A stretch of 64,000 nucleotides of DNA, taken from contig NZ_LT828541.1 of NCBI RefSeq assembly GCF_900170035.1, positions 98,987-162,986 of the forward strand, written 5' to 3'. The DNA comes from Desulfamplus magnetovallimortis (lineage in GTDB: Bacteria; Desulfobacterota; Desulfobacteria; Desulfobacterales; Desulfobacteraceae). Shown here one piece after another: positions 1 through 64,000 of this stretch; positions within the stretch are counted from its first letter, which is position 1, and each line of letters begins with the position of its first letter. The notes beneath the pieces are model-generated. The model worked only from the letters and a program-made list of their open reading frames with translations, did not search any database and was not told where the DNA came from. A program made the position numbers and the translations under genes.

Positions 1-54
1 CGCGAAAGGCTGGCGGAACGTAAATTATTAGAGAAGGGTGGCACCCATGATTAA
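1..54 (+). CDS. 3' end of an upstream gene, probably of the restriction locus (partial)
   Basis: An open frame enters the window at base 1 and runs 17 codons to a TAA at 52-54, ending in residues [17 protein letters not shown]. The last codons overlap the first codons of hsdR, which implies translational coupling. Its place directly before hsdR suggests HsdS, HsdM or an accessory gene of the type I restriction operon. The visible tail is too short to identify it. Confidence 0.5.
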
Positions 55-3000
55 TTATACCAAACCCATCGCGGAATCGAAAAATTTTATCGTTCTGGAT
101 AATTACACCCAGGAGTGGCAGGTCTGTGAGACCTATCAAAGCGAGTATGCTTTAGAATCTGAATTTATTAAGGACCTGAAAAATCAGGGCTATGAATTTC
201 TGCCCGATCTGAATACGCCCGAGAAAATGCTGGCCAATGTTCGTGAACAGCTGCAAACCTTGAACAGGATGCAGTTTTCAGAGGGGGAGTGGATGCGCTT
301 TGTGGAGACCTATCTGGACCAGCCCAGCGATACCATCATCGATAAAACCCGTAAAATCCATGATGACTATATCCACGACTTTGTCTTTGATGACGGGCAT
401 ATCCAGAACATCTATCTGGTGGACAAGAAAAATATTACCCGCAACAAATGTCAAGTGATCAAGCAGTTTGAGCAAACCGGCAGCCACGCCAACCGCTATG
501 ATGTGACGGTGCTGATCAACGGGTTGCCGCTGGTGCAGATCGAGCTTAAAAAACGCGGTGTGGCCATTCGGGAAGCCTTTAATCAGGTACACCGCTACAG
601 CAAGGAGAGCTTTAACAGCGACCATTCCCTGTATAAATATCTGCAGCTGTTTGTGATCTCAAACGGAACGGACTGCCGGTATTTTGCCAATACAACGAAG
701 CGCAATAAAAACAGCTTTGATTTTACCATGAACTGGGCAAAGGCCGATAACAGTCTGATCAAAGATCTCAAAGATTTTACGGCCACCTTTTTCCAGAAAA
801 ACACCCTCTTGAATGTGCTGCTGCATTATTCGGTGTTTGATGTGAGTGATACCCTGCTGGTGATGCGCCCCTATCAGATTGCGGCAACCGAGCGCATTTT
901 GTGGAAGGTGAAAAGCTCCCATGAAGCAAAAAACTGGAGCAAGGCGGAAAGCGGCGGCTACATCTGGCACACCACGGGTTCCGGCAAAACCTTGACCAGC
1001 TTTAAATCGGCGCGTTTGGCCACGGAGCTTGCGTTTATCGATAAGGTGTTTTTTGTGGTCGATCGCAAGGATCTTGATTACCAGACCATGAAAGAATATC
1101 AGCGCTTTTCGCCGGACAGCGTTAACGGCTCCGACAGCACGGCCGGACTCAAACGTAATCTGGATAAAGATGACAATAAGATCATTGTGACCACCATCCA
1201 GAAGCTCAACAACCTGATGAAAGGTGAAAAAAACCTGACCATCTACACCAAGCAGGTGGTGTTTATTTTTGATGAATGCCACCGCAGCCAGTTTGGTGAG
1301 GCCCAGAAAAACCTGAAGAAAAAGTTCAGGAAGTTTTATCAGTTCGGCTTTACCGGCACGCCCATTTTTCCGCAAAACGCGCTGGGTGCAGAGACCACGG
1401 CCAGTGTGTTTGGCCGCGAGCTGCATTCGTATGTCATCACGGACGCCATTCGAGATGAAAAGGTGTTGAAGTTCAAGGTGGACTATAACGATGTTCGCCC
1501 GAAGTTTAAGGCGATTGAAAGCGAGCAGGATGAGAAAAAACTGAGTGCCGCGGAAAACAGACAGGCTCTGCTGCACCCTGACCGTATCCGGGAAGTCACC
1601 CAGTACATCCTGAATAACTTCCGGCAGAAAACCCACCGCCTGCAAGCCGGTGGCTTTCATAGACATGGGGGTTTTAATGGCATGTTTGCCGTGAGCAGTG
1701 TGGATGCGGCCAAGCTCTATTACGAGTCGTTCAAACAATTGCAAAAAGAGAGTGACAAACCACTGAAGGCAGCCACCATCTTCTCGTTTGCTGCCAATGA
1801 AGACCAGGATGCGGTGGGTGACATTCCGGACGAGAGTTTTGATGTGTCAGCCATGAACAGCAGCGCCAAGGAGTTTTTGAGCGGGGCCATTGCGGACTAC
1901 AATGCGCTGTTTAAAACCAATTTTGGCGTGGACAGTAACGGCTTTCAAAACTATTACCGAGATCTTGCCAAACGCGTGAAAAGCCAGGAAATCGACCTGC
2001 TGATTGTGGTGGGAATGTTTCTGACCGGCTTTGATGCCCCGACTCTGAATACCTTGTTTGTCGATAAAAACCTGCGCTACCACGGCCTGATGCAGGCTTA
2101 CTCACGCACCAACCGTATTTATGACGCCACCAAGACCTTTGGAAATATTGTCACCTTCCGTAATCTGGAGCAGGCGACCATTGATGCCATTACGCTCTTT
2201 GGCGATAAAAACACCAAAAATGTGGTATTGGAGAAAAGCTATAAAGAATACATGGAAGGCTTTACTGATGTAGTAACCGGTGAAGCAAGGCGAGGGTTTC
2301 TGGAGGTGCTAAGAGAATTACATCAGCGCTTCCCCAACCCGGATGAGATTGAAAAAGAATCGGATAAAAAAGCCTTTGCAAAATTGTTTGGTGAGTATTT
2401 GCGGGTGGAGAATGTGCTGCAAAACTACGATGAATTTGCCAGCCTGAAAGCCTTACAAAGCGTTGACATGACCGATTCGGAGGCAGTAGAGGCATTTAAA
2501 GCCCTGCATTATGTAACCGATCAAGATTTGCAGGCCATGCAGGAGATTGAGATGCCTGCTGAACGCAACATTCAGGATTATCGCTCTACCTATAACGACA
2601 TCCGCGATTGGCTGCGCCAAAAAAAAGCAGGTGCAGAAAAAGCCGAGTCAAAAATCGATTGGGATGATGTGGTATTTGAAGTGGATCTGCTTAAATCGCA
2701 AGAGATCAACCTTGACTACATTCTGGAGCTGATTTTTGAGCACCACAAGAAGACCAGAAGCAAAACCAAGCTGGTTGACGAGGTGCGCCGGGTGATTCGC
2801 GCCAGCCTCGGTAACCGCGCAAAAGAGAGTCTGCTGGTTGATTTTATTAACCAGACCGACCTTGATCAGATTGGTGATAAGGCCAGTGTGATTGATGCCT
2901 TTTTTACCTTTGCCCAGGCGGAGCAAAAACGAGAAGCAGAAGAATTAATTGGCTCTGAAGGTTTGAATGAGGAAGCAGCAAAGCGCTATATCGTCACCTC

Positions 3001-3160
3001 GTTAAAGCGGGAGTTTGCCAGTGACAATGGCACAGAGCTCAATGCCATCCTGCCTAAGATGAGCCCGTTAAACCCGCAATATCTTCCGAAAAAACAGAGC
3101 GTGTTTCAGAAAATAGCGGCGTTTGTCGAAAAGTTCAAAGGTGTGGGTGGGCAGGTTTAG
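47..3160 (+). CDS. hsdR: Type I restriction enzyme endonuclease/translocase subunit HsdR
   Basis: The motor and nuclease subunit of a type I restriction-modification complex; it translocates DNA with ATP and cuts unmodified DNA. The N-terminal nuclease domain shows the PD-(D/E)xK signature around residue 165 (QIELKKR). The SF2 helicase part has Walker A TTGSGKT near residue 310, the DECH box near 408 and the FTGTP motif shortly after. A GTG at 38 is in frame, but GAGAAGG lies almost on top of it, so I place the start at the ATG at 47, giving about 1037 aa, the usual length for the family. It overlaps the end of the preceding frame. Third codon positions are clearly GC-richer than in the rest of the window, which suggests horizontal acquisition. 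HsdM and HsdS must lie upstream of the window. The family call is secure. Confidence 0.96.
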
Positions 3161-3204
3161 GCGTAGCCATTGGATCAATCGGACAGCTAACAAAACGGCG
3201 GTTT

Positions 3205-3256
3205 TTAACTGTCACCCCCCGAGTATAAAAGTTTGTATCTATTTCCACGGTAAAGT
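3205..3256 (+). repeat. Remnant of palindromic repeat family 2 (GTTTACCGT-type)
   Basis: The stretch CACCCCCCGAGTATAAAAG followed by TTCCACGGTAAA matches in reverse the repeats at 18150, 46541, 52345, 57383 and 60757. Only part of one unit survives here. Confidence 0.5.
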
Positions 3257-3561
3257 GCAAATCATTCTGGATCAGATCTGGATTGTTGATAAACTCAAAA
3301 TCGACATCTTATTGCTTTTTCAGAAGTTATTGCAGTTGTCTGAACCAGGATAACCAGGATGGATAGGATGCTCAGGATAGATAATCCTGCCTTATCTTGT
3401 TAATCTTGGGAATCCTGATTCAGACAGTGTTGACAAGGCTTACAAGATCATAGGTGTCGACTTTGAGGATAAAGAGAGACTTGAAAAGAAATTCGATACA
3501 ATTATCAAAAAAAGCTCAATCAGGTGTTATTGAAATTTTACAGGAAATCTTCTCTCTCTGA
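3255..3561 (+). pseudogene. Decayed coding remnant interrupted by a 174-bp element
   Basis: Removing the element at 3294-3467 together with one copy of the flanking GATAAA joins two coding-like stretches in one frame. The left part reads VQIILDQIWIVDK and the right part continues ERLEKKFDTIIKK. A single-base shift in a run of seven A near 3507 is then needed to continue with AQSGVIEILQEIFSL and a TGA at 3559. The 5' end is missing. I cannot name the protein. The reconstruction supports the idea that the repeat jumped into an existing sequence. Confidence 0.35.
3294..3467 (+). mobile_element. 174-bp MITE-like element (copy A)
   Basis: A non-coding element bounded by CTCAAAATCGACA and TGTCGACTTTGAG, which are inverted repeats. 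It has an inner palindrome running from GTCTGAACCAGGAT to ATCCTGATTCAGAC. The 6-bp GATAAA directly flanks both ends (3288-3293 and 3468-3473), as expected of a target duplication. It is nearly identical to the copies at 15655 and 22963. Confidence 0.88.
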
Positions 3562-3703
3562 AACTTTTAGTTGGACGAGTCCAGATTGAATAGCTGACTG
3601 GGTAACTCTGGATGCAACATATATTAAGAAATTATCTGGCTAAATCCTGAAGCGCTGGCGGAGACTTCAGCTTTGGACTTTTTTAAAAAAAATCAAAGAA
3701 TGA

Positions 3704-3732
3704 TTGACAACATCTCTGTGACTATGTATAGA
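3704..3732 (+). promoter_or_regulatory. Sigma-70 type promoter of the aroF/G leader
   Basis: TTGACA at 3704-3709 and TATAGA at 3727-3732 are separated by exactly 17 bases. Transcription would begin near 3739 and produce a leader of about 265 nt before the DAHP synthase start codon, covering the leader peptide and terminator described below. The -35 box is perfect and the -10 box matches four of six consensus bases. Confidence 0.65.
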
Positions 3733-3793
3733 AACAGAACTTGATATTAAAAAGAAACTGAACAGCAAATACCAAAAGGATTTTTCACCCAAC

Positions 3794-3868
3794 ATGAATT
3801 TTGATTTTACAGGCATCTACTATTATTTTAGCACCTACTTTTATAGGAGCCTGCCTGTGCTGTTCTGA
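3794..3868 (+). CDS. Tyr/Phe-rich leader peptide of an attenuator (24 aa)
   Basis: A short frame ATG...TGA of 24 codons contains five Tyr and five Phe, including the run Tyr-Tyr-Tyr-Phe at codons 9-12 and Tyr-Phe-Tyr at 15-17. It lies between a good promoter and a rho-independent terminator in front of the enzyme that commits carbon to Phe, Tyr and Trp. This is the layout of classical amino-acid leader peptides such as that of pheA. An AAAGGA lies upstream at 3776-3781, a longer spacing than ideal. The role is inferred from composition and position. Confidence 0.7.
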   Translation: MNFDFTGIYYYFSTYFYRSLPVLF

Positions 3869-3932
3869 TTTCCACCATTACCACCAACAAAGAAAAGAGC
3901 CGCAGGCAAAAACCTGCGGCTTTTTCTGTTTT
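3809..3932 (+). promoter_or_regulatory. Predicted transcription attenuator with alternative hairpins
   Basis: Four segments can be paired. Segment 1 (ACAGGC, 3809-3814) lies inside the leader peptide codons and is complementary to segment 2 (GCCTGT, 3853-3858). Segment 2 also reads GCCTGC (3849-3854), complementary to GCAGGC (3902-3907) in segment 3, the 5' arm of the terminator. A ribosome stalled on the Tyr/Phe codons would cover segment 1 and free segment 2 to block the terminator. A ribosome reaching the stop codon would cover segment 2 and let the terminator form. Confidence 0.6.
3898..3932 (+). terminator. Rho-independent terminator (attenuator) before DAHP synthase
   Basis: AGCCGCAGG (3898-3906) pairs perfectly with CCTGCGGCT (3913-3921) around a six-base loop and is followed by TTTTCTGTTTT. 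It stands between the leader peptide and the DAHP synthase start, so read-through is needed to express the enzyme. Confidence 0.85.
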
Positions 3933-4003
3933 AAGGCGGCGGGAAACCCAACAAAAAAAGTATAAAATTCTGCGGTTTAAAAACCAAACAAGGAGAACAC
4001 AAG

Positions 4004-5053
4004 ATGAAACAGACCTATGATATTAATGTTGAAGCTTTTTTGCCCCTGACCGCCCCTGATGAATTCAAGAAACTGCTTCCAATCCCACCTGAATCTGAGG
4101 ATGCCGTTATAAATGGCCGCGAAGAGATCAAAAAGATTCTAACAGGTGAAGACAATCGCCTGATGATCATAACAGGCCCTTGCTCAATTCATGATGAGAA
4201 GGCAGCCCTTGAATATGCAGAAAAACTTTGCGTATTGCGTGAAAAAGTTAAAGACACTTTTGATGTTGTCATGCGGGTATATTTTGAGAAACCCAGAACA
4301 ACTATAGGATGGAAAGGACTTATAAACGACCCCTACATGGATGACAGCAGGGATGTTATGGAGGGGCTAAGACGGGCAAGAAAGCTTCTCATAGATATAA
4401 CATCCATGGGAATGCCCACTGCAACTGAACTTCTTGATCCCATTATCCCCCAGTTCATAGCAGGACTTGTCTGCTGGGCAGCAATTGGCGCAAGAACCAC
4501 GGAATCCCAGACACACAGGGAGATGTCAAGCGGTCTTTCCATGCCCGTGGGTTTCAAGAACTGCACTGACGGCGCACTGAACACTGCCATCAACTCCATG
4601 ATTGCAGCAAAATCCCCCCAGAGTTTTCTCGGAATTGACCAGCATGGCAAGGCTTGTATTGTTAAAACCAAGGGCAATCCATATGCACATATTGTACTCA
4701 GAGGTGGTAAGCGTCCCAACTACGATTCAGTCAGTATCAGGGAAGCTGTTGAGACTCTCAAAAAGCAAGAGCTTTCCCAGGCAATTATTGTTGACTGCTC
4801 CCATGCCAATTCAGGCAAAAAATTTGCAGGACAGGCCATTGTATGGAATGATGTCATCAATCAATGTATTAACGGCAATAGTGCAATAAAGGGCATGATG
4901 CTTGAAAGTAACCTTTGCGAAGGCAACCAGAGCATGTCATGCGGGCCTGAAAATCTTGAATATGGTGTATCAGTAACAGATGAGTGTATCTCCTGGGAAA
5001 CAACCGAAGAACTTATTCTTTCAGGACATGAAAAACTTTCCGGCAAAATATAA
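4004..5053 (+). CDS. aroG: 3-deoxy-7-phosphoheptulonate (DAHP) synthase, class I AroF/G/H type
   Basis: Condenses phosphoenolpyruvate with erythrose 4-phosphate to DAHP, the first step of the shikimate pathway, in the cytoplasm. The 349-aa length and landmarks are those of the E. coli AroFGH family: ITGPCSIHD near residue 53, the PRTTIGWKG substrate loop near 96, and the metal-binding DCSHANSGKK segment near residue 265. The start is preceded by AAGGAG. The gene stands alone, without other shikimate genes nearby, behind an attenuator-like leader with a Tyr/Phe-rich peptide. This suggests control by charged tRNA-Tyr and/or tRNA-Phe. Which effector inhibits the enzyme itself cannot be read here, so the symbol aroG is used in the generic sense and aroF is equally possible. 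Confidence 0.95.
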   Translation: MKQTYDINVEAFLPLTAPDEFKKLLPIPPESEDAVINGREEIKKILTGEDNRLMIITGPCSIHDEKAALEYAEKLCVLREKVKDTFDVVMRVYFEKPRTTIGWKGLINDPYMDDSRDVMEGLRRARKLLIDITSMGMPTATELLDPIIPQFIAGLVCWAAIGARTTESQTHREMSSGLSMPVGFKNCTDGALNTAINSMIAAKSPQSFLGIDQHGKACIVKTKGNPYAHIVLRGGKRPNYDSVSIREAVETLKKQELSQAIIVDCSHANSGKKFAGQAIVWNDVINQCINGNSAIKGMMLESNLCEGNQSMSCGPENLEYGVSVTDECISWETTEELILSGHEKLSGKI

Positions 5054-5143
5054 TAAACCCTAATGATAGCGAGGATATCACAGCTTGTGATTTTGCCATT
5101 ACATCTTACAGGTATAAACCCTCATGATAGCGAGGATATCACA
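5053..5143 (+). repeat. Two direct copies of a 30-bp palindromic unit
   Basis: ATAAACCCTAATGATAGCG at 5053 recurs as ATAAACCCTCATGATAGCG at 5114, each followed by AGGATATCACA, with a 61-bp period. The reverse complement of the hairpin at 7947-7973 has the same pattern (AAACCCTCATGATTGTGAGG), so these are degenerate members of a dispersed hairpin family rather than an operator specific to mntP. Confidence 0.6.
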
Positions 5144-5219
5144 ACAATGCATGAAAAAGCATTCTCAAATAACAATGAATCTTCGGATAAATAGAGACTC
5201 TCGCCGGAGATTCAAATAA

Positions 5220-5789
5220 ATGCATATAGCAACAATTTTATTCATTGCCACAGCACTTGCAATGGATGCATTTGCTGTGGCAATAACAGCAGGCTTTCAG
5301 ATACGGGATCTCAATTTCCGTCACATTTTCAGGCTATCCTGGCACTTTGGCCTTTTTCAGGCCATAATGCCTGTTATCGGCTGGTACTCCGGTCGTGCAG
5401 TTGTGACCCTAATTGAGCAATATGATCACTGGATTGCCTTTGGGCTTCTTTTCTGGATTGGATTTGGAATGATAAAGGGAGCCTTTGACACAGATGAAGA
5501 TAAAAAATGGATTGATCCAACCCGTGGAAGACGTCTTGTTATGCTCTCAATTGCCACAAGCATTGACGCACTTGCTGTTGGCTTCAGCCTCGCTGCCCTC
5601 AAAGTTTCAATTATTCTCCCTGTAATCATGATCGGTATTACAGCCTTGGCTTTTACATGCATCGGCCTTTTTATCGGCAACCGTTTCAGCACATCTGCTA
5701 CTGCCGGAAACAGGGCTGAACTCATCGGTGGAATTGTTCTAATTGCCATTGGAATCAAAATCCTATTCGAGCATAAGGTTTTCTCTTGA
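5220..5789 (+). CDS. mntP: MntP-family manganese efflux pump
   Basis: An integral inner-membrane protein of 189 aa with about six hydrophobic segments. The two conserved acidic half-site motifs of the family are visible as [10 protein letters not shown] (residues 13-22) and [10 protein letters not shown] (near 116-125). The family exports Mn(II) and protects against manganese toxicity. CGGAGA lies 9 bases before the ATG. A yybP-ykoY riboswitch, often found before this gene, is not recognisable upstream; the interval holds repeat units instead. The methyltransferase gene follows after 36 bp and may be cotranscribed. Confidence 0.9.
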
Positions 5790-5825
5790 AACTTCCCATG
5801 ATTTCAGCATAGAATACATCTCATT

Positions 5826-6614
5826 ATGGGATATGTATTTGACTTCAATGATTCTAAAAACTATGAACTTCGCTTCCTGAATCCAAGGAATGTCCATGCC
5901 TTTGATCTTCAAATGGGGCTTATGCTGAAAATGCTCGCCCCAGAACCGGGCAGGTCAATTCTGGATATAGGTTGTGGTACAGGCAGAACCCTTGAGCCAC
6001 TTATTGGGCATGATCTTCTTCTCACCGGAATTGATCCGTCTCCATATATGCTTGACATTGCAAGGGAAAAACTTGGCGACAGGGCAGATATCCACAGAGC
6101 TTTTGCAGAGCAGCTTCCATTTGAAGACAACACTTTTCATTACTCCTTTTTTTTCACAAGCCTTGAATTTACAGAGATGCCTGCCAAAGCAATTGAAGAG
6201 GCATGCAGGGTAACAAAAGACAGAGTATTTATTGGTGCTCTTAATAAATATGCACCTCTGAATATACTGCGGAAACTCAAAAGCATATTTATTAAAAAAC
6301 CCCTCTACCAGGCACGCTTTTTCAGCATCCTTGAGCTTCGCCAGATAAGCTTTGACATTCTTGGAGATGTGCCAATTCAATGGAAGACCACTCTTCAGTT
6401 TCCATTTAACAGAAGCCGGATATGCAGATGGATTGAAACACTTTCTCTTGTTGAAAAATCCCCATTTGGTACTGTCATAGGTATGACCATCACCCCTGTA
6501 CCAAGGTTTACCACCCGTCCACTCTCCCTGAAAATCAAAGAAAAAGGGTTATATAATCCTGTGAGCGGCTTTGCCATGAACAAACAGAATGCCCATGAAA
6601 ACCGCATACAATGA
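5826..6614 (+). CDS. Class I SAM-dependent methyltransferase
   Basis: A cytoplasmic protein of 262 aa. Motif I is ILDIGCGTGRTLE at about residues 40-52, followed by an acidic motif II in GIDPSPYML and a Methyltransf_11-like core. The C-terminal third is basic and less conserved. No residues point to a particular substrate. It lies between mntP and the AmrS gene, with 50 bp to the latter, so the three may form one transcription unit. The fold is confident; the substrate is unknown. Confidence 0.85.
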   Translation: MGYVFDFNDSKNYELRFLNPRNVHAFDLQMGLMLKMLAPEPGRSILDIGCGTGRTLEPLIGHDLLLTGIDPSPYMLDIAREKLGDRADIHRAFAEQLPFEDNTFHYSFFFTSLEFTEMPAKAIEEACRVTKDRVFIGALNKYAPLNILRKLKSIFIKKPLYQARFFSILELRQISFDILGDVPIQWKTTLQFPFNRSRICRWIETLSLVEKSPFGTVIGMTITPVPRFTTRPLSLKIKEKGLYNPVSGFAMNKQNAHENRIQ

Positions 6615-6664
6615 AAAAAACAGACTGACTCCATGCAAAACATTTAAAATAAAACGAATTTACC

Positions 6665-7756
6665 ATGAAAACACTGCTGTTTAAAAAACTTGAAAAAAAC
6701 CGTGTAAGATGCGGAATGTGCAATCATTTCTGCACCATTGCCAACAATCGAATAGGACTTTGTGGAGTACGTGAAAACAGAGAAGGAGAGCTTTACTCAC
6801 TTGTCTATCCCAAAATTATTGCAAGGGCAGTTGACCCTGTGGAGAAAAAACCACTGTTTCATCTTCTGCCTGGCTCCACATCATTTTCCATTGCCACAGC
6901 AGGCTGTAACTTCCAATGCACCTTTTGCCAAAATAGCGGAATTTCACAAATTCCCCAAAATCCGCCCAATTCTGAAAGTACATCTCATTTTATTCCATCC
7001 TTCAATCCTGTTTTTGAAGTCACTCCACCCAAAAGAGAAATTCCGGGTGTTGATATCTCACCCAAAACACTTGTTGATCAGGCAAAAAAAGCAGGATGTG
7101 CTTCCATTTCATACACATACACAGAACCCACAATATATTTTGAACTGGCATATGAAACCGCAAAAATTGCCCGTTCACAAGGCCTGTTAAACATTTTTGT
7201 CACCAACGGATTTATGTCACAGGAAGCACTCAGGATTGCGGCACCTTTTCTGGATGCTGCCAATGTTGATCTGAAGGCATTTACCGATGATTTCTACAGA
7301 AGATGGTGCAATGCACGCATTGAGCCTGTAAAAGAAAACCTTATTCTAATGAAATCACTTGACATACTTGTGGAGGTTACAACACTTCTGATACCAGGGC
7401 TTAACGATGACCCTGAAGAGATAAAGGCCATGGCAAAGTTTATAGCAAATGAGCTTGGGGTGGATACCCCCTGGCACATAAGCAGATTTCATCCTGACTA
7501 TCAGATGAGAGACAGAGGTTCAACTCCTGTCAATACCCTTATAATGGCATATGAAACCGGTAAGAATCAGGGCTTAAGATATGTCTATACAGGCAATGCC
7601 CCAGGTCTTGACTCGGAAAATACATTTTGTCATCTCTGTGGAGCAATGCTTATAAGACGACACGGCTATGCCACTCAGAACTTTGTCACAGACAGTGGCG
7701 CCTGCCCATCATGTAATACAAAAGTTTATGGCATATTTCAAACAACACCTGCATAA
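6665..7756 (+). CDS. amrS: AmmeMemoRadiSam system radical SAM enzyme AmrS
   Basis: A radical SAM protein of 363 aa. The radical SAM cluster motif is CNFQCTFCQN (CxxxCxxC) near residue 83. It is preceded by an N-terminal four-cysteine knot (CGMCNHFCTI...CGV) and followed by a C-terminal CxxC...CxxC zinc-binding tail (CHLCG...CPSCN). This arrangement is typical of the AmmeMemoRadiSam family, related to pyruvate formate-lyase activating enzymes. The usual partners AMMECR1 and Memo are not in the window. The biochemical role of the system is not settled. Confidence 0.92.
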   Translation: MKTLLFKKLEKNRVRCGMCNHFCTIANNRIGLCGVRENREGELYSLVYPKIIARAVDPVEKKPLFHLLPGSTSFSIATAGCNFQCTFCQNSGISQIPQNPPNSESTSHFIPSFNPVFEVTPPKREIPGVDISPKTLVDQAKKAGCASISYTYTEPTIYFELAYETAKIARSQGLLNIFVTNGFMSQEALRIAAPFLDAANVDLKAFTDDFYRRWCNARIEPVKENLILMKSLDILVEVTTLLIPGLNDDPEEIKAMAKFIANELGVDTPWHISRFHPDYQMRDRGSTPVNTLIMAYETGKNQGLRYVYTGNAPGLDSENTFCHLCGAMLIRRHGYATQNFVTDSGACPSCNTKVYGIFQTTPA

Positions 7757-7946
7757 TTTATTGTGTCTCAAATCCGTTGCCCTGACAAAGAAAATATTGT
7801 CCAGACAAGCATCTTTGAACTTAGCAGCCCTTCGGGCGGGCTTTTCCATAACCACTTGCTTTTGCAGGATAAAAATGAAAATACCTATACTATTGAATTA
7901 GAAAATCTCCATCACATACTGACATATAATGATTTTCATGCATAGT

Positions 7947-7973
7947 TGTAAATCCCTCACAATCATGAGGGTT
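7947..7973 (+). terminator. Terminator-like hairpin after amrS
   Basis: AAATCCCTCA pairs with TGAGGGTTT around CAATCA, followed by AATAAAAAAG rather than a T-run on the plus strand. Read on the minus strand a T-rich tail follows the stem. It belongs to the same small hairpin family as the units at 5053-5143. Confidence 0.45.
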
Positions 7974-7996
7974 TAATAAAAAAGTCCCCCTTTTTC

Positions 7997-8154
7997 GGCA
8001 TCTTTCATTTATCGGTTTACACTTTTCTGAACCATGATTTTCATGATTAAGGGATTTTCTTGATTATTCATCATGTTAATCCTTAAATCCTTTAATCATG
8101 GTTCAAAATTTTCCGAAAAGTGTAAACTACTTTTGAGCTGATATGAAGGATGCC
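7997..8154 (+). mobile_element. 158-bp MITE-like element of the GGCATC family
   Basis: It starts GGCATCTTTCAT and ends ATGAAGGATGCC and is largely self-complementary: the GTTTACACTTTT arm pairs with AAAAGTGTAAAC, and AACCATGATT with AATCATGGTT. The 8-bp CCTTTTTC immediately precedes (7989-7996) and follows (8155-8162) the element, as a target duplication would. It has no coding capacity. The same family forms the three-deep nest at 32353-32817. Confidence 0.87.
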
Positions 8155-8270
8155 CCTTTTTCTAAGGCTATTAAGGACTTTCATGCTTCGTTGTGGCAGA
8201 TGGCTCACATGGCCGTTATAGCCATCCACAGGTTTGTAACATTACCCAAAATTCAAGGAATAACAACCAG

Positions 8271-9143
8271 ATGTCATTCAGCACATTCAGCAAAAGAGTT
8301 ACGCTATATGGAAAAATGATTAAATTCTCACACACAATCTTTGCTCTGCCATTTGCCCTTTCTGCTGTTGTCATGGCTTGGCGGGATCATGAACCCAAAG
8401 CAGGAGACTTGATGTGGATTCTTGTGGCCATGGTGGCAGCGCGTTCTGCTGCAATGGGTTTTAACAGAATTGTTGATGCTGATATTGATGCCATAAATCC
8501 CAGAACTGCAATAAGAGAGATCCCTTCTGGCCTTCTGAACATAAAGGATGCAAGGCTCTTTGTTGCGGCCTCATCAATTCTTTTTATCTTTGCAGCAGCC
8601 ATGCTGGGAAAACTATGTTTCATCCTCTCGTTTCCTGTGCTATTTATTTTGCTTTTTTACTCTATAACCAAACGTTTTACCCAATATTGCCATCTCTACC
8701 TTGGATTTGCCATATCCCTTGCTCCTGCAGGTGCATGGATTGCCATAACAAGTACAATATCCTGGAGTATAATTTTCCTGACACTTGCCCTTATGACATA
8801 TATTGCAGGATTTGATATTCTCTATGCCTGCCAGGACATTGATTTTGATACAAATCAGGGGCTTTTCTCAATGCCCTCACGCCTTGGAGCAACAAGGGCA
8901 ATGATCATATCATCACTTCTTCATCTTATGACATTTATATTTCTTGTGATCATGCACTTTACCTTTGGAATGCATTCGGTGTTTCTCATTTTTCTTGTAA
9001 TTATAGGCATTCTGCTTGTTGCAGAACACCGCATTGTAAAACCCGACGACCTTTACCACATTGACATTGCCTTTTTCAACATAAACAGTCTTGTATCTAT
9101 TCTGCTTTTTGCAGGAGTAGTTGTTGAAGCCATTGCAAGATAA
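8271..9143 (+). CDS. mqnP: UbiA-family prenyltransferase, probably MqnP of futalosine menaquinone synthesis
   Basis: An inner-membrane protein of 290 aa with about eight hydrophobic segments. Both aspartate-rich motifs of the UbiA family are present: NRIVDADID followed by NPRTAIREIPSG, and DILYACQDIDFD. These bind Mg-prenyl diphosphate. An open frame reaches up to 8193, but the ATG at 8271 with upstream AAGGA is the likelier start and gives a normal-length protein. A UbiX-type gene follows 74 bp downstream. In anaerobic deltaproteobacteria this pair typically belongs to the late futalosine pathway to menaquinone rather than to ubiquinone synthesis. The substrate is inferred from this context. 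Confidence 0.88.
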   Translation: MSFSTFSKRVTLYGKMIKFSHTIFALPFALSAVVMAWRDHEPKAGDLMWILVAMVAARSAAMGFNRIVDADIDAINPRTAIREIPSGLLNIKDARLFVAASSILFIFAAAMLGKLCFILSFPVLFILLFYSITKRFTQYCHLYLGFAISLAPAGAWIAITSTISWSIIFLTLALMTYIAGFDILYACQDIDFDTNQGLFSMPSRLGATRAMIISSLLHLMTFIFLVIMHFTFGMHSVFLIFLVIIGILLVAEHRIVKPDDLYHIDIAFFNINSLVSILLFAGVVVEAIAR

Positions 9144-9217
9144 CTCCTTTTGCATTAAGAAATGATCACGAAACAGTAGCACCTTTCACCAAATGAACAA
9201 AAATAAAAGTGTAAACC

Positions 9218-9826
9218 ATGACTTCAGACAAAAAATTCATTGTAGCCATCACCGGTGCATCAGGCACCATTTACGCCATTCGGCTTTTAAAAAACCTTCT
9301 TGAAGGTCCCAATCACGTCATTCTAATCATATCCGACGGCGGTATAAGGGTACTTGAGCATGAAACCATTTTCACATGCGACAGCAGCATGCAGGATTTT
9401 CTGGCTCTTGAAGGGACACGTTTCCATTCCAGGTCATCACTTGAAATTTTCAGCCAACATAACTTTTCTGCCGGCCCTGCAAGTGGTTCATTTATCCATA
9501 ACGGCATGGTGATTGCCCCCTGCTCCATGAAAACCCTTTCTGCTGTGGCTTCCGGATTTGCAGACAATCTTCTCACACGCTCCGCCGATGTATGCCTGAA
9601 AGAGAAACGTCCTCTCATCCTTCTTCCAAGGGAGACTCCGCTGAATCTTATTCATCTTGAAAACATGACAAAAGCGTGCCGTGCAGGTGCCACAATAATG
9701 CCTCCCTGCCCATCTTTCTATTCATTTCCACAAACAGTTGAAGCCCTTGCCGACAGTGTGGTTGCAAGGATTCTGGATCATCTTGGAGTACAGAACAATC
9801 TTGTCAAAAGATGGTCAAATTTGTAA
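9218..9826 (+). CDS. ubiX: UbiX-like flavin prenyltransferase (MqnM-type)
   Basis: A flavoprotein of 202 aa beginning with FIVAITGASGTIYAIRLL, the FMN-binding start of the UbiX/Pad1 family. Later it carries VIAPCSMKTLSAVASG and PLILLPRETPL, also characteristic. The enzyme joins dimethylallyl phosphate to FMN to make prenyl-FMN, the cofactor of UbiD-type decarboxylases. It lies directly after the UbiA-type gene, so it probably serves the MqnL-like decarboxylase of futalosine menaquinone synthesis. No UbiD/MqnL gene is in the window. Confidence 0.92.
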   Translation: MTSDKKFIVAITGASGTIYAIRLLKNLLEGPNHVILIISDGGIRVLEHETIFTCDSSMQDFLALEGTRFHSRSSLEIFSQHNFSAGPASGSFIHNGMVIAPCSMKTLSAVASGFADNLLTRSADVCLKEKRPLILLPRETPLNLIHLENMTKACRAGATIMPPCPSFYSFPQTVEALADSVVARILDHLGVQNNLVKRWSNL

Positions 9827-9904
9827 AAATTAATTCCTCAACAAACTGTTTTTTTCAAACATTTTAAACAAGGATTCTGGCGGGTAACTGTCATCTATGA
9901 TATA

Positions 9905-10268
9905 ATGATTGAATTTGAATTTGATGCAAACAAAAGCCAATCAAATTTAAAGAAGGAATTGATTTTTAATAACTTGCCCATTCATATCACCTCCAGCCAC
10001 CTCTTACAGGCTTACGATGGGGAGCTTGGGTAAGTTAATTAAACCCAATTACAAACATGGTATTGACTTTGTGGATGCTCAAAAACTTTGGAACGATATG
10101 AATCTGCTTGAAATACCAGCAAAAACAGTAGATGAACCTCGTTTTTTAGTTATTGGAATTATTGAAGAAAAATATTGGTCAGGTGTAATCACATACCGAC
10201 ATAAACGCATTAGAATTATTTCCGTACGCCGTTCAAGAAAAGAAGAGGTTGATTTATATGAAAGCTAA
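9905..10268 (+). pseudogene. brnT: BrnT-family toxin gene split by a 98-bp element
   Basis: The toxin of a BrnT/BrnA type II toxin-antitoxin module, a RelE-fold ribonuclease. The 5' part encodes MIEFEFDANKSQSNLKK and then runs into a repeat. The 3' part resumes with HGIDFVDAQKLWND and ends with the typical IRIISVRRSRKEEVDLYES. Deleting 9955-10052 plus the two duplicated A bases rejoins Asn-Leu-Lys-Lys-His-Gly in frame, the junction expected for the family. As it stands the insertion shifts the frame. An ATG at 10017 inside the element could restart translation of an 83-aa product that lacks the first beta strand. I expect the toxin to be inactive or altered. Confidence 0.82.
9955..10052 (+). 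mobile_element. 98-bp palindromic element inserted in brnT
   Basis: The ends GGAATTGATTTTTAATAACTT and AAGTTAATTAAACCCAATTAC are imperfect inverted repeats. The length is exactly 98 bp, as in the copies at 53199-53296 and 62632-62729. It is flanked by AA on both sides. Confidence 0.85.
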
Positions 10269-10512
10269 TGAGTTTGAAAATAAATTTGATGAAGGGGAAT
10301 CAGTACTGGATGCTTTGGACTTATCCAGTGCAAAAAGAAGCCTTCTGACCAGTAAACGTGTGAATGTTAGTTTTCCAGTCTGGATGATCAAGCTAATTGA
10401 TAAAGAAGCCCATCGCGTAGGTGTAAGTCGTCAATCCATTATAAAAATGTGGCTTGCAGAACGCCTTGAAAAAAGTCAAACACAAACTACGGCTTCTTCA
10501 AGTTTAAACTGA
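10258..10512 (+). CDS. brnA: BrnA-like ribbon-helix-helix antitoxin
   Basis: A protein of 84 aa whose middle reads VNVSFPVWMIKLIDKEAHRV and then VSRQSIIKMWLAERLE, the ribbon-helix-helix pattern of BrnA/CopG-type antitoxins that bind DNA and autorepress their operon. The ATG at 10258 lies nine bases after GAGG and overlaps the last codons of brnT, as usual for such pairs. A TTG at 10249 would add three residues and is less likely. With the toxin gene broken, the antitoxin may persist as an orphan regulator. Confidence 0.82.
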   Translation: MKANEFENKFDEGESVLDALDLSSAKRSLLTSKRVNVSFPVWMIKLIDKEAHRVGVSRQSIIKMWLAERLEKSQTQTTASSSLN

Positions 10513-10744
10513 CGGGATATTTTTCAGAAATTTCAAAGGTTCGATGTGTTTTATATCCGACAATTAAACCTTGAAAGAACACTACACTCAATCTTCTGTA
10601 GAGTTGAGTACACCCTCTTTAAATGGATCTCGCCTCTCCAGATCTAAATGTGCTTTTCTCAATCTTAATCGCCTAATTAACCGGCCACCCCAAACCACGA
10701 AAACAAGCTTTTTCACGCTAAAAAAGCAATAAATAACACTAACT

Positions 10745-12199
10745 ATGCACTCAGATAAAAAGACAACCTCCAATATTGCAAAGACAACACAAAACCACTC
10801 AGCTACTTATGTATTTGATATTGTGAACAAACTTGTTTCAAGAGGATTCAAGGCTTACATTGCAGGCGGTGCTGTAAGGGATATGCTGCTTGAAAATCCC
10901 TCAAGGGATTATGACATTGTCACCAATGCACCAATAGACATCATACCTGATATTTTCAAGGGAAAAACCGTCAAAAAAGTAGGAAAAAGTTTTCTTGTAT
11001 CTATAATTGATGGAGTTGAAGTGGCATCATGCAGGTCAGGTGCAGAAAACGTGCAAAGTGAATCTGAAAAAGGGCACTATTACACTGAACAGCAGGATTA
11101 CTCTAACAAAAGTAATTTTATGTCATTTCCGGAGTGTGATTTTATGTCATTTCCGGAGTGTGATCTTGCCCACAGGGATTTCACCATAAACAGCATGGCT
11201 TTTGACCCCCTTGCAGAGAAACTGATTGACCCCTTTGGAGGCAAAAATGATCTGATAAAAAAAATCATCAGGTTTACAGGAGATCCCTGCAAACGCATTG
11301 AAGAAGATCCTCTGAGAATGGTTCGGGCATGCAGGTTTGTATGCTCAATCAAGGGGGGCCTTGCATCATCAACCTTTCGGGCTATCATGAAACACAAAGA
11401 CTTATTAAAGGAACACACCGCATTTGAAAGAGTCAGGGCGGAAATCATGAAAGCCATGTCCCACGAAAAGCCATCTATCTTTTTCAGAACACTTCTTGAT
11501 ACAGGAATGCTTGAAATAATTATGCCATCTCTTCACAGATGCGTTGAACTTGACGGAGGCCCCCACCACGGAGAGACAGTATTTGAACACTGCATGATGA
11601 CAGGAGATTCTCTATCTCCCAGAAAACCACTTCTGAGACTTGCCGGATACCTTCACGATGTGGGCAAATACGATGCAGCAACCATAAAGGATGGCGAACT
11701 GACATTTGCCGGCCATGAAAAGATGGCAGAAGAAGTAACATCTGACCTTAAAAAGCTTCGGTTCAGTTGCCGTGAGATAAGCTATATAGATGCTGTAATA
11801 AAAACACATATGCGTCCCCTTAAAGAAGATACAACAGCAAAAGCTGTGCGAAGACTTCTTGCATTTCTAAATAGACACGGAGTCAAATGGAAAACATTTC
11901 TTCAGATGAGGATTGCTGACAAATCGGCCAATCTTGCCAAGGCACCATATATGCCTGAAGATATAAAACTGAGAGTTTCTAAAATCAGGCAGGAACTTTA
12001 CAGGCAGGATAACATTGCTTTTAGCATTAAAGATCTTGCAATAAACGGCAACGATGTCATGCAAACCTTAAATATCAAACCAGGTAAAGCTGTGGGGGAA
12101 ATCATGGATACTTTGTTGGAAAAAGTTCTTGAAAATCCTGAAATCAATACACCTCAAGACCTCAAAAAAATACTTATGAGTTTCAAGCACAAAGATTAA
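10745..12199 (+). CDS. cca: CCA tRNA nucleotidyltransferase with HD domain
   Basis: Adds CCA to tRNA 3' ends. The class II nucleotidyltransferase head has GGAVRDMLL and RDYDIVTNA near residues 40-60, and LAHRDFTINSMA near residue 140. An HD phosphohydrolase domain follows with HCMMTGD and LAGYLHDVGKYDA (about residues 285-315). The length of 484 aa is normal for the HD-containing type. Oddly, just before the conserved DLAHRDF motif a 24-bp unit is duplicated in tandem (11115-11162), giving FMSFPECD twice. The insertion is in a loop next to the active site and keeps the frame. Confidence 0.92.
   Translation: MHSDKKTTSNIAKTTQNHSATYVFDIVNKLVSRGFKAYIAGGAVRDMLLENPSRDYDIVTNAPIDIIPDIFKGKTVKKVGKSFLVSIIDGVEVASCRSGAENVQSESEKGHYYTEQQDYSNKSNFMSFPECDFMSFPECDLAHRDFTINSMAFDPLAEKLIDPFGGKNDLIKKIIRFTGDPCKRIEEDPLRMVRACRFVCSIKGGLASSTFRAIMKHKDLLKEHTAFERVRAEIMKAMSHEKPSIFFRTLLDTGMLEIIMPSLHRCVELDGGPHHGETVFEHCMMTGDSLSPRKPLLRLAGYLHDVGKYDAATIKDGELTFAGHEKMAEEVTSDLKKLRFSCREISYIDAVIKTHMRPLKEDTTAKAVRRLLAFLNRHGVKWKTFLQMRIADKSANLAKAPYMPEDIKLRVSKIRQELYRQDNIAFSIKDLAINGNDVMQTLNIKPGKAVGEIMDTLLEKVLENPEINTPQDLKKILMSFKHKD
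11115..11162 (+). repeat. In-frame 24-bp tandem duplication inside cca
   Basis: ATTTTATGTCATTTCCGGAG and the following TGTG occur twice in direct succession with no mismatch. This adds eight codons immediately upstream of the conserved LAHRDFTIN motif. Confidence 0.95.
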
Positions 12200-12272
12200 T
12201 ACTACAAGGACAATACCGGAGCAAGGGCTTAGGACACCACCAAGAGAAACATGGAGAGGAGGGTAAAACATT

Positions 12273-12758
12273 ATGAATGAAAAAAAATATGTAATAACCA
12301 TGCTTGTGGAAAACGAGCCAGGTGTAACAGCACGAATCACAGGACTTTTTGCAGGCCGTGGCTATAACATTGAGACCATATGTGGAGCTCCCACAGCAGA
12401 TCCTGAACTCTCCAGAATAACCATTACAACTGTGGCAGCACCTGCCCAATTTGACCAGTGCATGAAACAGATCCAGAGATTGACCAATGTAATAAAACTT
12501 CGGGACATGACCGGAGAAGAGGCAGTAAAAAGGGAGATGGCTCTTATTTGCGTAAATGCCGAACCGGAACAGAGAAACCTTATCCTTGAAAGAGTGGAGC
12601 CCTATCGCGGCAAAATAATTGACATTGGTTCAAAGACCTTGACCATGGAAGTTACCGGCAAAGAGAACGAAATTGACGAACTTCTGGTACAACTATTACC
12701 ATTCGGAATTGTGAAACTTGCACGTTCAGGAGTACTTGCGTTATACAGGGAAAACTGA
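12273..12758 (+). CDS. ilvN: Acetolactate synthase small (regulatory) subunit
   Basis: A protein of 161 aa with an N-terminal ACT domain (YVITMLVENEPGVTARITGLF, then RGYNIETICG), the regulatory subunit that gives acetohydroxyacid synthase feedback sensitivity to valine. The C-terminal ALS_ss_C domain follows (ALICVNAEPEQR...). GGAGAGGAGGG lies shortly upstream. It is unusual that neither the large subunit ilvB nor ilvC is adjacent: cca precedes it and a repeat follows. The symbol could equally be ilvH. Confidence 0.93.
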   Translation: MNEKKYVITMLVENEPGVTARITGLFAGRGYNIETICGAPTADPELSRITITTVAAPAQFDQCMKQIQRLTNVIKLRDMTGEEAVKREMALICVNAEPEQRNLILERVEPYRGKIIDIGSKTLTMEVTGKENEIDELLVQLLPFGIVKLARSGVLALYREN

Positions 12759-12796
12759 TGGCTCTTAAAAAAAATTCCCGATAATCATTTTAATTT

Positions 12797-12970
12797 CTCA
12801 AAATCGACATCTGATTGCGTTTTCAGAAGTTCTTGCATTTGTATGAATCAAGATAACCAGGATTGATAGGATGTTCAGGATAGATAATCCTGCCTTATCC
12901 TGTTAATTTTGGTAATCCTGATTCAGACACTGTTGACAAGGCTTATAAGATCATAGGTCTCAACTTTGAG
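12797..12970 (+). mobile_element. 174-bp MITE-like element (copy B)
   Basis: CTCAAAATCGACATC at the left, GGTCTCAACTTTGAG at the right, with the GTCTGAATC...ATTCAGAC-type inner palindrome. The length is again exactly 174 bp. Its inner left arm has drifted (GTATGAATCAAGATAACC) and no flanking duplication is visible, so this is an older copy. The rest of the interval 12759-13121 holds nothing I recognise. Confidence 0.8.
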
Positions 12971-13121
12971 AAATAACAAGGCTAAAGAGATCTCTTGGCC
13001 CCACCCTCATGGCTTTTTTAGGTAAAATTTGGCATCATATCTTTTTGATCTATCCTTAACAGGTTCTAAATGTTTTAATATGTGCCTTTACTACAATTGC
13101 AAGAAAGATAACTGAAGCAGC

Positions 13122-13733
13122 TCATTTTTTTGATTTAACATGCATCCATTTGTACTCGACCTTTTCAAGCATTGCTTTAAGCTCTTCTACACTCATCTCT
13201 TTTAATTCATCACTTAAAGGAACCGAAAGTCCAAGGATCTCATGGAAAAGACGAATTTTACCTATAACTTCACCTTTACCAACACCAATTTTTTCACCTT
13301 CAAGTCTTGCTGATTCAATTCCTGAATAATAATCCCTTTTCCACTTCATATGTGCTTCATAGGCATCAAGAAGGGCTTCATCACGGGTGAATGCCTCATA
13401 TTTTTCATGGGCCTTACTTATCTGGGGATTCTCTTTAAGCAAAATTTTCATGGCTTCATCTCCTTCTGTTTTACCCTCATTTTTCAAATAATAGAGCCAT
13501 TGCTCCAACTGCTTTTCCTTATTATAATTTCCAAGCCCTGGAAGTTCAAGGAAATGCAACACAAGATGATCTGTAAGGTAAAGCTCCGGATCCCTGCATT
13601 CCCTGAGCATAAAACCTAAATGATACCTGCCTGTCTCTCTGAAAAGTTCAAAATCAAGTAAAAGACTTTTATGCTCTTCTTTACCAAATAGGTATTTTAT
13701 GAAAATGTCTGATGTTGGTTTTACATATATCAT
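13122..13733 (-). pseudogene. Rpn/PDDEXK_2-type nuclease with its catalytic core deleted
   Basis: The start DIFIKYLFGKEEHKSLLLDF is the N-terminus of Rpn-family recombination-promoting nucleases. The text then jumps directly to FELFRETGRYHLGF and LVLHFLELPGL, which in the family follow the nuclease core. The whole IEMQ-containing PD-(D/E)xK segment is absent, and at 203 aa the protein is roughly one third shorter than family members. The junction sits where two LLDF-like stretches would have aligned, so an in-frame recombination deletion is likely. The C-terminal helical part is intact. It begins two bases after the stop of the ATPase gene with AAAAGG upstream, so it may still be translated. 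Nuclease activity is not expected. Confidence 0.72.
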
Positions 13734-13735
13734 TG

Positions 13736-15541
13736 TTAACCTTTTTCTCTTAAGCCAGAACCATGATTTTTATGATTAAAGGATTTACCGTTATCAAAAA
13801 ACCACGTAATACCCTCTGCCGTTCCAATCCCCTTCTCCCTGCAGAAATTAAGAGAGTTATCGGTAAATCCACCGGTGGATAAAAATGCCGGTAGAATACT
13901 TTTAATTTTATTTTTATTTTGTGCTTCATAAAAAACACACTTTTCCTGAAAATCCTGCAAAGCCTTTATTCCAATTTTTTCCTTTCTCTTTTTCACTTCA
14001 ACCAGCACAACCCTTCCGCAATCCGATTCTGCCAGTACATCTATCTCCATCTCTTTGCCATCCGGCCTGTGAAACTTCACACGCTGCTTTACATTAATGA
14101 TATTCAGTTCCACGTTTTTCTCATCATCTGATAGGCCATCAAAATATACAGAGAGAGGAAATCTCTTGCGGCTTCTGAAGTCCGTTGCAAGCTGGTATTC
14201 GGCAAATTTTCCCACCAGATTGTTAAGTTTTCCCCGGAGCGCCTTTTTATCCTTTTGAAGCTGATCCAGCTCTTCATTGAAATCCTTTTTCAAATCCGGC
14301 TCAAAGTTACTGATCTCTTTTTCAAAGCGATTCCGGAGGATGAGATAAAGGGTGCCGTCCTGAAGCCCCTTGAAATCAATATCTGAAATCCCTTCGGTGA
14401 GAAGATCTGCCTTTACAAGGATACGCAGTTTTTCCTGTATCTCATTGGGGGTAATATCCATTTCCAAGGTCTCTTTCAGCTCCTTTGGTGTCCAGTAGCG
14501 ATCAGCATGTTTACTCATGTGCAGCAGAATGGTCTTTGCATGGATGTCGTTGACTCGCTGGAGGGTCAGCTCAATATATTCGCCCCAGGTCATGGACATC
14601 TCAGACCTTCGATCTGAAATCTCGAAGTTGACGGTATTGACCACTCCCTGACGGGTGGTGAGATCTTTGCCCTCAAATTCGCTCTCCATGACGCAGGATA
14701 TAAAAAAAGGATCAGACTGACAGAGCTGATTGATCTGGGTTGCAGTTTCGTTTGTTATAGGCTCTTCATAATACTCGGCATATTTGAACACAGCCTGCAA
14801 TCCCTCTTCCGGGGTGAGATAGGGATTCATAAAAAAACGTTTCAGGCGACCAGCTTCGAGATATTTATCCAGAATACCCACAAGCCATCCAACATAGGAG
14901 CCGGTAACAAGCATGGGAGCTATCTTGGATTCCGATACTCCGTGGAAACTGCCGGCTATGGTTTCGTCTTTTCCGGTTTCACAGGCTTTATCCCGATAGA
15001 TATATTCGGTGAGATTCTGAAATTCATCAATAATGACAAGAAATCTGTGATCAAGTGCTGCTGCAAATCGTTCCGGTGCTGTATAGGCGAGTTCCCAAAT
15101 TCGACCATAAAAGCGATCTTCTTTTGCTCTCATAATAATATTCACATCATTTACAATGTAAGTGTGTGATTTTGATTTTCCCCAGGTTTTAATTGCTTGT
15201 AAATCCATGGGCATCGTAACAAGAGGCTCTTTCCTTTCCAGAAATGAGATATATTGGGATGCAAATGAACAGTAGTATTGTATGGCAAAGTCAGGGAACC
15301 ATTTTTTCTCCTCACCTATCTCAAAAAAAAGAGGGATCACCTTGCCGTTTTCGCTCCATAACTGATTAAAAAGCCTTTGAATAAAGGCGGTTTTGCCGCT
15401 CTTACGGCGGGCAAGGATCACCCGTGATTTTGAAAGCCGCTTGGGAATACGCTCAATCCATTTATGAAATAGGGCAAACTCCTTTTCACGCCCTGTCAAA
15501 AGTTCGGGCTCACCGATTCGTTCAGGTAACGGGTATCTCAT
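13736..15541 (-). CDS. AAA/archaeal-type ATPase fused to a PD-(D/E)xK nuclease-like domain
   Basis: A protein of 601 aa. The N-terminal half is a P-loop ATPase: ARRKSGKTAFIQR (Walker A, residues 44-56, lacking the usual first glycine) and FLVIIDEFQNL (Walker B, near 170). A winged-helix-like middle part follows. Near the C-terminus MEIDVLAESDCGRVVLVEVKKR has the Asp...Glu-x-Lys spacing of PD-(D/E)xK nucleases. The pair is common as ATPase plus restriction-like nuclease in Desulfobacterales and archaea, where its role is unproven; a mobile-element or defence function is possible. AAGGAG precedes the start. The Rpn remnant follows in the same operon. Confidence 0.8.
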   Translation of the reverse strand: MRYPLPERIGEPELLTGREKEFALFHKWIERIPKRLSKSRVILARRKSGKTAFIQRLFNQLWSENGKVIPLFFEIGEEKKWFPDFAIQYYCSFASQYISFLERKEPLVTMPMDLQAIKTWGKSKSHTYIVNDVNIIMRAKEDRFYGRIWELAYTAPERFAAALDHRFLVIIDEFQNLTEYIYRDKACETGKDETIAGSFHGVSESKIAPMLVTGSYVGWLVGILDKYLEAGRLKRFFMNPYLTPEEGLQAVFKYAEYYEEPITNETATQINQLCQSDPFFISCVMESEFEGKDLTTRQGVVNTVNFEISDRRSEMSMTWGEYIELTLQRVNDIHAKTILLHMSKHADRYWTPKELKETLEMDITPNEIQEKLRILVKADLLTEGISDIDFKGLQDGTLYLILRNRFEKEISNFEPDLKKDFNEELDQLQKDKKALRGKLNNLVGKFAEYQLATDFRSRKRFPLSVYFDGLSDDEKNVELNIINVKQRVKFHRPDGKEMEIDVLAESDCGRVVLVEVKKRKEKIGIKALQDFQEKCVFYEAQNKNKIKSILPAFLSTGGFTDNSLNFCREKGIGTAEGITWFFDNGKSFNHKNHGSGLREKG

Positions 15542-15560
15542 GGGTTGACTCCTTAAAACA

Positions 15561-15868
15561 TAAAAATGGACATCTTATTGCATTTTCAGCAGTGCTTGCA
15601 TTTGTCTGAATCAGGATAACCAGGATGGATAGGATGTTCAGGATAGATAATCTTCTCAAAATCGACATCTTATTGCTTTTTCAGAAGTTATTGAAGTTGT
15701 CTGAACCAGGATAACCAGGATGGATAGGATGCTCAGGATAGATAATCCTGCCTTATCTTGTTAATCTTGGGAATCCTGATTCAGACAGTGTTGACAAGGC
15801 TTACAAGATCATAGGTGTCGACTTTGAGTAATCTTGCCTTATCCTGTTAATACTGTACATCCTGAAAA
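15561..15868 (+). mobile_element. Old 174-type element (copy C outer) interrupted by a younger copy
   Basis: The left half (15561-15654) reads GGACATCTTATTGC and then GTCTGAATCAGGATAACC up to GATAATCTT. The right half (15829-15868) resumes with TAATCTTGCCTTATCCTG. A complete younger copy sits between them. Both outer ends have decayed. Confidence 0.85.
15655..15828 (+). mobile_element. 174-bp MITE-like element (copy C inner) nested in an older copy
   Basis: A full-length copy almost identical to copy A. The host element's TAATCTT is present on both sides (15648-15654 and 15829-15835), a 7-bp direct repeat. Removing the insert and one repeat restores the reading of the older element. Confidence 0.93.
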
Positions 15869-15897
15869 TCCCTGCATCTACAGATGCAGGGCAATGA

Positions 15898-16677
15898 TTA
15901 TTTTTCCTGCCAGACAGGATTTCGTTTTTCAAAAAAAGCTGCAACCCCCTCCTTTGCGTCATCTGTGGAGCAAAGCCTTGCAAATGCTTCATTCATAAAA
16001 TCAAACTGGCTTGTGTAGGGAAGATCTTCAGATGCATAGAATGCACTTTTGGCAATCTGGACAGCAATGGGGCTTTTTACAGCAAGCTCCTTTGCCCACT
16101 TCATGGTTTCATCTTCAAGCTGATCTTTGGGGACAATTTTATTTATAAGCCCCATATCAAGAGCCTCCTGAGCCTTGATAAGCCTGCCATACAGCAAAAG
16201 TTCCAGTGCCTTTTTCCTGCCAACTGAACGCGCCACCGGAATCACAGGCCCGACACAGTTAAGGCCGACATTAATTGCGGTAAGCCCCATTTTTACATTT
16301 TCCGCTGCAATTACAATATCAGCCGAAGCAACAAGCCCCATTCCATTTGCAGCAGCCACCCCCTGCACCTGTGCAATAACAGGCTTTTTCATCCTGGAAA
16401 TTTCCACAAGGGGCTTTTCCATTCGCTCAATCCATCGGCGATACTCAATTGTGGATTTGCCGGCAAGTTCGTTCACATCAATGCCGGCGCAAAATGCCTT
16501 GCCTTCACCCTTTAAAACAATAACCCTGACAGCAGGATCATTTTCAAATGCCATTAATGCACTGTACAATTCATCTGCCATTTCTGTGCTGAATGTATTG
16601 AGATGATCAGGTCGATTTAAACAAATGACGCCAATATTGTCTGACTGGTTATCCACCAGAATGGTTTGATACTGCAT
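15898..16677 (-). CDS. Enoyl-CoA hydratase/isomerase family protein (crotonase)
   Basis: A protein of 259 aa of the crotonase fold, acting on acyl-CoA thioesters. The oxyanion-hole segments GKAFCAGIDVNEL and QGVAAANGMGLVASADIVIA are in the expected places. At the second catalytic glutamate position of true hydratases the sequence reads NVGLNCVGPVIPV, without the Glu, so isomerase or other activity is possible. The open frame reaches 16713, but the extra codons lie in a repeat; the ATG at 16677 after AAAAGGAG is the likely start. The role may be in aromatic or fatty acid degradation, which the neighbours do not clarify. Confidence 0.88.
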   Translation of the reverse strand: MQYQTILVDNQSDNIGVICLNRPDHLNTFSTEMADELYSALMAFENDPAVRVIVLKGEGKAFCAGIDVNELAGKSTIEYRRWIERMEKPLVEISRMKKPVIAQVQGVAAANGMGLVASADIVIAAENVKMGLTAINVGLNCVGPVIPVARSVGRKKALELLLYGRLIKAQEALDMGLINKIVPKDQLEDETMKWAKELAVKSPIAVQIAKSAFYASEDLPYTSQFDFMNEAFARLCSTDDAKEGVAAFFEKRNPVWQEK

Positions 16678-16702
16678 CGTGTAAACTCCTTTTATTTTTG
16701 TT

Positions 16703-16866
16703 ATAACGTACATGGCTGATCACCGCCACAATCGAAGAGATGAAAGTCGTTTTAAAAACAGGCTGTTACCGCGACTTTCATATAAACTTACATGGCGGAT
16801 GCCCACCACAACCAAAGGGAACAAAGTTCTTTAAAAACAGGTAATTACGGAGTTTTCATTTAAAAA
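16703..16866 (-). repeat. Two tandem units of palindromic repeat family 3 (ACGTACATGGC)
   Basis: Each unit of about 82 bp has a short hairpin near TGGC..ATCACCGCCA and a long one, GAAAGTCG...CGACTTTC. The second unit begins CTTACATGGCGG and is more degenerate. Related units are at 40150, 41026 (inverted), 45973 and 46744. Confidence 0.8.
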
Positions 16867-16870
16867 GGGC

Positions 16871-17689
16871 TCAGGATAATCTGATCACTTTGGTTCCGGG
16901 AATTCTGTCATGCCAGCCTCCGGAGCCTGAGAAAAATGAAAAAATCTCAAATGGAATAAACCTGCATAAACTCCTCCCCAAAGCCTTTCCAAAAGAGAGG
17001 TTCTCTCCATCAACAGTTACCGCTTTTGTTTTAGTTATCAATTTGCCAAATGTTCTGCCCCAGAAAAATTCCAGTATAAGATAATAAAAAAAGAAAATTA
17101 AATAAAAGAAACCGGCTTCATTAATCTGAAACATGACTATAAATAAGACACTGATAGCTATACATGCCACAATATCGAGACAGTAGTTCAAAAATCTGTC
17201 CCCCTTTGAAGCCAATGGTGCATTATCCCAGGCATCAGTAGTATGAATCTCCTCAAATGTTACATTTCTATAATTTTTTCCAGAACTATCCCTGGCACTA
17301 TTTCCGGTTTGCAACCGCGAGTTAAGGTTATCATTGTTGTGTGCATTGGAAGATTGGCGATTCTGAGCAACATTGATTTGTTGCTTTTTTTGAAACATAT
17401 CAGCAGAGTTTCCATCCATTTTTGCTGATCTGTCCACACTTCTTGTTTTAACAATATAGGCGCAGTTAATGCACACATCAGAGTCTAACTGTTCAAACCT
17501 GCATACGGGACATACCATCTTATCAGCTTGTGGATTGCCTTTTTGTGGATTAGCAGTTTTTTCCTGCATTGGCTGAGGATTTCCTGCCTGCGGGTCATGT
17601 CTGTTTCTAATTGCGGATTCATCAAGGTCAAGGTCAAAAGTTTCACGACTCTTTTGATTGCCATTGCCATATAGATTATCAGTAACCAT
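16871..17689 (-). CDS. Zinc-ribbon RDD-domain membrane protein
   Basis: A protein of 272 aa. An N-terminal Asn/Gln-rich region contains short repeats of the NPQ type, then a zinc ribbon MVCPVCRFEQLDSDVCINC (residues 59-77). A linker and an RDD domain follow: GDRFLNYCLDIV carries the Arg and Asp residues, with three hydrophobic segments after it, ending in a short basic tail. RDD proteins are inner-membrane proteins of mostly unknown, sometimes transport, function. AAGGAG precedes the start. Confidence 0.82.
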   Translation of the reverse strand: MVTDNLYGNGNQKSRETFDLDLDESAIRNRHDPQAGNPQPMQEKTANPQKGNPQADKMVCPVCRFEQLDSDVCINCAYIVKTRSVDRSAKMDGNSADMFQKKQQINVAQNRQSSNAHNNDNLNSRLQTGNSARDSSGKNYRNVTFEEIHTTDAWDNAPLASKGDRFLNYCLDIVACIAISVLFIVMFQINEAGFFYLIFFFYYLILEFFWGRTFGKLITKTKAVTVDGENLSFGKALGRSLCRFIPFEIFSFFSGSGGWHDRIPGTKVIRLS

Positions 17690-17727
17690 ATAGGTCTCCT
17701 TATTTTGAATGGATTACAGATTATTAA

Positions 17728-17901
17728 CTCAAAATCGACACCTTATTGCTTTCCCGGTAGTTATTGAACTTGTCTGAATCAGGATAACCAGGATGAAAAA
17801 GATGTTCAGGATAGATAATCCTGACTTATCTTGTTAATCCTGGGCATCCTGATTCAGACAGTATTAACAAGGCTGAAAAGATCATAGATCTCAATTTTGA
17901 G
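17728..17901 (+). mobile_element. 174-bp MITE-like element (copy D)
   Basis: CTCAAAATCGACACC at the left and ATCTCAATTTTGAG at the right, inner palindrome GTCTGAATCAGGAT...ATCCTGATTCAGAC, 174 bp. TATTAA flanks both sides (17722-17727 and 17902-17907). Confidence 0.88.
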
Positions 17902-18149
17902 TATTAACGTTTACCATCACTCATCAACCGTTACCACCATCTTAAGTAGCGCAACATAGCGCCACCAAGACATCTATTTTCTCATATATTAAGCTATTAA
18001 TTTATTGCGTTACACACTCTAATACAAAAATCAAGCCTTACCTTCTATCTCCATATCACAAAAATAAAATTGCACGGCAGATAAAACCTGTGACTGGCAC
18101 AAAAATTGATCATTTAAAGGTGGATAGACAAATAAAGGGAGATAGACAA

Positions 18150-18350
18150 ATACCCTTACCATGAAAATGACTATTATTTTTATATTTGGGGATGGCCGAA
18201 ATTAGGCTATGAGTGTTTACCATTAAAATGACTATCATTTTTATATTTAGGGATGATTAATACACAACCTTGAGTGTTTAGAGTCAAAATAGATACAAAA
18301 TTTAACATTTGGAGATGACTGCATCCAAGCCATCTCCGTTTAACCCTTCT
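18150..18350 (+). repeat. Three tandem units of palindromic repeat family 2
   Basis: Units of about 65 bp alternate an AAAATGACTATCATTTTTAT-type inverted repeat with a GC-capped hairpin and the spacer GTTTA(A/C)C. The last hairpin is GGAGATGACTG...CATCTCC. The stretch 17902-18149 is AT-rich with nothing recognised. The units stand directly before the respiratory operon and could affect its transcript start or stability. Confidence 0.7.
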
Positions 18351-18372
18351 GTGAAACCTTAAAGGAGGAATC

Positions 18373-19332
18373 ATGAAGATCAATCGACGCAATTTTTTCA
18401 AGGTCATGGGTGCGACAGCAGTTTCAGGCAGTTCGCTTGCAGCTCTTCCATCCGACCTTACAGCCTGGGAATCAAAGGCTCCGCCTGATCCCTATGGATG
18501 TCTTGTGGATCTCACCAGGTGTGTTGGATGCCGCAAATGCGAAGAGGCATGCAGCCAAGTAAACGGCCTTCCGGCACCGGAACGTGCCAATTGCCAATGT
18601 ACAATCTTTGAGAAGAAAAGAAGACCAGATGACAAGGCATTTACAGTTGTAAACCGCTATTTTACCGGCAAACTGGACAATTTTGACAAACCCCTTCCAA
18701 CCTATGCAAAGGTTCAATGCATGCATTGCCAGGATCCTGCCTGTGTATCTGCCTGCATTGTAGGAGCTCTTACCAAGGATGAAACCGGAAGCGTAAGATA
18801 CGATGTCTCCAAATGCATTGGTTGCAGATACTGTATGGTGGCCTGCCCCTTTGAAATTCCGGCCTATGAGTACCATGATCCCATAACTCCAAGGGTAATG
18901 AAATGCACCTTCTGTTATGACAGGATTTCCAAGGATGGCGGAGTTCCTGGATGTGCAACCATCTGTCCCACAGAAGCCATTACATTTGGCAAAAGAGCCG
19001 ATCTTTTAAGAGTTGCCCACAAAAGACTTGATGAGAATCCTGGCAAATATATCAACCATGTTTACGGAGAAAAGGAGGCTGGCGGTACATCGTGGCTATA
19101 CATATCATCTGTTCCCTTTGAAGATGTAAATCTTCCTGCCCTTCCGGACAACCCCTCTCCAAAACTTTCCGAAACCATACAACACTCTCTTTTCAGCTAT
19201 CTCTGGTCGCCCATTGTGCTTTTCAGTACCCTTGGTGCTCTCATGTACAAATCAAACAAGAGTAATCCAGAAAATTCCAACGGAAAAAGAGGTACTTTAG
19301 AAGAAAAAAATATAACCAAAGGAGGTGCCTGA
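18373..19332 (+). CDS. Tat-exported ferredoxin-like subunit, HybA type
   Basis: Electron-transfer subunit of a periplasm-facing respiratory complex. It starts with a twin-arginine signal ([17 protein letters not shown]) and then has four cysteine groups: [35 protein letters not shown] and CTFCYDRI...CATIC. This fits four [4Fe-4S] clusters as in HybA/DmsB-like proteins. A C-terminal hydrophobic segment ([16 protein letters not shown]) would anchor it. At 319 aa it is typical for HybA. AAAGGAGG precedes the ATG. The next gene overlaps its stop. In this operon it should shuttle electrons between the HybB-like quinone subunit and the multihaem cytochrome. Confidence 0.92.
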
Positions 19333-20534
19333 TGAGCCATAAAGCCGCACCTTTAAACAAAAAATTCTGGACACCTGGCGTTCTTGTAATGGTGGCATTC
19401 ATGATTGCAGGCGGTATTGCCATTCTGGCAAGATTCACAGGTGGCATAGGCTATGTTGCAAATCTGAGCAACGCCAGACCATGGGGATTGTGGGTGGGAG
19501 TTGATGTTGCAACCGGTGTTGCCCTTGCTGCCGGAGGTTTTACCACTGCGGCACTTGCACATATTCTTGGAAAACACTTTTATGAACCTGTGACCCGGCC
19601 CGCACTTCTTACAGCACTTCTGGGCTACACATTTGTTGTTCTGGGGCTTCTTGTGGATATTGGCCGTTCCTGGGCAATCTGGAAGCCAATGTTTAACTGG
19701 AATACAAATTCCGTACTCTTTGAAGTTGCCATGTGTGTAATGGTATATCTGCATGTACTCTATATTGAATTTATTCCAATTGTTGCAGAGCAGTTCAAGG
19801 ACAGGGTAAACCTGCCCGGGCCTCTCTCCATTTTCAACGCTCTTGTCAATCTTCTACTGAAAATGGCTGATGCCATTCTTGATAAAATAATGTGGATATT
19901 TGTAATACTTGGAGTTGTTCTCTCCTGTATGCATCAGTCAAGCCTTGGCTCTCTTATGCTTATTGCCCCCACAAAAATTCATCCATTGTGGTACACCCCG
20001 ATACTCCCTTTGCTGTTTCTCACATCTGCATTTGCTGTTGGATATCCCATGGTGGTTTTTGAAACAACCATTGTCACATCCTCCTTTAATATTGATTCAG
20101 AGATGGAGGTTCTTTCCCCTTTAACAAAAATCACAACATTTCTTCTTGGAATCTACATGTTTCTTAAAATCGGGGACATGCTCATCAGAGGCACATATGT
20201 TTATCTCTTTGATGGGACATATCAGACAAATTCCTTTATTGTGGAGATGCTTATTGGTGTCATAATACCCTGGGGAATGCTTCTCTTTGAAAAGGTAAGA
20301 AGATCAAGAAAAGCTCTTTTTACAGCAGCCACAATGATTGTTGGAGGTGTTGCTCTTAACCGAATCAATGTATTCATAGTAGCCTATAAACCACCATTGA
20401 GCGAAGGTGGCTATTTTCCTGCACCAGGAGAAATTCTGGTGACTCTGGGTCTTATTGCAACACTTATGTTTATCTATAGAGTCATTGTCACCTACCTGCC
20501 TGTTCTGCAGGCACCCAAGGAGGTATCCTCATGA
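19332..20534 (+). CDS. NrfD/HybB-like integral membrane quinone-interacting subunit
   Basis: A membrane protein of 400 aa with about ten hydrophobic segments, similar in layout to HybB and NrfD: an N-terminal RFTGGIGYVANLSNARPWGLW segment, then GLLVDIGRSWAIWKPM. This family exchanges electrons and protons with the menaquinone pool without haem. AAAGGAGG lies before the ATG inside the end of the previous gene, and its stop overlaps the start of the cytochrome gene (ATGA at 20531), so the three proteins are coupled in translation. Confidence 0.92.
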   Translation: MSHKAAPLNKKFWTPGVLVMVAFMIAGGIAILARFTGGIGYVANLSNARPWGLWVGVDVATGVALAAGGFTTAALAHILGKHFYEPVTRPALLTALLGYTFVVLGLLVDIGRSWAIWKPMFNWNTNSVLFEVAMCVMVYLHVLYIEFIPIVAEQFKDRVNLPGPLSIFNALVNLLLKMADAILDKIMWIFVILGVVLSCMHQSSLGSLMLIAPTKIHPLWYTPILPLLFLTSAFAVGYPMVVFETTIVTSSFNIDSEMEVLSPLTKITTFLLGIYMFLKIGDMLIRGTYVYLFDGTYQTNSFIVEMLIGVIIPWGMLLFEKVRRSRKALFTAATMIVGGVALNRINVFIVAYKPPLSEGGYFPAPGEILVTLGLIATLMFIYRVIVTYLPVLQAPKEVSS

Positions 20535-22570
20535 TAAAAAAAATTGTTTACTTCACAGCTCTTATGCTTGTGACAGCCTTGATGCCAATGCATCTTTCCA
20601 TCCATAAGGCATCTGCTGCATGGACAGCTCCTGATCAGGAAGATGCAAAAAAAAGGGCAAAAGAAGTGGTTCCTTTCATCAAAGAATATAAGGATGAACA
20701 TAAAACCGCCAGAAAAATATCTCTTATGGATGCAGGAGTATCAATTAATGATGTAAAGGATGTCTATTTTCTTCTGGACAGCCCCATCATAAAAGAGCGT
20801 GAAGATCACTACGAACCTGTAAGATTTGCACATAAACGTCATGCAGCTCTTACCAAAGATTGCAGCAAATGCCACCACCTGCGGCCAAAAGATGAAAAAG
20901 AGCTTGAAACAACAAGGTGTTCGGCTTGTCACCAGGACTCTTTCAACTCTGAACATCCTGAAAGAATCGGCCTTAAAGCTGCCTATCACCAGCAGTGTAT
21001 TGAGTGCCACAGAACTGAAGCCAAGGGCCCTGTTGACTGTAAAGGATGCCATCTGCAAAATGTACCTGACCACAAAAATCTTGTGAAACTGCCTGACAAT
21101 GCAGATGTATTTCAGGTTACGGCAGAGTGTCTCAGATGCCACGATGCCCAGGCAAACGATATGCTAACAACAGCCCACTGGCTGTGGCGGGGTCCATCTC
21201 CCTACACAACAGGCCACAGAAAAGATATCATGCATGGCAAGGGCACAACTGCCCTTAACAATTACTGAATCAGCCCAATCAGCAACGAGGCTCGTTGCAC
21301 AAGCTGTCATGCAGGATATGGTTGGAAAGATCAGAACTTTGATTTTACAGATAAAGGAAAAATGGATTGCCTTGTATGCCATGACACAACCGGCAAATAC
21401 AAAAAAGACCCTCCGGCAGCAGGAATGCCGGAAAAAGATGTTGATCTGAAACTTGTTGCAGAAAATGTAGGGCACTCAAGCAGGGCAACCTGCGGTGCAT
21501 GTCACTTTAATGGTGGCGGAGGTGATGCCATAAAACATGCTGATATGTCAAGGCAGCTTCTTGAACCAGACAGAAACTGTGATGTCCACATGGGAGGATA
21601 TGACTTTTCTTGCACCGAGTGCCATAAAACCAGAAATCACAAAATCAGCGGCAGAAGCTCATCTGTACCTGTTGCAGAAGGAGAGGTAACCTGCCAGCAG
21701 TGCCACTCGGAAGAGCCTCACTACTGCGGAAGCCTTCTGGATCATCACCTGAACAAACATGCAAAAACCCTTGACTGCAATGTGTGTCACTCACCTGTAT
21801 TTGCCAAGTGCAAAGCAACCAAGACATGGTGGGACTGGTCAAAAGCCGGAGACAAGAATCGTAAACCCAAAAAAGACAAATACGGCCAACCTGACTATGA
21901 CTGGAAAAAAGGGGAGTTCAAGTGGGAAGAGTCTGCTGTTCCATCATATGCATGGGACTCGGGCTACATGAACCGCGTACTCATAGGAGACAAGGTTAAC
22001 ATCAACGCTGCTGTAATTAATCTGACAGAACCTGTCGGCTCTATCAAAGATCCAGCATCCAAAATAACACCTTTTAAGATCATGAAAGGTGTGCAGGCAG
22101 TTGACACTGACAACAACTACATCATTGTGCCCCATCTCTTCCCCCGCGACAAGGAGGACAAAACAGCATACTGGAAAAACCTTGACTGGGAAAAAGCCTT
22201 TGAAGACGGCATGAAAAGCGTTGGCCTTGCATACAGCGGTGCATACAGATGGAAGGAGACCTGGATGTACTGGCGCTTAGAGCATGAAGTTATGCCCGCT
22301 GATATGGCTCTTTCATGTGTTCAGTGCCACGACAGTCTGAAAGGTGAAAAGACCTGCAACCGCTGTCACCAGGACAACCGTGATGTTGATTTTAAAAATA
22401 TTGCCCACAAGGGAACTGACTTTTCATTCATGAAATCCCAGGGAAGGGATGTGGAACATCTGATTGAAAAGACAGATTATATAAACTTCAAGGCCCTTGG
22501 CTATAAAGGGGACCCCATCATCCACGGTGGCCGTTTCAAAAAATTGCCTATGGGATATAAAGATCAATAA
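20531..22570 (+). CDS. Selenocysteine-containing multihaem cytochrome c, tetrathionate-reductase (OTR)-like
   Basis: Read through one in-frame TGA, this is a 679-aa secreted cytochrome with 13 CxxCH haem motifs. The signal peptide ends near KASAAWT. Residues about 95-185 carry four motifs (CSKCH, CSACH, CIECH, CKGCH), like a tetrahaem domain. The rest starts with CLRCHDAQAND and resembles the octahaem tetrathionate reductase family. The TGA at 21266-21268 (codon 246) lies in NNY-x-ISPISNEARCTSCH, where I expect a conserved cysteine. The frame before and after is continuous and haem motifs occur on both sides. A perfect 7-bp hairpin with loop GGC follows 14 nt after the TGA, matching bacterial SECIS geometry. 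Reading it as two genes would leave the downstream part without signal peptide or ribosome site. The substrate is probably an oxidised sulfur or nitrogen compound; this is inference. Confidence 0.85.
21269..21305 (+). promoter_or_regulatory. Predicted bacterial SECIS element
   Basis: Directly after the TGA codon, GCAACGA (21282-21288) pairs perfectly with TCGTTGC (21292-21298) around loop GGC. The loop begins 21 nt after the TGA and starts with G, both within the known range for SelB-recognised elements. It is simultaneously coding (SNEARCTSC). Confidence 0.8.
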
Positions 22571-22572
22571 AC

Positions 22573-22695
22573 TGACTTTACCATGGGAATAGATACATTA
22601 CTTCCATGATCGGGAGTGGCGAAAAATCCGCCATGTCCGTTTACCTTAAAAATGGGCAGATGTCATAGATCTACATTGCGCCCATTCCCGTTTAA
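22573..22695 (+). repeat. Degenerate units of palindromic repeat family 2
   Basis: Two units with CATGTCCGTTTACC and CATTCCCGTTTAAC spacers and hairpins such as ATCGGGAGTGGCG. They follow the cytochrome operon. Confidence 0.55.
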
Positions 22696-22926
22696 CTCTC
22701 CAATTAACACTCTTGCCCCTCTCCACTGCCATGAAGAGGGGCAAAAAGTGATATTGTAACAAAAGAAATTACAATCAGTTAAGCCACTTCCCTGCCATTC
22801 TTGCTCGTAAATAGAGCCTAATACCCGTTTGCTGAATGCTTTCTTTTGGATTGTCGCAGCCCCAAATGTAATCGAAGAGCGCATGCCATAACCGTCTTCT
22901 CTAACTTTTTCCAATTGAACATTCAT
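22663..22926 (-). CDS. Small hypothetical protein or gene remnant (87 aa)
   Basis: The frame has a reasonable ribosome site (GAGGAAAAT before ATG). Its first 50 residues look protein-like (MNVQLEKVREDGYGMRSSIT), but the C-terminal part runs through a 45-bp hairpin (TTGCCCCTCT...AGAGGGGCAA, about 22707-22750) and into a repeat. I recognise no family. It may be a truncated gene. The remaining interval 23137-23386 contains no gene I can support. Confidence 0.3.
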   Translation of the reverse strand: MNVQLEKVREDGYGMRSSITFGAATIQKKAFSKRVLGSIYEQEWQGSGLTDCNFFCYNITFCPSSWQWRGARVLIGELNGNGRNVDL

Positions 22927-22962
22927 ATTTTCCTCATGCCAACTTTGTATATTATTGGCTTA

Positions 22963-23136
22963 CTCAAAGTCGACACCTATGATCTTGTAAGCCTTGTCAA
23001 CACTGTCTGAATCAGGATTCCCAAGATTAACAAGATAAGGCAGGATTATCTATCCTGAGCATCCTATCCATCCTGGTTATCCTGGTTCAGACAACTGCAA
23101 TAACTTCTGAAAAAGCAATAAGATGTCGATTTTGAG
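22963..23136 (-). mobile_element. 174-bp MITE-like element (copy E, inverted)
   Basis: CTCAAAGTCGACACC on the left and GTCGATTTTGAG on the right, in the opposite orientation to copies A to D. GGCTTA flanks both ends (22957-22962 and 23137-23142). Almost identical to copies A and C inner. Confidence 0.9.
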
Positions 23137-23386
23137 GGCTTAACATGATGTCCGCAATTTTATATAAGGATCAAACCCAAACATAAAAACATTGAAAAAA
23201 TGAAGACTTAAGTGTAAACGAGATACAGCTCCGTGAGCCTGAAAGGCCGTTATGATCCCCTCGCATTCGCAAATTTATTGCACAGCATGGGGCACCGGTT
23301 CTGTCGAGGATGCCATTGTTAAGTCCATAGTTTTAGCAACCATTGAGACAATAGAAATTAAAATTCATGAGAATAGTATTTAGGTT

Positions 23387-24943
23387 ATGAATATCGAATT
23401 GGCGCATATAATGCTTTTTGTAAGCTTTTTCTGCTGCATTTCTCTTTGTATCTATAGTTTAAAATATAAATTCACTCACTTGAATTTTATTTTTTCACTT
23501 TTTACAGCAGCAGCCGCTATTTATACACTTGGTTATGCATTTGAGTTGATGAGTGTAAACCTCGAAACCATGCTTTTCTGGTCTAAAATTCAATATATAG
23601 GGATACCTTTTTTGCCAGGATTATTAATAGCCTTTACCTTATGCTATACAGGCTATGAAAATAAAGTAACTAATTTTGGGTATTTAATATTTTTTGTTAT
23701 TCCTGTTATTTCATTTATTGCCAGATGGTCAAATCAGTATCATCATCTTTTTTATAAAAATACTGCCGTTTTTAATTCTCATCTGGGGCCTATGTTGAGT
23801 TTTGAGCCAGGTATTTTTTATTTCATAAACATTATATATCTCGTCTTTGCACTGAGCTATTGTACAGTTGTATTTATCAATTACTTTCTAAAAACAGCAT
23901 TTGTGTATCGAATGCAGTCATTATTAATCATAGCTTCATTGACTATTCAGTGGTTTACCTTGATAATTTATTTGAGTGGAACCTGTCCAAAATATTTTGA
24001 TATCAACCCCTATATGTTTACAATTAGTGCAATCCTTTATGCATTTTCCATCTACCGTTTTTCACTTTTTAATATTATTCCTGTTGCGCGAGAAGTTATA
24101 TTTGATGAAATGAATGATGCAATAATTATTATTAATCCTGAGATGCAACTCATTGATTTTAATAAACGCTGTGCTTCATTATTTAATGAAATTAACGATA
24201 AGGCTATAGGAAAAAATATTGAGCAAATTTTTGTTTCTCGACCAAAAATAATAAATAGTATTAATAATATTTCTGTTGCAGAGGTTGAGGTCATCATAGA
24301 AAATGGTACTGACAGGCTCTTTTTAGAACTATCATTCAAATCTATAAAAACAGTAAATAAAAGCAGTGCTTGCACAATTATTACATTTCATAATATTACT
24401 GAAAAGCGGATTTTAATGCAAAAGCTTGAAAAATTAGCTACTGTCGATCCTTTGACCGGAGTGATTAACAGGCGACAGCTTGAGATTCAGGCTGATATTG
24501 AAATGAAACGTTCTATCAGAATGAATACCCCACTTTCTGTTTTGATGTTTGATATTGATCATTTCAAAAATGTAAACGATACTTGGGGGCATCAGTGCGG
24601 GGATCAGGTATTGAAGCAATTCGTTGTAACTATTTTGGCTAATATACGTGAAATAGACTGCTTCGGAAGATTCGGAGGTGAAGAATTTATAATGATAATG
24701 CCAGAATCAAACCGTAACGTTGCAACAGCCATTGCTGAAAGGCTGCGCAAGATCGTTGAAAAAACGACTCTGAATATAGACGGAAATATGACCAGCATAA
24801 CCGTTAGTATAGGTATCTCAGGAAGATGGAATAATGAAAACATTTCAATGGATTCACTTATTAAATATGCGGATAATGCTTTGTATGCTGCAAAGCAGAA
24901 TGGACGCAACAGAGTTGAGATTGCTGAATTAACCCTGATGTAA
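23387..24943 (+). CDS. Membrane diguanylate cyclase with 7TM sensor, PAS-like and GGDEF domains
   Basis: Makes the second messenger c-di-GMP. Residues 1-220 form about seven hydrophobic segments of the kind found as N-terminal 7TM sensor of histidine kinases. A PAS-like region follows (DEMNDAIIIINPEMQLIDFN). The GGDEF domain begins at VDPLTGVINRRQLE, and its active loop is GGEEF near residue 430. REID precedes the loop by five residues, so an inhibitory RxxD site is present. The protein is 518 aa. It opens the signalling island, and its low GC third positions resemble the intergenic background more than the neighbouring genes. Confidence 0.92.
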   Translation: MNIELAHIMLFVSFFCCISLCIYSLKYKFTHLNFIFSLFTAAAAIYTLGYAFELMSVNLETMLFWSKIQYIGIPFLPGLLIAFTLCYTGYENKVTNFGYLIFFVIPVISFIARWSNQYHHLFYKNTAVFNSHLGPMLSFEPGIFYFINIIYLVFALSYCTVVFINYFLKTAFVYRMQSLLIIASLTIQWFTLIIYLSGTCPKYFDINPYMFTISAILYAFSIYRFSLFNIIPVAREVIFDEMNDAIIIINPEMQLIDFNKRCASLFNEINDKAIGKNIEQIFVSRPKIINSINNISVAEVEVIIENGTDRLFLELSFKSIKTVNKSSACTIITFHNITEKRILMQKLEKLATVDPLTGVINRRQLEIQADIEMKRSIRMNTPLSVLMFDIDHFKNVNDTWGHQCGDQVLKQFVVTILANIREIDCFGRFGGEEFIMIMPESNRNVATAIAERLRKIVEKTTLNIDGNMTSITVSIGISGRWNNENISMDSLIKYADNALYAAKQNGRNRVEIAELTLM

Positions 24944-25214
24944 AAAAAAACATCGTGATGAAAATTGCAATAAAGATTCATATAATACAATACTTCTGAC
25001 AGTTTTTATGAGCACTTGTTTTTATTGAACCAAAACACTTAGCCATCCCATATTTCAATAAAACTTCTGGCATACATACTTGAAACAGGGCATAATTAAG
25101 AGCATTTAAAAAACCCTTCTTATCTGATTCTATCTAAAGGCAAATATGTAAAGAGAATGAAAGCAGGAGCAGGCTTTAATATGATGCACTGGCTCCCTTT
25201 TTTGGAGAATTATT

Positions 25215-28200
25215 ATGAAACAGAAAAATAAAGTCCGGCTTGGCCTGATGGCTCCTTTTTCCGGCATAGTTCAGCTCTATGGGAATGAGATATCCAATGC
25301 AGGAATCATCGCCTGTAATGAAGTTAATGAAGCGGGGGGAGTTCTTGGCCGTGAACTTGAATTGATTATACTTGATGATGGCAGCATGCCTGAGAGGGCC
25401 GTGCCTGCGGCAAAACGACTGATCAATGAATTCAAATGTTCCGCCATCATAGGCAACCTTCTTTCAAATTCAAGAATAGCAGTGTCAACACTTGTGTCAG
25501 AGCCATTGAAAATTCCCTATCTTAACTTCTCGTTTTATGAGGGCAGCATATTAAGTGAATACTTTTTCAGTTTTTCAGCACTTCCCAACCAGCAAATTGA
25601 CAAAATGATTCCCTTTATGCAAAAAAAGTTCGGCCCGAAAATGTTCTTTGCCGGCAATAATTATGAGTGGCCAATAGGCTCCATTGATGCAGGGAAAAAA
25701 TCACTTCTGCAACATTCAGGTGAAATAGTTGGAGAAGAGTTTCTGCCCATTGGTGTCTCAATGTCAGAAATCGAAGCACTTCTTCTGAAGGTCGCCCGTT
25801 CAGGAGCTGATGTTTTTGTCCCCTATTTTGCAGGAACCGATCAGATCCACCTGCTGAATACATTTACTGAACAGGGACTTAAAGAGAGAATGGCCGTTGT
25901 TATGGGACATTATGATGAGGCAATGGTCAGCCTCCTTTCTCCAGAGGTTCGTGAAGGTTTTTACTCTTCCAACACCTATTTTATGTCCATAGATAGTGAC
26001 ATAAACCGCTCATACCTTGCCCGTCTTGCAAAACTTGAGGAGATAAAGGGTATATGGCCTGCCGGCAATGGTTTTCTGACCAACTTTGGAGAAGGAACTT
26101 ATATTTGCGTAAAAGCATTTGCCAAAGCAGTTAATCAGATTGAATCTCTTGACTCTGATGCTGTTGCAATGGCTCTTGAAACCATTGAAGTTGAAGGCCC
26201 CCAGGGTGTTGTATCAATGGACCCTGCCACACATCATGCAACGGTAAACACATACCTGTCTAAATGTAATGCCGAGGGGGTATTTCAAATTATAGAGTCC
26301 TTTGGACGAATCCCGCCTGTGATACCTGAACGCTACAAAAAAGATATAACAGTCAGTATGGTGAAAAGTTCTACTCTCGGAAAAACAACTGACAGGAGTA
26401 CTCCTGGGGAAGCAACTGACGGAAGCAGTTTTGGGGAAGCAACTGACGGAAGCACTCTTGGGGAAACAACTGTCAGAGGAACCATTGGGCAAGCAGTTGA
26501 CAGGGAGAATATTGGGGAAGCAACTTCAGACTCTTTTAAGGAGAAAAGAAGCTCAAGTGAAGAGCAGGACAAGGGTTTTAAGAAAATATGGAATAAAATG
26601 AATGACAATTTCTCCAGCATCACCTCCCGAATCCTTGAAACTGCCAATGTTGTAATCATTGCTGCAAACAGGGACGGCATCATCCTTGAGGCCAACCGTG
26701 ACGCATATCGTCAGTTCGGGTATGTTCCGGATGAATTACCAGGTTTATCCGTTCACCTGCTTCTCCCCCCCAACCATCGTAAAAAGCATGTTGATCTTTT
26801 CAATCAATTTGCGGAAGGAACTGTCACGGAGCTTCCCATGGGCAGACGGGGCAGAGTTCAAGGATACAGAAAAGATGGTACACTCTTTCCTGCGGAGGCG
26901 AGCATTGCAAAATTTTTCCATGAAGATAGGTGGATATTTGTCGTTACTCTCCGAGACATAAGTCAACGCAAAAAAGACGAAGAGACACTAATATGGATTG
27001 CCACACATGACTCCCTTACAAAACTGCCCAACCGTACTTTGATAAAGGATCGCCTGAGAAACGCATTACTTCGCACCAAGAAAAACGAAGCAGGAAGTGT
27101 ACAAACCAGCGGCAACAACGTTGGAGTGCTATTTATTGACTGTGACGAATTTAAGTTAATCAACGATACTTATGGTCATAATGTAGGTGATGAACTTCTT
27201 TTAAGCATTGCCGACCGGCTTATAACAGCAACCCGTCCCGGTGATACTGTGGGAAGGCTTGGCGGAGACGAATTTGTTGTATTATGTGAAAACATAAGTA
27301 CGGAACAGACACTCATAGCAATTGCCGAGCGAATCAACGAAAGGCTCCGTTCTCCGTTTGACCTGATGCATTCCAATACGCTGAAAGTTCATATCAGTGC
27401 AAGTATCGGTATTGCTATAGGACACGGCTCCACCCATTCCCCTGATGATATGCTCAGAAATGCTGATGCTGCCATGTATCTTGTCAAAGAGGGTGGAAAA
27501 GATGGCTGGCGTCTCTTTTCAGATAAGATTTACGAAAACCTGACACGTAAATTGAGCATTATCAACGGTCTTAAAACAGCCATTGAGCAAAACGAATTTT
27601 CCCTTGTCTATCAACCGATAGTTGGAGCCAACAGCCCCATAATAAAAGGTGCGGAGTCTCTTCTTCGCTGGAACAGAAAAGATGGCCCTGTTTCACCTGC
27701 TGATTTTATTCCTGTGGCAGAATCCAGCGGAGCCATCATCGCTATTGGACAATGGGTTTTCCGTGAAGCCTGCAAAATAGTTGCCCGTATCCAGAGTGAA
27801 TTTGTCAACACCACCCCGCCCTACACATCCATTAATGTCTCAACCCGTCAACTTGATGATGAGGGTGTTGTTGAACAGTTCAAGGATATTCTCAATGAAA
27901 CCGGTGCAAAACCTGAAAATATCGTGATTGAAATAACTGAAACATCCCTTATGGTTGATGTTAACAGAAACATAAAGGTTCTCAACGAACTTGCATCTCT
28001 CGGGATGAGAATTGCTGTTGACGACTTTGGAACCGGATACTCATCACTGTTGCAACTCATCCGAATGCCGGTCTGCATTATAAAAATTGATCGTGAATTT
28101 ATTGATGGCCTTGACAAAAAATCTGAAAGCCGCGCCATAACCTCATCTGTAATAAAAATGGCAAAAATCATGAACAAAAAAACCATAGCAGAAGGCGTTG

Positions 28201-28763
28201 AAAATGAAGCAGAGCTGTTTGAACTTCAGGCTCAAGGGTGCGATATGATACAAGGATACTATTTTTATCGTCCAATGCCCGCAGATGAGTACCTCACTTT
28301 GCTTAACCGTAATACCATGCTTCCGAAGAGCACCAGCGCACCAGGAGTCTATGTTGCTATTTATCTGAGTAAAGCATCTGATACAATTAGAGATGATGAA
28401 ATTCAACAGATTTTACATGCTTCACGCAAAACTAATTCAGAGCTTGGAATTACGGGATTTCTTATTTTCAATAAAGGGTACTTTCTTCAGTTGCTTGAAG
28501 GCAGACAGGATTCTGTGGAAAGACTTTTAAAGACAATAACAGATGACCGGCGCCATGATGATGTCAAAATAGTTCTTCGTACCTTTAATGAACAACGCCT
28601 TTTTGCAGACTGGACCATGGGGTTCTGGAACATGAAAGAAACCGGTTCAGATATTGATTTTTCAACATGGCAAAAAAACACCTTCAGCCTCCTGGAAATA
28701 TCCAATGACGCAAAACTGTGTTATGCTTTTTTTGAGGCCATATCTTCAAAAAATTTAATATAA
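25215..28763 (+). CDS. Binding-protein / PAS / GGDEF / EAL / BLUF multidomain c-di-GMP protein
   Basis: A protein of 1182 aa with an unusual domain string. Residues 1-385 match periplasmic branched-chain amino-acid/AmiC-type binding proteins (RLGLMAPFSGIVQLYGNEI) but have no signal peptide, so the ligand domain should be cytoplasmic. Residues about 395-450 are nine-residue repeats of the TDGSTLGEA kind. A PAS domain follows, then GGDEF (LGGDEF near 681) and EAL (ESLLRW near 813, with DDFGTGYSSL and AEGVENEAE present). The C-terminus from about 1043 is a BLUF flavin photoreceptor: IYLS tyrosine, NSELGITG asparagine, FLQLLEG glutamine and DWTMGF are all kept. It probably integrates a ligand with blue light to set c-di-GMP. 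TTGGAG precedes the ATG. Confidence 0.93.
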   Translation: MKQKNKVRLGLMAPFSGIVQLYGNEISNAGIIACNEVNEAGGVLGRELELIILDDGSMPERAVPAAKRLINEFKCSAIIGNLLSNSRIAVSTLVSEPLKIPYLNFSFYEGSILSEYFFSFSALPNQQIDKMIPFMQKKFGPKMFFAGNNYEWPIGSIDAGKKSLLQHSGEIVGEEFLPIGVSMSEIEALLLKVARSGADVFVPYFAGTDQIHLLNTFTEQGLKERMAVVMGHYDEAMVSLLSPEVREGFYSSNTYFMSIDSDINRSYLARLAKLEEIKGIWPAGNGFLTNFGEGTYICVKAFAKAVNQIESLDSDAVAMALETIEVEGPQGVVSMDPATHHATVNTYLSKCNAEGVFQIIESFGRIPPVIPERYKKDITVSMVKSSTLGKTTDRSTPGEATDGSSFGEATDGSTLGETTVRGTIGQAVDRENIGEATSDSFKEKRSSSEEQDKGFKKIWNKMNDNFSSITSRILETANVVIIAANRDGIILEANRDAYRQFGYVPDELPGLSVHLLLPPNHRKKHVDLFNQFAEGTVTELPMGRRGRVQGYRKDGTLFPAEASIAKFFHEDRWIFVVTLRDISQRKKDEETLIWIATHDSLTKLPNRTLIKDRLRNALLRTKKNEAGSVQTSGNNVGVLFIDCDEFKLINDTYGHNVGDELLLSIADRLITATRPGDTVGRLGGDEFVVLCENISTEQTLIAIAERINERLRSPFDLMHSNTLKVHISASIGIAIGHGSTHSPDDMLRNADAAMYLVKEGGKDGWRLFSDKIYENLTRKLSIINGLKTAIEQNEFSLVYQPIVGANSPIIKGAESLLRWNRKDGPVSPADFIPVAESSGAIIAIGQWVFREACKIVARIQSEFVNTTPPYTSINVSTRQLDDEGVVEQFKDILNETGAKPENIVIEITETSLMVDVNRNIKVLNELASLGMRIAVDDFGTGYSSLLQLIRMPVCIIKIDREFIDGLDKKSESRAITSSVIKMAKIMNKKTIAEGVENEAELFELQAQGCDMIQGYYFYRPMPADEYLTLLNRNTMLPKSTSAPGVYVAIYLSKASDTIRDDEIQQILHASRKTNSELGITGFLIFNKGYFLQLLEGRQDSVERLLKTITDDRRHDDVKIVLRTFNEQRLFADWTMGFWNMKETGSDIDFSTWQKNTFSLLEISNDAKLCYAFFEAISSKNLI

Positions 28764-28789
28764 TGGCCATGTCGGACATACACCATTTA

Positions 28790-29060
28790 CGCTACAAAAT
28801 CTAAACATTGATGGCTTTTTCGGTAGTTATTTAATTTGTCTGAATCAGGATAACCAGGATGGCCAGGATGTTCAGGATAAATAATCCTGCTTTATCCTGT
28901 TAATCTTGGGTATCCTGATTCAGACAATATTCACAAGGCTCAAAAGATCATAGGTGCCGTCTTTGAGGCTCAAAAGATCATAAGTGCTGTCTTTGAGGCT
29001 CAAAAAGATCATAAGTGCTGTCTTTGAGGCTCAAAAAGATCATATGTGTCATCTTTGAAG
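28790..29060 (+). mobile_element. Degenerate 174-type element (copy F) with its right end expanded about fourfold
   Basis: The left end has lost the CTCAAA terminus; the core GTCTGAATCAGGATAACCAGG to ATCCTGATTCAGAC is intact. From about 28938 the right terminal unit GGCTCAAAAGATCATAGGTG plus CCGTCTTTGA is repeated about four times in tandem, up to 29060. The array lies immediately upstream of the next kinase gene. Confidence 0.82.
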
Positions 29061-29065
29061 TTATA

Positions 29066-32000
29066 ATGGAGGCTCTTTTGCAACCACCCCCAACTCCTGA
29101 AAACGAAAAAGAACGTATTGAGGCATTACGCAATCTTAAAATCATAGACACTCCTGAAGAGGAGCGCTTTGATCGCCTCACACGTCTTGCCAAACACCAT
29201 TTTAAAGTACCCATTGTCCTCATAAGTCTGGTGGACACCAACCGTCAATGGTTTAAGTCATGTCAGGGGTTAAGCGTAAGAGAAACCCCACGGGAGATAT
29301 CATTCTGCGGCCATGCCATTCTCACGGATGAACCTCTGATCATTCCCGATGCCCTTGCTGATGAGCGTTTTTTTGACAACCCGCTTGTGACCCAGGCACC
29401 ATTCATACGGTTTTATGCAGGAGCACCACTGCACGCACCGGAAGGCTATAGGGTGGGCACGCTCTGCCTTATTGACAATAAACCCCGTGGATTTTCTCCG
29501 GAAGAGGCAGCCCTTCTCATTGATATTGCAAGAATTGTTGACGCAGAGCTGGAACGGACTCACCTTCTGAAGGCCAACAAAGAGGCTGTTGAAAACCGCA
29601 AACGCCTTGAGATGAGTGAGGCCCGCACAACTGCCATACTCAATACCGTAATTGACGGTATTGTCACCATCAACCACCATGGTATTATTGAGGTTTTTAA
29701 CCCTGCAGCCCAGCGACTTTTTGGCTACCAAAGTAACGAAGTGATCGGTCATAATGTAAAGATTCTGATGCCCCAACCCTTTCACGGGGCACATGACGGC
29801 TACCTGCACAACTATCTTGAATCGGGTAATGCCAGAATTATAGGCATCGGACGGGAGGTCATAGGAAGGCGCAAGGATGGCACCACCTTTCCCATGGAGC
29901 TTGCGGTGAGCGAGATGCACTCCGAGGGGAAACGCTACTTTACCGGCATTGTGCGGGACATTAGCCAGAGAAAAATTGACGAGCAGACGCTGATTCAAGC
30001 AAAAAAAGAGGCAGAACTTGCCAATAAATCCAAGAGTAACTTTCTGGCCAACATGAGCCACGAAATCCGAACACCCATGAATGCCATAATAGGTATGAGC
30101 CATCTTGTACTCAAGACAGAACTCACCAATAAGCAGCAGGATTATATTACTAAAATCCAATCCTCTGCCCATGCTCTTCTCGGTATCATTAACGACATTC
30201 TCGACTTTTCCAAAATTGAGGCAGGCAAGCTTTCCATGGAGTCCATTGAGTTCCGACTGGACGAAGTGCTCAACCACCTGGCAACCATCATAAGCATAAA
30301 GGCCGAAGAGAAGGGACTTGAGCTGCTCTTTTCACGATCTCCGGCCCTTCCCAATGTACTGACAGGAGATCCCCTCCGTCTGGGGCAGATTCTGGTCAAT
30401 TTGACCAATAATGCCATCAAGTTCACTGAAACCGGCGAAGTTGTGGTAACAGCAGAGCCGGCAAGGGAGGAAAAGGATAGAAAAGAGCTTCGTTTTATTG
30501 TTAAAGATACCGGCATCGGAATGACAAAAGAGCAATCTGCAAAGCTCTTCCAGGCCTTTTCCCAGGCAGATACAACAACCACACGCAAATATGGAGGCAC
30601 CGGCCTGGGGCTTTCCATATGCAAGCGGCTGGTGGAGATGATGGATGGCACCATAGGGGTTAAAAGTAGTGTTGGTGAAGGGAGCACTTTTACTTTTACC
30701 GCATGGTTTGGTCATAAAAAGAGCCTGGGAAAAACTGACAAGCTTCTCTCCTCCAGCCTAAAAGGTATGCGTGTGCTGGTGGTTGACGACAATCAGACAT
30801 CCCGTACTATCCTAAAAGAGATTATGGAATCCATGTCATTTGTGGTCAAAACGGTTAATTCCGGACCGGAAGCCATAGATGAGCTGGAGCTTGACAGCCG
30901 CAATAATTTAGAACATGGCTACAAAATAGTCCTTATTGACTGGAAAATGCCCAGAATGACAGGTGTTGAAGCCATTCGCCGCATCCGAAAGTCACCATTA
31001 ATACCTTTACCACCCAAGCTTATTCTCGTTACTGCCTACGGACGGGAGGAGATCATTGAAGAGGCCACATCCGCCGGAATTGACGGTATCATACTAAAAC
31101 CTGTCAATCCGTCCCTGGTGCTTGATACCATCATGAACACCTTTGCCGAAGACGGGGAACAGATAAGAGATGTTGCCCGGCCTCAACCTATTATACGGGA
31201 TGTGGATGCCATCAAGGGTATGCTTGGAGCAAAGGCTCTGCTGGTTGAAGATAACCATATAAACCAGCAGATAGCTGTGGAGCTTCTCGAAGAGCACGGC
31301 ATTGATGTAACAGTTGCCAGCAATGGTGAAGAGGCAATTGAGATGATTAAATCCAACAGCTTTGAAATTGTGCTCATGGATATCCAGATGCCGGTTATGG
31401 ACGGTCTTACAGCAACGAGAAATATTCGCAGGCTCCAGGGTTCCCATTACAGAGAACTCCCCATCCTTGCCATGACCGCCCATGCAATGGCCGGGGATCG
31501 ACAAAAGAGTCTTGATGCCGGAATGAATGATCACCTGACCAAGCCCATTGACCCTGACGCCCTTTTTGATGCCCTGGTTCGATGGATACCGAGGCGTGAC
31601 AGAAAGTTACCTTTACCTGACAGACTGGAACAGAAAACAGAACCCTCTGTTGATCTGCCCGAAAGCATTCCAGGCATTGATTTGACAATAGGATTAAAGC
31701 AGGTTAGGGGAAACAGAAAACTTTTTGCCAAACTGCTCAGGGAGTTCAATGAGGATTACAGGGATGTCACTACCCGCATAAAAAATCTCATGAAAAAAAA
31801 GGATATTGCATCTGTACAGAGACTCGTTCACACTATAAAGGGAGTATCCGCATCAATTGGAGCTGCTCAGTTAAGTGTGGCTGCTGCTGATATTGAGAAC
31901 ATTCTCAAAAATGGGAAGCATGATGACCACCACAATTTTGATCTTCTCTTTACTTACTTTGAAGACAACATAACACAGGTTATGACAGGACTCTCTTTGC

Positions 32001-32320
32001 TTAGCCTAACCAAAGCCTCTGACATTCATGAAAAAAAAGCCGGATTTGAAGAGCCTCTGAACGATACTCTTACCGATACATTGGAAGATATTGATACCAT
32101 TTTGTTGCAGCAGCTTTTCAATGAGCTTGCAGGCTTTCTCGATGCAGGCCATGCAACAAGATCATCTTCAACTCTGGAGCAAATTTGCACGCTCGGTGGC
32201 CATACCATTGCTTCCCAATTTGACGGGATCAAGGTACTTATTGATGATTTTGAATACGAAGAGGCTCTGGAAGCTCTCCGTAAACTCTCAACCACTTTGA
32301 ATATTACATTGGAAAATTAG
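29066..32320 (+). CDS. Cytoplasmic hybrid histidine kinase with GAF, FixL-like haem PAS, two receivers and Hpt
   Basis: A 1084-aa phosphorelay sensor without membrane segments. A GAF domain (residues 20-165) is followed by a PAS domain whose text matches rhizobial FixL: AHDGYL supplies the haem-ligating histidine position (residue 243), and exactly 20 residues on IIGIGR supplies the distal arginine (263), then RKDGTTFPMEL. Oxygen sensing is therefore likely. The kinase core has SHEIRTPMN (His about 331), DTGIGM and GGTGLGL. Two receivers (VVDDN near 572, LVEDN near 725) and an Hpt (VHTIKG, His about 922) complete the relay. The open frame extends to 29015 into the repeat array upstream; the ATG at 29066 fits the family start. 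Confidence 0.92.
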   Translation: MEALLQPPPTPENEKERIEALRNLKIIDTPEEERFDRLTRLAKHHFKVPIVLISLVDTNRQWFKSCQGLSVRETPREISFCGHAILTDEPLIIPDALADERFFDNPLVTQAPFIRFYAGAPLHAPEGYRVGTLCLIDNKPRGFSPEEAALLIDIARIVDAELERTHLLKANKEAVENRKRLEMSEARTTAILNTVIDGIVTINHHGIIEVFNPAAQRLFGYQSNEVIGHNVKILMPQPFHGAHDGYLHNYLESGNARIIGIGREVIGRRKDGTTFPMELAVSEMHSEGKRYFTGIVRDISQRKIDEQTLIQAKKEAELANKSKSNFLANMSHEIRTPMNAIIGMSHLVLKTELTNKQQDYITKIQSSAHALLGIINDILDFSKIEAGKLSMESIEFRLDEVLNHLATIISIKAEEKGLELLFSRSPALPNVLTGDPLRLGQILVNLTNNAIKFTETGEVVVTAEPAREEKDRKELRFIVKDTGIGMTKEQSAKLFQAFSQADTTTTRKYGGTGLGLSICKRLVEMMDGTIGVKSSVGEGSTFTFTAWFGHKKSLGKTDKLLSSSLKGMRVLVVDDNQTSRTILKEIMESMSFVVKTVNSGPEAIDELELDSRNNLEHGYKIVLIDWKMPRMTGVEAIRRIRKSPLIPLPPKLILVTAYGREEIIEEATSAGIDGIILKPVNPSLVLDTIMNTFAEDGEQIRDVARPQPIIRDVDAIKGMLGAKALLVEDNHINQQIAVELLEEHGIDVTVASNGEEAIEMIKSNSFEIVLMDIQMPVMDGLTATRNIRRLQGSHYRELPILAMTAHAMAGDRQKSLDAGMNDHLTKPIDPDALFDALVRWIPRRDRKLPLPDRLEQKTEPSVDLPESIPGIDLTIGLKQVRGNRKLFAKLLREFNEDYRDVTTRIKNLMKKKDIASVQRLVHTIKGVSASIGAAQLSVAAADIENILKNGKHDDHHNFDLLFTYFEDNITQVMTGLSLLSLTKASDIHEKKAGFEEPLNDTLTDTLEDIDTILLQQLFNELAGFLDAGHATRSSSTLEQICTLGGHTIASQFDGIKVLIDDFEYEEALEALRKLSTTLNITLEN

Positions 32321-32428
32321 TATATTCTCAAATTTGACACCTATGTTTTTTTGGGATCTTTCACTTGTCAGTTTACACTTTTTTTGAACCATGATTTTCA
32401 TGATTAAGGGATTACCTTGATTTTTAAT

Positions 32429-32726
32429 GGCATCTTTCATTTATCGGTTTACACTTTTTGAGCCTTATTCTTTTGTCTGAATCACGGATTAAACGGATTA
32501 AAAGATTACACAGATTGAAAAAATGGCATCCTTCATATCATCCCAAAAGTAGTTTACACTTTTTTTGAGGAAAGCCCCCGAAAACCGGAGATTCGCTTCA
32601 GAAAATGTAAAGCAGCAAATGAAACATGCCGAAAAAATCTGTGTAATCAGCGTAATCTGTGGCAATCCGTGATTCAGGCAATTAAAGAAAAGTGTAAACT
32701 ACTTTTAAGCTGATATGAAGGATGGC
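32429..32726 (+). mobile_element. Middle copy of the GGCATC-family element
   Basis: It starts GGCATCTTTCATTTATCGG and ends ATGAAGGATGGC. TTTTTAAT flanks both sides (32421-32428 and 32727-32734), an 8-bp target duplication within the outer copy. Its inner arms read GTCTGAATCACGGATTAAAC and CAATCCGTGATTCAGGC, different from the core of the 7997 copy. Confidence 0.85.
32525..32630 (+). mobile_element. Innermost 106-bp copy of the GGCATC-family element
   Basis: It starts GGCATCCTTCATATCATCCC and ends ATGAAACATGCC. GAAAAAAT flanks both sides (32517-32524 and 32631-32638), an 8-bp duplication of sequence belonging to the middle copy. Confidence 0.83.
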
Positions 32727-32846
32727 TTTTTAATCGTGTTAATCCTTAAATCCTTTAATCATGGTTCAGAATTTTTCGAAAAGTGTAAACTAATTTTGAG
32801 TTGAGATTAAGGATTTCTTTTTTTTAATGAAACTTACGAAGGTAAT

Positions 32847-35800
32847 ATGAAACTGAGAACCATAATTTTAATACTGTTCATATTGGCATTCCTCTCCACG
32901 GCAACAATATCCATTGCAATTTCCGGAGAGGAGCAACAGGGCAGCTATAACATGGATGCCTCAACAAAACCACTTGTCGTTGCCCTTAGAAACGATCTGC
33001 CTCCAATGTTTTTCCTCAATGTTGAAGGCCAGCCTGTGGGCATGTATGTGGATGTCTGGAAATTATGGAGTAAGAAAACAGGGCATAAAATTCGTTTTTA
33101 TATGGCAGCATGGAAAGATATACCTGAAAGCCTGAAAAACGGTTCTTCTGATATTATAGGGTTGCTTTTATACTCAAAGGAGAGGAGGGAATGGATTGAG
33201 TTTTCCCAGCCTCTTTATGATACCAGTGCCCGTATTTTTTATCCGAAAACTATGCCTGACAATCTTAACATAAACGACCTCAAAGGAAAGAAGTTGGGCG
33301 TTATAAGCGGCATTGCCAATGAACAGGATATTCGGAAAAGTTATCCTGATATTGAGCTTATCTTCTTTCCCACGGTAGAAGATATGATTCGTGGTGCTCT
33401 GGATGGCAAAGTGAGTGCCTTTATCAATTCCCCGGACTCTTCATTGACAGTTCTTGGGCGTATGGGGTTATCGGGCAGGTTTCAGATATCCGAGGAGGTA
33501 CTTTTTCCAAGGACCCTTCACGCAGGGGTTCTCAAAGGCAATAAAGATCTTCTTGCACTTGTTGACAGAGGATTTAATTCCATTTCAAATCAGGAACTTG
33601 CTGACATTGAAGCACGATGGATTACTGACCCCTCAAAGCGGCATTACAGATCAGCAGATAATATCCGACTCACCTCTGCTGAGGAAAGATGGATCAGACA
33701 TAATAAAAAGGTTAAAGTCTCTATGCCGGATGGATTTCCGCCAATGATGTTTATGGAAGGCAACATTTTCAAGGGTATGGTTCCAGAGTACCTTGAAATC
33801 TTTAACGAAAAGACAGGCTTGCAGTTCGAGTTTACAAAGGCTTGTCTGAGTGAACTGCCAGAACAGATCGAAAAACGGCAAACAGATATCTTCCCATCAT
33901 TCACGGAGCTTACTCCCACCCCTTTTGTAAATATGAGTGTTCCCTGTTTTTCATTATCATGGGTAATTGTAAACAGGACAAAAAGTGCTTTTGTAGCAGA
34001 TCTGAAAGATTTGAAAGGTATGACGATTCTGGTTGTCAAAGATATTCCTCTTTATAAGCGCATAATAAATGACTACCCTGAAATCAACATCCAGACTGCA
34101 GAAAAGCCGTTTGATGCACTTAAAGCTGTTTCATCAGGCAAGGCAGATGCCTTTGTGGGGGCACTTCAAATTGTCGGTTATATGATTCAAAAACATGATC
34201 TTGCCAATCTGAAGATAGCAGGAACTGTTAAATATGAAGATTTTAAGTTCATGTTTGCTGCCAGAAGTGACTATCCTGAACTTACAACTATTTTGAACAA
34301 GGCAATTAATTCGATTTCTCAGCAGGAGCATGATGAAATTTTTCATAAATGGATGCCTGTCAGTTTTGACTACTCTGCTGACTGGTCAATTTTTATAAAG
34401 TGGGCAGTGATATTTGTCATTTTTTTCATTGCCCTTATGGGGATAACTCTTTTCTGGAATAGACGCCTTGCTAAACAGATCAATGAACGAAGACGCACAG
34501 AGGACGAGTTAACAATAAGTCTGGAAAAATATAAAATCCTTTTTGACTCATTTCCCATCGGAGTAAGCGTTACCGACGAAAAGGGCAATCTGGTGGAAGT
34601 GAATCGTGAATCCCAACGGTTGCTGGGCATTTCCAGGGAAAAGCACAATGAAAGAAAAATTGATGGCAATGAGTGGGAAATCATTCGTCCCGACGGCTCT
34701 GTCATGCCACCGGAAGAGTATGCAGCTGTCCGTGCAATAAAAACACAGCAGTTAGTAAAAAATGCTGTAATGGGCATTGTAAAAGGAGATCAGGAGACAC
34801 TATGGCTCGATGTTCATGCAACACCTGTTCCTCTTGAAGGTTATGGAGTGGTAATTACCTATCATGACATCACCGATCGTAAACATGCTGAAAAAGAGCG
34901 GGCAGAAAACCAGAAGCAATTGCAAAGAAATATTCAAATTACCCAGACAAGGCTTTTTCTTGTTGAATATGCCAGAACCCACAAATTTGACAAACTGCTT
35001 TCAAAGGTTCTTGATCAGGTGGGAATGCTGGTTGAAAGTCCGATCGGATTCTATCACTTTGTGGAAGAGGATCAGCAGACTGTTTTCCTTCAGCAGTGGT
35101 CAAGCCGTACCCTTCAAGAGTTTTGCAAAATGGGGGCAAAAGGGATACACTACCCTGTTAACAAGGCAGGTGTCTGGGTTGACTGCGTCCATCAGAAAAA
35201 ACCGGTTGTGCATAATGACTATGCATCCCTGCCCCACAAAAAAGGCCTGCCTGAAGGTCATGCTGAGGTAATACGTGAACTTGTTGTTCCTGTCATTCGT
35301 CAGGGTAAAGTATTGGCCATTCTTGGAGTTGGAAATAAAAAGGACAAATACACAGAACAGGATGTTGAAACAGTCTCCTACCTTGCCGATATCACATGGC
35401 AAATTGTAGAACAAAAAAGAACTGAAGAGCTGCTTAAAGGGGTACTTGACGGCTCGTTAATAGGCATTATGGCATTTAGGTCTGTACGGGACAGCAATGG
35501 AATCATATCTGATTTTAAGTGCCTGCTGGGAAATCGTGCGGCATGCAAAATGGTTGGATATTCCCAGGAGGTGCTGAAAGGCCGTCGTTTACTGGAACTT
35601 ATGCCGGGCAATAAAATGGCAGGCTTGTTTGACAAATATGTCAATGTTGTCAACACAGGAATCCCCCTTCAGTTGGAGCTGCACTATGGTTATGAAAATT
35701 TAGACCAGTGGTTTTCCATTTCTGCTGTGGCACTTGATGATGGTTTTCTTGTAACTTTCAGCGATATTACCGACCAGAAAAATGCAGAAGCAGCCTTAAT

Positions 35801-37643
35801 TGAAGCAATAGAGGCGGCAGAAGCTGCAAACCAGGCAAAATCAGCTTTTCTGGCCAACATGAGCCATGAGATCCGAACGCCCATGAATTCTGTTTTAGGA
35901 TTTTCAGATTTACTGATTTCAGAACTCACTGACAAAAAGCATAAAAGCTATGCAGAGAACATTAGAACCAGCGGGAAAGTTTTGCTGAACCTGATTAACG
36001 ATATTCTGGATCTTTCCAAAATTGAAGCCGGAAGAATGGAGATAAAGTATGGAGCAGTCAAACTGCACGATCTTATCCGTGAAACAGAACAGTTCTTTTT
36101 GCCGGAAATATCCCGTAAAAAAATCGACCTGATAATTGAGATATCTGATGATTTTCCTGAATGTATCATGATTGATGACGTGCGTTTAAGACAGATTCTT
36201 GTTAATTTAATCGGCAATGCCGTAAAGTTTACACATACAGGTTGGGTAAAAGTTATTGTGGAAAAAATTGACATGCCGATACGCGATGAGAAAACTGATC
36301 TGTCGATGCACGACGGCAAAATTGATCTGCCGGTTCACGATGGCAAAACTGCTCCGCCGATTCACGATGACAAAACCGATCTGCCGATTCACGATGAGAA
36401 AACTGATCTGTCGATGCACGATGACAAAACTGACCTGCCCTTGATCAATAATAAAATTGCTTTAAGGATTAGTGTTGAAGATACGGGCATTGGCATTCCT
36501 GAGGAATCCCATCAAAAAATATTTGAGTCATTTTCCCAAAATGAAACCCAGGATGCCAAAAAATATGGAGGCACAGGGCTGGGACTGACCATCACAAAGC
36601 ATCTGGTCAACATGATGAATGGGAAAATTACGGTAAAAAGTGTTATCAACAAAGGGAGCACTTTTGAGATACTATTCAACGACATTGATGTGCCTGAAAA
36701 AACAGTCAATTTGAGCCAGGAAAGCCTTGCAAAGCCTGAAAAAATCTATTTTGAACATGCCATGGCCTTGATTGTTGATGATATTAAATTAAATAGAGTT
36801 TTACTGGTGGAGACATTAAAGACGCTTAACATAAAAGCCATAGAAGCTGAAAATGGAGAAGAAGCGGTGTTGGTGGCAAATAAATACCTGCCGGATATTA
36901 TTTTCATGGATATTGAAATGCCTGTAATGGACGGTTATGAAGCGACAAGACAAATCAGGGAAAATGATAAACTAAAGGGGATACCCATTATCGCAATCAC
37001 CGCAGCAGGAATGAAAAAAGATAAAGATAAAGTCATGCAAAGCGGTTTTGACAGCTATCTTTTGAAACCTGTTCAAGTCACTGCTTTGGTAAATGAATTA
37101 AAACAACATATGCCACATACTCCAATGGTTAAAAAAGAAAAAAATCACTCCGTCACAGATCTGTTTGAGAAAAAAAGCGGTGAAAATGGCGAAGATAGTG
37201 AAGGTAATGAAAATAGAGAAGAGAATAAAAATGAAGAACATAATAAGAATGTAGAAAATAATAAAAATGAAGAAAATAACAAGAATGCAGAAGGTACTGA
37301 AAATGGAGGAGATAATAAAAAAAAAGACGGTAATATAAATGGAGATCAACGATCACCTGAAATTCTGAAAACCCTATCTCAATTAAAAACAAGACTTGAA
37401 GAAAAATTTTTGCCCCAATGGGAAAAAAATCATGATAAATTATACATAGACTACATAGAACAATGGGCAACAGAACTTAAATCAACAGCCGCTGAATATG
37501 ATTACAGGCCGTTGATAGAGTGGTGCAATGAAGTGTTATCACAAATTGATCTTTTTGATATGGAACATTTGCCGAAAACTTTGGATACTTTTCCTCAATT
37601 AATTGATGATTTGCAAAGTTTGATTGCAGACAAAAACTTGTAA
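32847..37643 (+). CDS. BvgS-like hybrid sensor kinase with two periplasmic binding domains
   Basis: A 1598-aa membrane sensor. After an N-terminal signal segment come two SBP_bac_3-type binding domains (starting near PLVVALRNDLPP and KVKVSMPDGFPP). A transmembrane helix near residue 515 (WAVIFVIFFIALMGITLFW) leads to PAS, GAF and PAS domains, the kinase core (SHEIRTPMN, His about 1007) and a receiver (LIVDD near 1307). The C-terminus is an Asn/Glu/Lys-rich stretch plus a helical domain that looks like an Hpt but shows no obvious phospho-accepting histidine. Between the N-box region (NLIGNAVKF) and DTGIGIP the ATPase domain carries seven nine-residue repeats of the KTDLPIHDD kind, about residues 1141-1203. 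Such an insert in this domain is unusual. The binding domains suggest an amino acid or similar ligand. Confidence 0.93.
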   Translation: MKLRTIILILFILAFLSTATISIAISGEEQQGSYNMDASTKPLVVALRNDLPPMFFLNVEGQPVGMYVDVWKLWSKKTGHKIRFYMAAWKDIPESLKNGSSDIIGLLLYSKERREWIEFSQPLYDTSARIFYPKTMPDNLNINDLKGKKLGVISGIANEQDIRKSYPDIELIFFPTVEDMIRGALDGKVSAFINSPDSSLTVLGRMGLSGRFQISEEVLFPRTLHAGVLKGNKDLLALVDRGFNSISNQELADIEARWITDPSKRHYRSADNIRLTSAEERWIRHNKKVKVSMPDGFPPMMFMEGNIFKGMVPEYLEIFNEKTGLQFEFTKACLSELPEQIEKRQTDIFPSFTELTPTPFVNMSVPCFSLSWVIVNRTKSAFVADLKDLKGMTILVVKDIPLYKRIINDYPEINIQTAEKPFDALKAVSSGKADAFVGALQIVGYMIQKHDLANLKIAGTVKYEDFKFMFAARSDYPELTTILNKAINSISQQEHDEIFHKWMPVSFDYSADWSIFIKWAVIFVIFFIALMGITLFWNRRLAKQINERRRTEDELTISLEKYKILFDSFPIGVSVTDEKGNLVEVNRESQRLLGISREKHNERKIDGNEWEIIRPDGSVMPPEEYAAVRAIKTQQLVKNAVMGIVKGDQETLWLDVHATPVPLEGYGVVITYHDITDRKHAEKERAENQKQLQRNIQITQTRLFLVEYARTHKFDKLLSKVLDQVGMLVESPIGFYHFVEEDQQTVFLQQWSSRTLQEFCKMGAKGIHYPVNKAGVWVDCVHQKKPVVHNDYASLPHKKGLPEGHAEVIRELVVPVIRQGKVLAILGVGNKKDKYTEQDVETVSYLADITWQIVEQKRTEELLKGVLDGSLIGIMAFRSVRDSNGIISDFKCLLGNRAACKMVGYSQEVLKGRRLLELMPGNKMAGLFDKYVNVVNTGIPLQLELHYGYENLDQWFSISAVALDDGFLVTFSDITDQKNAEAALIEAIEAAEAANQAKSAFLANMSHEIRTPMNSVLGFSDLLISELTDKKHKSYAENIRTSGKVLLNLINDILDLSKIEAGRMEIKYGAVKLHDLIRETEQFFLPEISRKKIDLIIEISDDFPECIMIDDVRLRQILVNLIGNAVKFTHTGWVKVIVEKIDMPIRDEKTDLSMHDGKIDLPVHDGKTAPPIHDDKTDLPIHDEKTDLSMHDDKTDLPLINNKIALRISVEDTGIGIPEESHQKIFESFSQNETQDAKKYGGTGLGLTITKHLVNMMNGKITVKSVINKGSTFEILFNDIDVPEKTVNLSQESLAKPEKIYFEHAMALIVDDIKLNRVLLVETLKTLNIKAIEAENGEEAVLVANKYLPDIIFMDIEMPVMDGYEATRQIRENDKLKGIPIIAITAAGMKKDKDKVMQSGFDSYLLKPVQVTALVNELKQHMPHTPMVKKEKNHSVTDLFEKKSGENGEDSEGNENREENKNEEHNKNVENNKNEENNKNAEGTENGGDNKKKDGNINGDQRSPEILKTLSQLKTRLEEKFLPQWEKNHDKLYIDYIEQWATELKSTAAEYDYRPLIEWCNEVLSQIDLFDMEHLPKTLDTFPQLIDDLQSLIADKNL
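36269..36455 (+). repeat. In-frame 27-bp repeats inside the kinase ATPase domain
   Basis: About seven copies of a nine-codon unit (consensus GATCTGCCGATTCACGATG plus ACAAAACT) follow one another with few changes. They code for D-L-P-I-H-D-D-K-T-like repeats between the N box and the G1 box. Confidence 0.92.
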
Positions 37644-37683
37644 TTTCAAACATTAAAACCATCGAACCACAACTTTTCATTAT

Positions 37684-37750
37684 CTATTGCACTTGTCTGA
37701 ATAAGGCGCTATTTATCAGACACAAAAGAGAGCAGATGTCGAATTTGAGT
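37684..37750 (+). repeat. Internally deleted remnant of a 174-type element
   Basis: ACTTGTCTGAATAAGG, ATCAGACA and GCAGATGTCGAATTTGAG are recognisable pieces of the 174-bp element with most of the core missing. An ATG inside the remnant (37736) opens a frame into the next gene but is probably not its real start. Confidence 0.6.
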
Positions 37751-37825
37751 AAACCTTCATGGCCGAATTCAACTGCCACCCCCGACCATGGTAAGGGTAT
37801 TTTCACGGTAAAAAAGGGAATCTCC

Positions 37826-38935
37826 ATGTTTAACAAAACCCCGGGTATTTTAATAGTTGATGATATGCCATCCAATTTGCAGGTGTTAGGGCAAATACTT
37901 AAAAGTCAGAAGTATATTATTATGGTTGCGTCAAACGGTCAGACAGCACTTAATATGGTTGTTGACAGAAAACCTGATCTTATACTGTTGGATATCATGA
38001 TGCCGGAAATGGATGGATTTGAGGTGTGCAGGAGATTAAAAAGTTCTGATGCAACAAAATCTATTCCAATTATTTTTTTAACTGCCAAAACTGACTCTGA
38101 GGATGTTTTAAAAGGCTTTGAAATGGGGGCAGTTGATTATATAACAAAGCCGTTCAACGCTGCTGAGCTGTTATCACGGGTCAGAACACACATTGAACTC
38201 AGGATGCTTCAAACAAACCTTGAAAGTGCTGTGGATAGCCGCACCAAAGAGTTGCATTCTGCATTGGATAAATTAAAAATAATGCACAGTACTTTGCAGG
38301 GCACCTATCTTGAAATCATAAACCGTCTTGCCCTTGCTGCTGAATATCGTGACAATGAAACAGGACAGCATGTTTTAAGAATGAGCCATTTTTCATCGCT
38401 TCTTGCCAGGGCTGCCGGTTTTGATGAGAACTATTGCCATAACCTGCTGCACGCAAGTTCCATGCATGATGTGGGTAAAATCGGCATACCAGATTCAATA
38501 TTGTTGAAACCAGGCAAACTGACCAGTGAGGAGTTTGAGATAATGAAAAGCCACACAATCATAGGAGGGGAACTGCTGTCAGGTATTGATTCAGATGTAT
38601 GCCATCTGGCCAGGGCCATTGCATTGACCCACCATGAAAAATGGAATGGTAAAGGATATCCAAATGCACTTTCAGGTAAAAAGATTCCCATGGAAGGGCG
38701 AATTGTTGCTGTTGCAGATGTGTTTGATGCATTGACATCAGTTCGACCGTACAAAAAAGCATGGGAGACAGATGATGCCATTGCACTGCTCAAAAAAGAA
38801 AAAGGTGAACATTTTGACCCATACCTTGTTGACCTGTTTATTGATAATCTTCCAGGAATACTTGAGATAAAACATGAGTTTGTGGAAGATGAGGAACTGA
38901 CAGACACTGCAGAACCAGAAGGCGATCAAAGTTAA
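37826..38935 (+). CDS. Response regulator with HD-GYP phosphodiesterase domain
   Basis: A protein of 369 aa that degrades c-di-GMP under control of a receiver. The REC domain is residues 5-120 (LIVDDMPSN, phospho-acceptor in LILLDIMMPEMDG, then ITKPF). A short coiled linker leads to HD-GYP: HDVGKIGIPDSILLKPGKL, HHEKWNGKGYP and a later VADVFDALTS. The start is set at the ATG at 37826 (after AAAAAAGGGAA); a longer frame from 37736 would add 30 residues encoded by repeat DNA. The next gene encodes a receiver-GGDEF protein, so opposing enzymes sit side by side. Confidence 0.93.
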   Translation: MFNKTPGILIVDDMPSNLQVLGQILKSQKYIIMVASNGQTALNMVVDRKPDLILLDIMMPEMDGFEVCRRLKSSDATKSIPIIFLTAKTDSEDVLKGFEMGAVDYITKPFNAAELLSRVRTHIELRMLQTNLESAVDSRTKELHSALDKLKIMHSTLQGTYLEIINRLALAAEYRDNETGQHVLRMSHFSSLLARAAGFDENYCHNLLHASSMHDVGKIGIPDSILLKPGKLTSEEFEIMKSHTIIGGELLSGIDSDVCHLARAIALTHHEKWNGKGYPNALSGKKIPMEGRIVAVADVFDALTSVRPYKKAWETDDAIALLKKEKGEHFDPYLVDLFIDNLPGILEIKHEFVEDEELTDTAEPEGDQS

Positions 38936-38968
38936 ACCTGAATGCTAAAAAAACGAAGGTGAAAAATA

Positions 38969-39970
38969 ATGGGACAAAGAAGAGACACAATTCTTATTGT
39001 GGATGATGAACGCTTTAATCTCAACATTCTACAGGATCTGCTTGATCCGCAATACGACATTATGGTTGCTAAAAACGGTTCCCAGGCTTTGAAAAGAGCT
39101 GCAGCCTCACCACCGCCTGATTTAATTCTGCTGGATATCATGATGCCTGCCATGGATGGCTATGAGGTATTAGAGCGCCTTAAAGCTGACAACCGCACAA
39201 AAGAGATACCTGTTATTTTTATTACTGCAATGGGTGACTCCATTGAAGAGGCCAAAGGTTTGGAGCTTGGTGCTGCCGATTACATCATAAAACCCTTTTC
39301 ACCTCCGGTTGTTACGGCAAGAATCCGTACCCAGCTCAATCTGAAATGGAGCTTAGAGAGAGAGCGTCAGCTCAATCGGAAGCTCTCTCAGCTCAATGAT
39401 ACCCTGGCGGACAAGAATGAAAAATTGCATGAATTCAACGTAATTCTTAAAAATATGGCAAGTTATGACGGACTTACCGGTATCCCCAATCGTCGCCGTT
39501 TTGATGAATTTCTGGATCAGGAGTGGCAACGATCAATACGAAACCGAACCCCCATCTCCCTGATTATGATGGATATTGATTTTTTCAAGTTCTATAATGA
39601 CAATTATGGCCATGCCGCTGGTGACGAATGCCTGAAACAGGTGGCACAGGCACTGTTTCAATCAATTGAACGCAAGGTTGACATGGTGGCACGTTATGGT
39701 GGAGAGGAGTTTGCCTGTGTGCTGCCGGAGACAGATGCCACCGGGGCAAAGCTTGTTGGGCAAAGATTGAGATCGGCTGTAGTATCACTGCATTTACCCC
39801 ATGAACACTCCGAGGCCGAAACCATGGTAACCATAAGTCTCGGTGCAGCAACTATGACACCAGAGCATGGAAATGACCCTGAAATGCTCATTAAAAAAGC
39901 GGATGAGAAACTCTATCAAGCCAAAAAAGAGGGCAGAAACCGTCTGGTATGCGCAATTTCAGATATTTAA
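38969..39970 (+). CDS. Response regulator diguanylate cyclase (REC-GGDEF)
   Basis: A protein of 333 aa. The receiver has LIVDDERFN and the phospho-acceptor in LILLDIMMPAMDG. After a coiled coil the GGDEF domain starts at DGLTGIPNRRRFDE and has the active loop GGEEF near residue 248. RKVD lies five residues before it, an RxxD product-inhibition site. It resembles WspR/PleD-like output regulators. It follows the HD-GYP regulator after 33 bp and may share its transcript and its upstream kinase, possibly one of the hybrid kinases nearby. Confidence 0.94.
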   Translation: MGQRRDTILIVDDERFNLNILQDLLDPQYDIMVAKNGSQALKRAAASPPPDLILLDIMMPAMDGYEVLERLKADNRTKEIPVIFITAMGDSIEEAKGLELGAADYIIKPFSPPVVTARIRTQLNLKWSLERERQLNRKLSQLNDTLADKNEKLHEFNVILKNMASYDGLTGIPNRRRFDEFLDQEWQRSIRNRTPISLIMMDIDFFKFYNDNYGHAAGDECLKQVAQALFQSIERKVDMVARYGGEEFACVLPETDATGAKLVGQRLRSAVVSLHLPHEHSEAETMVTISLGAATMTPEHGNDPEMLIKKADEKLYQAKKEGRNRLVCAISDI

Positions 39971-39986
39971 AAACAACTCTTTAATA

Positions 39987-40125
39987 CTACTTTGTTAGCT
40001 TATCTTTTTTGCTGTCTGAATCAGGATAACCAGGATAACCAGGATGTTCAGGATACTTAATCCTGCCTTATCCTGTTAATCCAGGGTATCCTGATTCAGA
40101 CAATTTATAGAAGTTAACAAAGTAG
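39987..40125 (+). mobile_element. Variant element: 174-family core with different terminal repeats
   Basis: The core GTCTGAATCAGGATAACCAGG...ATCCTGATTCAGAC is shared with the 174-bp family, but the ends are CTACTTTGTTAGCTT and AAGTTAACAAAGTAG instead of CTCAAA...TTTGAG. No clear target duplication is seen. Confidence 0.75.
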
Positions 40126-40149
40126 AATTAAAGTATCGGACTTAAAAAA

Positions 40150-40233
40150 CTTACGTGGCTGATGTCCGCAACAATGGAAATGTTGAAAGTCTCTTTTAAA
40201 ACAGACTGTTACTGAGACTTTTAAATAAAATAA
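40150..40233 (+). repeat. Unit of palindromic repeat family 3
   Basis: ACTTACGTGGCTGATG followed by TTGAAAGTCTCTTTTAAAAC and GACTGTTACTGAGACTTT, the same pattern as at 16703 and 45973. Confidence 0.7.
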
Positions 40234-40276
40234 TGAAAAATTCAGAAACATCATGGTAACAATTTAGGAGTATCAA

Positions 40277-40999
40277 TTGAAAGTCCTTGTAATTGATGAT
40301 GAGAAACCAACTCTCTCCATGTTCAAGCTTTTTCTTACTGCTTATGGCTATCAGGTTTTTGTGGCACAAAGCGGTGAAGAGGGTGTTGCAGTTTATGAAA
40401 AAGAGAGACCCCAGATTGTATTTACTGATCTTAAAATGCCCGGTATAGATGGCATTGAGGTATTAAAGCGCATCCATCTGCTTTGTAAGGCACATGCAAA
40501 GAGCGTTCAGGTCATTATTATCACCGGCCACGGAGACATGGACAAGGCCATAGAAGCACTTGATCTTGATGCATCGGATTTTATCAGCAAGCCTGTTGCA
40601 AAAAAAGCACTTGATGCATCTTTAAAAAGAGCTGAACTTCGTATAAAACAAAGCAGCGAAAGAAAAAACTTTGACGAAATCTCCTTCCAAAGAACAGATA
40701 CAAAATTGCGGGTAAAAATATCAGGAAAACTTACAAGCAACTCCGAAACAACAGAAAAACTTGGAAAATACCGTAACAAATCAATGCTTGAAGGGATTGA
40801 ATCTCTTTGTATTATCTTTGATCAAAATTTTTCCATCAAAAAAGATGGAATTTCATGGTTGATGGCTTTTATTTCAGAAATACGCGATGTGGGAATAGAA
40901 ATCACCATGGAGGGCTTATCATATAACTATATCCGCTTTTTTCAAATGGCAGGTCTTCATGAAATTGCAACTATTATTGAATCCAACACAGAGGAGTAG
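40277..40999 (+). CDS. Response regulator with a STAS-like output domain
   Basis: A protein of 240 aa. The receiver (VLVIDDEKPT, phospho-acceptor in IVFTDLKMPGIDG, lysine in FISKPVAKK) occupies residues 1-125. The rest (about 140-236) has the beta-alpha pattern of STAS/anti-sigma-antagonist domains: LRVKISGKLTS, then a strand LCIIFDQNFSIKKDG and a late MEGLSYNYIRFFQMAGL. The serine phosphorylation site of classical antagonists is not obvious. The start is TTG, six bases after AGGAG. REC-STAS proteins can act in partner-switching pathways; the partner is not in the window. Confidence 0.8.
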   Translation: MKVLVIDDEKPTLSMFKLFLTAYGYQVFVAQSGEEGVAVYEKERPQIVFTDLKMPGIDGIEVLKRIHLLCKAHAKSVQVIIITGHGDMDKAIEALDLDASDFISKPVAKKALDASLKRAELRIKQSSERKNFDEISFQRTDTKLRVKISGKLTSNSETTEKLGKYRNKSMLEGIESLCIIFDQNFSIKKDGISWLMAFISEIRDVGIEITMEGLSYNYIRFFQMAGLHEIATIIESNTEE

Positions 41000-41025
41000 A
41001 AGTCTGATCAAGCAAAGAGGAGGCA

Positions 41026-41118
41026 GGCGTGTACGTTACTATAAATATCCCCATAACAGCCTGTTTTAAAATGGCTTTCATTTCCTAAATTATGGCATTC
41101 ATTTGCCATGTACGTTTA
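41026..41118 (-). repeat. Inverted unit of palindromic repeat family 3
   Basis: GTGTACGTTACT at the left and GCCATGTACGTTTAA at the right, with ACAGCCTGTTTTAAAATGGC inside, the reverse orientation of the units at 16703 and 45973. Confidence 0.6.
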
Positions 41119-41128
41119 AAAAAACTTA

Positions 41129-41360
41129 CTCAAAGCCGACAGCTATGATCTTTTGAGCCTTGTCAACACTGTCTGAATCAGAGATACTCAAAGTCGACAC
41201 CTATGATCTTGTAAGCCTTGTCAACACTGTCTGAATCAGGATTCCCAAGATTAACAAGATAAGGCAGGATTATCTATCCTGAGCATCCTGTTCATCCTGG
41301 ATACCCTGATTCAGACAAATTCAATAATTAGTCAAAAAGAGATAAGATGTCGATTTTGAG
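41129..41360 (-). mobile_element. 174-type element with duplicated terminal segment (copy H, inverted)
   Basis: It starts CTCAAAGCCGACAGC, breaks off after CTGTCTGAATCAGAG, restarts with CTCAAAGTCGACACC and runs to GTCGATTTTGAG at 41360. Only the whole composite is flanked by a direct repeat, AACTTA (41123-41128 and 41361-41366). The terminal 60-70 bp was therefore probably duplicated before or after insertion. The last bases contain an ATG used by the next open frame. Confidence 0.83.
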
Positions 41361-44300
41361 AACTTATGCTGATAAAATGCTGACTGAAAAACCCTTTAAA
41401 AAAATATCCCATCTTTTTAACCCACCCAGGGTTCATGGCATTATTATACGTAAACGCCTTGACAACCTTCTTGATTCGTCAAGGACAAAACCTCTGGTTC
41501 TTGTTCAGGGACAGGCTGCACAGGGGAAATCAACACTTGTGGCCTCCTACCTTAACCGCTGTTTCCCTGACAATGCTGTATGGCTTCATCTTGGAAAAAG
41601 AGAGTCTGACCATACAAATATGTTCGAGCTTTTGCTCCATGCCATTTGCAGCCGAGACTCTTTAATGAATATAAATTCTGTAAAAGAGGAGATAAGCCCT
41701 TCCCTTGCAACCCTTGGAGCAGGGGATGAAATATCTCGGGAAACAGAAATTATCACCTCCCTTTTGATACCACGTGAAATTCCTTTTGCCATTGTGCTTG
41801 ATAACCTTGAATCCCTTGATGACAAGGCATCATCCCACTTACTGATACAGAACATCGTGCAGGAACTGCTTCATCGTGAAACGTCTGTCCAGTTAATCAT
41901 CATTTCAAGACTGATTCCATCCATGGGAATCTCAATGTTAAAGGTAGAGCATAGATCCCTTCTGCTTAAAAATGATGATCTTGCCTTTACACTTGAAGAG
42001 ACCGCCGACTTTTTCATAAATCGGCCAATTCACAAAATCGGCAATAAAAAATCTGACCTTTTCAAATGGCTGGAAAACCAGACAAAAGACAACGGAACCA
42101 TTGAAAAAAAAGAGCTGGAAAATCAAACAATTGCCAATGAAACCATTGAAAAAATTTACAAAATCACAAATGGCTGGGCAGGCGGGCTTGCACTGATAGC
42201 AGAGTCAATGGAAAGGGGTGTTGATATCTCCCGCCTGCCACATAACCTCACAGCCGAAGCCCTGCAATATTTCTCCCACGAAATATACGATCTGTTACCA
42301 CACCACATCAAGCATTTCCTTATCAGAGTATCTCTTTTTGACGAAATTGATACCGAAATAGTTGAAACCCTTTGTGACACACCAAAGGCCGGAGAAATAC
42401 TTGATTATCTTGAAAAACGAAACCTTTTCATACAGCGCCTTACAGGAAAAAATAACAGAATTTACTACCGTTTCAACACACTTTTCAGAAATTTTCTATA
42501 CAAGGCACTGACAGACAATCTTTCTCCGGATCAGTTAAGGCAATTCAGGATTCGTGCAGCACGTTTTTTTGAAAACAGAGGAGAGACAGAGCGCTCTGTA
42601 CCTTACTATCTTGATGGAGGAGAGCTTGCAATGGCTTCCGACATGATCAAGAAATGTGCAACGGATCTTTTGCTCAAAGGTGCTCTGCCCAATCTAAGAA
42701 GATGGTTAGAAGCCCTTCCTGATTCAATGGTACAAAATGACCCCTGGCTTCTTTTTTACCTGACAATGACAAGAAGGATCCGGGGAGGAAAAAGAAATGT
42801 TGACGATTTTACCAGAGCCCTGGAAATCTTTAGGCAAAAGGGTGATACAAGAGGGTGCATGCTCTGCACAGCCTACCTTATTGAAGCCTGCGTATTTGTC
42901 AGAAAATCGTCTGAAAAAATTCTGGTATGGATACAGAACGGCGAAAAACTTCTGGCACAAAACAGAGGAAACCCACTTTTCAGTTGGGCTCAGGCCCTTC
43001 TCTGGCAGCATATCGCCTTTGGTTATATTGCAGGAGAAGTTGATATACAAAAGGGGCTTTCATCCTGTCGAAATGCCCGACTTCTTGCCAAAAAAATCAA
43101 TAACAGTGAAATTGAGCTGAATGCTTCAATAATAATGGCGTTTGGATATGTCAGAAGCGGTAATTTTCCTGGGGCAGCAAAACTTCTCAAAGCTTTGAAA
43201 AACATGACAGATGAAGGAAGGCACCCTGAATACAGGGCATTAAACCAGCTTGTCAGGATTGACCTTGAACTGAAAAAAGGCAACTTTAAAACAGCCGATT
43301 ACTACCTTGCAGAATCAGAGGCAGATGTTGAAAAATTTGGCCTTCTGTTTCTATATCCAGGCTTTATTGAGCTTAAAGCCATGCACAGCATTTACACCGG
43401 CAAATTTGAAAATGCAAAGCGTTTTGCAGAACATCTTTCCGATTTTTCAATTTTGTCAGGAAATACCTTCTATCTTGCCCAAAGTTGTCACATCAAGGCC
43501 ATGGTCAATTACCATGCTGCATTATCCACTCAGGAGTTACCTTCAGGATTTGAAACAGCCAGAAAAGAATCTGAAAAAGCCTTGCAGCTCTTTTATGAAA
43601 AAAAAGGAGAAGATGCCCATATGTACAAAGCTCGCCAGCTTTATGGAATGATTCTCTTCAAAAGCAAAAAGTTTGTTGAAGCGCACAGGGAATTTCAGGA
43701 GACCCTCGGCTATTTTGCAAAGGCATCTTCTGATATCTCATGGTGCGAAACACTATCCATGACAGGGCTTTTATGCTGGGAAGAGTCAATGCCTGGCAAG
43801 GCACAGGAGTATATACTTACTGCCATAAAAAAATTTGTAACAGCAGGATATCAACGATTCTCTCTTATGGCCACTTCTGATTTTCTTGATTTTCTCATCC
43901 TTGGATTATGCTTTGATACATCAGATGAGCTTTTTTCGCCCGTTTTATCCTTAATAACAGACAAACTCCCAGGGCATGCATCTGAAAGAATTATATATAT
44001 ACTGTCACACCCCCTTGTTCAGAAACAGCCGCAATGGCAAAACCGACTAAAACAGATATACCGCTATACCCTTCCAAAAATTACCATAAATACTCTGGGT
44101 CAATTTTCGATAATGATAAACAGTCAACCTGTCAACGATGATACCTGGGAAGGAAATAAACCAAAACTTCTGTTGAAATCAATCATATGTCATAGCAGCC
44201 ATCATGTACCAAAGGAAAAACTCATTGAGGATATCTGGCCTGATGCCACTTCAAAAGCTGGAGAAAAAAACTTCAAGATAAACCTCCATAGAATACGGAA

Positions 44301-44847
44301 GGTGCTGGAACCGGATGTGGACAAAGCAGCAGGCTACAGTTACATTACCCTTGAATCAGGCAGAGTCTCCCTTGATCCCATGCTTGTGACAACAGATATT
44401 GAAATATTTGACCAACTACTGGATCAGGGATATTCACACCTTGCAAGGGGTGATGAGCTACTTGCAATATCATTTTTTGAACAGGCAGTACAACTATACA
44501 AAGGTGATTTTCTGGCAGAAGAACCATATGAATCATGGATTTATTCCAAAAGGGATCATCTGACAGGCAGGTTCCTTGACCTTTTAATGACAATGGCCAG
44601 AATCCATGAAGAGCGGGATGAGCCTCTTAAGGCAATAAAATATCTTAAAAAAGCAATAGAGAACAATCCGGGATACGAGGAAGCATATCAAAACCTGATG
44701 ATCGTCTATGCTGACTCTGGTATGCTGAAACCTGCAAAAGAGCTATATGAACAGTGCAGACAGACCCTTTACGAAGAGCTTGGGGTGGAACCGGATGCCG
44801 AGACGAAAAATATCTATAACAAAATTCTTTCCCTGCACCCCTTATGA
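41347..44847 (+). CDS. MalT-like ATPase with C-terminal SARP/BTAD activator domain
   Basis: A 1166-aa transcriptional regulator. The N-terminal STAND-type ATPase has Walker A GQAAQGKST near residue 56 and Walker B FAIVLDNLE. A long TPR-like helical middle (residues 400-900) follows. The C-terminal part has an OmpR-like winged helix (ITINTLGQFSI...PKEKLIEDIWPDA...NLHRIRKVLEP) and a BTAD domain. Such proteins sense an inducer and activate target operons. The first ATG (41347) and the purine-rich stretch before it lie inside a transposed repeat; the next in-frame ATG is at 41377. The ancestral start was probably there or has been lost. Confidence 0.9.
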   Translation: MSILRTYADKMLTEKPFKKISHLFNPPRVHGIIIRKRLDNLLDSSRTKPLVLVQGQAAQGKSTLVASYLNRCFPDNAVWLHLGKRESDHTNMFELLLHAICSRDSLMNINSVKEEISPSLATLGAGDEISRETEIITSLLIPREIPFAIVLDNLESLDDKASSHLLIQNIVQELLHRETSVQLIIISRLIPSMGISMLKVEHRSLLLKNDDLAFTLEETADFFINRPIHKIGNKKSDLFKWLENQTKDNGTIEKKELENQTIANETIEKIYKITNGWAGGLALIAESMERGVDISRLPHNLTAEALQYFSHEIYDLLPHHIKHFLIRVSLFDEIDTEIVETLCDTPKAGEILDYLEKRNLFIQRLTGKNNRIYYRFNTLFRNFLYKALTDNLSPDQLRQFRIRAARFFENRGETERSVPYYLDGGELAMASDMIKKCATDLLLKGALPNLRRWLEALPDSMVQNDPWLLFYLTMTRRIRGGKRNVDDFTRALEIFRQKGDTRGCMLCTAYLIEACVFVRKSSEKILVWIQNGEKLLAQNRGNPLFSWAQALLWQHIAFGYIAGEVDIQKGLSSCRNARLLAKKINNSEIELNASIIMAFGYVRSGNFPGAAKLLKALKNMTDEGRHPEYRALNQLVRIDLELKKGNFKTADYYLAESEADVEKFGLLFLYPGFIELKAMHSIYTGKFENAKRFAEHLSDFSILSGNTFYLAQSCHIKAMVNYHAALSTQELPSGFETARKESEKALQLFYEKKGEDAHMYKARQLYGMILFKSKKFVEAHREFQETLGYFAKASSDISWCETLSMTGLLCWEESMPGKAQEYILTAIKKFVTAGYQRFSLMATSDFLDFLILGLCFDTSDELFSPVLSLITDKLPGHASERIIYILSHPLVQKQPQWQNRLKQIYRYTLPKITINTLGQFSIMINSQPVNDDTWEGNKPKLLLKSIICHSSHHVPKEKLIEDIWPDATSKAGEKNFKINLHRIRKVLEPDVDKAAGYSYITLESGRVSLDPMLVTTDIEIFDQLLDQGYSHLARGDELLAISFFEQAVQLYKGDFLAEEPYESWIYSKRDHLTGRFLDLLMTMARIHEERDEPLKAIKYLKKAIENNPGYEEAYQNLMIVYADSGMLKPAKELYEQCRQTLYEELGVEPDAETKNIYNKILSLHPL

Positions 44848-45044
44848 ACCTGGAGGTTCTGTCAGCTTGGTACGCCCCCAATTCTTCAATTCTTGGCCTG
44901 CTCCCAAATCTCTTGGCCTGAGCACAATCCCACAAGTCTATTCCACCATTCTACGCCGCTTCCTGTTAATACAGATATTACTGAAAGCCGATAAACAGCG
45001 AGCTGATTTTTGCCACATCCCCCCAAAATTTCTTTGGCATCTTC

Positions 45045-45716
45045 CTAAAGCAGTGCCAAACCACGCATAATTTCGGCAAATTCCGGATTCTTGCCAGCAA
45101 ACTGCCTCAATGCCTGAAGCTGCCTTCTCAAAAGGGAACCATCTGAGTGATCAAGATCAAGATCATCATGCACTTCTCGCTCCAAAAGGTTTAGCTGATC
45201 ACTTAATGGCTTTACCATTGTTCGACGATCCCAGGCAATATAAGCAAAAAGAGCAACAATCAAAGTCACAATAGAACCAAAAAAAACAAGCATCGTGTTA
45301 TAGGAATCATCCAATCTACTGTTAAGAGCTTCATTGCTTAATTTCATCTCGGATCTAAGAGCTTCATTGCTTGATTTCATCTCGGATCTAAGAGCTTCAT
45401 TGATTGATTTCATCTCGGATCTGAGAGCTTCATTGCTTGATTTCATCTCATCTCTCAAATCGGACATCCTTGATGAAAGGGCTTCATTGCTGGATTTCAT
45501 CTCATCTCTCAAATCGGATATCCTTGATGAAAGGGCTTCATTACTGGATTTCATCTCCGATCTAAGGGCATCCTGCCCTGCTTCTAATCTTGCAAGCTTT
45601 TCGGTAATCTCACGATCAGAAATTCGAGGTGCAGTTTCCACCGCAAAAGTTAACAACGGTAACAAAAAATGTAAAAATACAAGTATCATAAAATATAACA
45701 ATTTAAAATTTATCAT
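45045..45716 (-). CDS. Membrane protein with coiled-coil 11-residue repeats
   Basis: A protein of 223 aa. A signal/anchor segment (LLYFMILVFLHFLLPLLTFAVE) is followed by about six to seven 11-residue units of the EMKSSNEALRS kind (residues 50-135), a likely right-handed or hendecad coiled coil. Then come a transmembrane helix (MLVFFGSIVTLIVALFAYIAW) and a basic-acidic tail. The repeats are nearly identical at DNA level (33-bp units), so the array is recent. I recognise no specific family. Confidence 0.7.
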   Translation of the reverse strand: MINFKLLYFMILVFLHFLLPLLTFAVETAPRISDREITEKLARLEAGQDALRSEMKSSNEALSSRISDLRDEMKSSNEALSSRMSDLRDEMKSSNEALRSEMKSINEALRSEMKSSNEALRSEMKLSNEALNSRLDDSYNTMLVFFGSIVTLIVALFAYIAWDRRTMVKPLSDQLNLLEREVHDDLDLDHSDGSLLRRQLQALRQFAGKNPEFAEIMRGLALL

Positions 45717-45972
45717 CGGTATTCCTCACATTAACAGTCTCATAATATCAAAAAAATCAACTCTCATATTTCTTATCAATATAAACATCTGCAAAACAAA
45801 AGACAATAAAAAAGGGAACAAGTATTATGTACCTGTCCCCATTTTTTCCTTTGATATTTCTTATGATATCCGGTGTTAATCCAAACATAAACGCTGAAAT
45901 CAAAGTTTTTACGAGTCCATCCGGATTCTATCCCTGAAATCCTGATCAACCAGTGACCTTTCATCCCGTATA

Positions 45973-46053
45973 AACGTACATGGCGGATTACCGCCACAAT
46001 CGAAGGGATGAAAGTCGTTTTTAAAACAGGCTGTTACCGAGACTTTCATATAA
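45973..46053 (-). repeat. Unit of palindromic repeat family 3 overlapping a gene end
   Basis: ACGTACATGGCGGATTACCG...AAAGTCGTTTTTAAAACAGG...CGAGACTTTCATATAAA. It supplies the last ten or so codons and the stop of the hydrogenase maturation protease gene. In the remaining interval 45717-45972 I see nothing else that I can name. Confidence 0.82.
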
Positions 46054-46500
46054 AATCTTCAAGATCATCCTTGCCACAGGCTCAACCTGGGCGGCAATTG
46101 CAGGGGTAAGCTCTGTGCTGAGAGTACTTATATCCTGGGGCTCCACACCAAGTATAACAGTCTCCGGCACATTTCCCATAAGCCTGCAAAGGCTCAATGC
46201 CTCCAGAAGGTCAACCTGATGTATGGAGTTTTTACCAAGAATCCTATTGGGAATATCATCACCTTCAAGGCGATGCAGATCACCTGGTTTTCCCCTGTTT
46301 ATTATGGTATCAACCACAATAAGCCTGCGGGCACTTGAAATTACCCCAAGAAGATTTATCCCAAGAACCCCTCCATCCACAACTTCAATATTATCAGGCA
46401 AATCATACTCATTCTGAAGTTTTTCAACTACCCTGATACCAAATCCATCATCAGAATAGAGAATATTGCCAACACCAAGAACCATGACATCACTTTTCAT
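46021..46500 (-). CDS. hybD: [NiFe] hydrogenase maturation endopeptidase (HyaD/HybD/HysD family)
   Basis: A cytoplasmic protease of 159 aa that removes the C-terminal tail of the hydrogenase large subunit after nickel insertion. MVLGVGNILYSDDGFGIRVVE carries the first metal-binding acidic residue (Glu in family alignments, here in the DDGFG segment), DGGVLGINLL the second region, and KNSIHQVDLLEAL the conserved histidine. The frame opens at 46521, but the ATG at 46500 after GGTTGAG is the better start. The final residues (YESLGNSLF) are encoded by a family 3 repeat, so the native C-terminus was probably replaced. It follows the large-subunit gene, separated by inserted repeats. Confidence 0.9.
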   Translation of the reverse strand: MKSDVMVLGVGNILYSDDGFGIRVVEKLQNEYDLPDNIEVVDGGVLGINLLGVISSARRLIVVDTIINRGKPGDLHRLEGDDIPNRILGKNSIHQVDLLEALSLCRLMGNVPETVILGVEPQDISTLSTELTPAIAAQVEPVARMILKILYESLGNSLF

Positions 46501-46540
46501 TGATCTCAACCTGTAATTCATTCGTCTGTTCTAAATATTT

Positions 46541-46606
46541 ACCGTAAAAATGACTATCATTTTTATATTTGGGGGTGATTGATACATAATCAATCGTGCT
46601 CGTTTA
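46541..46606 (+). repeat. Unit of palindromic repeat family 2
   Basis: TACCGTAAAAATGACTATCA, TTTTTATATTTGGGGGTGATT, then the hairpin GATTGATACATAATCAATC and CGTTTA. Confidence 0.8.
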
Positions 46607-46850
46607 CTCAAAAACGACACCTATGTGCTTTTGAACCTTGTCAATACTGTCAGACTCAGGATGCCCAGGATCACAAGGATTTACAGGATAAAAATCCTGA
46701 GCATCCTGTAAATCCTGGTTATCCTGGTTCAGACAAATGCAATAACGTACATGGCGGATTACCGCCACAATCGAAGGGATGAAAGTTATTTTCAAAACAG
46801 GCTGTTACTGAGACTTTCATATAAAACGCCAAAAAGTTGTCGATTTTGAT
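46607..46850 (-). mobile_element. 174-type element (copy I) interrupted by a family 3 repeat
   Basis: CTCAAAAACGACACC at the left, core GTCAGACTCAGGATGCCC...CTGGTTCAGAC in the middle, GTCGATTTTGA at the right. Between GCAATAACG and CGCCAAAAAG an 80-bp family 3 unit (46744-46829) has been inserted. AACG occurs on both sides of it. Confidence 0.8.
46744..46829 (-). repeat. Family 3 palindromic unit nested in a 174-type element
   Basis: ACGTACATGGCGGATTACCG...CTGTTACTGAGACTTTCAT with both hairpins intact. Its insertion into another repeat shows that this family moves too. Confidence 0.8.
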
Positions 46851-46853
46851 TAT

Positions 46854-48491
46854 TTAAACCACCTGCACCTTGTAAGTCTCATTGCTTTCAGGATCAACAA
46901 CATGCACAGCACAGGCAATACATGGATCATATGAATGCACTGTTCTTAATATTTCCAGGGGTTTTGATGCGTCAGCAACAGGTGTTCCGATAAGTGATCT
47001 CTCCACAGGTCCCTTATTTCCCTTTGCATCAGCAGGACCGAAATTCCATGTGGAAGGGACAACATACTGATAATTCTTGATCTTGCTATCTTCAATCTCT
47101 ATCCAGTGCCCCAAAGCGCCCCTTGGTACATCGTTAAGACCAAAGCCTTTTCCTGTTTTTGGCATCTCCCATGCCTGATAGGTCTTTTTATCACCACTTG
47201 CAATATTGCTCTTAAGTGTTTCAAGCCAGTCGCCCATGGCATTGCCTATCACCTGTGTCTCAATTGCCCTTGCAGCGGTCCTTCCAAGTGTTGAAAAAAG
47301 TGCCTCTTTTCCAATAGATAGTTTTTTCAAAACACCATTTACAGCAGCCTGAACATCAGCATTACCATGGGCATATGCCACAAGCACCCTTGCAAGTGGG
47401 CCAACCTCTGCTGCAAGACCATCATATCGTGGAGCTTTAAGCCAGCTATAGCTTTTATCTGTATCGTAAACAGGTTCCCCCTGAATGGGGCGTGTCTCTC
47501 CAGCAAAAGGATGTCGAGCTTTGCCTTTTTCATACCATGCACGGGTGACATCTTCTGTGATCATATCGGGGTTGATATTTTCAACCTCCAGCCCCTTGCG
47601 AATGAAACCAGCAGGCATAAGTTTTTCATTTTCGGCAGTGTCATTGGCAAAATCCCCATAGGCAAGAAAAGCATCGTTGTTGCCACCAATTGCACCCCAA
47701 TCCTTGTAAAATGAAGCAATTGCCAAAAGATCCGGAATATAGATCTTATCAATAAAATCTGTTGTCTCTTTCCATATCTCTCCAAATTCATGAATGCGAT
47801 CCGCACTTAAATCTTTGACAGATGTGACACCCCCAACAACCAAAAACTGGGGATGCGGATTCTTGCCACCAAATACAGCGTGCATTCTTGCCGCTTTTGC
47901 CTGGAGCTTGAGAGCTTCAATATAATGTGAAGCAGCCATTAGATTGGCCTCGGGTGGAAGGAGATAAGCTGAATGTCCCCAGTATCCATTGTTAAAAGGA
48001 CCAAGCTGACCGCTTGAGACAAAGGTTTTAAGTTTATCCTGAATCTCCCTGAAATATTCGCTTTTTTGGGGCATCCCGCTTACGTTTTCCGAAAGCTTTG
48101 CAGTTTTCACAGGATCTGCATCTAGGGCACTTACAATATCCACCCAGTCAAGTGCATGGAGATGATAGAAATGAACCAGATGATCATGCTGAAACTGTGC
48201 CCCGTGGATCAGGTTTCTAATGAGACGTGCATTATCAGGGATTGTGATATTGCAGGCATCCTCAACCGCTCTGACTGATGAAAGTGCATGAACATAGGTA
48301 CAGACCCCGCAGGATCTCTGTACAAAATGATGAGCATCCCGTGGATCCCTTCCCGTAAGCATCATCTCAATGCCACGGAACATCTGTCCCGAGCACCAGG
48401 CATCCTTTACCTTTCCGTTTTCAATCTCAACCTCTATTCTCAAGTGTCCTTCGATCCTTGTAATAGGATCAATGATAATTCTTTTACCCAT
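46854..48491 (-). CDS. hydB: Periplasmic [NiFe] hydrogenase large subunit
   Basis: The catalytic subunit of an uptake hydrogenase, 545 aa. The N-terminal nickel motif is RSCGVCTYVH and the C-terminal one is DPCIACAVH. The second Ni-binding pair starts with an ordinary cysteine codon, so this is a [NiFe] and not a [NiFeSe] enzyme. The residues after AVH (VVDPESNETYKVQVV) are the tail cut off by the maturation protease. It follows the small subunit by 167 bp and is exported with it by the Tat pathway. The electrons probably go to periplasmic cytochromes such as the type encoded elsewhere in this window. Confidence 0.96.
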   Translation of the reverse strand: MGKRIIIDPITRIEGHLRIEVEIENGKVKDAWCSGQMFRGIEMMLTGRDPRDAHHFVQRSCGVCTYVHALSSVRAVEDACNITIPDNARLIRNLIHGAQFQHDHLVHFYHLHALDWVDIVSALDADPVKTAKLSENVSGMPQKSEYFREIQDKLKTFVSSGQLGPFNNGYWGHSAYLLPPEANLMAASHYIEALKLQAKAARMHAVFGGKNPHPQFLVVGGVTSVKDLSADRIHEFGEIWKETTDFIDKIYIPDLLAIASFYKDWGAIGGNNDAFLAYGDFANDTAENEKLMPAGFIRKGLEVENINPDMITEDVTRAWYEKGKARHPFAGETRPIQGEPVYDTDKSYSWLKAPRYDGLAAEVGPLARVLVAYAHGNADVQAAVNGVLKKLSIGKEALFSTLGRTAARAIETQVIGNAMGDWLETLKSNIASGDKKTYQAWEMPKTGKGFGLNDVPRGALGHWIEIEDSKIKNYQYVVPSTWNFGPADAKGNKGPVERSLIGTPVADASKPLEILRTVHSYDPCIACAVHVVDPESNETYKVQVV

Positions 48492-48658
48492 AATAATATC
48501 CCCTGATTAATAATAGCAATTTTGATGAGCCTGTAAAACATTCCACCCTGAGCTATACTAATTAATTATTATGTAATTATTAGTAATTGACAGGCTATTG
48601 TTATGGAAATTTCGAGGCCACGAATATTGATAGTTTTAACTTTTCACACGAGCATCAA

Positions 48659-49606
48659 TCATGCCTCTTCGTAAAAAGGTGTCATTGTATCCCAAAAACC
48701 AGGCTCGCTGCACCCTATGCATGGGTGGCCAGCCTGTATGGGAAAACTTGTGCCATCATTAAATTTTGCAGTGGGACAGTTATTATAGGTTTCAGGGCCT
48801 CTGCAACCCATTTTGTAAAGGCAATATCCCAGTTCAGCCTCCTTTGAACCGAACTCTTCTACATACTCGTCATTTTCAAAATGCTTTAATCTTGGACAAC
48901 GGTCATGAACTGTTTCTGCATATGCAAAAAGAGGTCGTCCCAGCTCATCAAGTTCTATCTTCTCCTTATTTAGATATTTCACTATTGTTGCAAGCAAGTT
49001 CAAAGGATTAGGCGGACATCCAGGAAGGTTTATGGTTGCAACACCAATGGCATCTTTTACGCCTTTATATCCGCCAGGATTGGGAGCGGCTGCCGGAAGA
49101 CCTCCGTAAGCTGCACATGTACCAAGGGCTATTGTTGCAGCAGCATTGGGAATGATGGATTTTGCAATTTCAAGAAAGCTTCTGTCAGCAACCTTACCGT
49201 AACCACCATTATATTTTGTGGCAATGGAGCCTTCAACCACGCATACAAATTTCCCTTTGTATTTTTCCACTGCATCGTGAAGTGACTTTTCTGCCTGATG
49301 CCCTGACGCAGCCATTATGGTTTCATGATATTCCACAGATATGGTTTCAAGAATTATAGCTCCTACATCAGGGGTTCGCAAAAAAGCTTCCGAACACCCT
49401 GTACACTCTCCAAAATGGAGCCATATAACAGGTGGACGAGGTGATGCAGCAGCCTTCTCAACTGCCTTCACCACCTGCCCTGTACAGGATAATGTCAATC
49501 CCATTGATGCAGTCAATGCTGTACAATATTTAAGAAAATCCCGCCTGGAGACACCTTTTGCTTCAAGACGATCATAAAACTCCTGGTTTCTGTCTTTTTC
49601 TTCCAT
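48659..49606 (-). CDS. hydA: Periplasmic [NiFe] hydrogenase small subunit with Tat signal
   Basis: An iron-sulfur subunit of 315 aa. VSRRDFLKYCTALTASMGL near residue 20 is the Tat signal that carries the heterodimer to the periplasm. ECTGCSEAFLR, GTCAAYGG and LPGCPPNP provide the proximal cluster ligands. The C-terminal cysteines (CPRL, CLYKMGCRGP, CPTAKFN, HPCIGCSEPGF) fit the medial and distal clusters. No C-terminal membrane anchor is present, so it is a soluble Desulfovibrio-type enzyme. Upstream AGGAGG precedes the start. Confidence 0.96.
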   Translation of the reverse strand: MEEKDRNQEFYDRLEAKGVSRRDFLKYCTALTASMGLTLSCTGQVVKAVEKAAASPRPPVIWLHFGECTGCSEAFLRTPDVGAIILETISVEYHETIMAASGHQAEKSLHDAVEKYKGKFVCVVEGSIATKYNGGYGKVADRSFLEIAKSIIPNAAATIALGTCAAYGGLPAAAPNPGGYKGVKDAIGVATINLPGCPPNPLNLLATIVKYLNKEKIELDELGRPLFAYAETVHDRCPRLKHFENDEYVEEFGSKEAELGYCLYKMGCRGPETYNNCPTAKFNDGTSFPIQAGHPCIGCSEPGFWDTMTPFYEEA

Positions 49607-49636
49607 AGCACCTCCTTGATGCTGTTTTAAAGTTAT

Positions 49637-49812
49637 CTAAAAATCCAAATTTTACTGCATATTCAGCAGTTATTGCATTTGTCTGAATCAGGATAACCAA
49701 GATGGGCAGGATGTTCAGGATAAATAATCCTGCCTTATCATGTTAATCATGGATATCCTGATTCAGACAGTATTAACAAGGCTCAAAAGAGAACAGGTGT
49801 CGTCTTTTAAAA
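49637..49812 (+). mobile_element. Old 174-type element (copy J)
   Basis: The core GTCTGAATCAGGATAACC...ATCCTGATTCAGAC is well kept, while the ends are decayed (ATCCAAATTTTACTGC and GGTGTCGTCTTTTAA). TTATCTAAAAA occurs on either side, which may be a trace of a longer direct repeat. Confidence 0.75.
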
Positions 49813-49856
49813 ATTATCTAAAAAGCAATATTATATCTATTTTGTTTTTAATAATA

Positions 49857-50405
49857 CTATTGAATAAACCCTTGAAATATCTCCCTTAAATCCTTCTGGG
49901 TAATTTTTTCCATAAGAATATCATCGTAATCAGCCTCTTCATCCAAATCTGGAATATCTGTTTTTATTGAAAAAGCCTTATTCCCGCCACCATCCACATG
50001 GGCAACCTCCATTGGGTCTGTTACTGAAGAATTGGCTCTACAGGATAATCCCTGATGCTCATAAAGGTTCAGATTTGGCAAAAAATTATCTATTTTGAGA
50101 TTGCGATTTTTATCAAGCCATGTATCACAACTATCATGACTTCCGGTATAAAGGACGTAAACTGCTTTACGCTCTTTAACGCAGATCATTCGGTATCCTT
50201 TTCCAAGGTCATATTTAAGGCATTTTTTAATCCTGGCATCACCGTTACGGCTCAACTTTCCTGCATGAACAGGTTTTGTTCCCGTTGCAAGAGAATGGAT
50301 TATCTGTTCAGCTTTTTTTGCAGCAAAAGCAGGAGTGTTTTCCTGATCCTGCAAGCGCTGAAACTCCTTTTCAACCTTGGTGTGAATATATACATGTTCA
50401 ATCAC
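49857..50405 (-). CDS. RelE-superfamily-like protein with C-terminal extension
   Basis: A protein of 182 aa. The first 100 residues (VEKEFQRLQDQENTPAFAA, CLKYDLGKGYRMICV, AVYVLYTGSHDSCDTWLDKN) have the size, order and basic-aromatic pattern of RelE/ParE or HigB-like toxins. The remaining 80 residues are acidic and unfamiliar. No antitoxin-like frame is adjacent on either side, so it may be a solitary toxin-like protein or a regulator. The assignment rests on pattern only. Confidence 0.5.
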   Translation of the reverse strand: MIEHVYIHTKVEKEFQRLQDQENTPAFAAKKAEQIIHSLATGTKPVHAGKLSRNGDARIKKCLKYDLGKGYRMICVKERKAVYVLYTGSHDSCDTWLDKNRNLKIDNFLPNLNLYEHQGLSCRANSSVTDPMEVAHVDGGGNKAFSIKTDIPDLDEEADYDDILMEKITQKDLREIFQGFIQ

Positions 50406-50479
50406 TGTATGGACTCCCTTTCAGGTTGAATGTCCGGAAAGTCAGATCAATTTATTTCCGGACAATATGGTTTTATTGT

Positions 50480-50791
50480 TTATGAACAGCAGGAGCCTTT
50501 TGTGCCGCATGAAGAGCATCCTGATGACAGTTGAAGGCTTGATTTCAAGTGAAACCCCATGCCGGAGTAGTCAATCTCAACCGGCTTTGCCTCATCAAGA
50601 AGTTTGCTATCCATAAGATACTCTATCCCCTCAACTTCATGAACTGAATCGTTACCACTTTTATCATCCAGTGCCATGGCAAGCTGGGGGCCGCCGCATC
50701 CGTTATTTAAAAAAATTCTTATCGGTTTGATCTCTTTGCCTTCAAAATATGCTTTAATCTGCTCCCTGGCAGATTCAGTAACTGTGATCAT
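50480..50791 (-). CDS. IscA/HesB-type iron-sulfur protein
   Basis: A protein of 103 aa with the A-type carrier fold: MITVTESAREQIKAYF at the start and NNGCGGPQLAMALDD in the middle. It ends in a Cys-rich tail (GCSSCGTKGSCCS). The spacing of the last cysteines differs from classical IscA (CGCG) and matches the short IscA-like proteins common in sulfate reducers. It follows the HdrD-like gene by about 50 bp in the same direction and may help load Fe-S clusters. AAGGAG lies before the start. Confidence 0.82.
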   Translation of the reverse strand: MITVTESAREQIKAYFEGKEIKPIRIFLNNGCGGPQLAMALDDKSGNDSVHEVEGIEYLMDSKLLDEAKPVEIDYSGMGFHLKSSLQLSSGCSSCGTKGSCCS

Positions 50792-50844
50792 TTTATCTCC
50801 TTTATCGTGAAAGTATGGAGGGCAGTTGGGTCACCCATAAAGTA

Positions 50845-52137
50845 TTAATCCAGCCCATATTCAGCAAGATCAGGCCCAAGATATGTTCTCTCGTTTTCAC
50901 CAAGAATCCCAAGTGATAAACATATAAGTGTCCAAAGGTGAACAGTGTGGTACCCCCCACGAAAATGGTGGGAGAGATCCTCAATTTGAGCATGACAATT
51001 ATGACATGGAGTTACCACATAATCTGCACCTGTGGCTTTTATCTGATTGAACTTTATGACACCATATTCACGTCGCTCATCATTATAACCGGACTGTAAG
51101 GCTCCTCCTCCGCCACCGCAGCAAAAATTGTTTGACTTGTTGGGAGTCATATCCACAAAATTTTCCTCCCCCACAACCTGTTTCACAACAAAACGCAGAT
51201 CATCGGCCATACTGTCCCCACGGGATTTACGAATGAGATTGCAGGGATCCTGTACCGTAAATTTAATATTTCCGGTATTCCAGTCGGAATTGACAGGAAG
51301 CTTGCCCTCCCGTATCCACTGTGCATAGAGCTCCACAATGCTTTTGAGTTCAAATTTATGGGGGATATTGAAACGCTGCAAGCCTGACCACAACGCAAAA
51401 AAGGAGTGTCCGCATTCGGTGTTGACAAGGACTTTGCATCCAAGTCTGTCTATGTGTTCTGCCTGCTCACGGATGATATGCTCCCAGGAAGAATCATCGG
51501 CAAGGAACATGCAGTAATTCTCTCCTGCCCACATGGTGGAGTAGTATGTCCAGTCCGCTCCTGCCTTATGCAGGATTTTCCACAGGGGCAGAAGTTCATC
51601 AGGCTCTGTTACAGGCTCACGGGAATTCTGGTTCAGGGCAAAAAAAGCCCCTTCCCTGTCAATATCTGCCTTAAGCTCTTCAAATCCAGGCTGGGTCTCC
51701 CGGCACTCCTCGGCCAGATCTTCAACGGTGAATTTAAAATCATCCAAAGGAACGCCCATGGCACCTCCTCTGGATTTAAGATGGTGGTCGCAGGAACCAA
51801 GAATTCCCTTGGGTCTCTCTTCCCTTGGCCACTTTGATCTAATGTAATAGATCAATTGAGGGATATTCAACTGCATCGGGCAAATGTCATAACATCTTTT
51901 ACACATGGTGCATGACCATACCCATGGATGACGTTCAAGCTCGGCATCCATACCGAGCACTGCCATCCTGACAAATTTTCTGGGATCCATATCCATGATC
52001 CCTGTGGCAGGGCAGCCGCTGGAACAGGCGGCACAAGTCAGGCAGGCGGTAAGGTTACCGTCCTCTATTAATGCATTTACCTGATCTTTAATTCCATTTA
52101 CTTTCCTGAATTCATTCAGTTTCAATACGTCGAGCAT
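50845..52137 (-). CDS. HdrD/TmcB-like iron-sulfur protein with CCG domains
   Basis: A protein of 430 aa. Two ferredoxin-type cluster motifs are near the N-terminus (CLTCAACSSGCP and CTMCKRCYDICP). In the C-terminal half are cysteine-rich CCG-like domains (TECGHSFFALW, CCGGGGGALQSG with TPCHNCHAQ). This architecture is that of heterodisulfide reductase subunit D and of the TmcB/Hmc6-type subunits of transmembrane cytochrome complexes in sulfate reducers. It is cytoplasmic and moves electrons to or from thiol-disulfide or menaquinone partners. The usual neighbours of the Tmc complex are not in the window, so the exact complex is open. Confidence 0.85.
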   Translation of the reverse strand: MLDVLKLNEFRKVNGIKDQVNALIEDGNLTACLTCAACSSGCPATGIMDMDPRKFVRMAVLGMDAELERHPWVWSCTMCKRCYDICPMQLNIPQLIYYIRSKWPREERPKGILGSCDHHLKSRGGAMGVPLDDFKFTVEDLAEECRETQPGFEELKADIDREGAFFALNQNSREPVTEPDELLPLWKILHKAGADWTYYSTMWAGENYCMFLADDSSWEHIIREQAEHIDRLGCKVLVNTECGHSFFALWSGLQRFNIPHKFELKSIVELYAQWIREGKLPVNSDWNTGNIKFTVQDPCNLIRKSRGDSMADDLRFVVKQVVGEENFVDMTPNKSNNFCCGGGGGALQSGYNDERREYGVIKFNQIKATGADYVVTPCHNCHAQIEDLSHHFRGGYHTVHLWTLICLSLGILGENERTYLGPDLAEYGLD

Positions 52138-52344
52138 CCAAAAACCTCCAACAACTGGACAGGCTTATGCCATGACTCAACAGCGGGTAAATCATGGCAA
52201 ATATAAATGCAGCTGCCGGACACGGGCAGCTCTCGGACAAGGCTGTCAGTGTTGGTAAATTATTGAATTCATTGAAAGCTCCACAGAGATTAAAGTAAAT
52301 ATTAGGTGAACCACTTATTAAAACAGAATATGATGTGTTTTCAG

Positions 52345-52495
52345 TGTAAACAGGCATGATTGATTACGTATCAATCACCCCCAAATATAAAAATGATAGT
52401 CATTTTCACGGTAACCTGTCATGACAGCAGAGACAAGACATGCCTTGTCTCTACTGCCGCCCCCGAATATGAAAATTTGTATTCATTTTATTACA
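52345..52495 (-). repeat. Two units of palindromic repeat family 2 (inverted)
   Basis: GATTGATTACGTATCAATC then CACCCCCAAATATAAAAATG and CATTTTCACGGTAAC, followed by a second unit with the hairpin AGAGACAAGACATGCCTTGTCTCT. The sequence fills the gap between yedF and the HdrD-like gene. Confidence 0.75.
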
Positions 52496-53151
52496 GTTGT
52501 ATAACTTTATCAGCCAACTGCATAGCTGTAACAATATCAAGCATATTAGTGGTCTCTCCCACCTTTTTAGCATCCATAAGATTAAAATGGGTAAGGCAGG
52601 TACCACAGACCAGAATCTTAAGACCATCGGCTTCATAACTTTTCAAATCATCAAGCACTTCTGAGCCTTCAATGGCAAGTTTCACACCATTGTTTACAAA
52701 GACAAGACGCCACAGCTCGTCTCCCATCTCCTTGATGGTTTTCAAAAAACTGATCATAAGTTTTTTCCCAAGCTCATCATCTCCAAAACCCATTCTGTCA
52801 GTTGCAGCAAGCACCATGATCTTCTGTTTATGACTTTCAGCGGCTCCGGAAGTTGCATCAGAAGCTGCACCTGCTTTCTGATTTCTTGATTCACTTTGTG
52901 TTTCAGAGTTTGTACTCTCATTTACAGGGGAATCATCTGAAAACTCAACCGTTATTCTGAAATCGCCGCCTTCCCGAATAACATCAACACCCAATGACCT
53001 TGAGCCAAAAAATCTTGAAACATTTTCCATGGAAGCTTCATTATCAACCAAAACAGTAATGGCTTCTCTGGTTCCCTTATCTACTGCTTTTTTTTGCCAT
53101 CAAAACAGGAGCTGGACAGGCCAACCCCCTTGCATCAATTATCTGTGACAT
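52491..53151 (-). CDS. yedF: YedF selenium-metabolism protein, frame broken at an A8 tract
   Basis: YedF proteins couple a TusA-like domain (CPxP motif) to a DsrE-like domain and accompany selenium genes. The ATG at 53151 opens MSQIIDARGLACPAPVLMAKK and then meets TAA. The rest continues one base out of frame: AVDKGTREAITVLVDNEAS and a C-terminal domain ending ADKVIQL. The shift is at eight A (53088-53095 on the plus strand as T8), where seven would give one 219-aa protein. Possible readings are a real mutation, phase variation, polymerase or ribosome slippage on A8, or a sequencing error. A linker rich in Ser, Asn and Glu separates the domains. Confidence 0.85.
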
Positions 53152-53198
53152 ATATCCTTTTCCTGTTCAGGTAATCCCTTTTCAATGCTGTGAACTTA

Positions 53199-53296
53199 GA
53201 AATTAATTTTTAATAACTTGCCCATTCACCTCGCCCCCAGCCACATTTTACAGACTTGGGAGGGGGAGTTTGGATAAGTTAATTAAACCCAATTAC
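53199..53296 (+). mobile_element. 98-bp palindromic element (second copy)
   Basis: GAAATTAATTTTTAATAACTT at the left and TAAGTTAATTAAACCCAATTAC at the right in inverted arrangement, with a central GGGAGGGGGAG stem. It is 98 bp long and flanked by TTA on both sides. Confidence 0.83.
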
Positions 53297-53329
53297 TTAG
53301 CGCCCTTTGGACGGACTTTGTCATAATTA

Positions 53330-53560
53330 TTATTTTCGGGCATGTTTCATTTCCGGTAGTGTCATAAAAGTGTTGATATCTTTTTGTGAAAGCCCTGCTG
53401 AATCAAGTTTTGTGAAGAGCTCATCAACATATTTGGGACACCACCTCATTTCCCGCTATACACTTTCAAGAGTGAAACGTCCATTTTGCGGATGTTTTTC
53501 CAGGATAATCTCTACTTTTGCAGGCAGATGAAGGATCCCTTTTTTCATCTTCTTTTGCAT
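53330..53560 (-). pseudogene. Small-protein gene with an in-frame stop
   Basis: From ATG at 53560 the frame reads MQKKMKKGILHLPAKVEIIL...RFTLESV, meets TAG, then continues in the same frame with REMRWCPKYVDELFTKLDSAG and ...FMTLPEMKHARK to a TAA. The second half recurs at 60635-60739. I do not recognise the family. Two copies sharing this segment suggest a mobile or duplicated small gene. Confidence 0.45.
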
Positions 53561-53691
53561 TCCATATTGACAATTCTCAAATAAGCACTAAATTAAACTA
53601 AAAGTTAGAAGCACCAAACAATGTTAATATCTTTAGATGTTCTATGTCAATCATATTTAAAATCAATCAATCCTAATATATGGAGGTTATC

Positions 53692-53895
53692 ATGAAAGCA
53701 AACCAATGTGTACGTCAAAAACTGTCAAAAAGTATGCTCTCTTTACTTATTTTTCTGGGAGCTGTTGGCTTGATCATAACTGGTTTTACTCTACTACCCA
53801 TAGTAGGATTTATACTTGCCATTCCCGTGACAGCACTGTCTTATTATGTTTACAAGCTTCATCTTAATGAGCAGTGTGAAATTGAACCTATATAG
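53692..53895 (+). CDS. Small two-helix membrane protein
   Basis: A protein of 67 aa starting at the ATG after GGAGG. Two hydrophobic segments (MLSLLIFLGAVGLIITGF and LPIVGFILAIPVTALSYYVY) with basic residues at the N-terminus suggest a hairpin in the inner membrane. A terminator follows 23 bp later, so it is a monocistronic unit. Function unknown. Confidence 0.65.
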   Translation: MKANQCVRQKLSKSMLSLLIFLGAVGLIITGFTLLPIVGFILAIPVTALSYYVYKLHLNEQCEIEPI

Positions 53896-53918
53896 CGAGC
53901 TGGCACAAACTGAAGTAC

Positions 53919-53945
53919 CGGGGGCATAACCTTGCCCCCGCTTTT
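53919..53945 (+). terminator. Rho-independent terminator after the small membrane protein
   Basis: CGGGGGC (53919-53925) pairs with GCCCCCG (53934-53940), followed by CTTTTAAAAA. Confidence 0.8.
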
Positions 53946-53988
53946 AAAAATCTCATTAAACTACTCCCATTTCAATTGCCCCCTTTAT

Positions 53989-54930
53989 TCATTGCTCCCC
54001 TGCAAGAAGAGCTGCTCCAAGAGCACCCACCATCTGGGGATTTTCCGGCACCAGTATTTCACATCCAAGCTTTTCGGATATCAACTTTATCATACATGGA
54101 TTATTGGCAACACCGCCTGTAAAAACAATATTTTCGCCATGATTATCGGTTTTGCCCTCTTGACCTCTTTTTTCCTGAGTAGCTCTTTCGTTATGAGTGT
54201 CTCTTTCTTTCTGAGCGCATCTTTCTTTCTGAGCGCATCTTTCTTTCTGATCGTCGCTTGCTTTCTGAGTAGATATTGCTTCCTTTAAATCTCTGAGATT
54301 CTTAACAGGCATACGCACACGGTTTAACATTGCCACTGCCCGTTTCATGACACTTACATGCAATCCCAGAGCAATTTCCCTTGGTACTGCGCCTTTTGCA
54401 ATAAGGGATGTTACCTCGGACTCGGCAAATACTGTACACATGCTGTTGATGGTCAATGCATTTTTAGCTTCCAGGGCTTCTCTGCCAAATGATTCAACAG
54501 TAAATCCAAGGGTTTTTGCCATGATCTCTAAAAATTTTCCGGTACCAGCGGCACATCGATCGTTCATTTCAAACTTTTTGACCCTGCCTTTTCCATTTAT
54601 AGCAATGGCTTTGCTGTCCTGTCCTCCGATATCTAAGATGGTGGAGACATCAGGAAAAAAGGCCTGTGCTCCACGAGCGTGAGCCTTTATCTCCGTTACA
54701 GTCATTATCTTAGCATCATTATCTAAATTATCATGTGCTATTTCAAACAAAGTCCGGCCGTATCCTGTTGCCAGGATACGTTCATATTCAATACCGTCCA
54801 AAAGTTTTATGCTCTCGGAAATAGGGTCAAAGGTAGTATCAGACTGACGACTCTCAATAATATCACCAGACTGATTGATCACCACAACTTCAATGGTTCG
54901 GGAGCCGATATCAATGCCGGCATAATTCAT
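53989..54930 (-). CDS. BadF/HgdC-type ATPase, activator of the double-cubane reductase
   Basis: A homodimeric ASKHA ATPase of 313 aa with a bridging [4Fe-4S] cluster that fires electrons into a 2-hydroxyacyl-CoA dehydratase-like partner. MNYAGIDIGSRTIEVVV is the phosphate-1 motif and ILDIGGQDSKAI the second. Cysteines in NDRCAAGTGKFLE and NSMCTVFAESEV hold the cluster. A lineage-specific insert near residue 225-260 (repeats of the QKERCA kind plus a charged stretch) separates the last conserved motifs GGVANN and VGALGAALLA. The reductase gene precedes it by about 60 bp on the same strand. Confidence 0.92.
   Translation of the reverse strand: MNYAGIDIGSRTIEVVVINQSGDIIESRQSDTTFDPISESIKLLDGIEYERILATGYGRTLFEIAHDNLDNDAKIMTVTEIKAHARGAQAFFPDVSTILDIGGQDSKAIAINGKGRVKKFEMNDRCAAGTGKFLEIMAKTLGFTVESFGREALEAKNALTINSMCTVFAESEVTSLIAKGAVPREIALGLHVSVMKRAVAMLNRVRMPVKNLRDLKEAISTQKASDDQKERCAQKERCAQKERDTHNERATQEKRGQEGKTDNHGENIVFTGGVANNPCMIKLISEKLGCEILVPENPQMVGALGAALLAGEQ
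54185..54260 (-). repeat. In-frame 18-bp repeats inside the activator gene
   Basis: The unit TCTTTCTTTCTGAGCGCA is repeated three to four times with variants, coding for QKERCA, QKERCA, QKERDT, NERAT on the minus strand. Confidence 0.88.
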
Positions 54931-54991
54931 GATGCTTAAACTCCATCGTGATTATTCAAATATTCTAAACTTTTCCCCAGATAACCGGAAC

Positions 54992-56269
54992 TTACTTCAA
55001 CTGCTCAATAAAGGCTTCCACCCTTGTTTTAAGCTGACCGACATCTTCCATTCCATAATCAGTTTCAATGCGAAGTGTTGGGATATCCTTCTCTTCAAGT
55101 GCTTTTTCAACAGGAATGGACTCCATTAGATATGGCTGACAGAACTGCAATCCATAATGAATGACTCCATCTGCCTGATACTCCTCAACCATCTCGGTGA
55201 TATGATTCAAGCGATCTTGATTGGGTGTAAAGATAGCGCAGTCAACCTTATAATAACGGTCTGTAATGGCTTCCATCATCTGCTCAACACTCTCCCCTGA
55301 GTCATCAGTAAGATTTCGGCATCCACGCTCACCTACGCATGACTCTTCGCCCACAATAACTCCGCCGGATGTCTCCACAATCCAGGGGAATTTCCAGTTG
55401 GGTACTGCCATGGGGCATCCGGAAACTATAATCCGTGGCGTTTTTTCAGGAAGTGCGCCTTTTTTCTCTGCAATGCGGGTCTCCAGCTCATCACAAATTT
55501 TGTTAACCGATTCTGTAAATCTTGCAGGATTATCATAAAAAGAGACCTGATTTGCCAACAGAGCATCAAGACCGGAAATTGGTGCAGGATCGGCCTTCCT
55601 AAGCTTTGCAAGACGATGGAGGGCACTTCGCTTGGCATTGACTGTCTGAATTGCAGACTTAAGGGATTCAGAAATGATTTTAACACCTGTAAGAGCTTCC
55701 ACAGCATCTTTAAAACGCTCATACTCTGCTCTCAAAAGTGCTCTTCCCTGGGTGGATTTCATCTGGGGCAGATCCATAACATAGAGATTTTCCATAAGTT
55801 CACCAAGGGACTCGTATGCCTTTTTCTTTCCATCACAGGTATTTTCTCCTACAACCATATCCGAAGCCTCAAGATAGGGACACACCTTGCCAAGTTTGAA
55901 GCCCATGGCTGACTTGATAAGAGCACAGGTGTTCCGTGGCAGATATTTTTCCACCTCTTCCATAGCAAAATCAGCACCGGAACAAAGGCCTATCAAAGTT
56001 GCATTTGCTGCCAATGCTATCTCTTCAGGAACAAATACACAGTAAGATCCGATAATTTTTCGTCCCTGTGCCTTTTCATCAATGAGTTCCTTAATACGCA
56101 AACCATGGACTTCGCTCATGACAAAGTTGAAATAATCCATCCCTTCCGGTCGATTTTTCTGGGCAAGATAGATATCTGTATAAGCATTACCCAAAACACC
56201 AAGCAGGGCATCATGGGCATCAATATCAAGCCCCAAATCCTTCCACATCTTCACATAATCATTGCTCAT
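54992..56269 (-). CDS. Double-cubane-cluster anaerobic reductase (2-hydroxyacyl-CoA dehydratase family)
   Basis: A protein of 425 aa of the HgdB/BcrBC/FldB superfamily. SGCPMAVPNWKFPWIVE and GEESCVGER are the hallmark segments, with further cysteines in GSYCVFVP, GKVCPYLE and LQFCQPYL that could ligate Fe-S clusters. Together with the adjacent ATPase it fits the double-cubane-cluster protein class (YjiM type), ATP-driven low-potential reductases. The physiological substrate of these is not known. The open frame starts at 56296, but the ATG at 56269 directly follows AAGGAAGAG. Confidence 0.88.
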   Translation of the reverse strand: MSNDYVKMWKDLGLDIDAHDALLGVLGNAYTDIYLAQKNRPEGMDYFNFVMSEVHGLRIKELIDEKAQGRKIIGSYCVFVPEEIALAANATLIGLCSGADFAMEEVEKYLPRNTCALIKSAMGFKLGKVCPYLEASDMVVGENTCDGKKKAYESLGELMENLYVMDLPQMKSTQGRALLRAEYERFKDAVEALTGVKIISESLKSAIQTVNAKRSALHRLAKLRKADPAPISGLDALLANQVSFYDNPARFTESVNKICDELETRIAEKKGALPEKTPRIIVSGCPMAVPNWKFPWIVETSGGVIVGEESCVGERGCRNLTDDSGESVEQMMEAITDRYYKVDCAIFTPNQDRLNHITEMVEEYQADGVIHYGLQFCQPYLMESIPVEKALEEKDIPTLRIETDYGMEDVGQLKTRVEAFIEQLK

Positions 56270-56554
56270 TTTCTCTTCCTTGTTCCATACTTTCACAGTT
56301 ATTTAACGGCAAGTCTTATTTTTCAAGATCACTGAAATACGTTTAAAGAAGAAAAATAGATTATTCTCTGGTAAAGATGCAAATTGATTATACAAGTAGT
56401 TTATTAAACAGTGATAGAGGATTCAAATAATAAACATTCAAAGTCAACTCCAAAAGCTTTTGCCCCTTGTCATCATCTAATTGAAAAACTATTATTGAAC
56501 CATTCGTTTAACATTTCGTCATTTACATCTCATTTTAAAATTCGACATGGAACC

Positions 56555-57364
56555 ATGAACAACAAAAAAATATCCAACATAACTGTAGTGCTCCACCAAC
56601 CAGGATACCCTGAAAACATAGGCTCTGCTGCCAGAGCAATGTGCAACATGGGCATTGGGAAACTCATTGTGGTTGAACCCAGAAATTATAACCATGAAGC
56701 GGCTGCAAAACTGGCAACACATTCAGCAAAGCAGATTCTGGAACAGATGGAGATATATGAGAGCCTGAAAGATGCCCTGGCACCATTTCATTATATTGTG
56801 GGCACAACAGCCCGTCTGGGTGGACAGCGGGTGGTGGAATCCCCACGGGAAGTGGCAGAAAGAGTTGCACATCTCTCTTTAAATAACAGTATTGCAATGC
56901 TGTTTGGACGGGAAGACAGAGGCCTTTCAAACGAAGAACTCAAGCTTTGCCATACTCTTGTGAATATCCCCACTTCAGGATTTTCATCCCTTAATCTTGC
57001 CCAGGCTGTCATGGTTGTCTGCTATGAACTGTTCATTGCAAAATCAACCATTTCCGTCAATGAAGAGCCTCTACACCCTTTACTACAGGCAGAGAATTCT
57101 AAACATACAGGTAATTCTACACAGGAGGGCAAAGAGCAAAAAAGGCATTCCCCACGCCTTGCCCAACGCAGAGAACTTGATATTATGTATGACGAACTCG
57201 AAAATGTGCTGTCAGAAATATCTTACATTAACCCTGAAAACCCCGATTTCTGGATGAATCACCTGAGAAATTTTCTGGGGCGAATATCTCTTCAGGCAAA
57301 AGAGGTGAGTATTATCAGAGGAATTATCAGACAGGTTTTAAAGTATGGAGAACAAAAGTCATGA
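56555..57364 (+). CDS. trmJ: tRNA/rRNA 2'-O-methyltransferase, TrmJ type (SPOUT)
   Basis: A SPOUT-fold methyltransferase of 269 aa. VLHQPGYPENIGSAARAMCNMG at the start, LFGREDRGLSNEEL in the middle and FSSLNLAQAVMVVCYEL form the SAM-binding trefoil knot. The C-terminal part (residues 165-269) carries the dimerisation or RNA-binding region. The family methylates position 32 of tRNAs. The open frame extends upstream to 56411 through a decayed repeat; the ATG at 56555 is where family similarity begins. Confidence 0.9.
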   Translation: MNNKKISNITVVLHQPGYPENIGSAARAMCNMGIGKLIVVEPRNYNHEAAAKLATHSAKQILEQMEIYESLKDALAPFHYIVGTTARLGGQRVVESPREVAERVAHLSLNNSIAMLFGREDRGLSNEELKLCHTLVNIPTSGFSSLNLAQAVMVVCYELFIAKSTISVNEEPLHPLLQAENSKHTGNSTQEGKEQKRHSPRLAQRRELDIMYDELENVLSEISYINPENPDFWMNHLRNFLGRISLQAKEVSIIRGIIRQVLKYGEQKS

Positions 57365-57382
57365 AACAATCAACAGCTTAAC

Positions 57383-57478
57383 TACTTTACCGTAAAAATG
57401 ACTATCATTTTTATATTTGGGGTGATATTTTTACATTTAGGGGGGTGATTGATACGTAATTAATCATGCCCGTTTAAT
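57383..57478 (+). repeat. Units of palindromic repeat family 2
   Basis: ACCGTAAAAATGACTATCAT, TTTTATATTTGGGGTGAT and then a second GGGGGGTGATTGATACGTAA with ATTAATCATGCCCGTTTAA. The remaining 200 bp before the next gene contain nothing recognised. Confidence 0.75.
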
Positions 57479-57687
57479 AGAGATATGAAACAACCCATTC
57501 TGCAATTTCTTAATTTGCAATACCGAAAAACTCACATTTATTGAAATCCAAGGGTTGCAAGTTAAAATACCTGTCTTACCATTGGTGATATTCAACAGTG
57601 ATTTCTGAGCTGATGAAAAGGCCGGAAATACTTTGACAACTGTGAATAGAACTTTAACTAAATTGTCCTGGGCCTAAAGGAGTTTGC

Positions 57688-58911
57688 ATGAAGACACTTT
57701 CTCGAAGTGACCTGGTCGATTTGTCTCTTGAGATCACCTGGGAAAAAAATGGTATTCATCATTCAGATCGGTATTTTGCTGATCAACTCAACTGCTGGCG
57801 GGATGTTTTTCCGGGCAGCCCTTTTGAAAAGCTGTTTGATCACGACATTGAACATCCTGTAACGTTTCAGGCAAACCCAGGAGACCTTGTTCCGGATCAC
57901 AGTAATGACAAAATTCTCCGACTGCCTTTATCCAGAGTTAATTCTGATAGGCTAAAACACAGTATTGACGTGGGGCGATTCTATCCTCAAGGCATAATTT
58001 CAGGGCTCACGGGTGTATTCAGGGACACTATAACCCCTTTTCGTTGTATTGGGCTTAGTCAAAGCATTATTACAGCTGATCTGAATCATCCCATGGCTGG
58101 AATCCCCTTCCAGTTGACAATGGAGGTTAACAAGCATTCCTCAAAAGCAAATGAGCGCGGGGGAAGCTGCATGGACTGGATTGATATTGCCCTGTCAGGC
58201 CCTGGAATGCAGGCCAGGAGTAACGCTAAGGCAACGGATTTTTTTTCTCAACACGCTTTTCATCGAAAAGACCCGAGACCGGACGCTGATTTTTATAAAA
58301 AAGACAGATTTGTCCACCATATTGATGACCAGGCCAGGGAGAACCTGGCTGCCATCTATCAATCGCTTGTACGTCCCGGTGACTCCATTCTGGATCTCAT
58401 GGCTGGCTGGGAGTCCCATATCCCTGAAACCCTTGAACCTCTTTCCCTGCATGGCATAGGTCTGAACGCCAACGAACTGGCCAATAATCCGGCCCTGACA
58501 TCGTACACTGTCCAAGATCTGAACATCAATCCAGAACTGGCCTTTAAAGACAATATATTTGATCATGCGATCTGCTCGTTATCTGTTGAATACCTGACAG
58601 ATCCCATACGTATATTCCAGGAGATAGCGCGCGTTTTAAAGCCCGGTGGCGCCTTTATCGTATCGTTTTCAAATCGCTGGTTCCCCGAAAAATCCATAAG
58701 GATCTGGGAGGATCTTCATGACTTTGAACGCATGGGCTTGGTAACGGAGTACTTTCTTCTGTCTGACAGGTATGAATCCATTTCAACCCTGTCATTGCGG
58801 GGATATCCTAGGCCCTATGATGATGACTATTTTCCTAAACTCCGATTATCAGATCCGATTTATACGGTGATCGGGCACACCAGGCATTATCTTCAAAGGT
58901 ATTACAGGTGA
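57688..58911 (+). CDS. SlyD-like FKBP domain fused to a SAM-dependent methyltransferase
   Basis: A protein of 407 aa. The N-terminal 175 residues end with ITADLNHPMAGIPFQLTMEV, which mirrors the conserved SlyD ending (NHPLAG...VEV). An insert-in-flap-like part precedes it (VGRFYPQGIISGLTG). From about residue 230 a class I methyltransferase follows: SILDLMAGWESH, then ICSLSVEYLTDPI and VLKPGGAFIVSF. AAAGGAG lies before the ATG. Fusion of a proline isomerase/chaperone-like domain to a methyltransferase suggests modification of a folding protein, but this is inference. The next gene overlaps it by 4 bp. Confidence 0.78.
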   Translation: MKTLSRSDLVDLSLEITWEKNGIHHSDRYFADQLNCWRDVFPGSPFEKLFDHDIEHPVTFQANPGDLVPDHSNDKILRLPLSRVNSDRLKHSIDVGRFYPQGIISGLTGVFRDTITPFRCIGLSQSIITADLNHPMAGIPFQLTMEVNKHSSKANERGGSCMDWIDIALSGPGMQARSNAKATDFFSQHAFHRKDPRPDADFYKKDRFVHHIDDQARENLAAIYQSLVRPGDSILDLMAGWESHIPETLEPLSLHGIGLNANELANNPALTSYTVQDLNINPELAFKDNIFDHAICSLSVEYLTDPIRIFQEIARVLKPGGAFIVSFSNRWFPEKSIRIWEDLHDFERMGLVTEYFLLSDRYESISTLSLRGYPRPYDDDYFPKLRLSDPIYTVIGHTRHYLQRYYR

Positions 58912-60023
58912 CATCCTTGAATCTGCTTATCCGATTACCCTTAAAGTGCAGTACAATCTATCTTCTCACTATCTATTGTTTATTTACACTGTTTTTCATT
59001 TCACCTCTGTACTGCGCAAACATCACATTAAATAGCTCCATGGGATACAATTCAAATCCTGCATCAGAGCCTGAAAGCAAAGGTGCCCTCTTTGCAGATA
59101 CAGGTATATGCCTTGAAGAGTCATTTCCCTTTTATGACACTGTGAAACTGAACCTGGCCTCTTCCTTTAACTATCAAGTTCTGGAAGCTCTTCCGGACAA
59201 TCATCAAATCGTTGCAGACCTCTCCATATCCCCACTTAAGCAGGGAAACAGATACACGCCTTATATATTTTCAACCATTGGATTTTACCGAGATTCACTG
59301 GTTACGTCTGACAGGCGCAACTCATTCTCATTTGGTGCTGGAGTTGAAACAATATTATCCAGCAGATACACTTTTATTTTTGAATCATCATGGAAGCATA
59401 TAAAATATCTTGAAGATTCCCCTCCAACGTTTTTGCCACCGGAACAGAAAAATAAATATCAAAATGGCCAGAAATCTGAATCAGATCCTTTTTCACAACC
59501 TGTACAGATAGACGATGAAGTAACCAGCACCAATACAATGTCAAATCAGTTCCAGCAAATATATGATGCCAGAAATGACAATGCATTCACTGTCAACATG
59601 ATGCTGAATCTATTCATCAGCCCTTCTGTTACCCTCTCCACCGGCCTTGCATTTGAACACCTTGCCTCTTCACTGGATATGGAATCCTATACCCAGATAA
59701 CACCTGCACTCCAGTGCTACTGGACAATTAATGACAAATGGCAGATCAATTTAGGAGGCTGGTTCGAGATGAGACGTTTTTATAATATAAATGAAATGCC
59801 ACCGGAAAATGAATATCAGATGATACAGGGAGGCGCCAATTTCCAGGATTTTACCATAAGGGAGGATAACAATACTTTCAGTGTTAATATGAGGCTCTAC
59901 TATTTTCCCGACGCACCCTTTCATATTATTACAGACTACTCCCTTTTAAATGGCCAATATCCTGTAGATGAAGAGTCCTACAGGGAAAGGATAATACAAT
60001 GCGGTATCTCCTGGTCATTCTGA
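58908..60023 (+). CDS. Outer-membrane beta-barrel-like protein
   Basis: A protein of 371 aa beginning with GTG in a GTGA overlap with the preceding stop. A hydrophobic export segment (YLLTIYCLFTLFFISPLYCA) is followed by alternating amphipathic strands (NITLNSSMGYNSNP, LNLASSFNYQV, FTVNMMLNLFISP, NTFSVNMRLYYFP). It ends in ...ISWSF with a terminal phenylalanine, the usual barrel signature. No specific family is recognised. It forms an overlapping trio with the methyltransferase before it and the secreted protein after it. Confidence 0.72.
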   Translation: MTSLNLLIRLPLKCSTIYLLTIYCLFTLFFISPLYCANITLNSSMGYNSNPASEPESKGALFADTGICLEESFPFYDTVKLNLASSFNYQVLEALPDNHQIVADLSISPLKQGNRYTPYIFSTIGFYRDSLVTSDRRNSFSFGAGVETILSSRYTFIFESSWKHIKYLEDSPPTFLPPEQKNKYQNGQKSESDPFSQPVQIDDEVTSTNTMSNQFQQIYDARNDNAFTVNMMLNLFISPSVTLSTGLAFEHLASSLDMESYTQITPALQCYWTINDKWQINLGGWFEMRRFYNINEMPPENEYQMIQGGANFQDFTIREDNNTFSVNMRLYYFPDAPFHIITDYSLLNGQYPVDEESYRERIIQCGISWSF

Positions 60024-60586
60024 TATTTTTTACATTAAATATTTTATATCTTGTAGATCAAGTACGGAGTGAGCAGGAAAACAGACTGTTTCTTGTAAAA
60101 ATTATTTCTATAAACAAAAAAAACAACACCATGCTCCTTGAGCAGTTAAGATCAATTAACAGAAACGAAGAAAATAACGATAAAGAAGATAACGATAAAG
60201 AAGATAATAGCGGTAAAAAGGAGAATAAGGCTAAAGAGGGTGAGAAATTTTCTGACAATATTGATCAACTGCCTCTTTTGATTTACTCATGTGATAATAT
60301 TCCCGGGAACCTTGAAGGGGGAGAAATTATCAGAATCTGGGGATATATTGATAATGATTACTATCAATCAGCAAAAGATAATAATGGTGATGCCGCTACT
60401 TTACAGCTCCATGATATTTCCGGTGCATTTTATGCAAATACAAAAAATATTGATCTTTTGCACGGTAAAATTACAGGTGCTTCCTACGGGAATACACCGG
60501 ACCCCACAGGTGTACGCAGAAGGTTGCAGGGCAGGCCAGGCAGTTCATCAATGTTTCGAGGAGGCGGCATGCGTGGAAAACCGTAA
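59999..60586 (+). CDS. Secreted hypothetical protein with low-complexity linker
   Basis: A protein of 195 aa overlapping the barrel gene by 25 bp, with AAAGGA before the start. MRYLLVILIFFTLNILYLVDQVRS looks like a signal or anchor. A DKEDN/KE-rich stretch follows (residues 55-80). A folded domain includes PGNLEGGEIIRIWGYID, and the tail is Gly/Arg-rich. The overlap with its neighbours implies a shared envelope function; none can be named. Confidence 0.65.
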   Translation: MRYLLVILIFFTLNILYLVDQVRSEQENRLFLVKIISINKKNNTMLLEQLRSINRNEENNDKEDNDKEDNSGKKENKAKEGEKFSDNIDQLPLLIYSCDNIPGNLEGGEIIRIWGYIDNDYYQSAKDNNGDAATLQLHDISGAFYANTKNIDLLHGKITGASYGNTPDPTGVRRRLQGRPGSSSMFRGGGMRGKP

Positions 60587-60634
60587 AGCAGGTGATTATG
60601 GTAAAACCAGCCCGCAAGGCGCTAACTTCATTGG

Positions 60635-60739
60635 TGGTGTCCCAAATATGTTGATGAGCTCTTCACAAACCTTGATTCAGCAGAGCTTTCACAAAAAGAT
60701 ATCAACACTTTTATGACACTACCAAGTCCTTTTGGATGA
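60635..60739 (+). pseudogene. Fragment homologous to the broken small gene at 53330-53560
   Basis: WCPKYVDELFTNLDSAELSQK followed by DINTFMTLPSPFG and a stop matches the second half of the gene at 53330-53560 almost codon for codon. It lacks an N-terminus. Confidence 0.5.
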
Positions 60740-60756
60740 AATGAAGGATGCCCTGC

Positions 60757-60893
60757 TTTTACGGTGAAAATGACTATCATTTTTATAGTTGGGGGTGATT
60801 GATACACAATCATGCCCGTTTACCGTGGAAATGGATACAATTTGCAATATTCGGGGATGGCTGGATGGCAGCCATGCCCGTTTAATGGGTCTC
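60757..60893 (+). repeat. Two units of palindromic repeat family 2
   Basis: ACGGTGAAAATGACTATCAT, GGGGGTGATTGATACACAATC, then CATGCCCGTTTACCGTGG and the hairpin GGGGATGGCTGGATGGCAG plus CCATGCCCGTTTAA. Confidence 0.78.
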
Positions 60894-60955
60894 GATCTGG
60901 TTGCTGACTCATCCATATTTTATGCAACGCAAATCACAACAAACAAGGTACACCA

Positions 60956-62488
60956 ATGACAACAGAAACAACCTATAAACTCAATCTACGACACCTTAGG
61001 ACTGAGGACTACGATGCTGTCCGTGAGATCAGTGCCAAGGTTTACAAAGGGTTTTCAGAACCATATACAAAAAAGGAAATTGACTCTCTTATCAGCCGTT
61101 TCAGTGAGGGGCAAATATGTATTGAAGATAATGGAAAACCCGTGGCCGTTGCCCTGGCAATCATCATTGATTTCAGCCTGTTCGGTAACCATCACACCTA
61201 TGATCAGATTACAGCAAAAGGAACCTTCAAATCCCATGACCCTGAAGGGGATTATCTATACGGGATTGAAGTTTTTGTGGATCCGGATTACCGCGGCATG
61301 CGCCTTGGACGACGCCTTTATGATGCACGAAAGGATTTGGCAGTCAACCTCAATCTCAAAGGAATCTTGCTTGGGGGCAGGATTCCGGGTTACAGGGAGC
61401 ATGCCGGCACTATTTCTGCCCAGGAATATATTTTAAAGGTACAAAATAGGGAGATTGTGGACAATGTTCTCACCTTTCAGATGTCCAACGATTTTCATGT
61501 GCTCAATCTTCTTGATAACTACTGGCTTGAGGATAGGAACTCAAAGGGAAATGCAGTCCTGCTGGAGTGGCTCAATATATATTATGAAAAAAAGACAAGG
61601 CTCATAGGCGGTACAAAATCCATTGCCAGATTAGGGGTGGTGCAGTGGCAGATGCGCCGATTTATCTCATTTGATGACTTCATGCAGCAGGTGGAATTTT
61701 TTGTGGATACAGTCTCGGATTATCAGTCGGATATTGTCCTGTTTCCAGAACTTTTCAATGCACCGCTGATCCATACCTATGAAGGGCAAAATCCATCTGA
61801 TGCCATGCGCATGCTTGCTGAACATACCGAAAATATTCGGATTGCCATGGTGGAGATGGCTCTATCCTACAATATCAATATTGTGACCGGCAGCGTCCCG
61901 GCCATAACCGAAGACGGAAGACTTACCAATGTGGCCTATCTCTGCCGCCGTGACGGTACATGGGATAGCCAGGAGAAACTGCACATCACACCGGATGAAG
62001 AGACTCACTGGGGATTCAGCGGAGGTGATAAACTAAAGGTTTTTGATACGGATGTAGGTAAAGTCGGGGTGTTGATCTGTTATGATGTGGAGTTTCCGGA
62101 ACTTGCAAGACTACAGACCCAAAAAGGGATGAAAATCCTTCTGGTGCCCTTCTGGACAGATACTCGTAATGGTTATCTCAGGGTGCGACGGTGTGCCCAG
62201 GCACGGGCAATTGAAAATGAGTGCTTTGTGGCCATATCAGGCAGTGTTGGAAATATCCCCAAAGTTGAAACCATGGGCATCCAGTATTCACAGGCTGCAA
62301 TCTTTACGCCGTCGGATTTTTCATTTCCCCATGATGCCATTGCCGCCGAGGCAACTCCCGGGGTTGAGACCACCCTTATTACGGATCTGGATCTGGATCT
62401 GATTAAAGAGCTTCGGGCCAAGGGGAGTGTACGGAATATGGAAAGCCGACGCACGGATCTTTATGATCTTTTGTGGTTGCAACCATAG
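60956..62488 (+). CDS. GNAT acetyltransferase fused to a nitrilase-family amidohydrolase
   Basis: A protein of 510 aa with two domains. Residues 1-215 are a GNAT N-acetyltransferase (IEVFVDPDYRGMRLGRRLYDA is the acetyl-CoA loop). Residues 225-510 are a carbon-nitrogen hydrolase with the catalytic triad visible: glutamate in VLFPELFNAP, lysine in QEKLHITPDE, cysteine in VLICYDVEFPE. The fusion is common in many bacteria and is annotated as bifunctional; the substrate is not known. It stands alone between repeats. Confidence 0.92.
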   Translation: MTTETTYKLNLRHLRTEDYDAVREISAKVYKGFSEPYTKKEIDSLISRFSEGQICIEDNGKPVAVALAIIIDFSLFGNHHTYDQITAKGTFKSHDPEGDYLYGIEVFVDPDYRGMRLGRRLYDARKDLAVNLNLKGILLGGRIPGYREHAGTISAQEYILKVQNREIVDNVLTFQMSNDFHVLNLLDNYWLEDRNSKGNAVLLEWLNIYYEKKTRLIGGTKSIARLGVVQWQMRRFISFDDFMQQVEFFVDTVSDYQSDIVLFPELFNAPLIHTYEGQNPSDAMRMLAEHTENIRIAMVEMALSYNINIVTGSVPAITEDGRLTNVAYLCRRDGTWDSQEKLHITPDEETHWGFSGGDKLKVFDTDVGKVGVLICYDVEFPELARLQTQKGMKILLVPFWTDTRNGYLRVRRCAQARAIENECFVAISGSVGNIPKVETMGIQYSQAAIFTPSDFSFPHDAIAAEATPGVETTLITDLDLDLIKELRAKGSVRNMESRRTDLYDLLWLQP

Positions 62489-62558
62489 TAACCCACAATA
62501 TTCGCCTGAACCCGCCAGGAGAACACAGCAAGCATCTGTTTGGCCAGGAATATAATAT

Positions 62559-62760
62559 CTCAAAATCGACATCTTATTGATTTTTTCCATCTCTTGAATT
62601 TGTCTGAATCAGGATAACCAGGATGGATAGGGAACAGGGTCTAAATAACTTGCCCATTAACCTCACCCCCCAGCCCCCTCTCCATGAATGGAGAGGGGGA
62701 GTTCGGGTAAGTTAATTAAACCCTATTACTAGGATGTTCAGGATAGATAATCATGGCTTA
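62559..62760 (+). mobile_element. Truncated 174-type element (copy K) interrupted by a 98-bp element
   Basis: CTCAAAATCGACATC and GTCTGAATCAGGATAACC run up to GATAGG; the remainder (AGGATGTTCAGGATAGATAA) resumes after the insert and then stops in TCATGG, so the right half is lost. Confidence 0.82.
62632..62729 (+). mobile_element. 98-bp palindromic element (third copy) nested in a 174-type element
   Basis: GAACAGGGTCTAAATAACTTGC at the left and GTAAGTTAATTAAACCCTATTAC at the right, with a CCCCCTCTCC / GGAGAGGGGG stem in the middle. TAGG flanks both ends (62628-62631 and 62730-62733), and its removal restores GGATAGGATGTTCAGG of the host repeat. Confidence 0.9.
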
Positions 62761-62764
62761 ACTA

Positions 62765-62938
62765 CTCAAAATCGACACCTTATTGCTTTTTGAGCAGTTA
62801 TTGAATTTGTCTGAATCAGGATAACCAGGATGAAAAGGATGCTCAGGATAAATAATCCTGCCTTATCTTGTTAATCTTGGACATCCTGATTCAGACAATG
62901 TTGACAAGGCTCAAAAGATCATAGGTGTCGGCTTTGAG
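62765..62938 (+). mobile_element. 174-bp MITE-like element (copy L)
   Basis: CTCAAAATCGACACC to GTGTCGGCTTTGAG, with the core GTCTGAATCAGGAT...ATCCTGATTCAGAC, exactly 174 bp. TAACTA flanks both ends (62759-62764 and 62939-62944). Confidence 0.9.
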
Positions 62939-63015
62939 TAACTACTTTATCAGGCCATGATGGGGTATCAGCCATGTACGTAATAATCAATTATATTTTT
63001 GAAAACGAGGCCGTT

Positions 63016-64000
63016 ATGATAAAAAAATTTATCCTTTCAACTTGTACCACAATGTGCCTGTTTGTCTTCACAGAGATATACCTCTTAAACCAGGCAAATG
63101 CCCAGCTATCAGCGCATTCCTCCGTATCAGAGGCTCAGAAAAAGGATCTCTTCAGCAATAACGAAACCATAAGCCTCTCTGAAATTATCAGCTATACTCT
63201 GGAAAACAACCCTGCCATACAGATCAGTCGGGAGAGATGGCAACAAACCGAAGATCAGTATCCTGTAGCCATCTCCCTTCCTGACCCACAATTCATAGTC
63301 ACCTGGTTTCCAAGACCAATTGAAACCCGCATGGGGCCCCAGGATTGGAACGCCTCCATTTCCCAGATGATACCTTTTCCAGGAAAACTTGCAACGTCGG
63401 GCAAACTTGTTGAAACTGATGTTGCTGTTGCAAAACTCAAAACAGATGCCACAGCACAGAATATTGCTTTTAAAGTAGCGGCCTCGTTCCATGAACTTTT
63501 ATATATCCGACAAGCCATTGCCATTGCTGAAAAAAATCTTGAACTCCTTCAAGAATTACGCCTTCTTGCAGAAACAGGCTATGCCGAGGATAAATCTCTA
63601 TTCATTGATGTAATAAAAACCCAGTCAAAGCTGGGGCAGATCAGTTATGATCTGCTGCTTCTCAAAGAGTTGGAACAGACTGAAACAACAGCCATGAACG
63701 CCCTTCTGAATCGTTCTCCGGATGCCTTTATAGGCGACCTTGAGCCACCGCCTATAACGTACCTTGAATATCCCCTGGAACAACTTTATCAAATGGCAGA
63801 TGAATCCCAGGAAGAGATTGCCATCTCCCGCCTTAACATCAAAAAAGCCGAAATCGGAGTGGATATGGCAGAATATGTCAAACTACCTGATTTCAAACTG
63901 GGGCTTTTTTATGCATCTATTGGTAACCCAGATGTAAGCATGCCACCTGTCGATGCAGGAGAAGATGCTGTTGGCATTCAGTTTGGCCTTACTCTGCCAA
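63016..64000 (+). CDS. TolC-family outer-membrane efflux protein (5' part, runs off the window)
   Basis: The frame from the ATG at 63016 stays open for 328 codons to the end of the window. An export signal (FILSTCTTMCLFVFTEIYLL) precedes a first TolC-type repeat: LSEIISYTLENNPAIQISRERWQQT and then a long alpha-helical run with ELRLLAETGYAEDKSLFIDVIKTQSKL. Such proteins form the outer-membrane channel of RND-type exporters, often for metals (CusC/CzcC) when the WFPRPIETRMGPQDW region is present. The inner-membrane and adaptor genes should follow beyond the window. Confidence 0.88.
   Translation, partial: MIKKFILSTCTTMCLFVFTEIYLLNQANAQLSAHSSVSEAQKKDLFSNNETISLSEIISYTLENNPAIQISRERWQQTEDQYPVAISLPDPQFIVTWFPRPIETRMGPQDWNASISQMIPFPGKLATSGKLVETDVAVAKLKTDATAQNIAFKVAASFHELLYIRQAIAIAEKNLELLQELRLLAETGYAEDKSLFIDVIKTQSKLGQISYDLLLLKELEQTETTAMNALLNRSPDAFIGDLEPPPITYLEYPLEQLYQMADESQEEIAISRLNIKKAEIGVDMAEYVKLPDFKLGLFYASIGNPDVSMPPVDAGEDAVGIQFGLTLP

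Follow-up and report, generated by a model that had tools for sequence, protein, structure and literature searches.

The 64,000-nucleotide stretch of DNA analysed here (the window), from the sulfate-reducing bacterium Desulfamplus magnetovallimortis, contains a gene, at positions 20531-22570, that very probably codes for a periplasmic member of the octahaem tetrathionate reductase (OTR) family that is a selenoprotein: a stem-loop would direct the insertion of selenocysteine (Sec) at codon 246, in the place of Cys64 of the characterised enzyme, and the chain of haems would be linked to menaquinone. The original prediction, of selenocysteine in an OTR-like multihaem cytochrome, is supported by the column that this codon occupies among homologues, by the selenocysteine machinery of the genome and by the recurrence of the codon in independent assemblies, all of which agree. 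The features on which the argument depends are the following:

18373..19332 (+): Tat-type ferredoxin subunit, HmcB/HybA-like (NF045715 (HmcB), 336.7 bits, cut-off 420; HybA, 283 bits, cut-off 263)
19332..20534 (+): NrfD/HmcC/HybB-like membrane subunit (PF03916, PRK10881/HmcC; conserved upstream in relatives)
20531..22570 (+): predicted Sec-containing 13-haem cytochrome, made up of a signal peptide, a tetrahaem c3-like domain, an octahaem OTR domain and, towards the C-terminus, one more haem motif (translation, CxxCH count, profile matches)
21266..21268 (+): TGA codon 246, a putative selenocysteine codon at the position of Cys64 in 1SP3 (1SP3 alignment, column survey)
21282..21298 (+): SECIS stem-loop GCAACGA-GGC-TCGTTGC (folding, synonymous-shuffle test, frozen codons in 27 distinct relatives, fit to the bSECIS model)
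21296..21310 (+): CTSCH of haem 2, the catalytic haem, residues 256-260 (invariant in the homologue alignment; Cys74 onwards in 1SP3)
21533..21535 (+): Lys335, equivalent to Lys153, the OTR haem-2 ligand (K in 153/153 homologues; 1SP3 numbering; PMC11024163)

Architecture and family of the cytochrome

The gene is translated as one frame of 679 residues, which starts 7 bases past an AGGAGG site and is interrupted by a lone in-frame TGA, at codon 246. Thirteen CxxCH motifs are found in this frame: four N-terminal to the OTR part, eight inside it (at residues 200, 256, 280, 321, 361, 388, 416 and 596) and one C-terminal to it. The translation and the motif count thus bear out the earlier view that the TGA parts two halves of a single 13-haem cytochrome, the second of which was said to have no start or signal peptide of its own; the next in-frame ATG (21362) lies within the haem region and a signal peptide is absent. 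Gene callers were expected to split such a gene, and the calls are indeed 20531-21268 and 21362-22570. Profile searches match PF11783, Cytochrom_CIII and, at residues 30-175, an HmcA/TmcA-like region; the N-terminal part, with its four CxxCH motifs, is akin to class III cytochromes and to the end of HmcA.

The assignment to the OTR family is given by TIGR04315, which scores 483.7 bits over residues 193-602 (curated cut-off, 375), and by the presence of the eight haem motifs and of the lysine ligand of haem 2. A cysteine at the position of Cys64, also a mark of membership, is replaced here by TGA/Sec, as it is in 65 of 151 homologues, and the cytochrome is, judged by its sequence, a chalcogen variant within the family. 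Activity on tetrathionate, nitrite or hydroxylamine is a further mark of the family. The same residues align with 1SP3, the octahaem tetrathionate reductase of S. oneidensis (SO4144), with an E value of 1.6e-112, and the alignment pairs codon 246 with residue 64, 10 residues N-terminal to the CxxCH of haem 2 (CTSCH, from residue 74 in 1SP3 numbering), and Lys335 with Lys153. The top structural match of an AF2 model of modest confidence, built without haems and with a mean pLDDT of 67, is also 1SP3 (TM 0.83 by target length). The likeness to OTR therefore extends to the domain above the TIGR04315 cut-off, the eight haem motifs, the equivalents of Lys153 and Asn61 and the fold, whereas the Sec in place of Cys64, the fused N-terminal tetrahaem c3-like domain, the extra C-terminal haem motif and an operon with HmcB/HmcC-like subunits set the present protein apart.

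In the OTR structure paper of Mowat et al., of 2004, Cys64 is reportedly placed in the haem-2 pocket, and a search of the open literature returned no description of the pocket around Cys64 and Lys153. Haem II of OTR is regarded as the catalytic haem, with a conserved lysine ligand (PMC11024163; PMC4484225), and the physiological role of the enzyme is considered uncertain, to the point of being termed cryptic (PMC11024163).

Exchange of cysteine and selenocysteine among homologues

A survey of 72 related loci and 400 genomes from the side of the Desulfobacterota, with L049 and L052 left out as frameshifted assemblies, yielded 153 distinct OTR cores, 151 of which have a residue at the TGA column. 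This residue is TGA in 65, Cys in 84, Thr in one and Ala in one, that is, Sec or Cys in 149 of the 151, and the site is thus the one at which the family keeps its cysteine, as had been suspected. An in-frame TGA that aligns with the cysteine of homologues and is conserved among relatives is what is expected of a bacterial selenoprotein. The Lys153 column holds K in all 153 cores, and the Asn61 column holds N in 148 of them. Cysteine at the TGA column occurs across the wider OTR family, including a second OTR gene of the same genome (L088), and exactly one TGA is present in 31 of the 79 matches above the TIGR04315 cut-off in a sample of the phylum. Many relatives function with Cys at this position, so the OTR fold does not depend on Sec. 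A tree of 117 OTR cores requires at least six Cys/Sec changes, a number that carries no direction.

The notion that the gene is a pseudogene, or that the TGA is a miscall, draws on the splitting of the gene by the callers and is already refuted by conservation, which leaves it a negligible chance: 65 distinct homologues share the TGA column, which is therefore not due to chance, the codon recurs in dozens of genomes, each assembled independently, which means that a different base at 21266-21268, against which the original prediction advised a check, is not at issue, the downstream half is conserved (protein identity up to about 85%), and the surveyed cores have no second TGA, save for one frameshifted MAG.

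Some members of the survey are worth describing on their own. Among those with the TGA is a cultured bacterium, Desulfocicer vacuolatum DSM 3385 (L033). Only L169 and L171 have a residue other than Cys or Sec at the TGA column (Thr and Ala), and both keep the equivalent of Lys153. Two distant OTR-like proteins below the cut-off (L180 and L181) have a TGA at the aligned position, in the context ETYU/HSYU-APPNTVAGHNW, and probably represent a separate, further Sec lineage. Desulfospira joergensenii (L027:5001-7010) falls within the Sec clade, yet its gene has TGC and a broken stem, and its genome has kept selB; this is probably a reversal from Sec to Cys, a rare kind of change (PMC13188914). Within a patch of 10 codons, which is very short, the gene shares 18 of 30 bases with a Sec neighbour and 24 of 30 with a Cys-type gene, which makes it a candidate for either such a reversal or a short gene conversion.

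Selenocysteine machinery and the stem-loop

The four genes that a bacterial selenoprotein requires in its genome are all present above their cut-offs: tRNA-Sec (selC) with 76.6 bits (cut-off 47), selB with 361.5 (242), selA with 595.6 (268) and selD with 370 (125), selD itself containing one TGA. The absence of selB and selC had been named as an outcome that would speak against selenocysteine. In addition, selB is above the cut-off in five of six other genomes with OTR-family TGA genes; the sixth (G082), which is very fragmented (610 contigs), gave no selB above the cut-off. A yedF gene, also said to be in the window, is found at about 52494-53093 on the minus strand (TIGR03527, 179.7 bits, cut-off 110).

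The open frame on either side of the TGA would also be explained if the codon were read as another amino acid, either as tryptophan under code 4 or by leaky near-cognate read-through. This is extremely improbable: TGA is the real stop of both genes directly upstream (18373-19332 and 19332-20534) and tryptophan is encoded by TGG 15 times in the cytochrome gene, so the code is not that of table 4; the alternative residue in relatives is cysteine and never tryptophan; and the sel genes and the SECIS element are present.

The proposed insertion of selenocysteine would be directed by a stem, GCAACGA/TCGTTGC, with the loop GGC, that begins 14 nt past the TGA. The 45-nt fold has a z-score of -2.2, and 5 of 200 shuffles are equally low. 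The bSECIS model (PMC13188914) calls for a loop of 3-9 nt with a G within its first two positions, a stem of 4-16 bp, a distance of 16-37 nt from the UGA and a minimum free energy of -7.5 or lower; the element found here has a 3-nt loop (GGC), 7 bp, a spacing of 20 nt and -9 to -12 kcal/mol. The folding and the model therefore concur with the initial description of a perfect stem in the geometry of a bacterial SECIS. At gathering level, Rfam gave no match in the 64-kb window, a result that carries little information for bacterial SECIS elements as short and diverse as these.

The bases of this stem, referred to as type A, are invariant, which makes covariation unusable, and synonymous tests at the level of codons were used instead. 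Codons +5 to +10 (AGC AAC GAG GCT/TCT CGT TGC) carry no synonymous change in any of 27 distinct sequences, whereas the flanks vary freely; the differences seen are a Gly at +5 in one sequence and a sole change in the loop, from GG to GU, which exchanges Ala for Ser. A second stem, type B (CTGGTGC-AGGT(or AGTT)-GCACCAG), is likewise conserved in 21 Sec sequences of other lineages, one of which has small changes in the stem. The Cys homologues have neither stem, and the 39 that contain an xPRC motif place Pro at +8, with an unconstrained choice of codons. Among the Sec forms, 25 of 48 fold better than synonymous recodings of the same peptide (p 0.05); among the Cys forms, 4 of 57 do so. The median p values are 0.045 and 0.53, respectively.

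Residue +8 is Ala/Ser or Cys in all Sec forms of both types. In type A, the Pro (CCN) found at +8 in most Cys forms gives way to Ala or Ser, whose codons supply the G-G or G-U of the loop that the SECIS model requires; in type B it gives way to Cys, whose codon lies within the stem. The base sequence of the stem or loop thus decides this residue, so that the RNA signal shows in the protein sequence, and the RNA partly sets which amino acids lie nearby.

A further possibility is that the TGA serves a regulated truncation, by which low selenium would yield a short cytochrome (residues 1-245, comprising the tetrahaem part and one haem motif more), the complete enzyme being made only when selenium is available. 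With its five CxxCH motifs, the stretch before the TGA would be plausible as a c3-like product, although the argument is unspecific, given that every selenoprotein is truncated without selenium; moreover, the N-terminal part is much reduced in some Sec relatives (frames of about 500-550 codons), which means that conservation does not extend to the short product. Regulated truncation is, consequently, very unlikely.

Proposed function and Hmc-like partners

The recoding context, the position of the residue, the Sec machinery, the constraint on the RNA, the domains and the operon are seen in the sequence, from which we infer selenium itself, as well as the substrate, the direction and the chemistry of the cytochrome. 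In the proposed mechanism, SelB and Sec-tRNA, brought by the stem-loop, would insert Sec at UGA 246, and its selenol would occupy the place of Cys64 of OTR, presumably in the pocket of the Lys-ligated haem 2. Electrons would be exchanged between the menaquinone pool, the NrfD-like (HmcC-like) and HmcB-like subunits, the tetrahaem c3-like domain and the eight OTR haems. Most likely, the selenolate would attack an S-S bond or another oxidised sulfur substrate of the tetrathionate kind, with haem 2 donating electrons; as an alternative, Sec could assist the reduction of an N-oxide with electrons from the same haem. The selenolate would then be regenerated by the haem chain, and the enzyme could also run in the oxidative direction.

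We lean towards the complete reading, in which the selenol, on the distal side of a haem that has a lysine ligand, acts as the catalytic nucleophile and is supplied through a haem wire linked to menaquinone, in a family with at least six Cys/Sec swaps at this site and two SECIS elements that dictate the residues next to them. Dozens of sulfate and sulfur reducers naturally have Sec at this one position, which would therefore hold a residue that does redox chemistry. Another proposal is that Sec has a structural or electronic role, tuning or ligating haem 2, instead of acting as a catalytic nucleophile: the lysine already ligates haem 2, and a chalcogen near the iron could set its potential or block the site. 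The strict exchange of Cys and Sec at one position is, however, the usual pattern of redox-catalytic residues, and a merely structural Sec appears rather unlikely, though it deserves consideration.

The idea that Sec in the cytochrome of a sulfur-compound reductase would be a new twist does not stand. TIGR04315 is already listed, with one Sec (WP_331457571.1), among the selenoprotein families annotated in GenBank (PMC13188914, a 2026 review, Table 1), so the basic claim, a selenoprotein form of TIGR04315, is known to databases. Compared through this listing alone, the GenBank protein belongs to the same family and has one Sec as well; the review gives neither motif, position, SECIS nor function for it, whereas the position and the SECIS are specified here. 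ExtKL (NF040886), likened to the present protein only by its listing in the same table, is a multihaem c-type cytochrome too, of a different family. The literature searched contains no account of the active-site position, of a 13-haem fusion in an Hmc-like operon, of two SECIS types or of at least six switches, and cytochromes are absent from the text of a study of Sec in Desulfobacula-like bacteria (PMC8318568). What is new comprises the position in the predicted active site, the fusion into a 13-haem architecture, both types of SECIS and the repeated Cys/Sec switching. The mechanism of OTR becomes testable by Cys/Sec exchange, and the family offers a natural series for this interchange. Gene callers go on splitting such genes, which leaves marine sulfate reducers with wrongly annotated respiratory cytochromes.

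The NrfD-like gene overlaps the start of the cytochrome gene by four bases (ATGA) and also overlaps the HmcB/HybA-like gene, and the order HybA-like, NrfD-like, cytochrome is found again in Sec and Cys relatives alike. As in the Hmc complex (HmcABC) of Desulfovibrio, there are HmcB-like and HmcC-like partners and a haem domain, here N-terminal, that resembles the C-terminus of HmcA. Unlike in Hmc, both subunits score below the equivalog cut-offs (HmcB as listed above; HmcC, 272.7, cut-off 550), the catalytic part is OTR and not the 16-haem HmcA, and HmcD-F are absent immediately downstream.

Elsewhere in the window, on the minus strand, 46021-49606 encodes the large and small subunits of a NiFe hydrogenase and a maturation protease; the large subunit is just above the cut-off of the NiFeSe model, but its C-terminal DPCIAC has Cys and not Sec. 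Near this hydrogenase lies an iron-sulfur protein that resembles HmcF/TmcB/DsrK (50845-52137, minus strand) and is below all the equivalog cut-offs.
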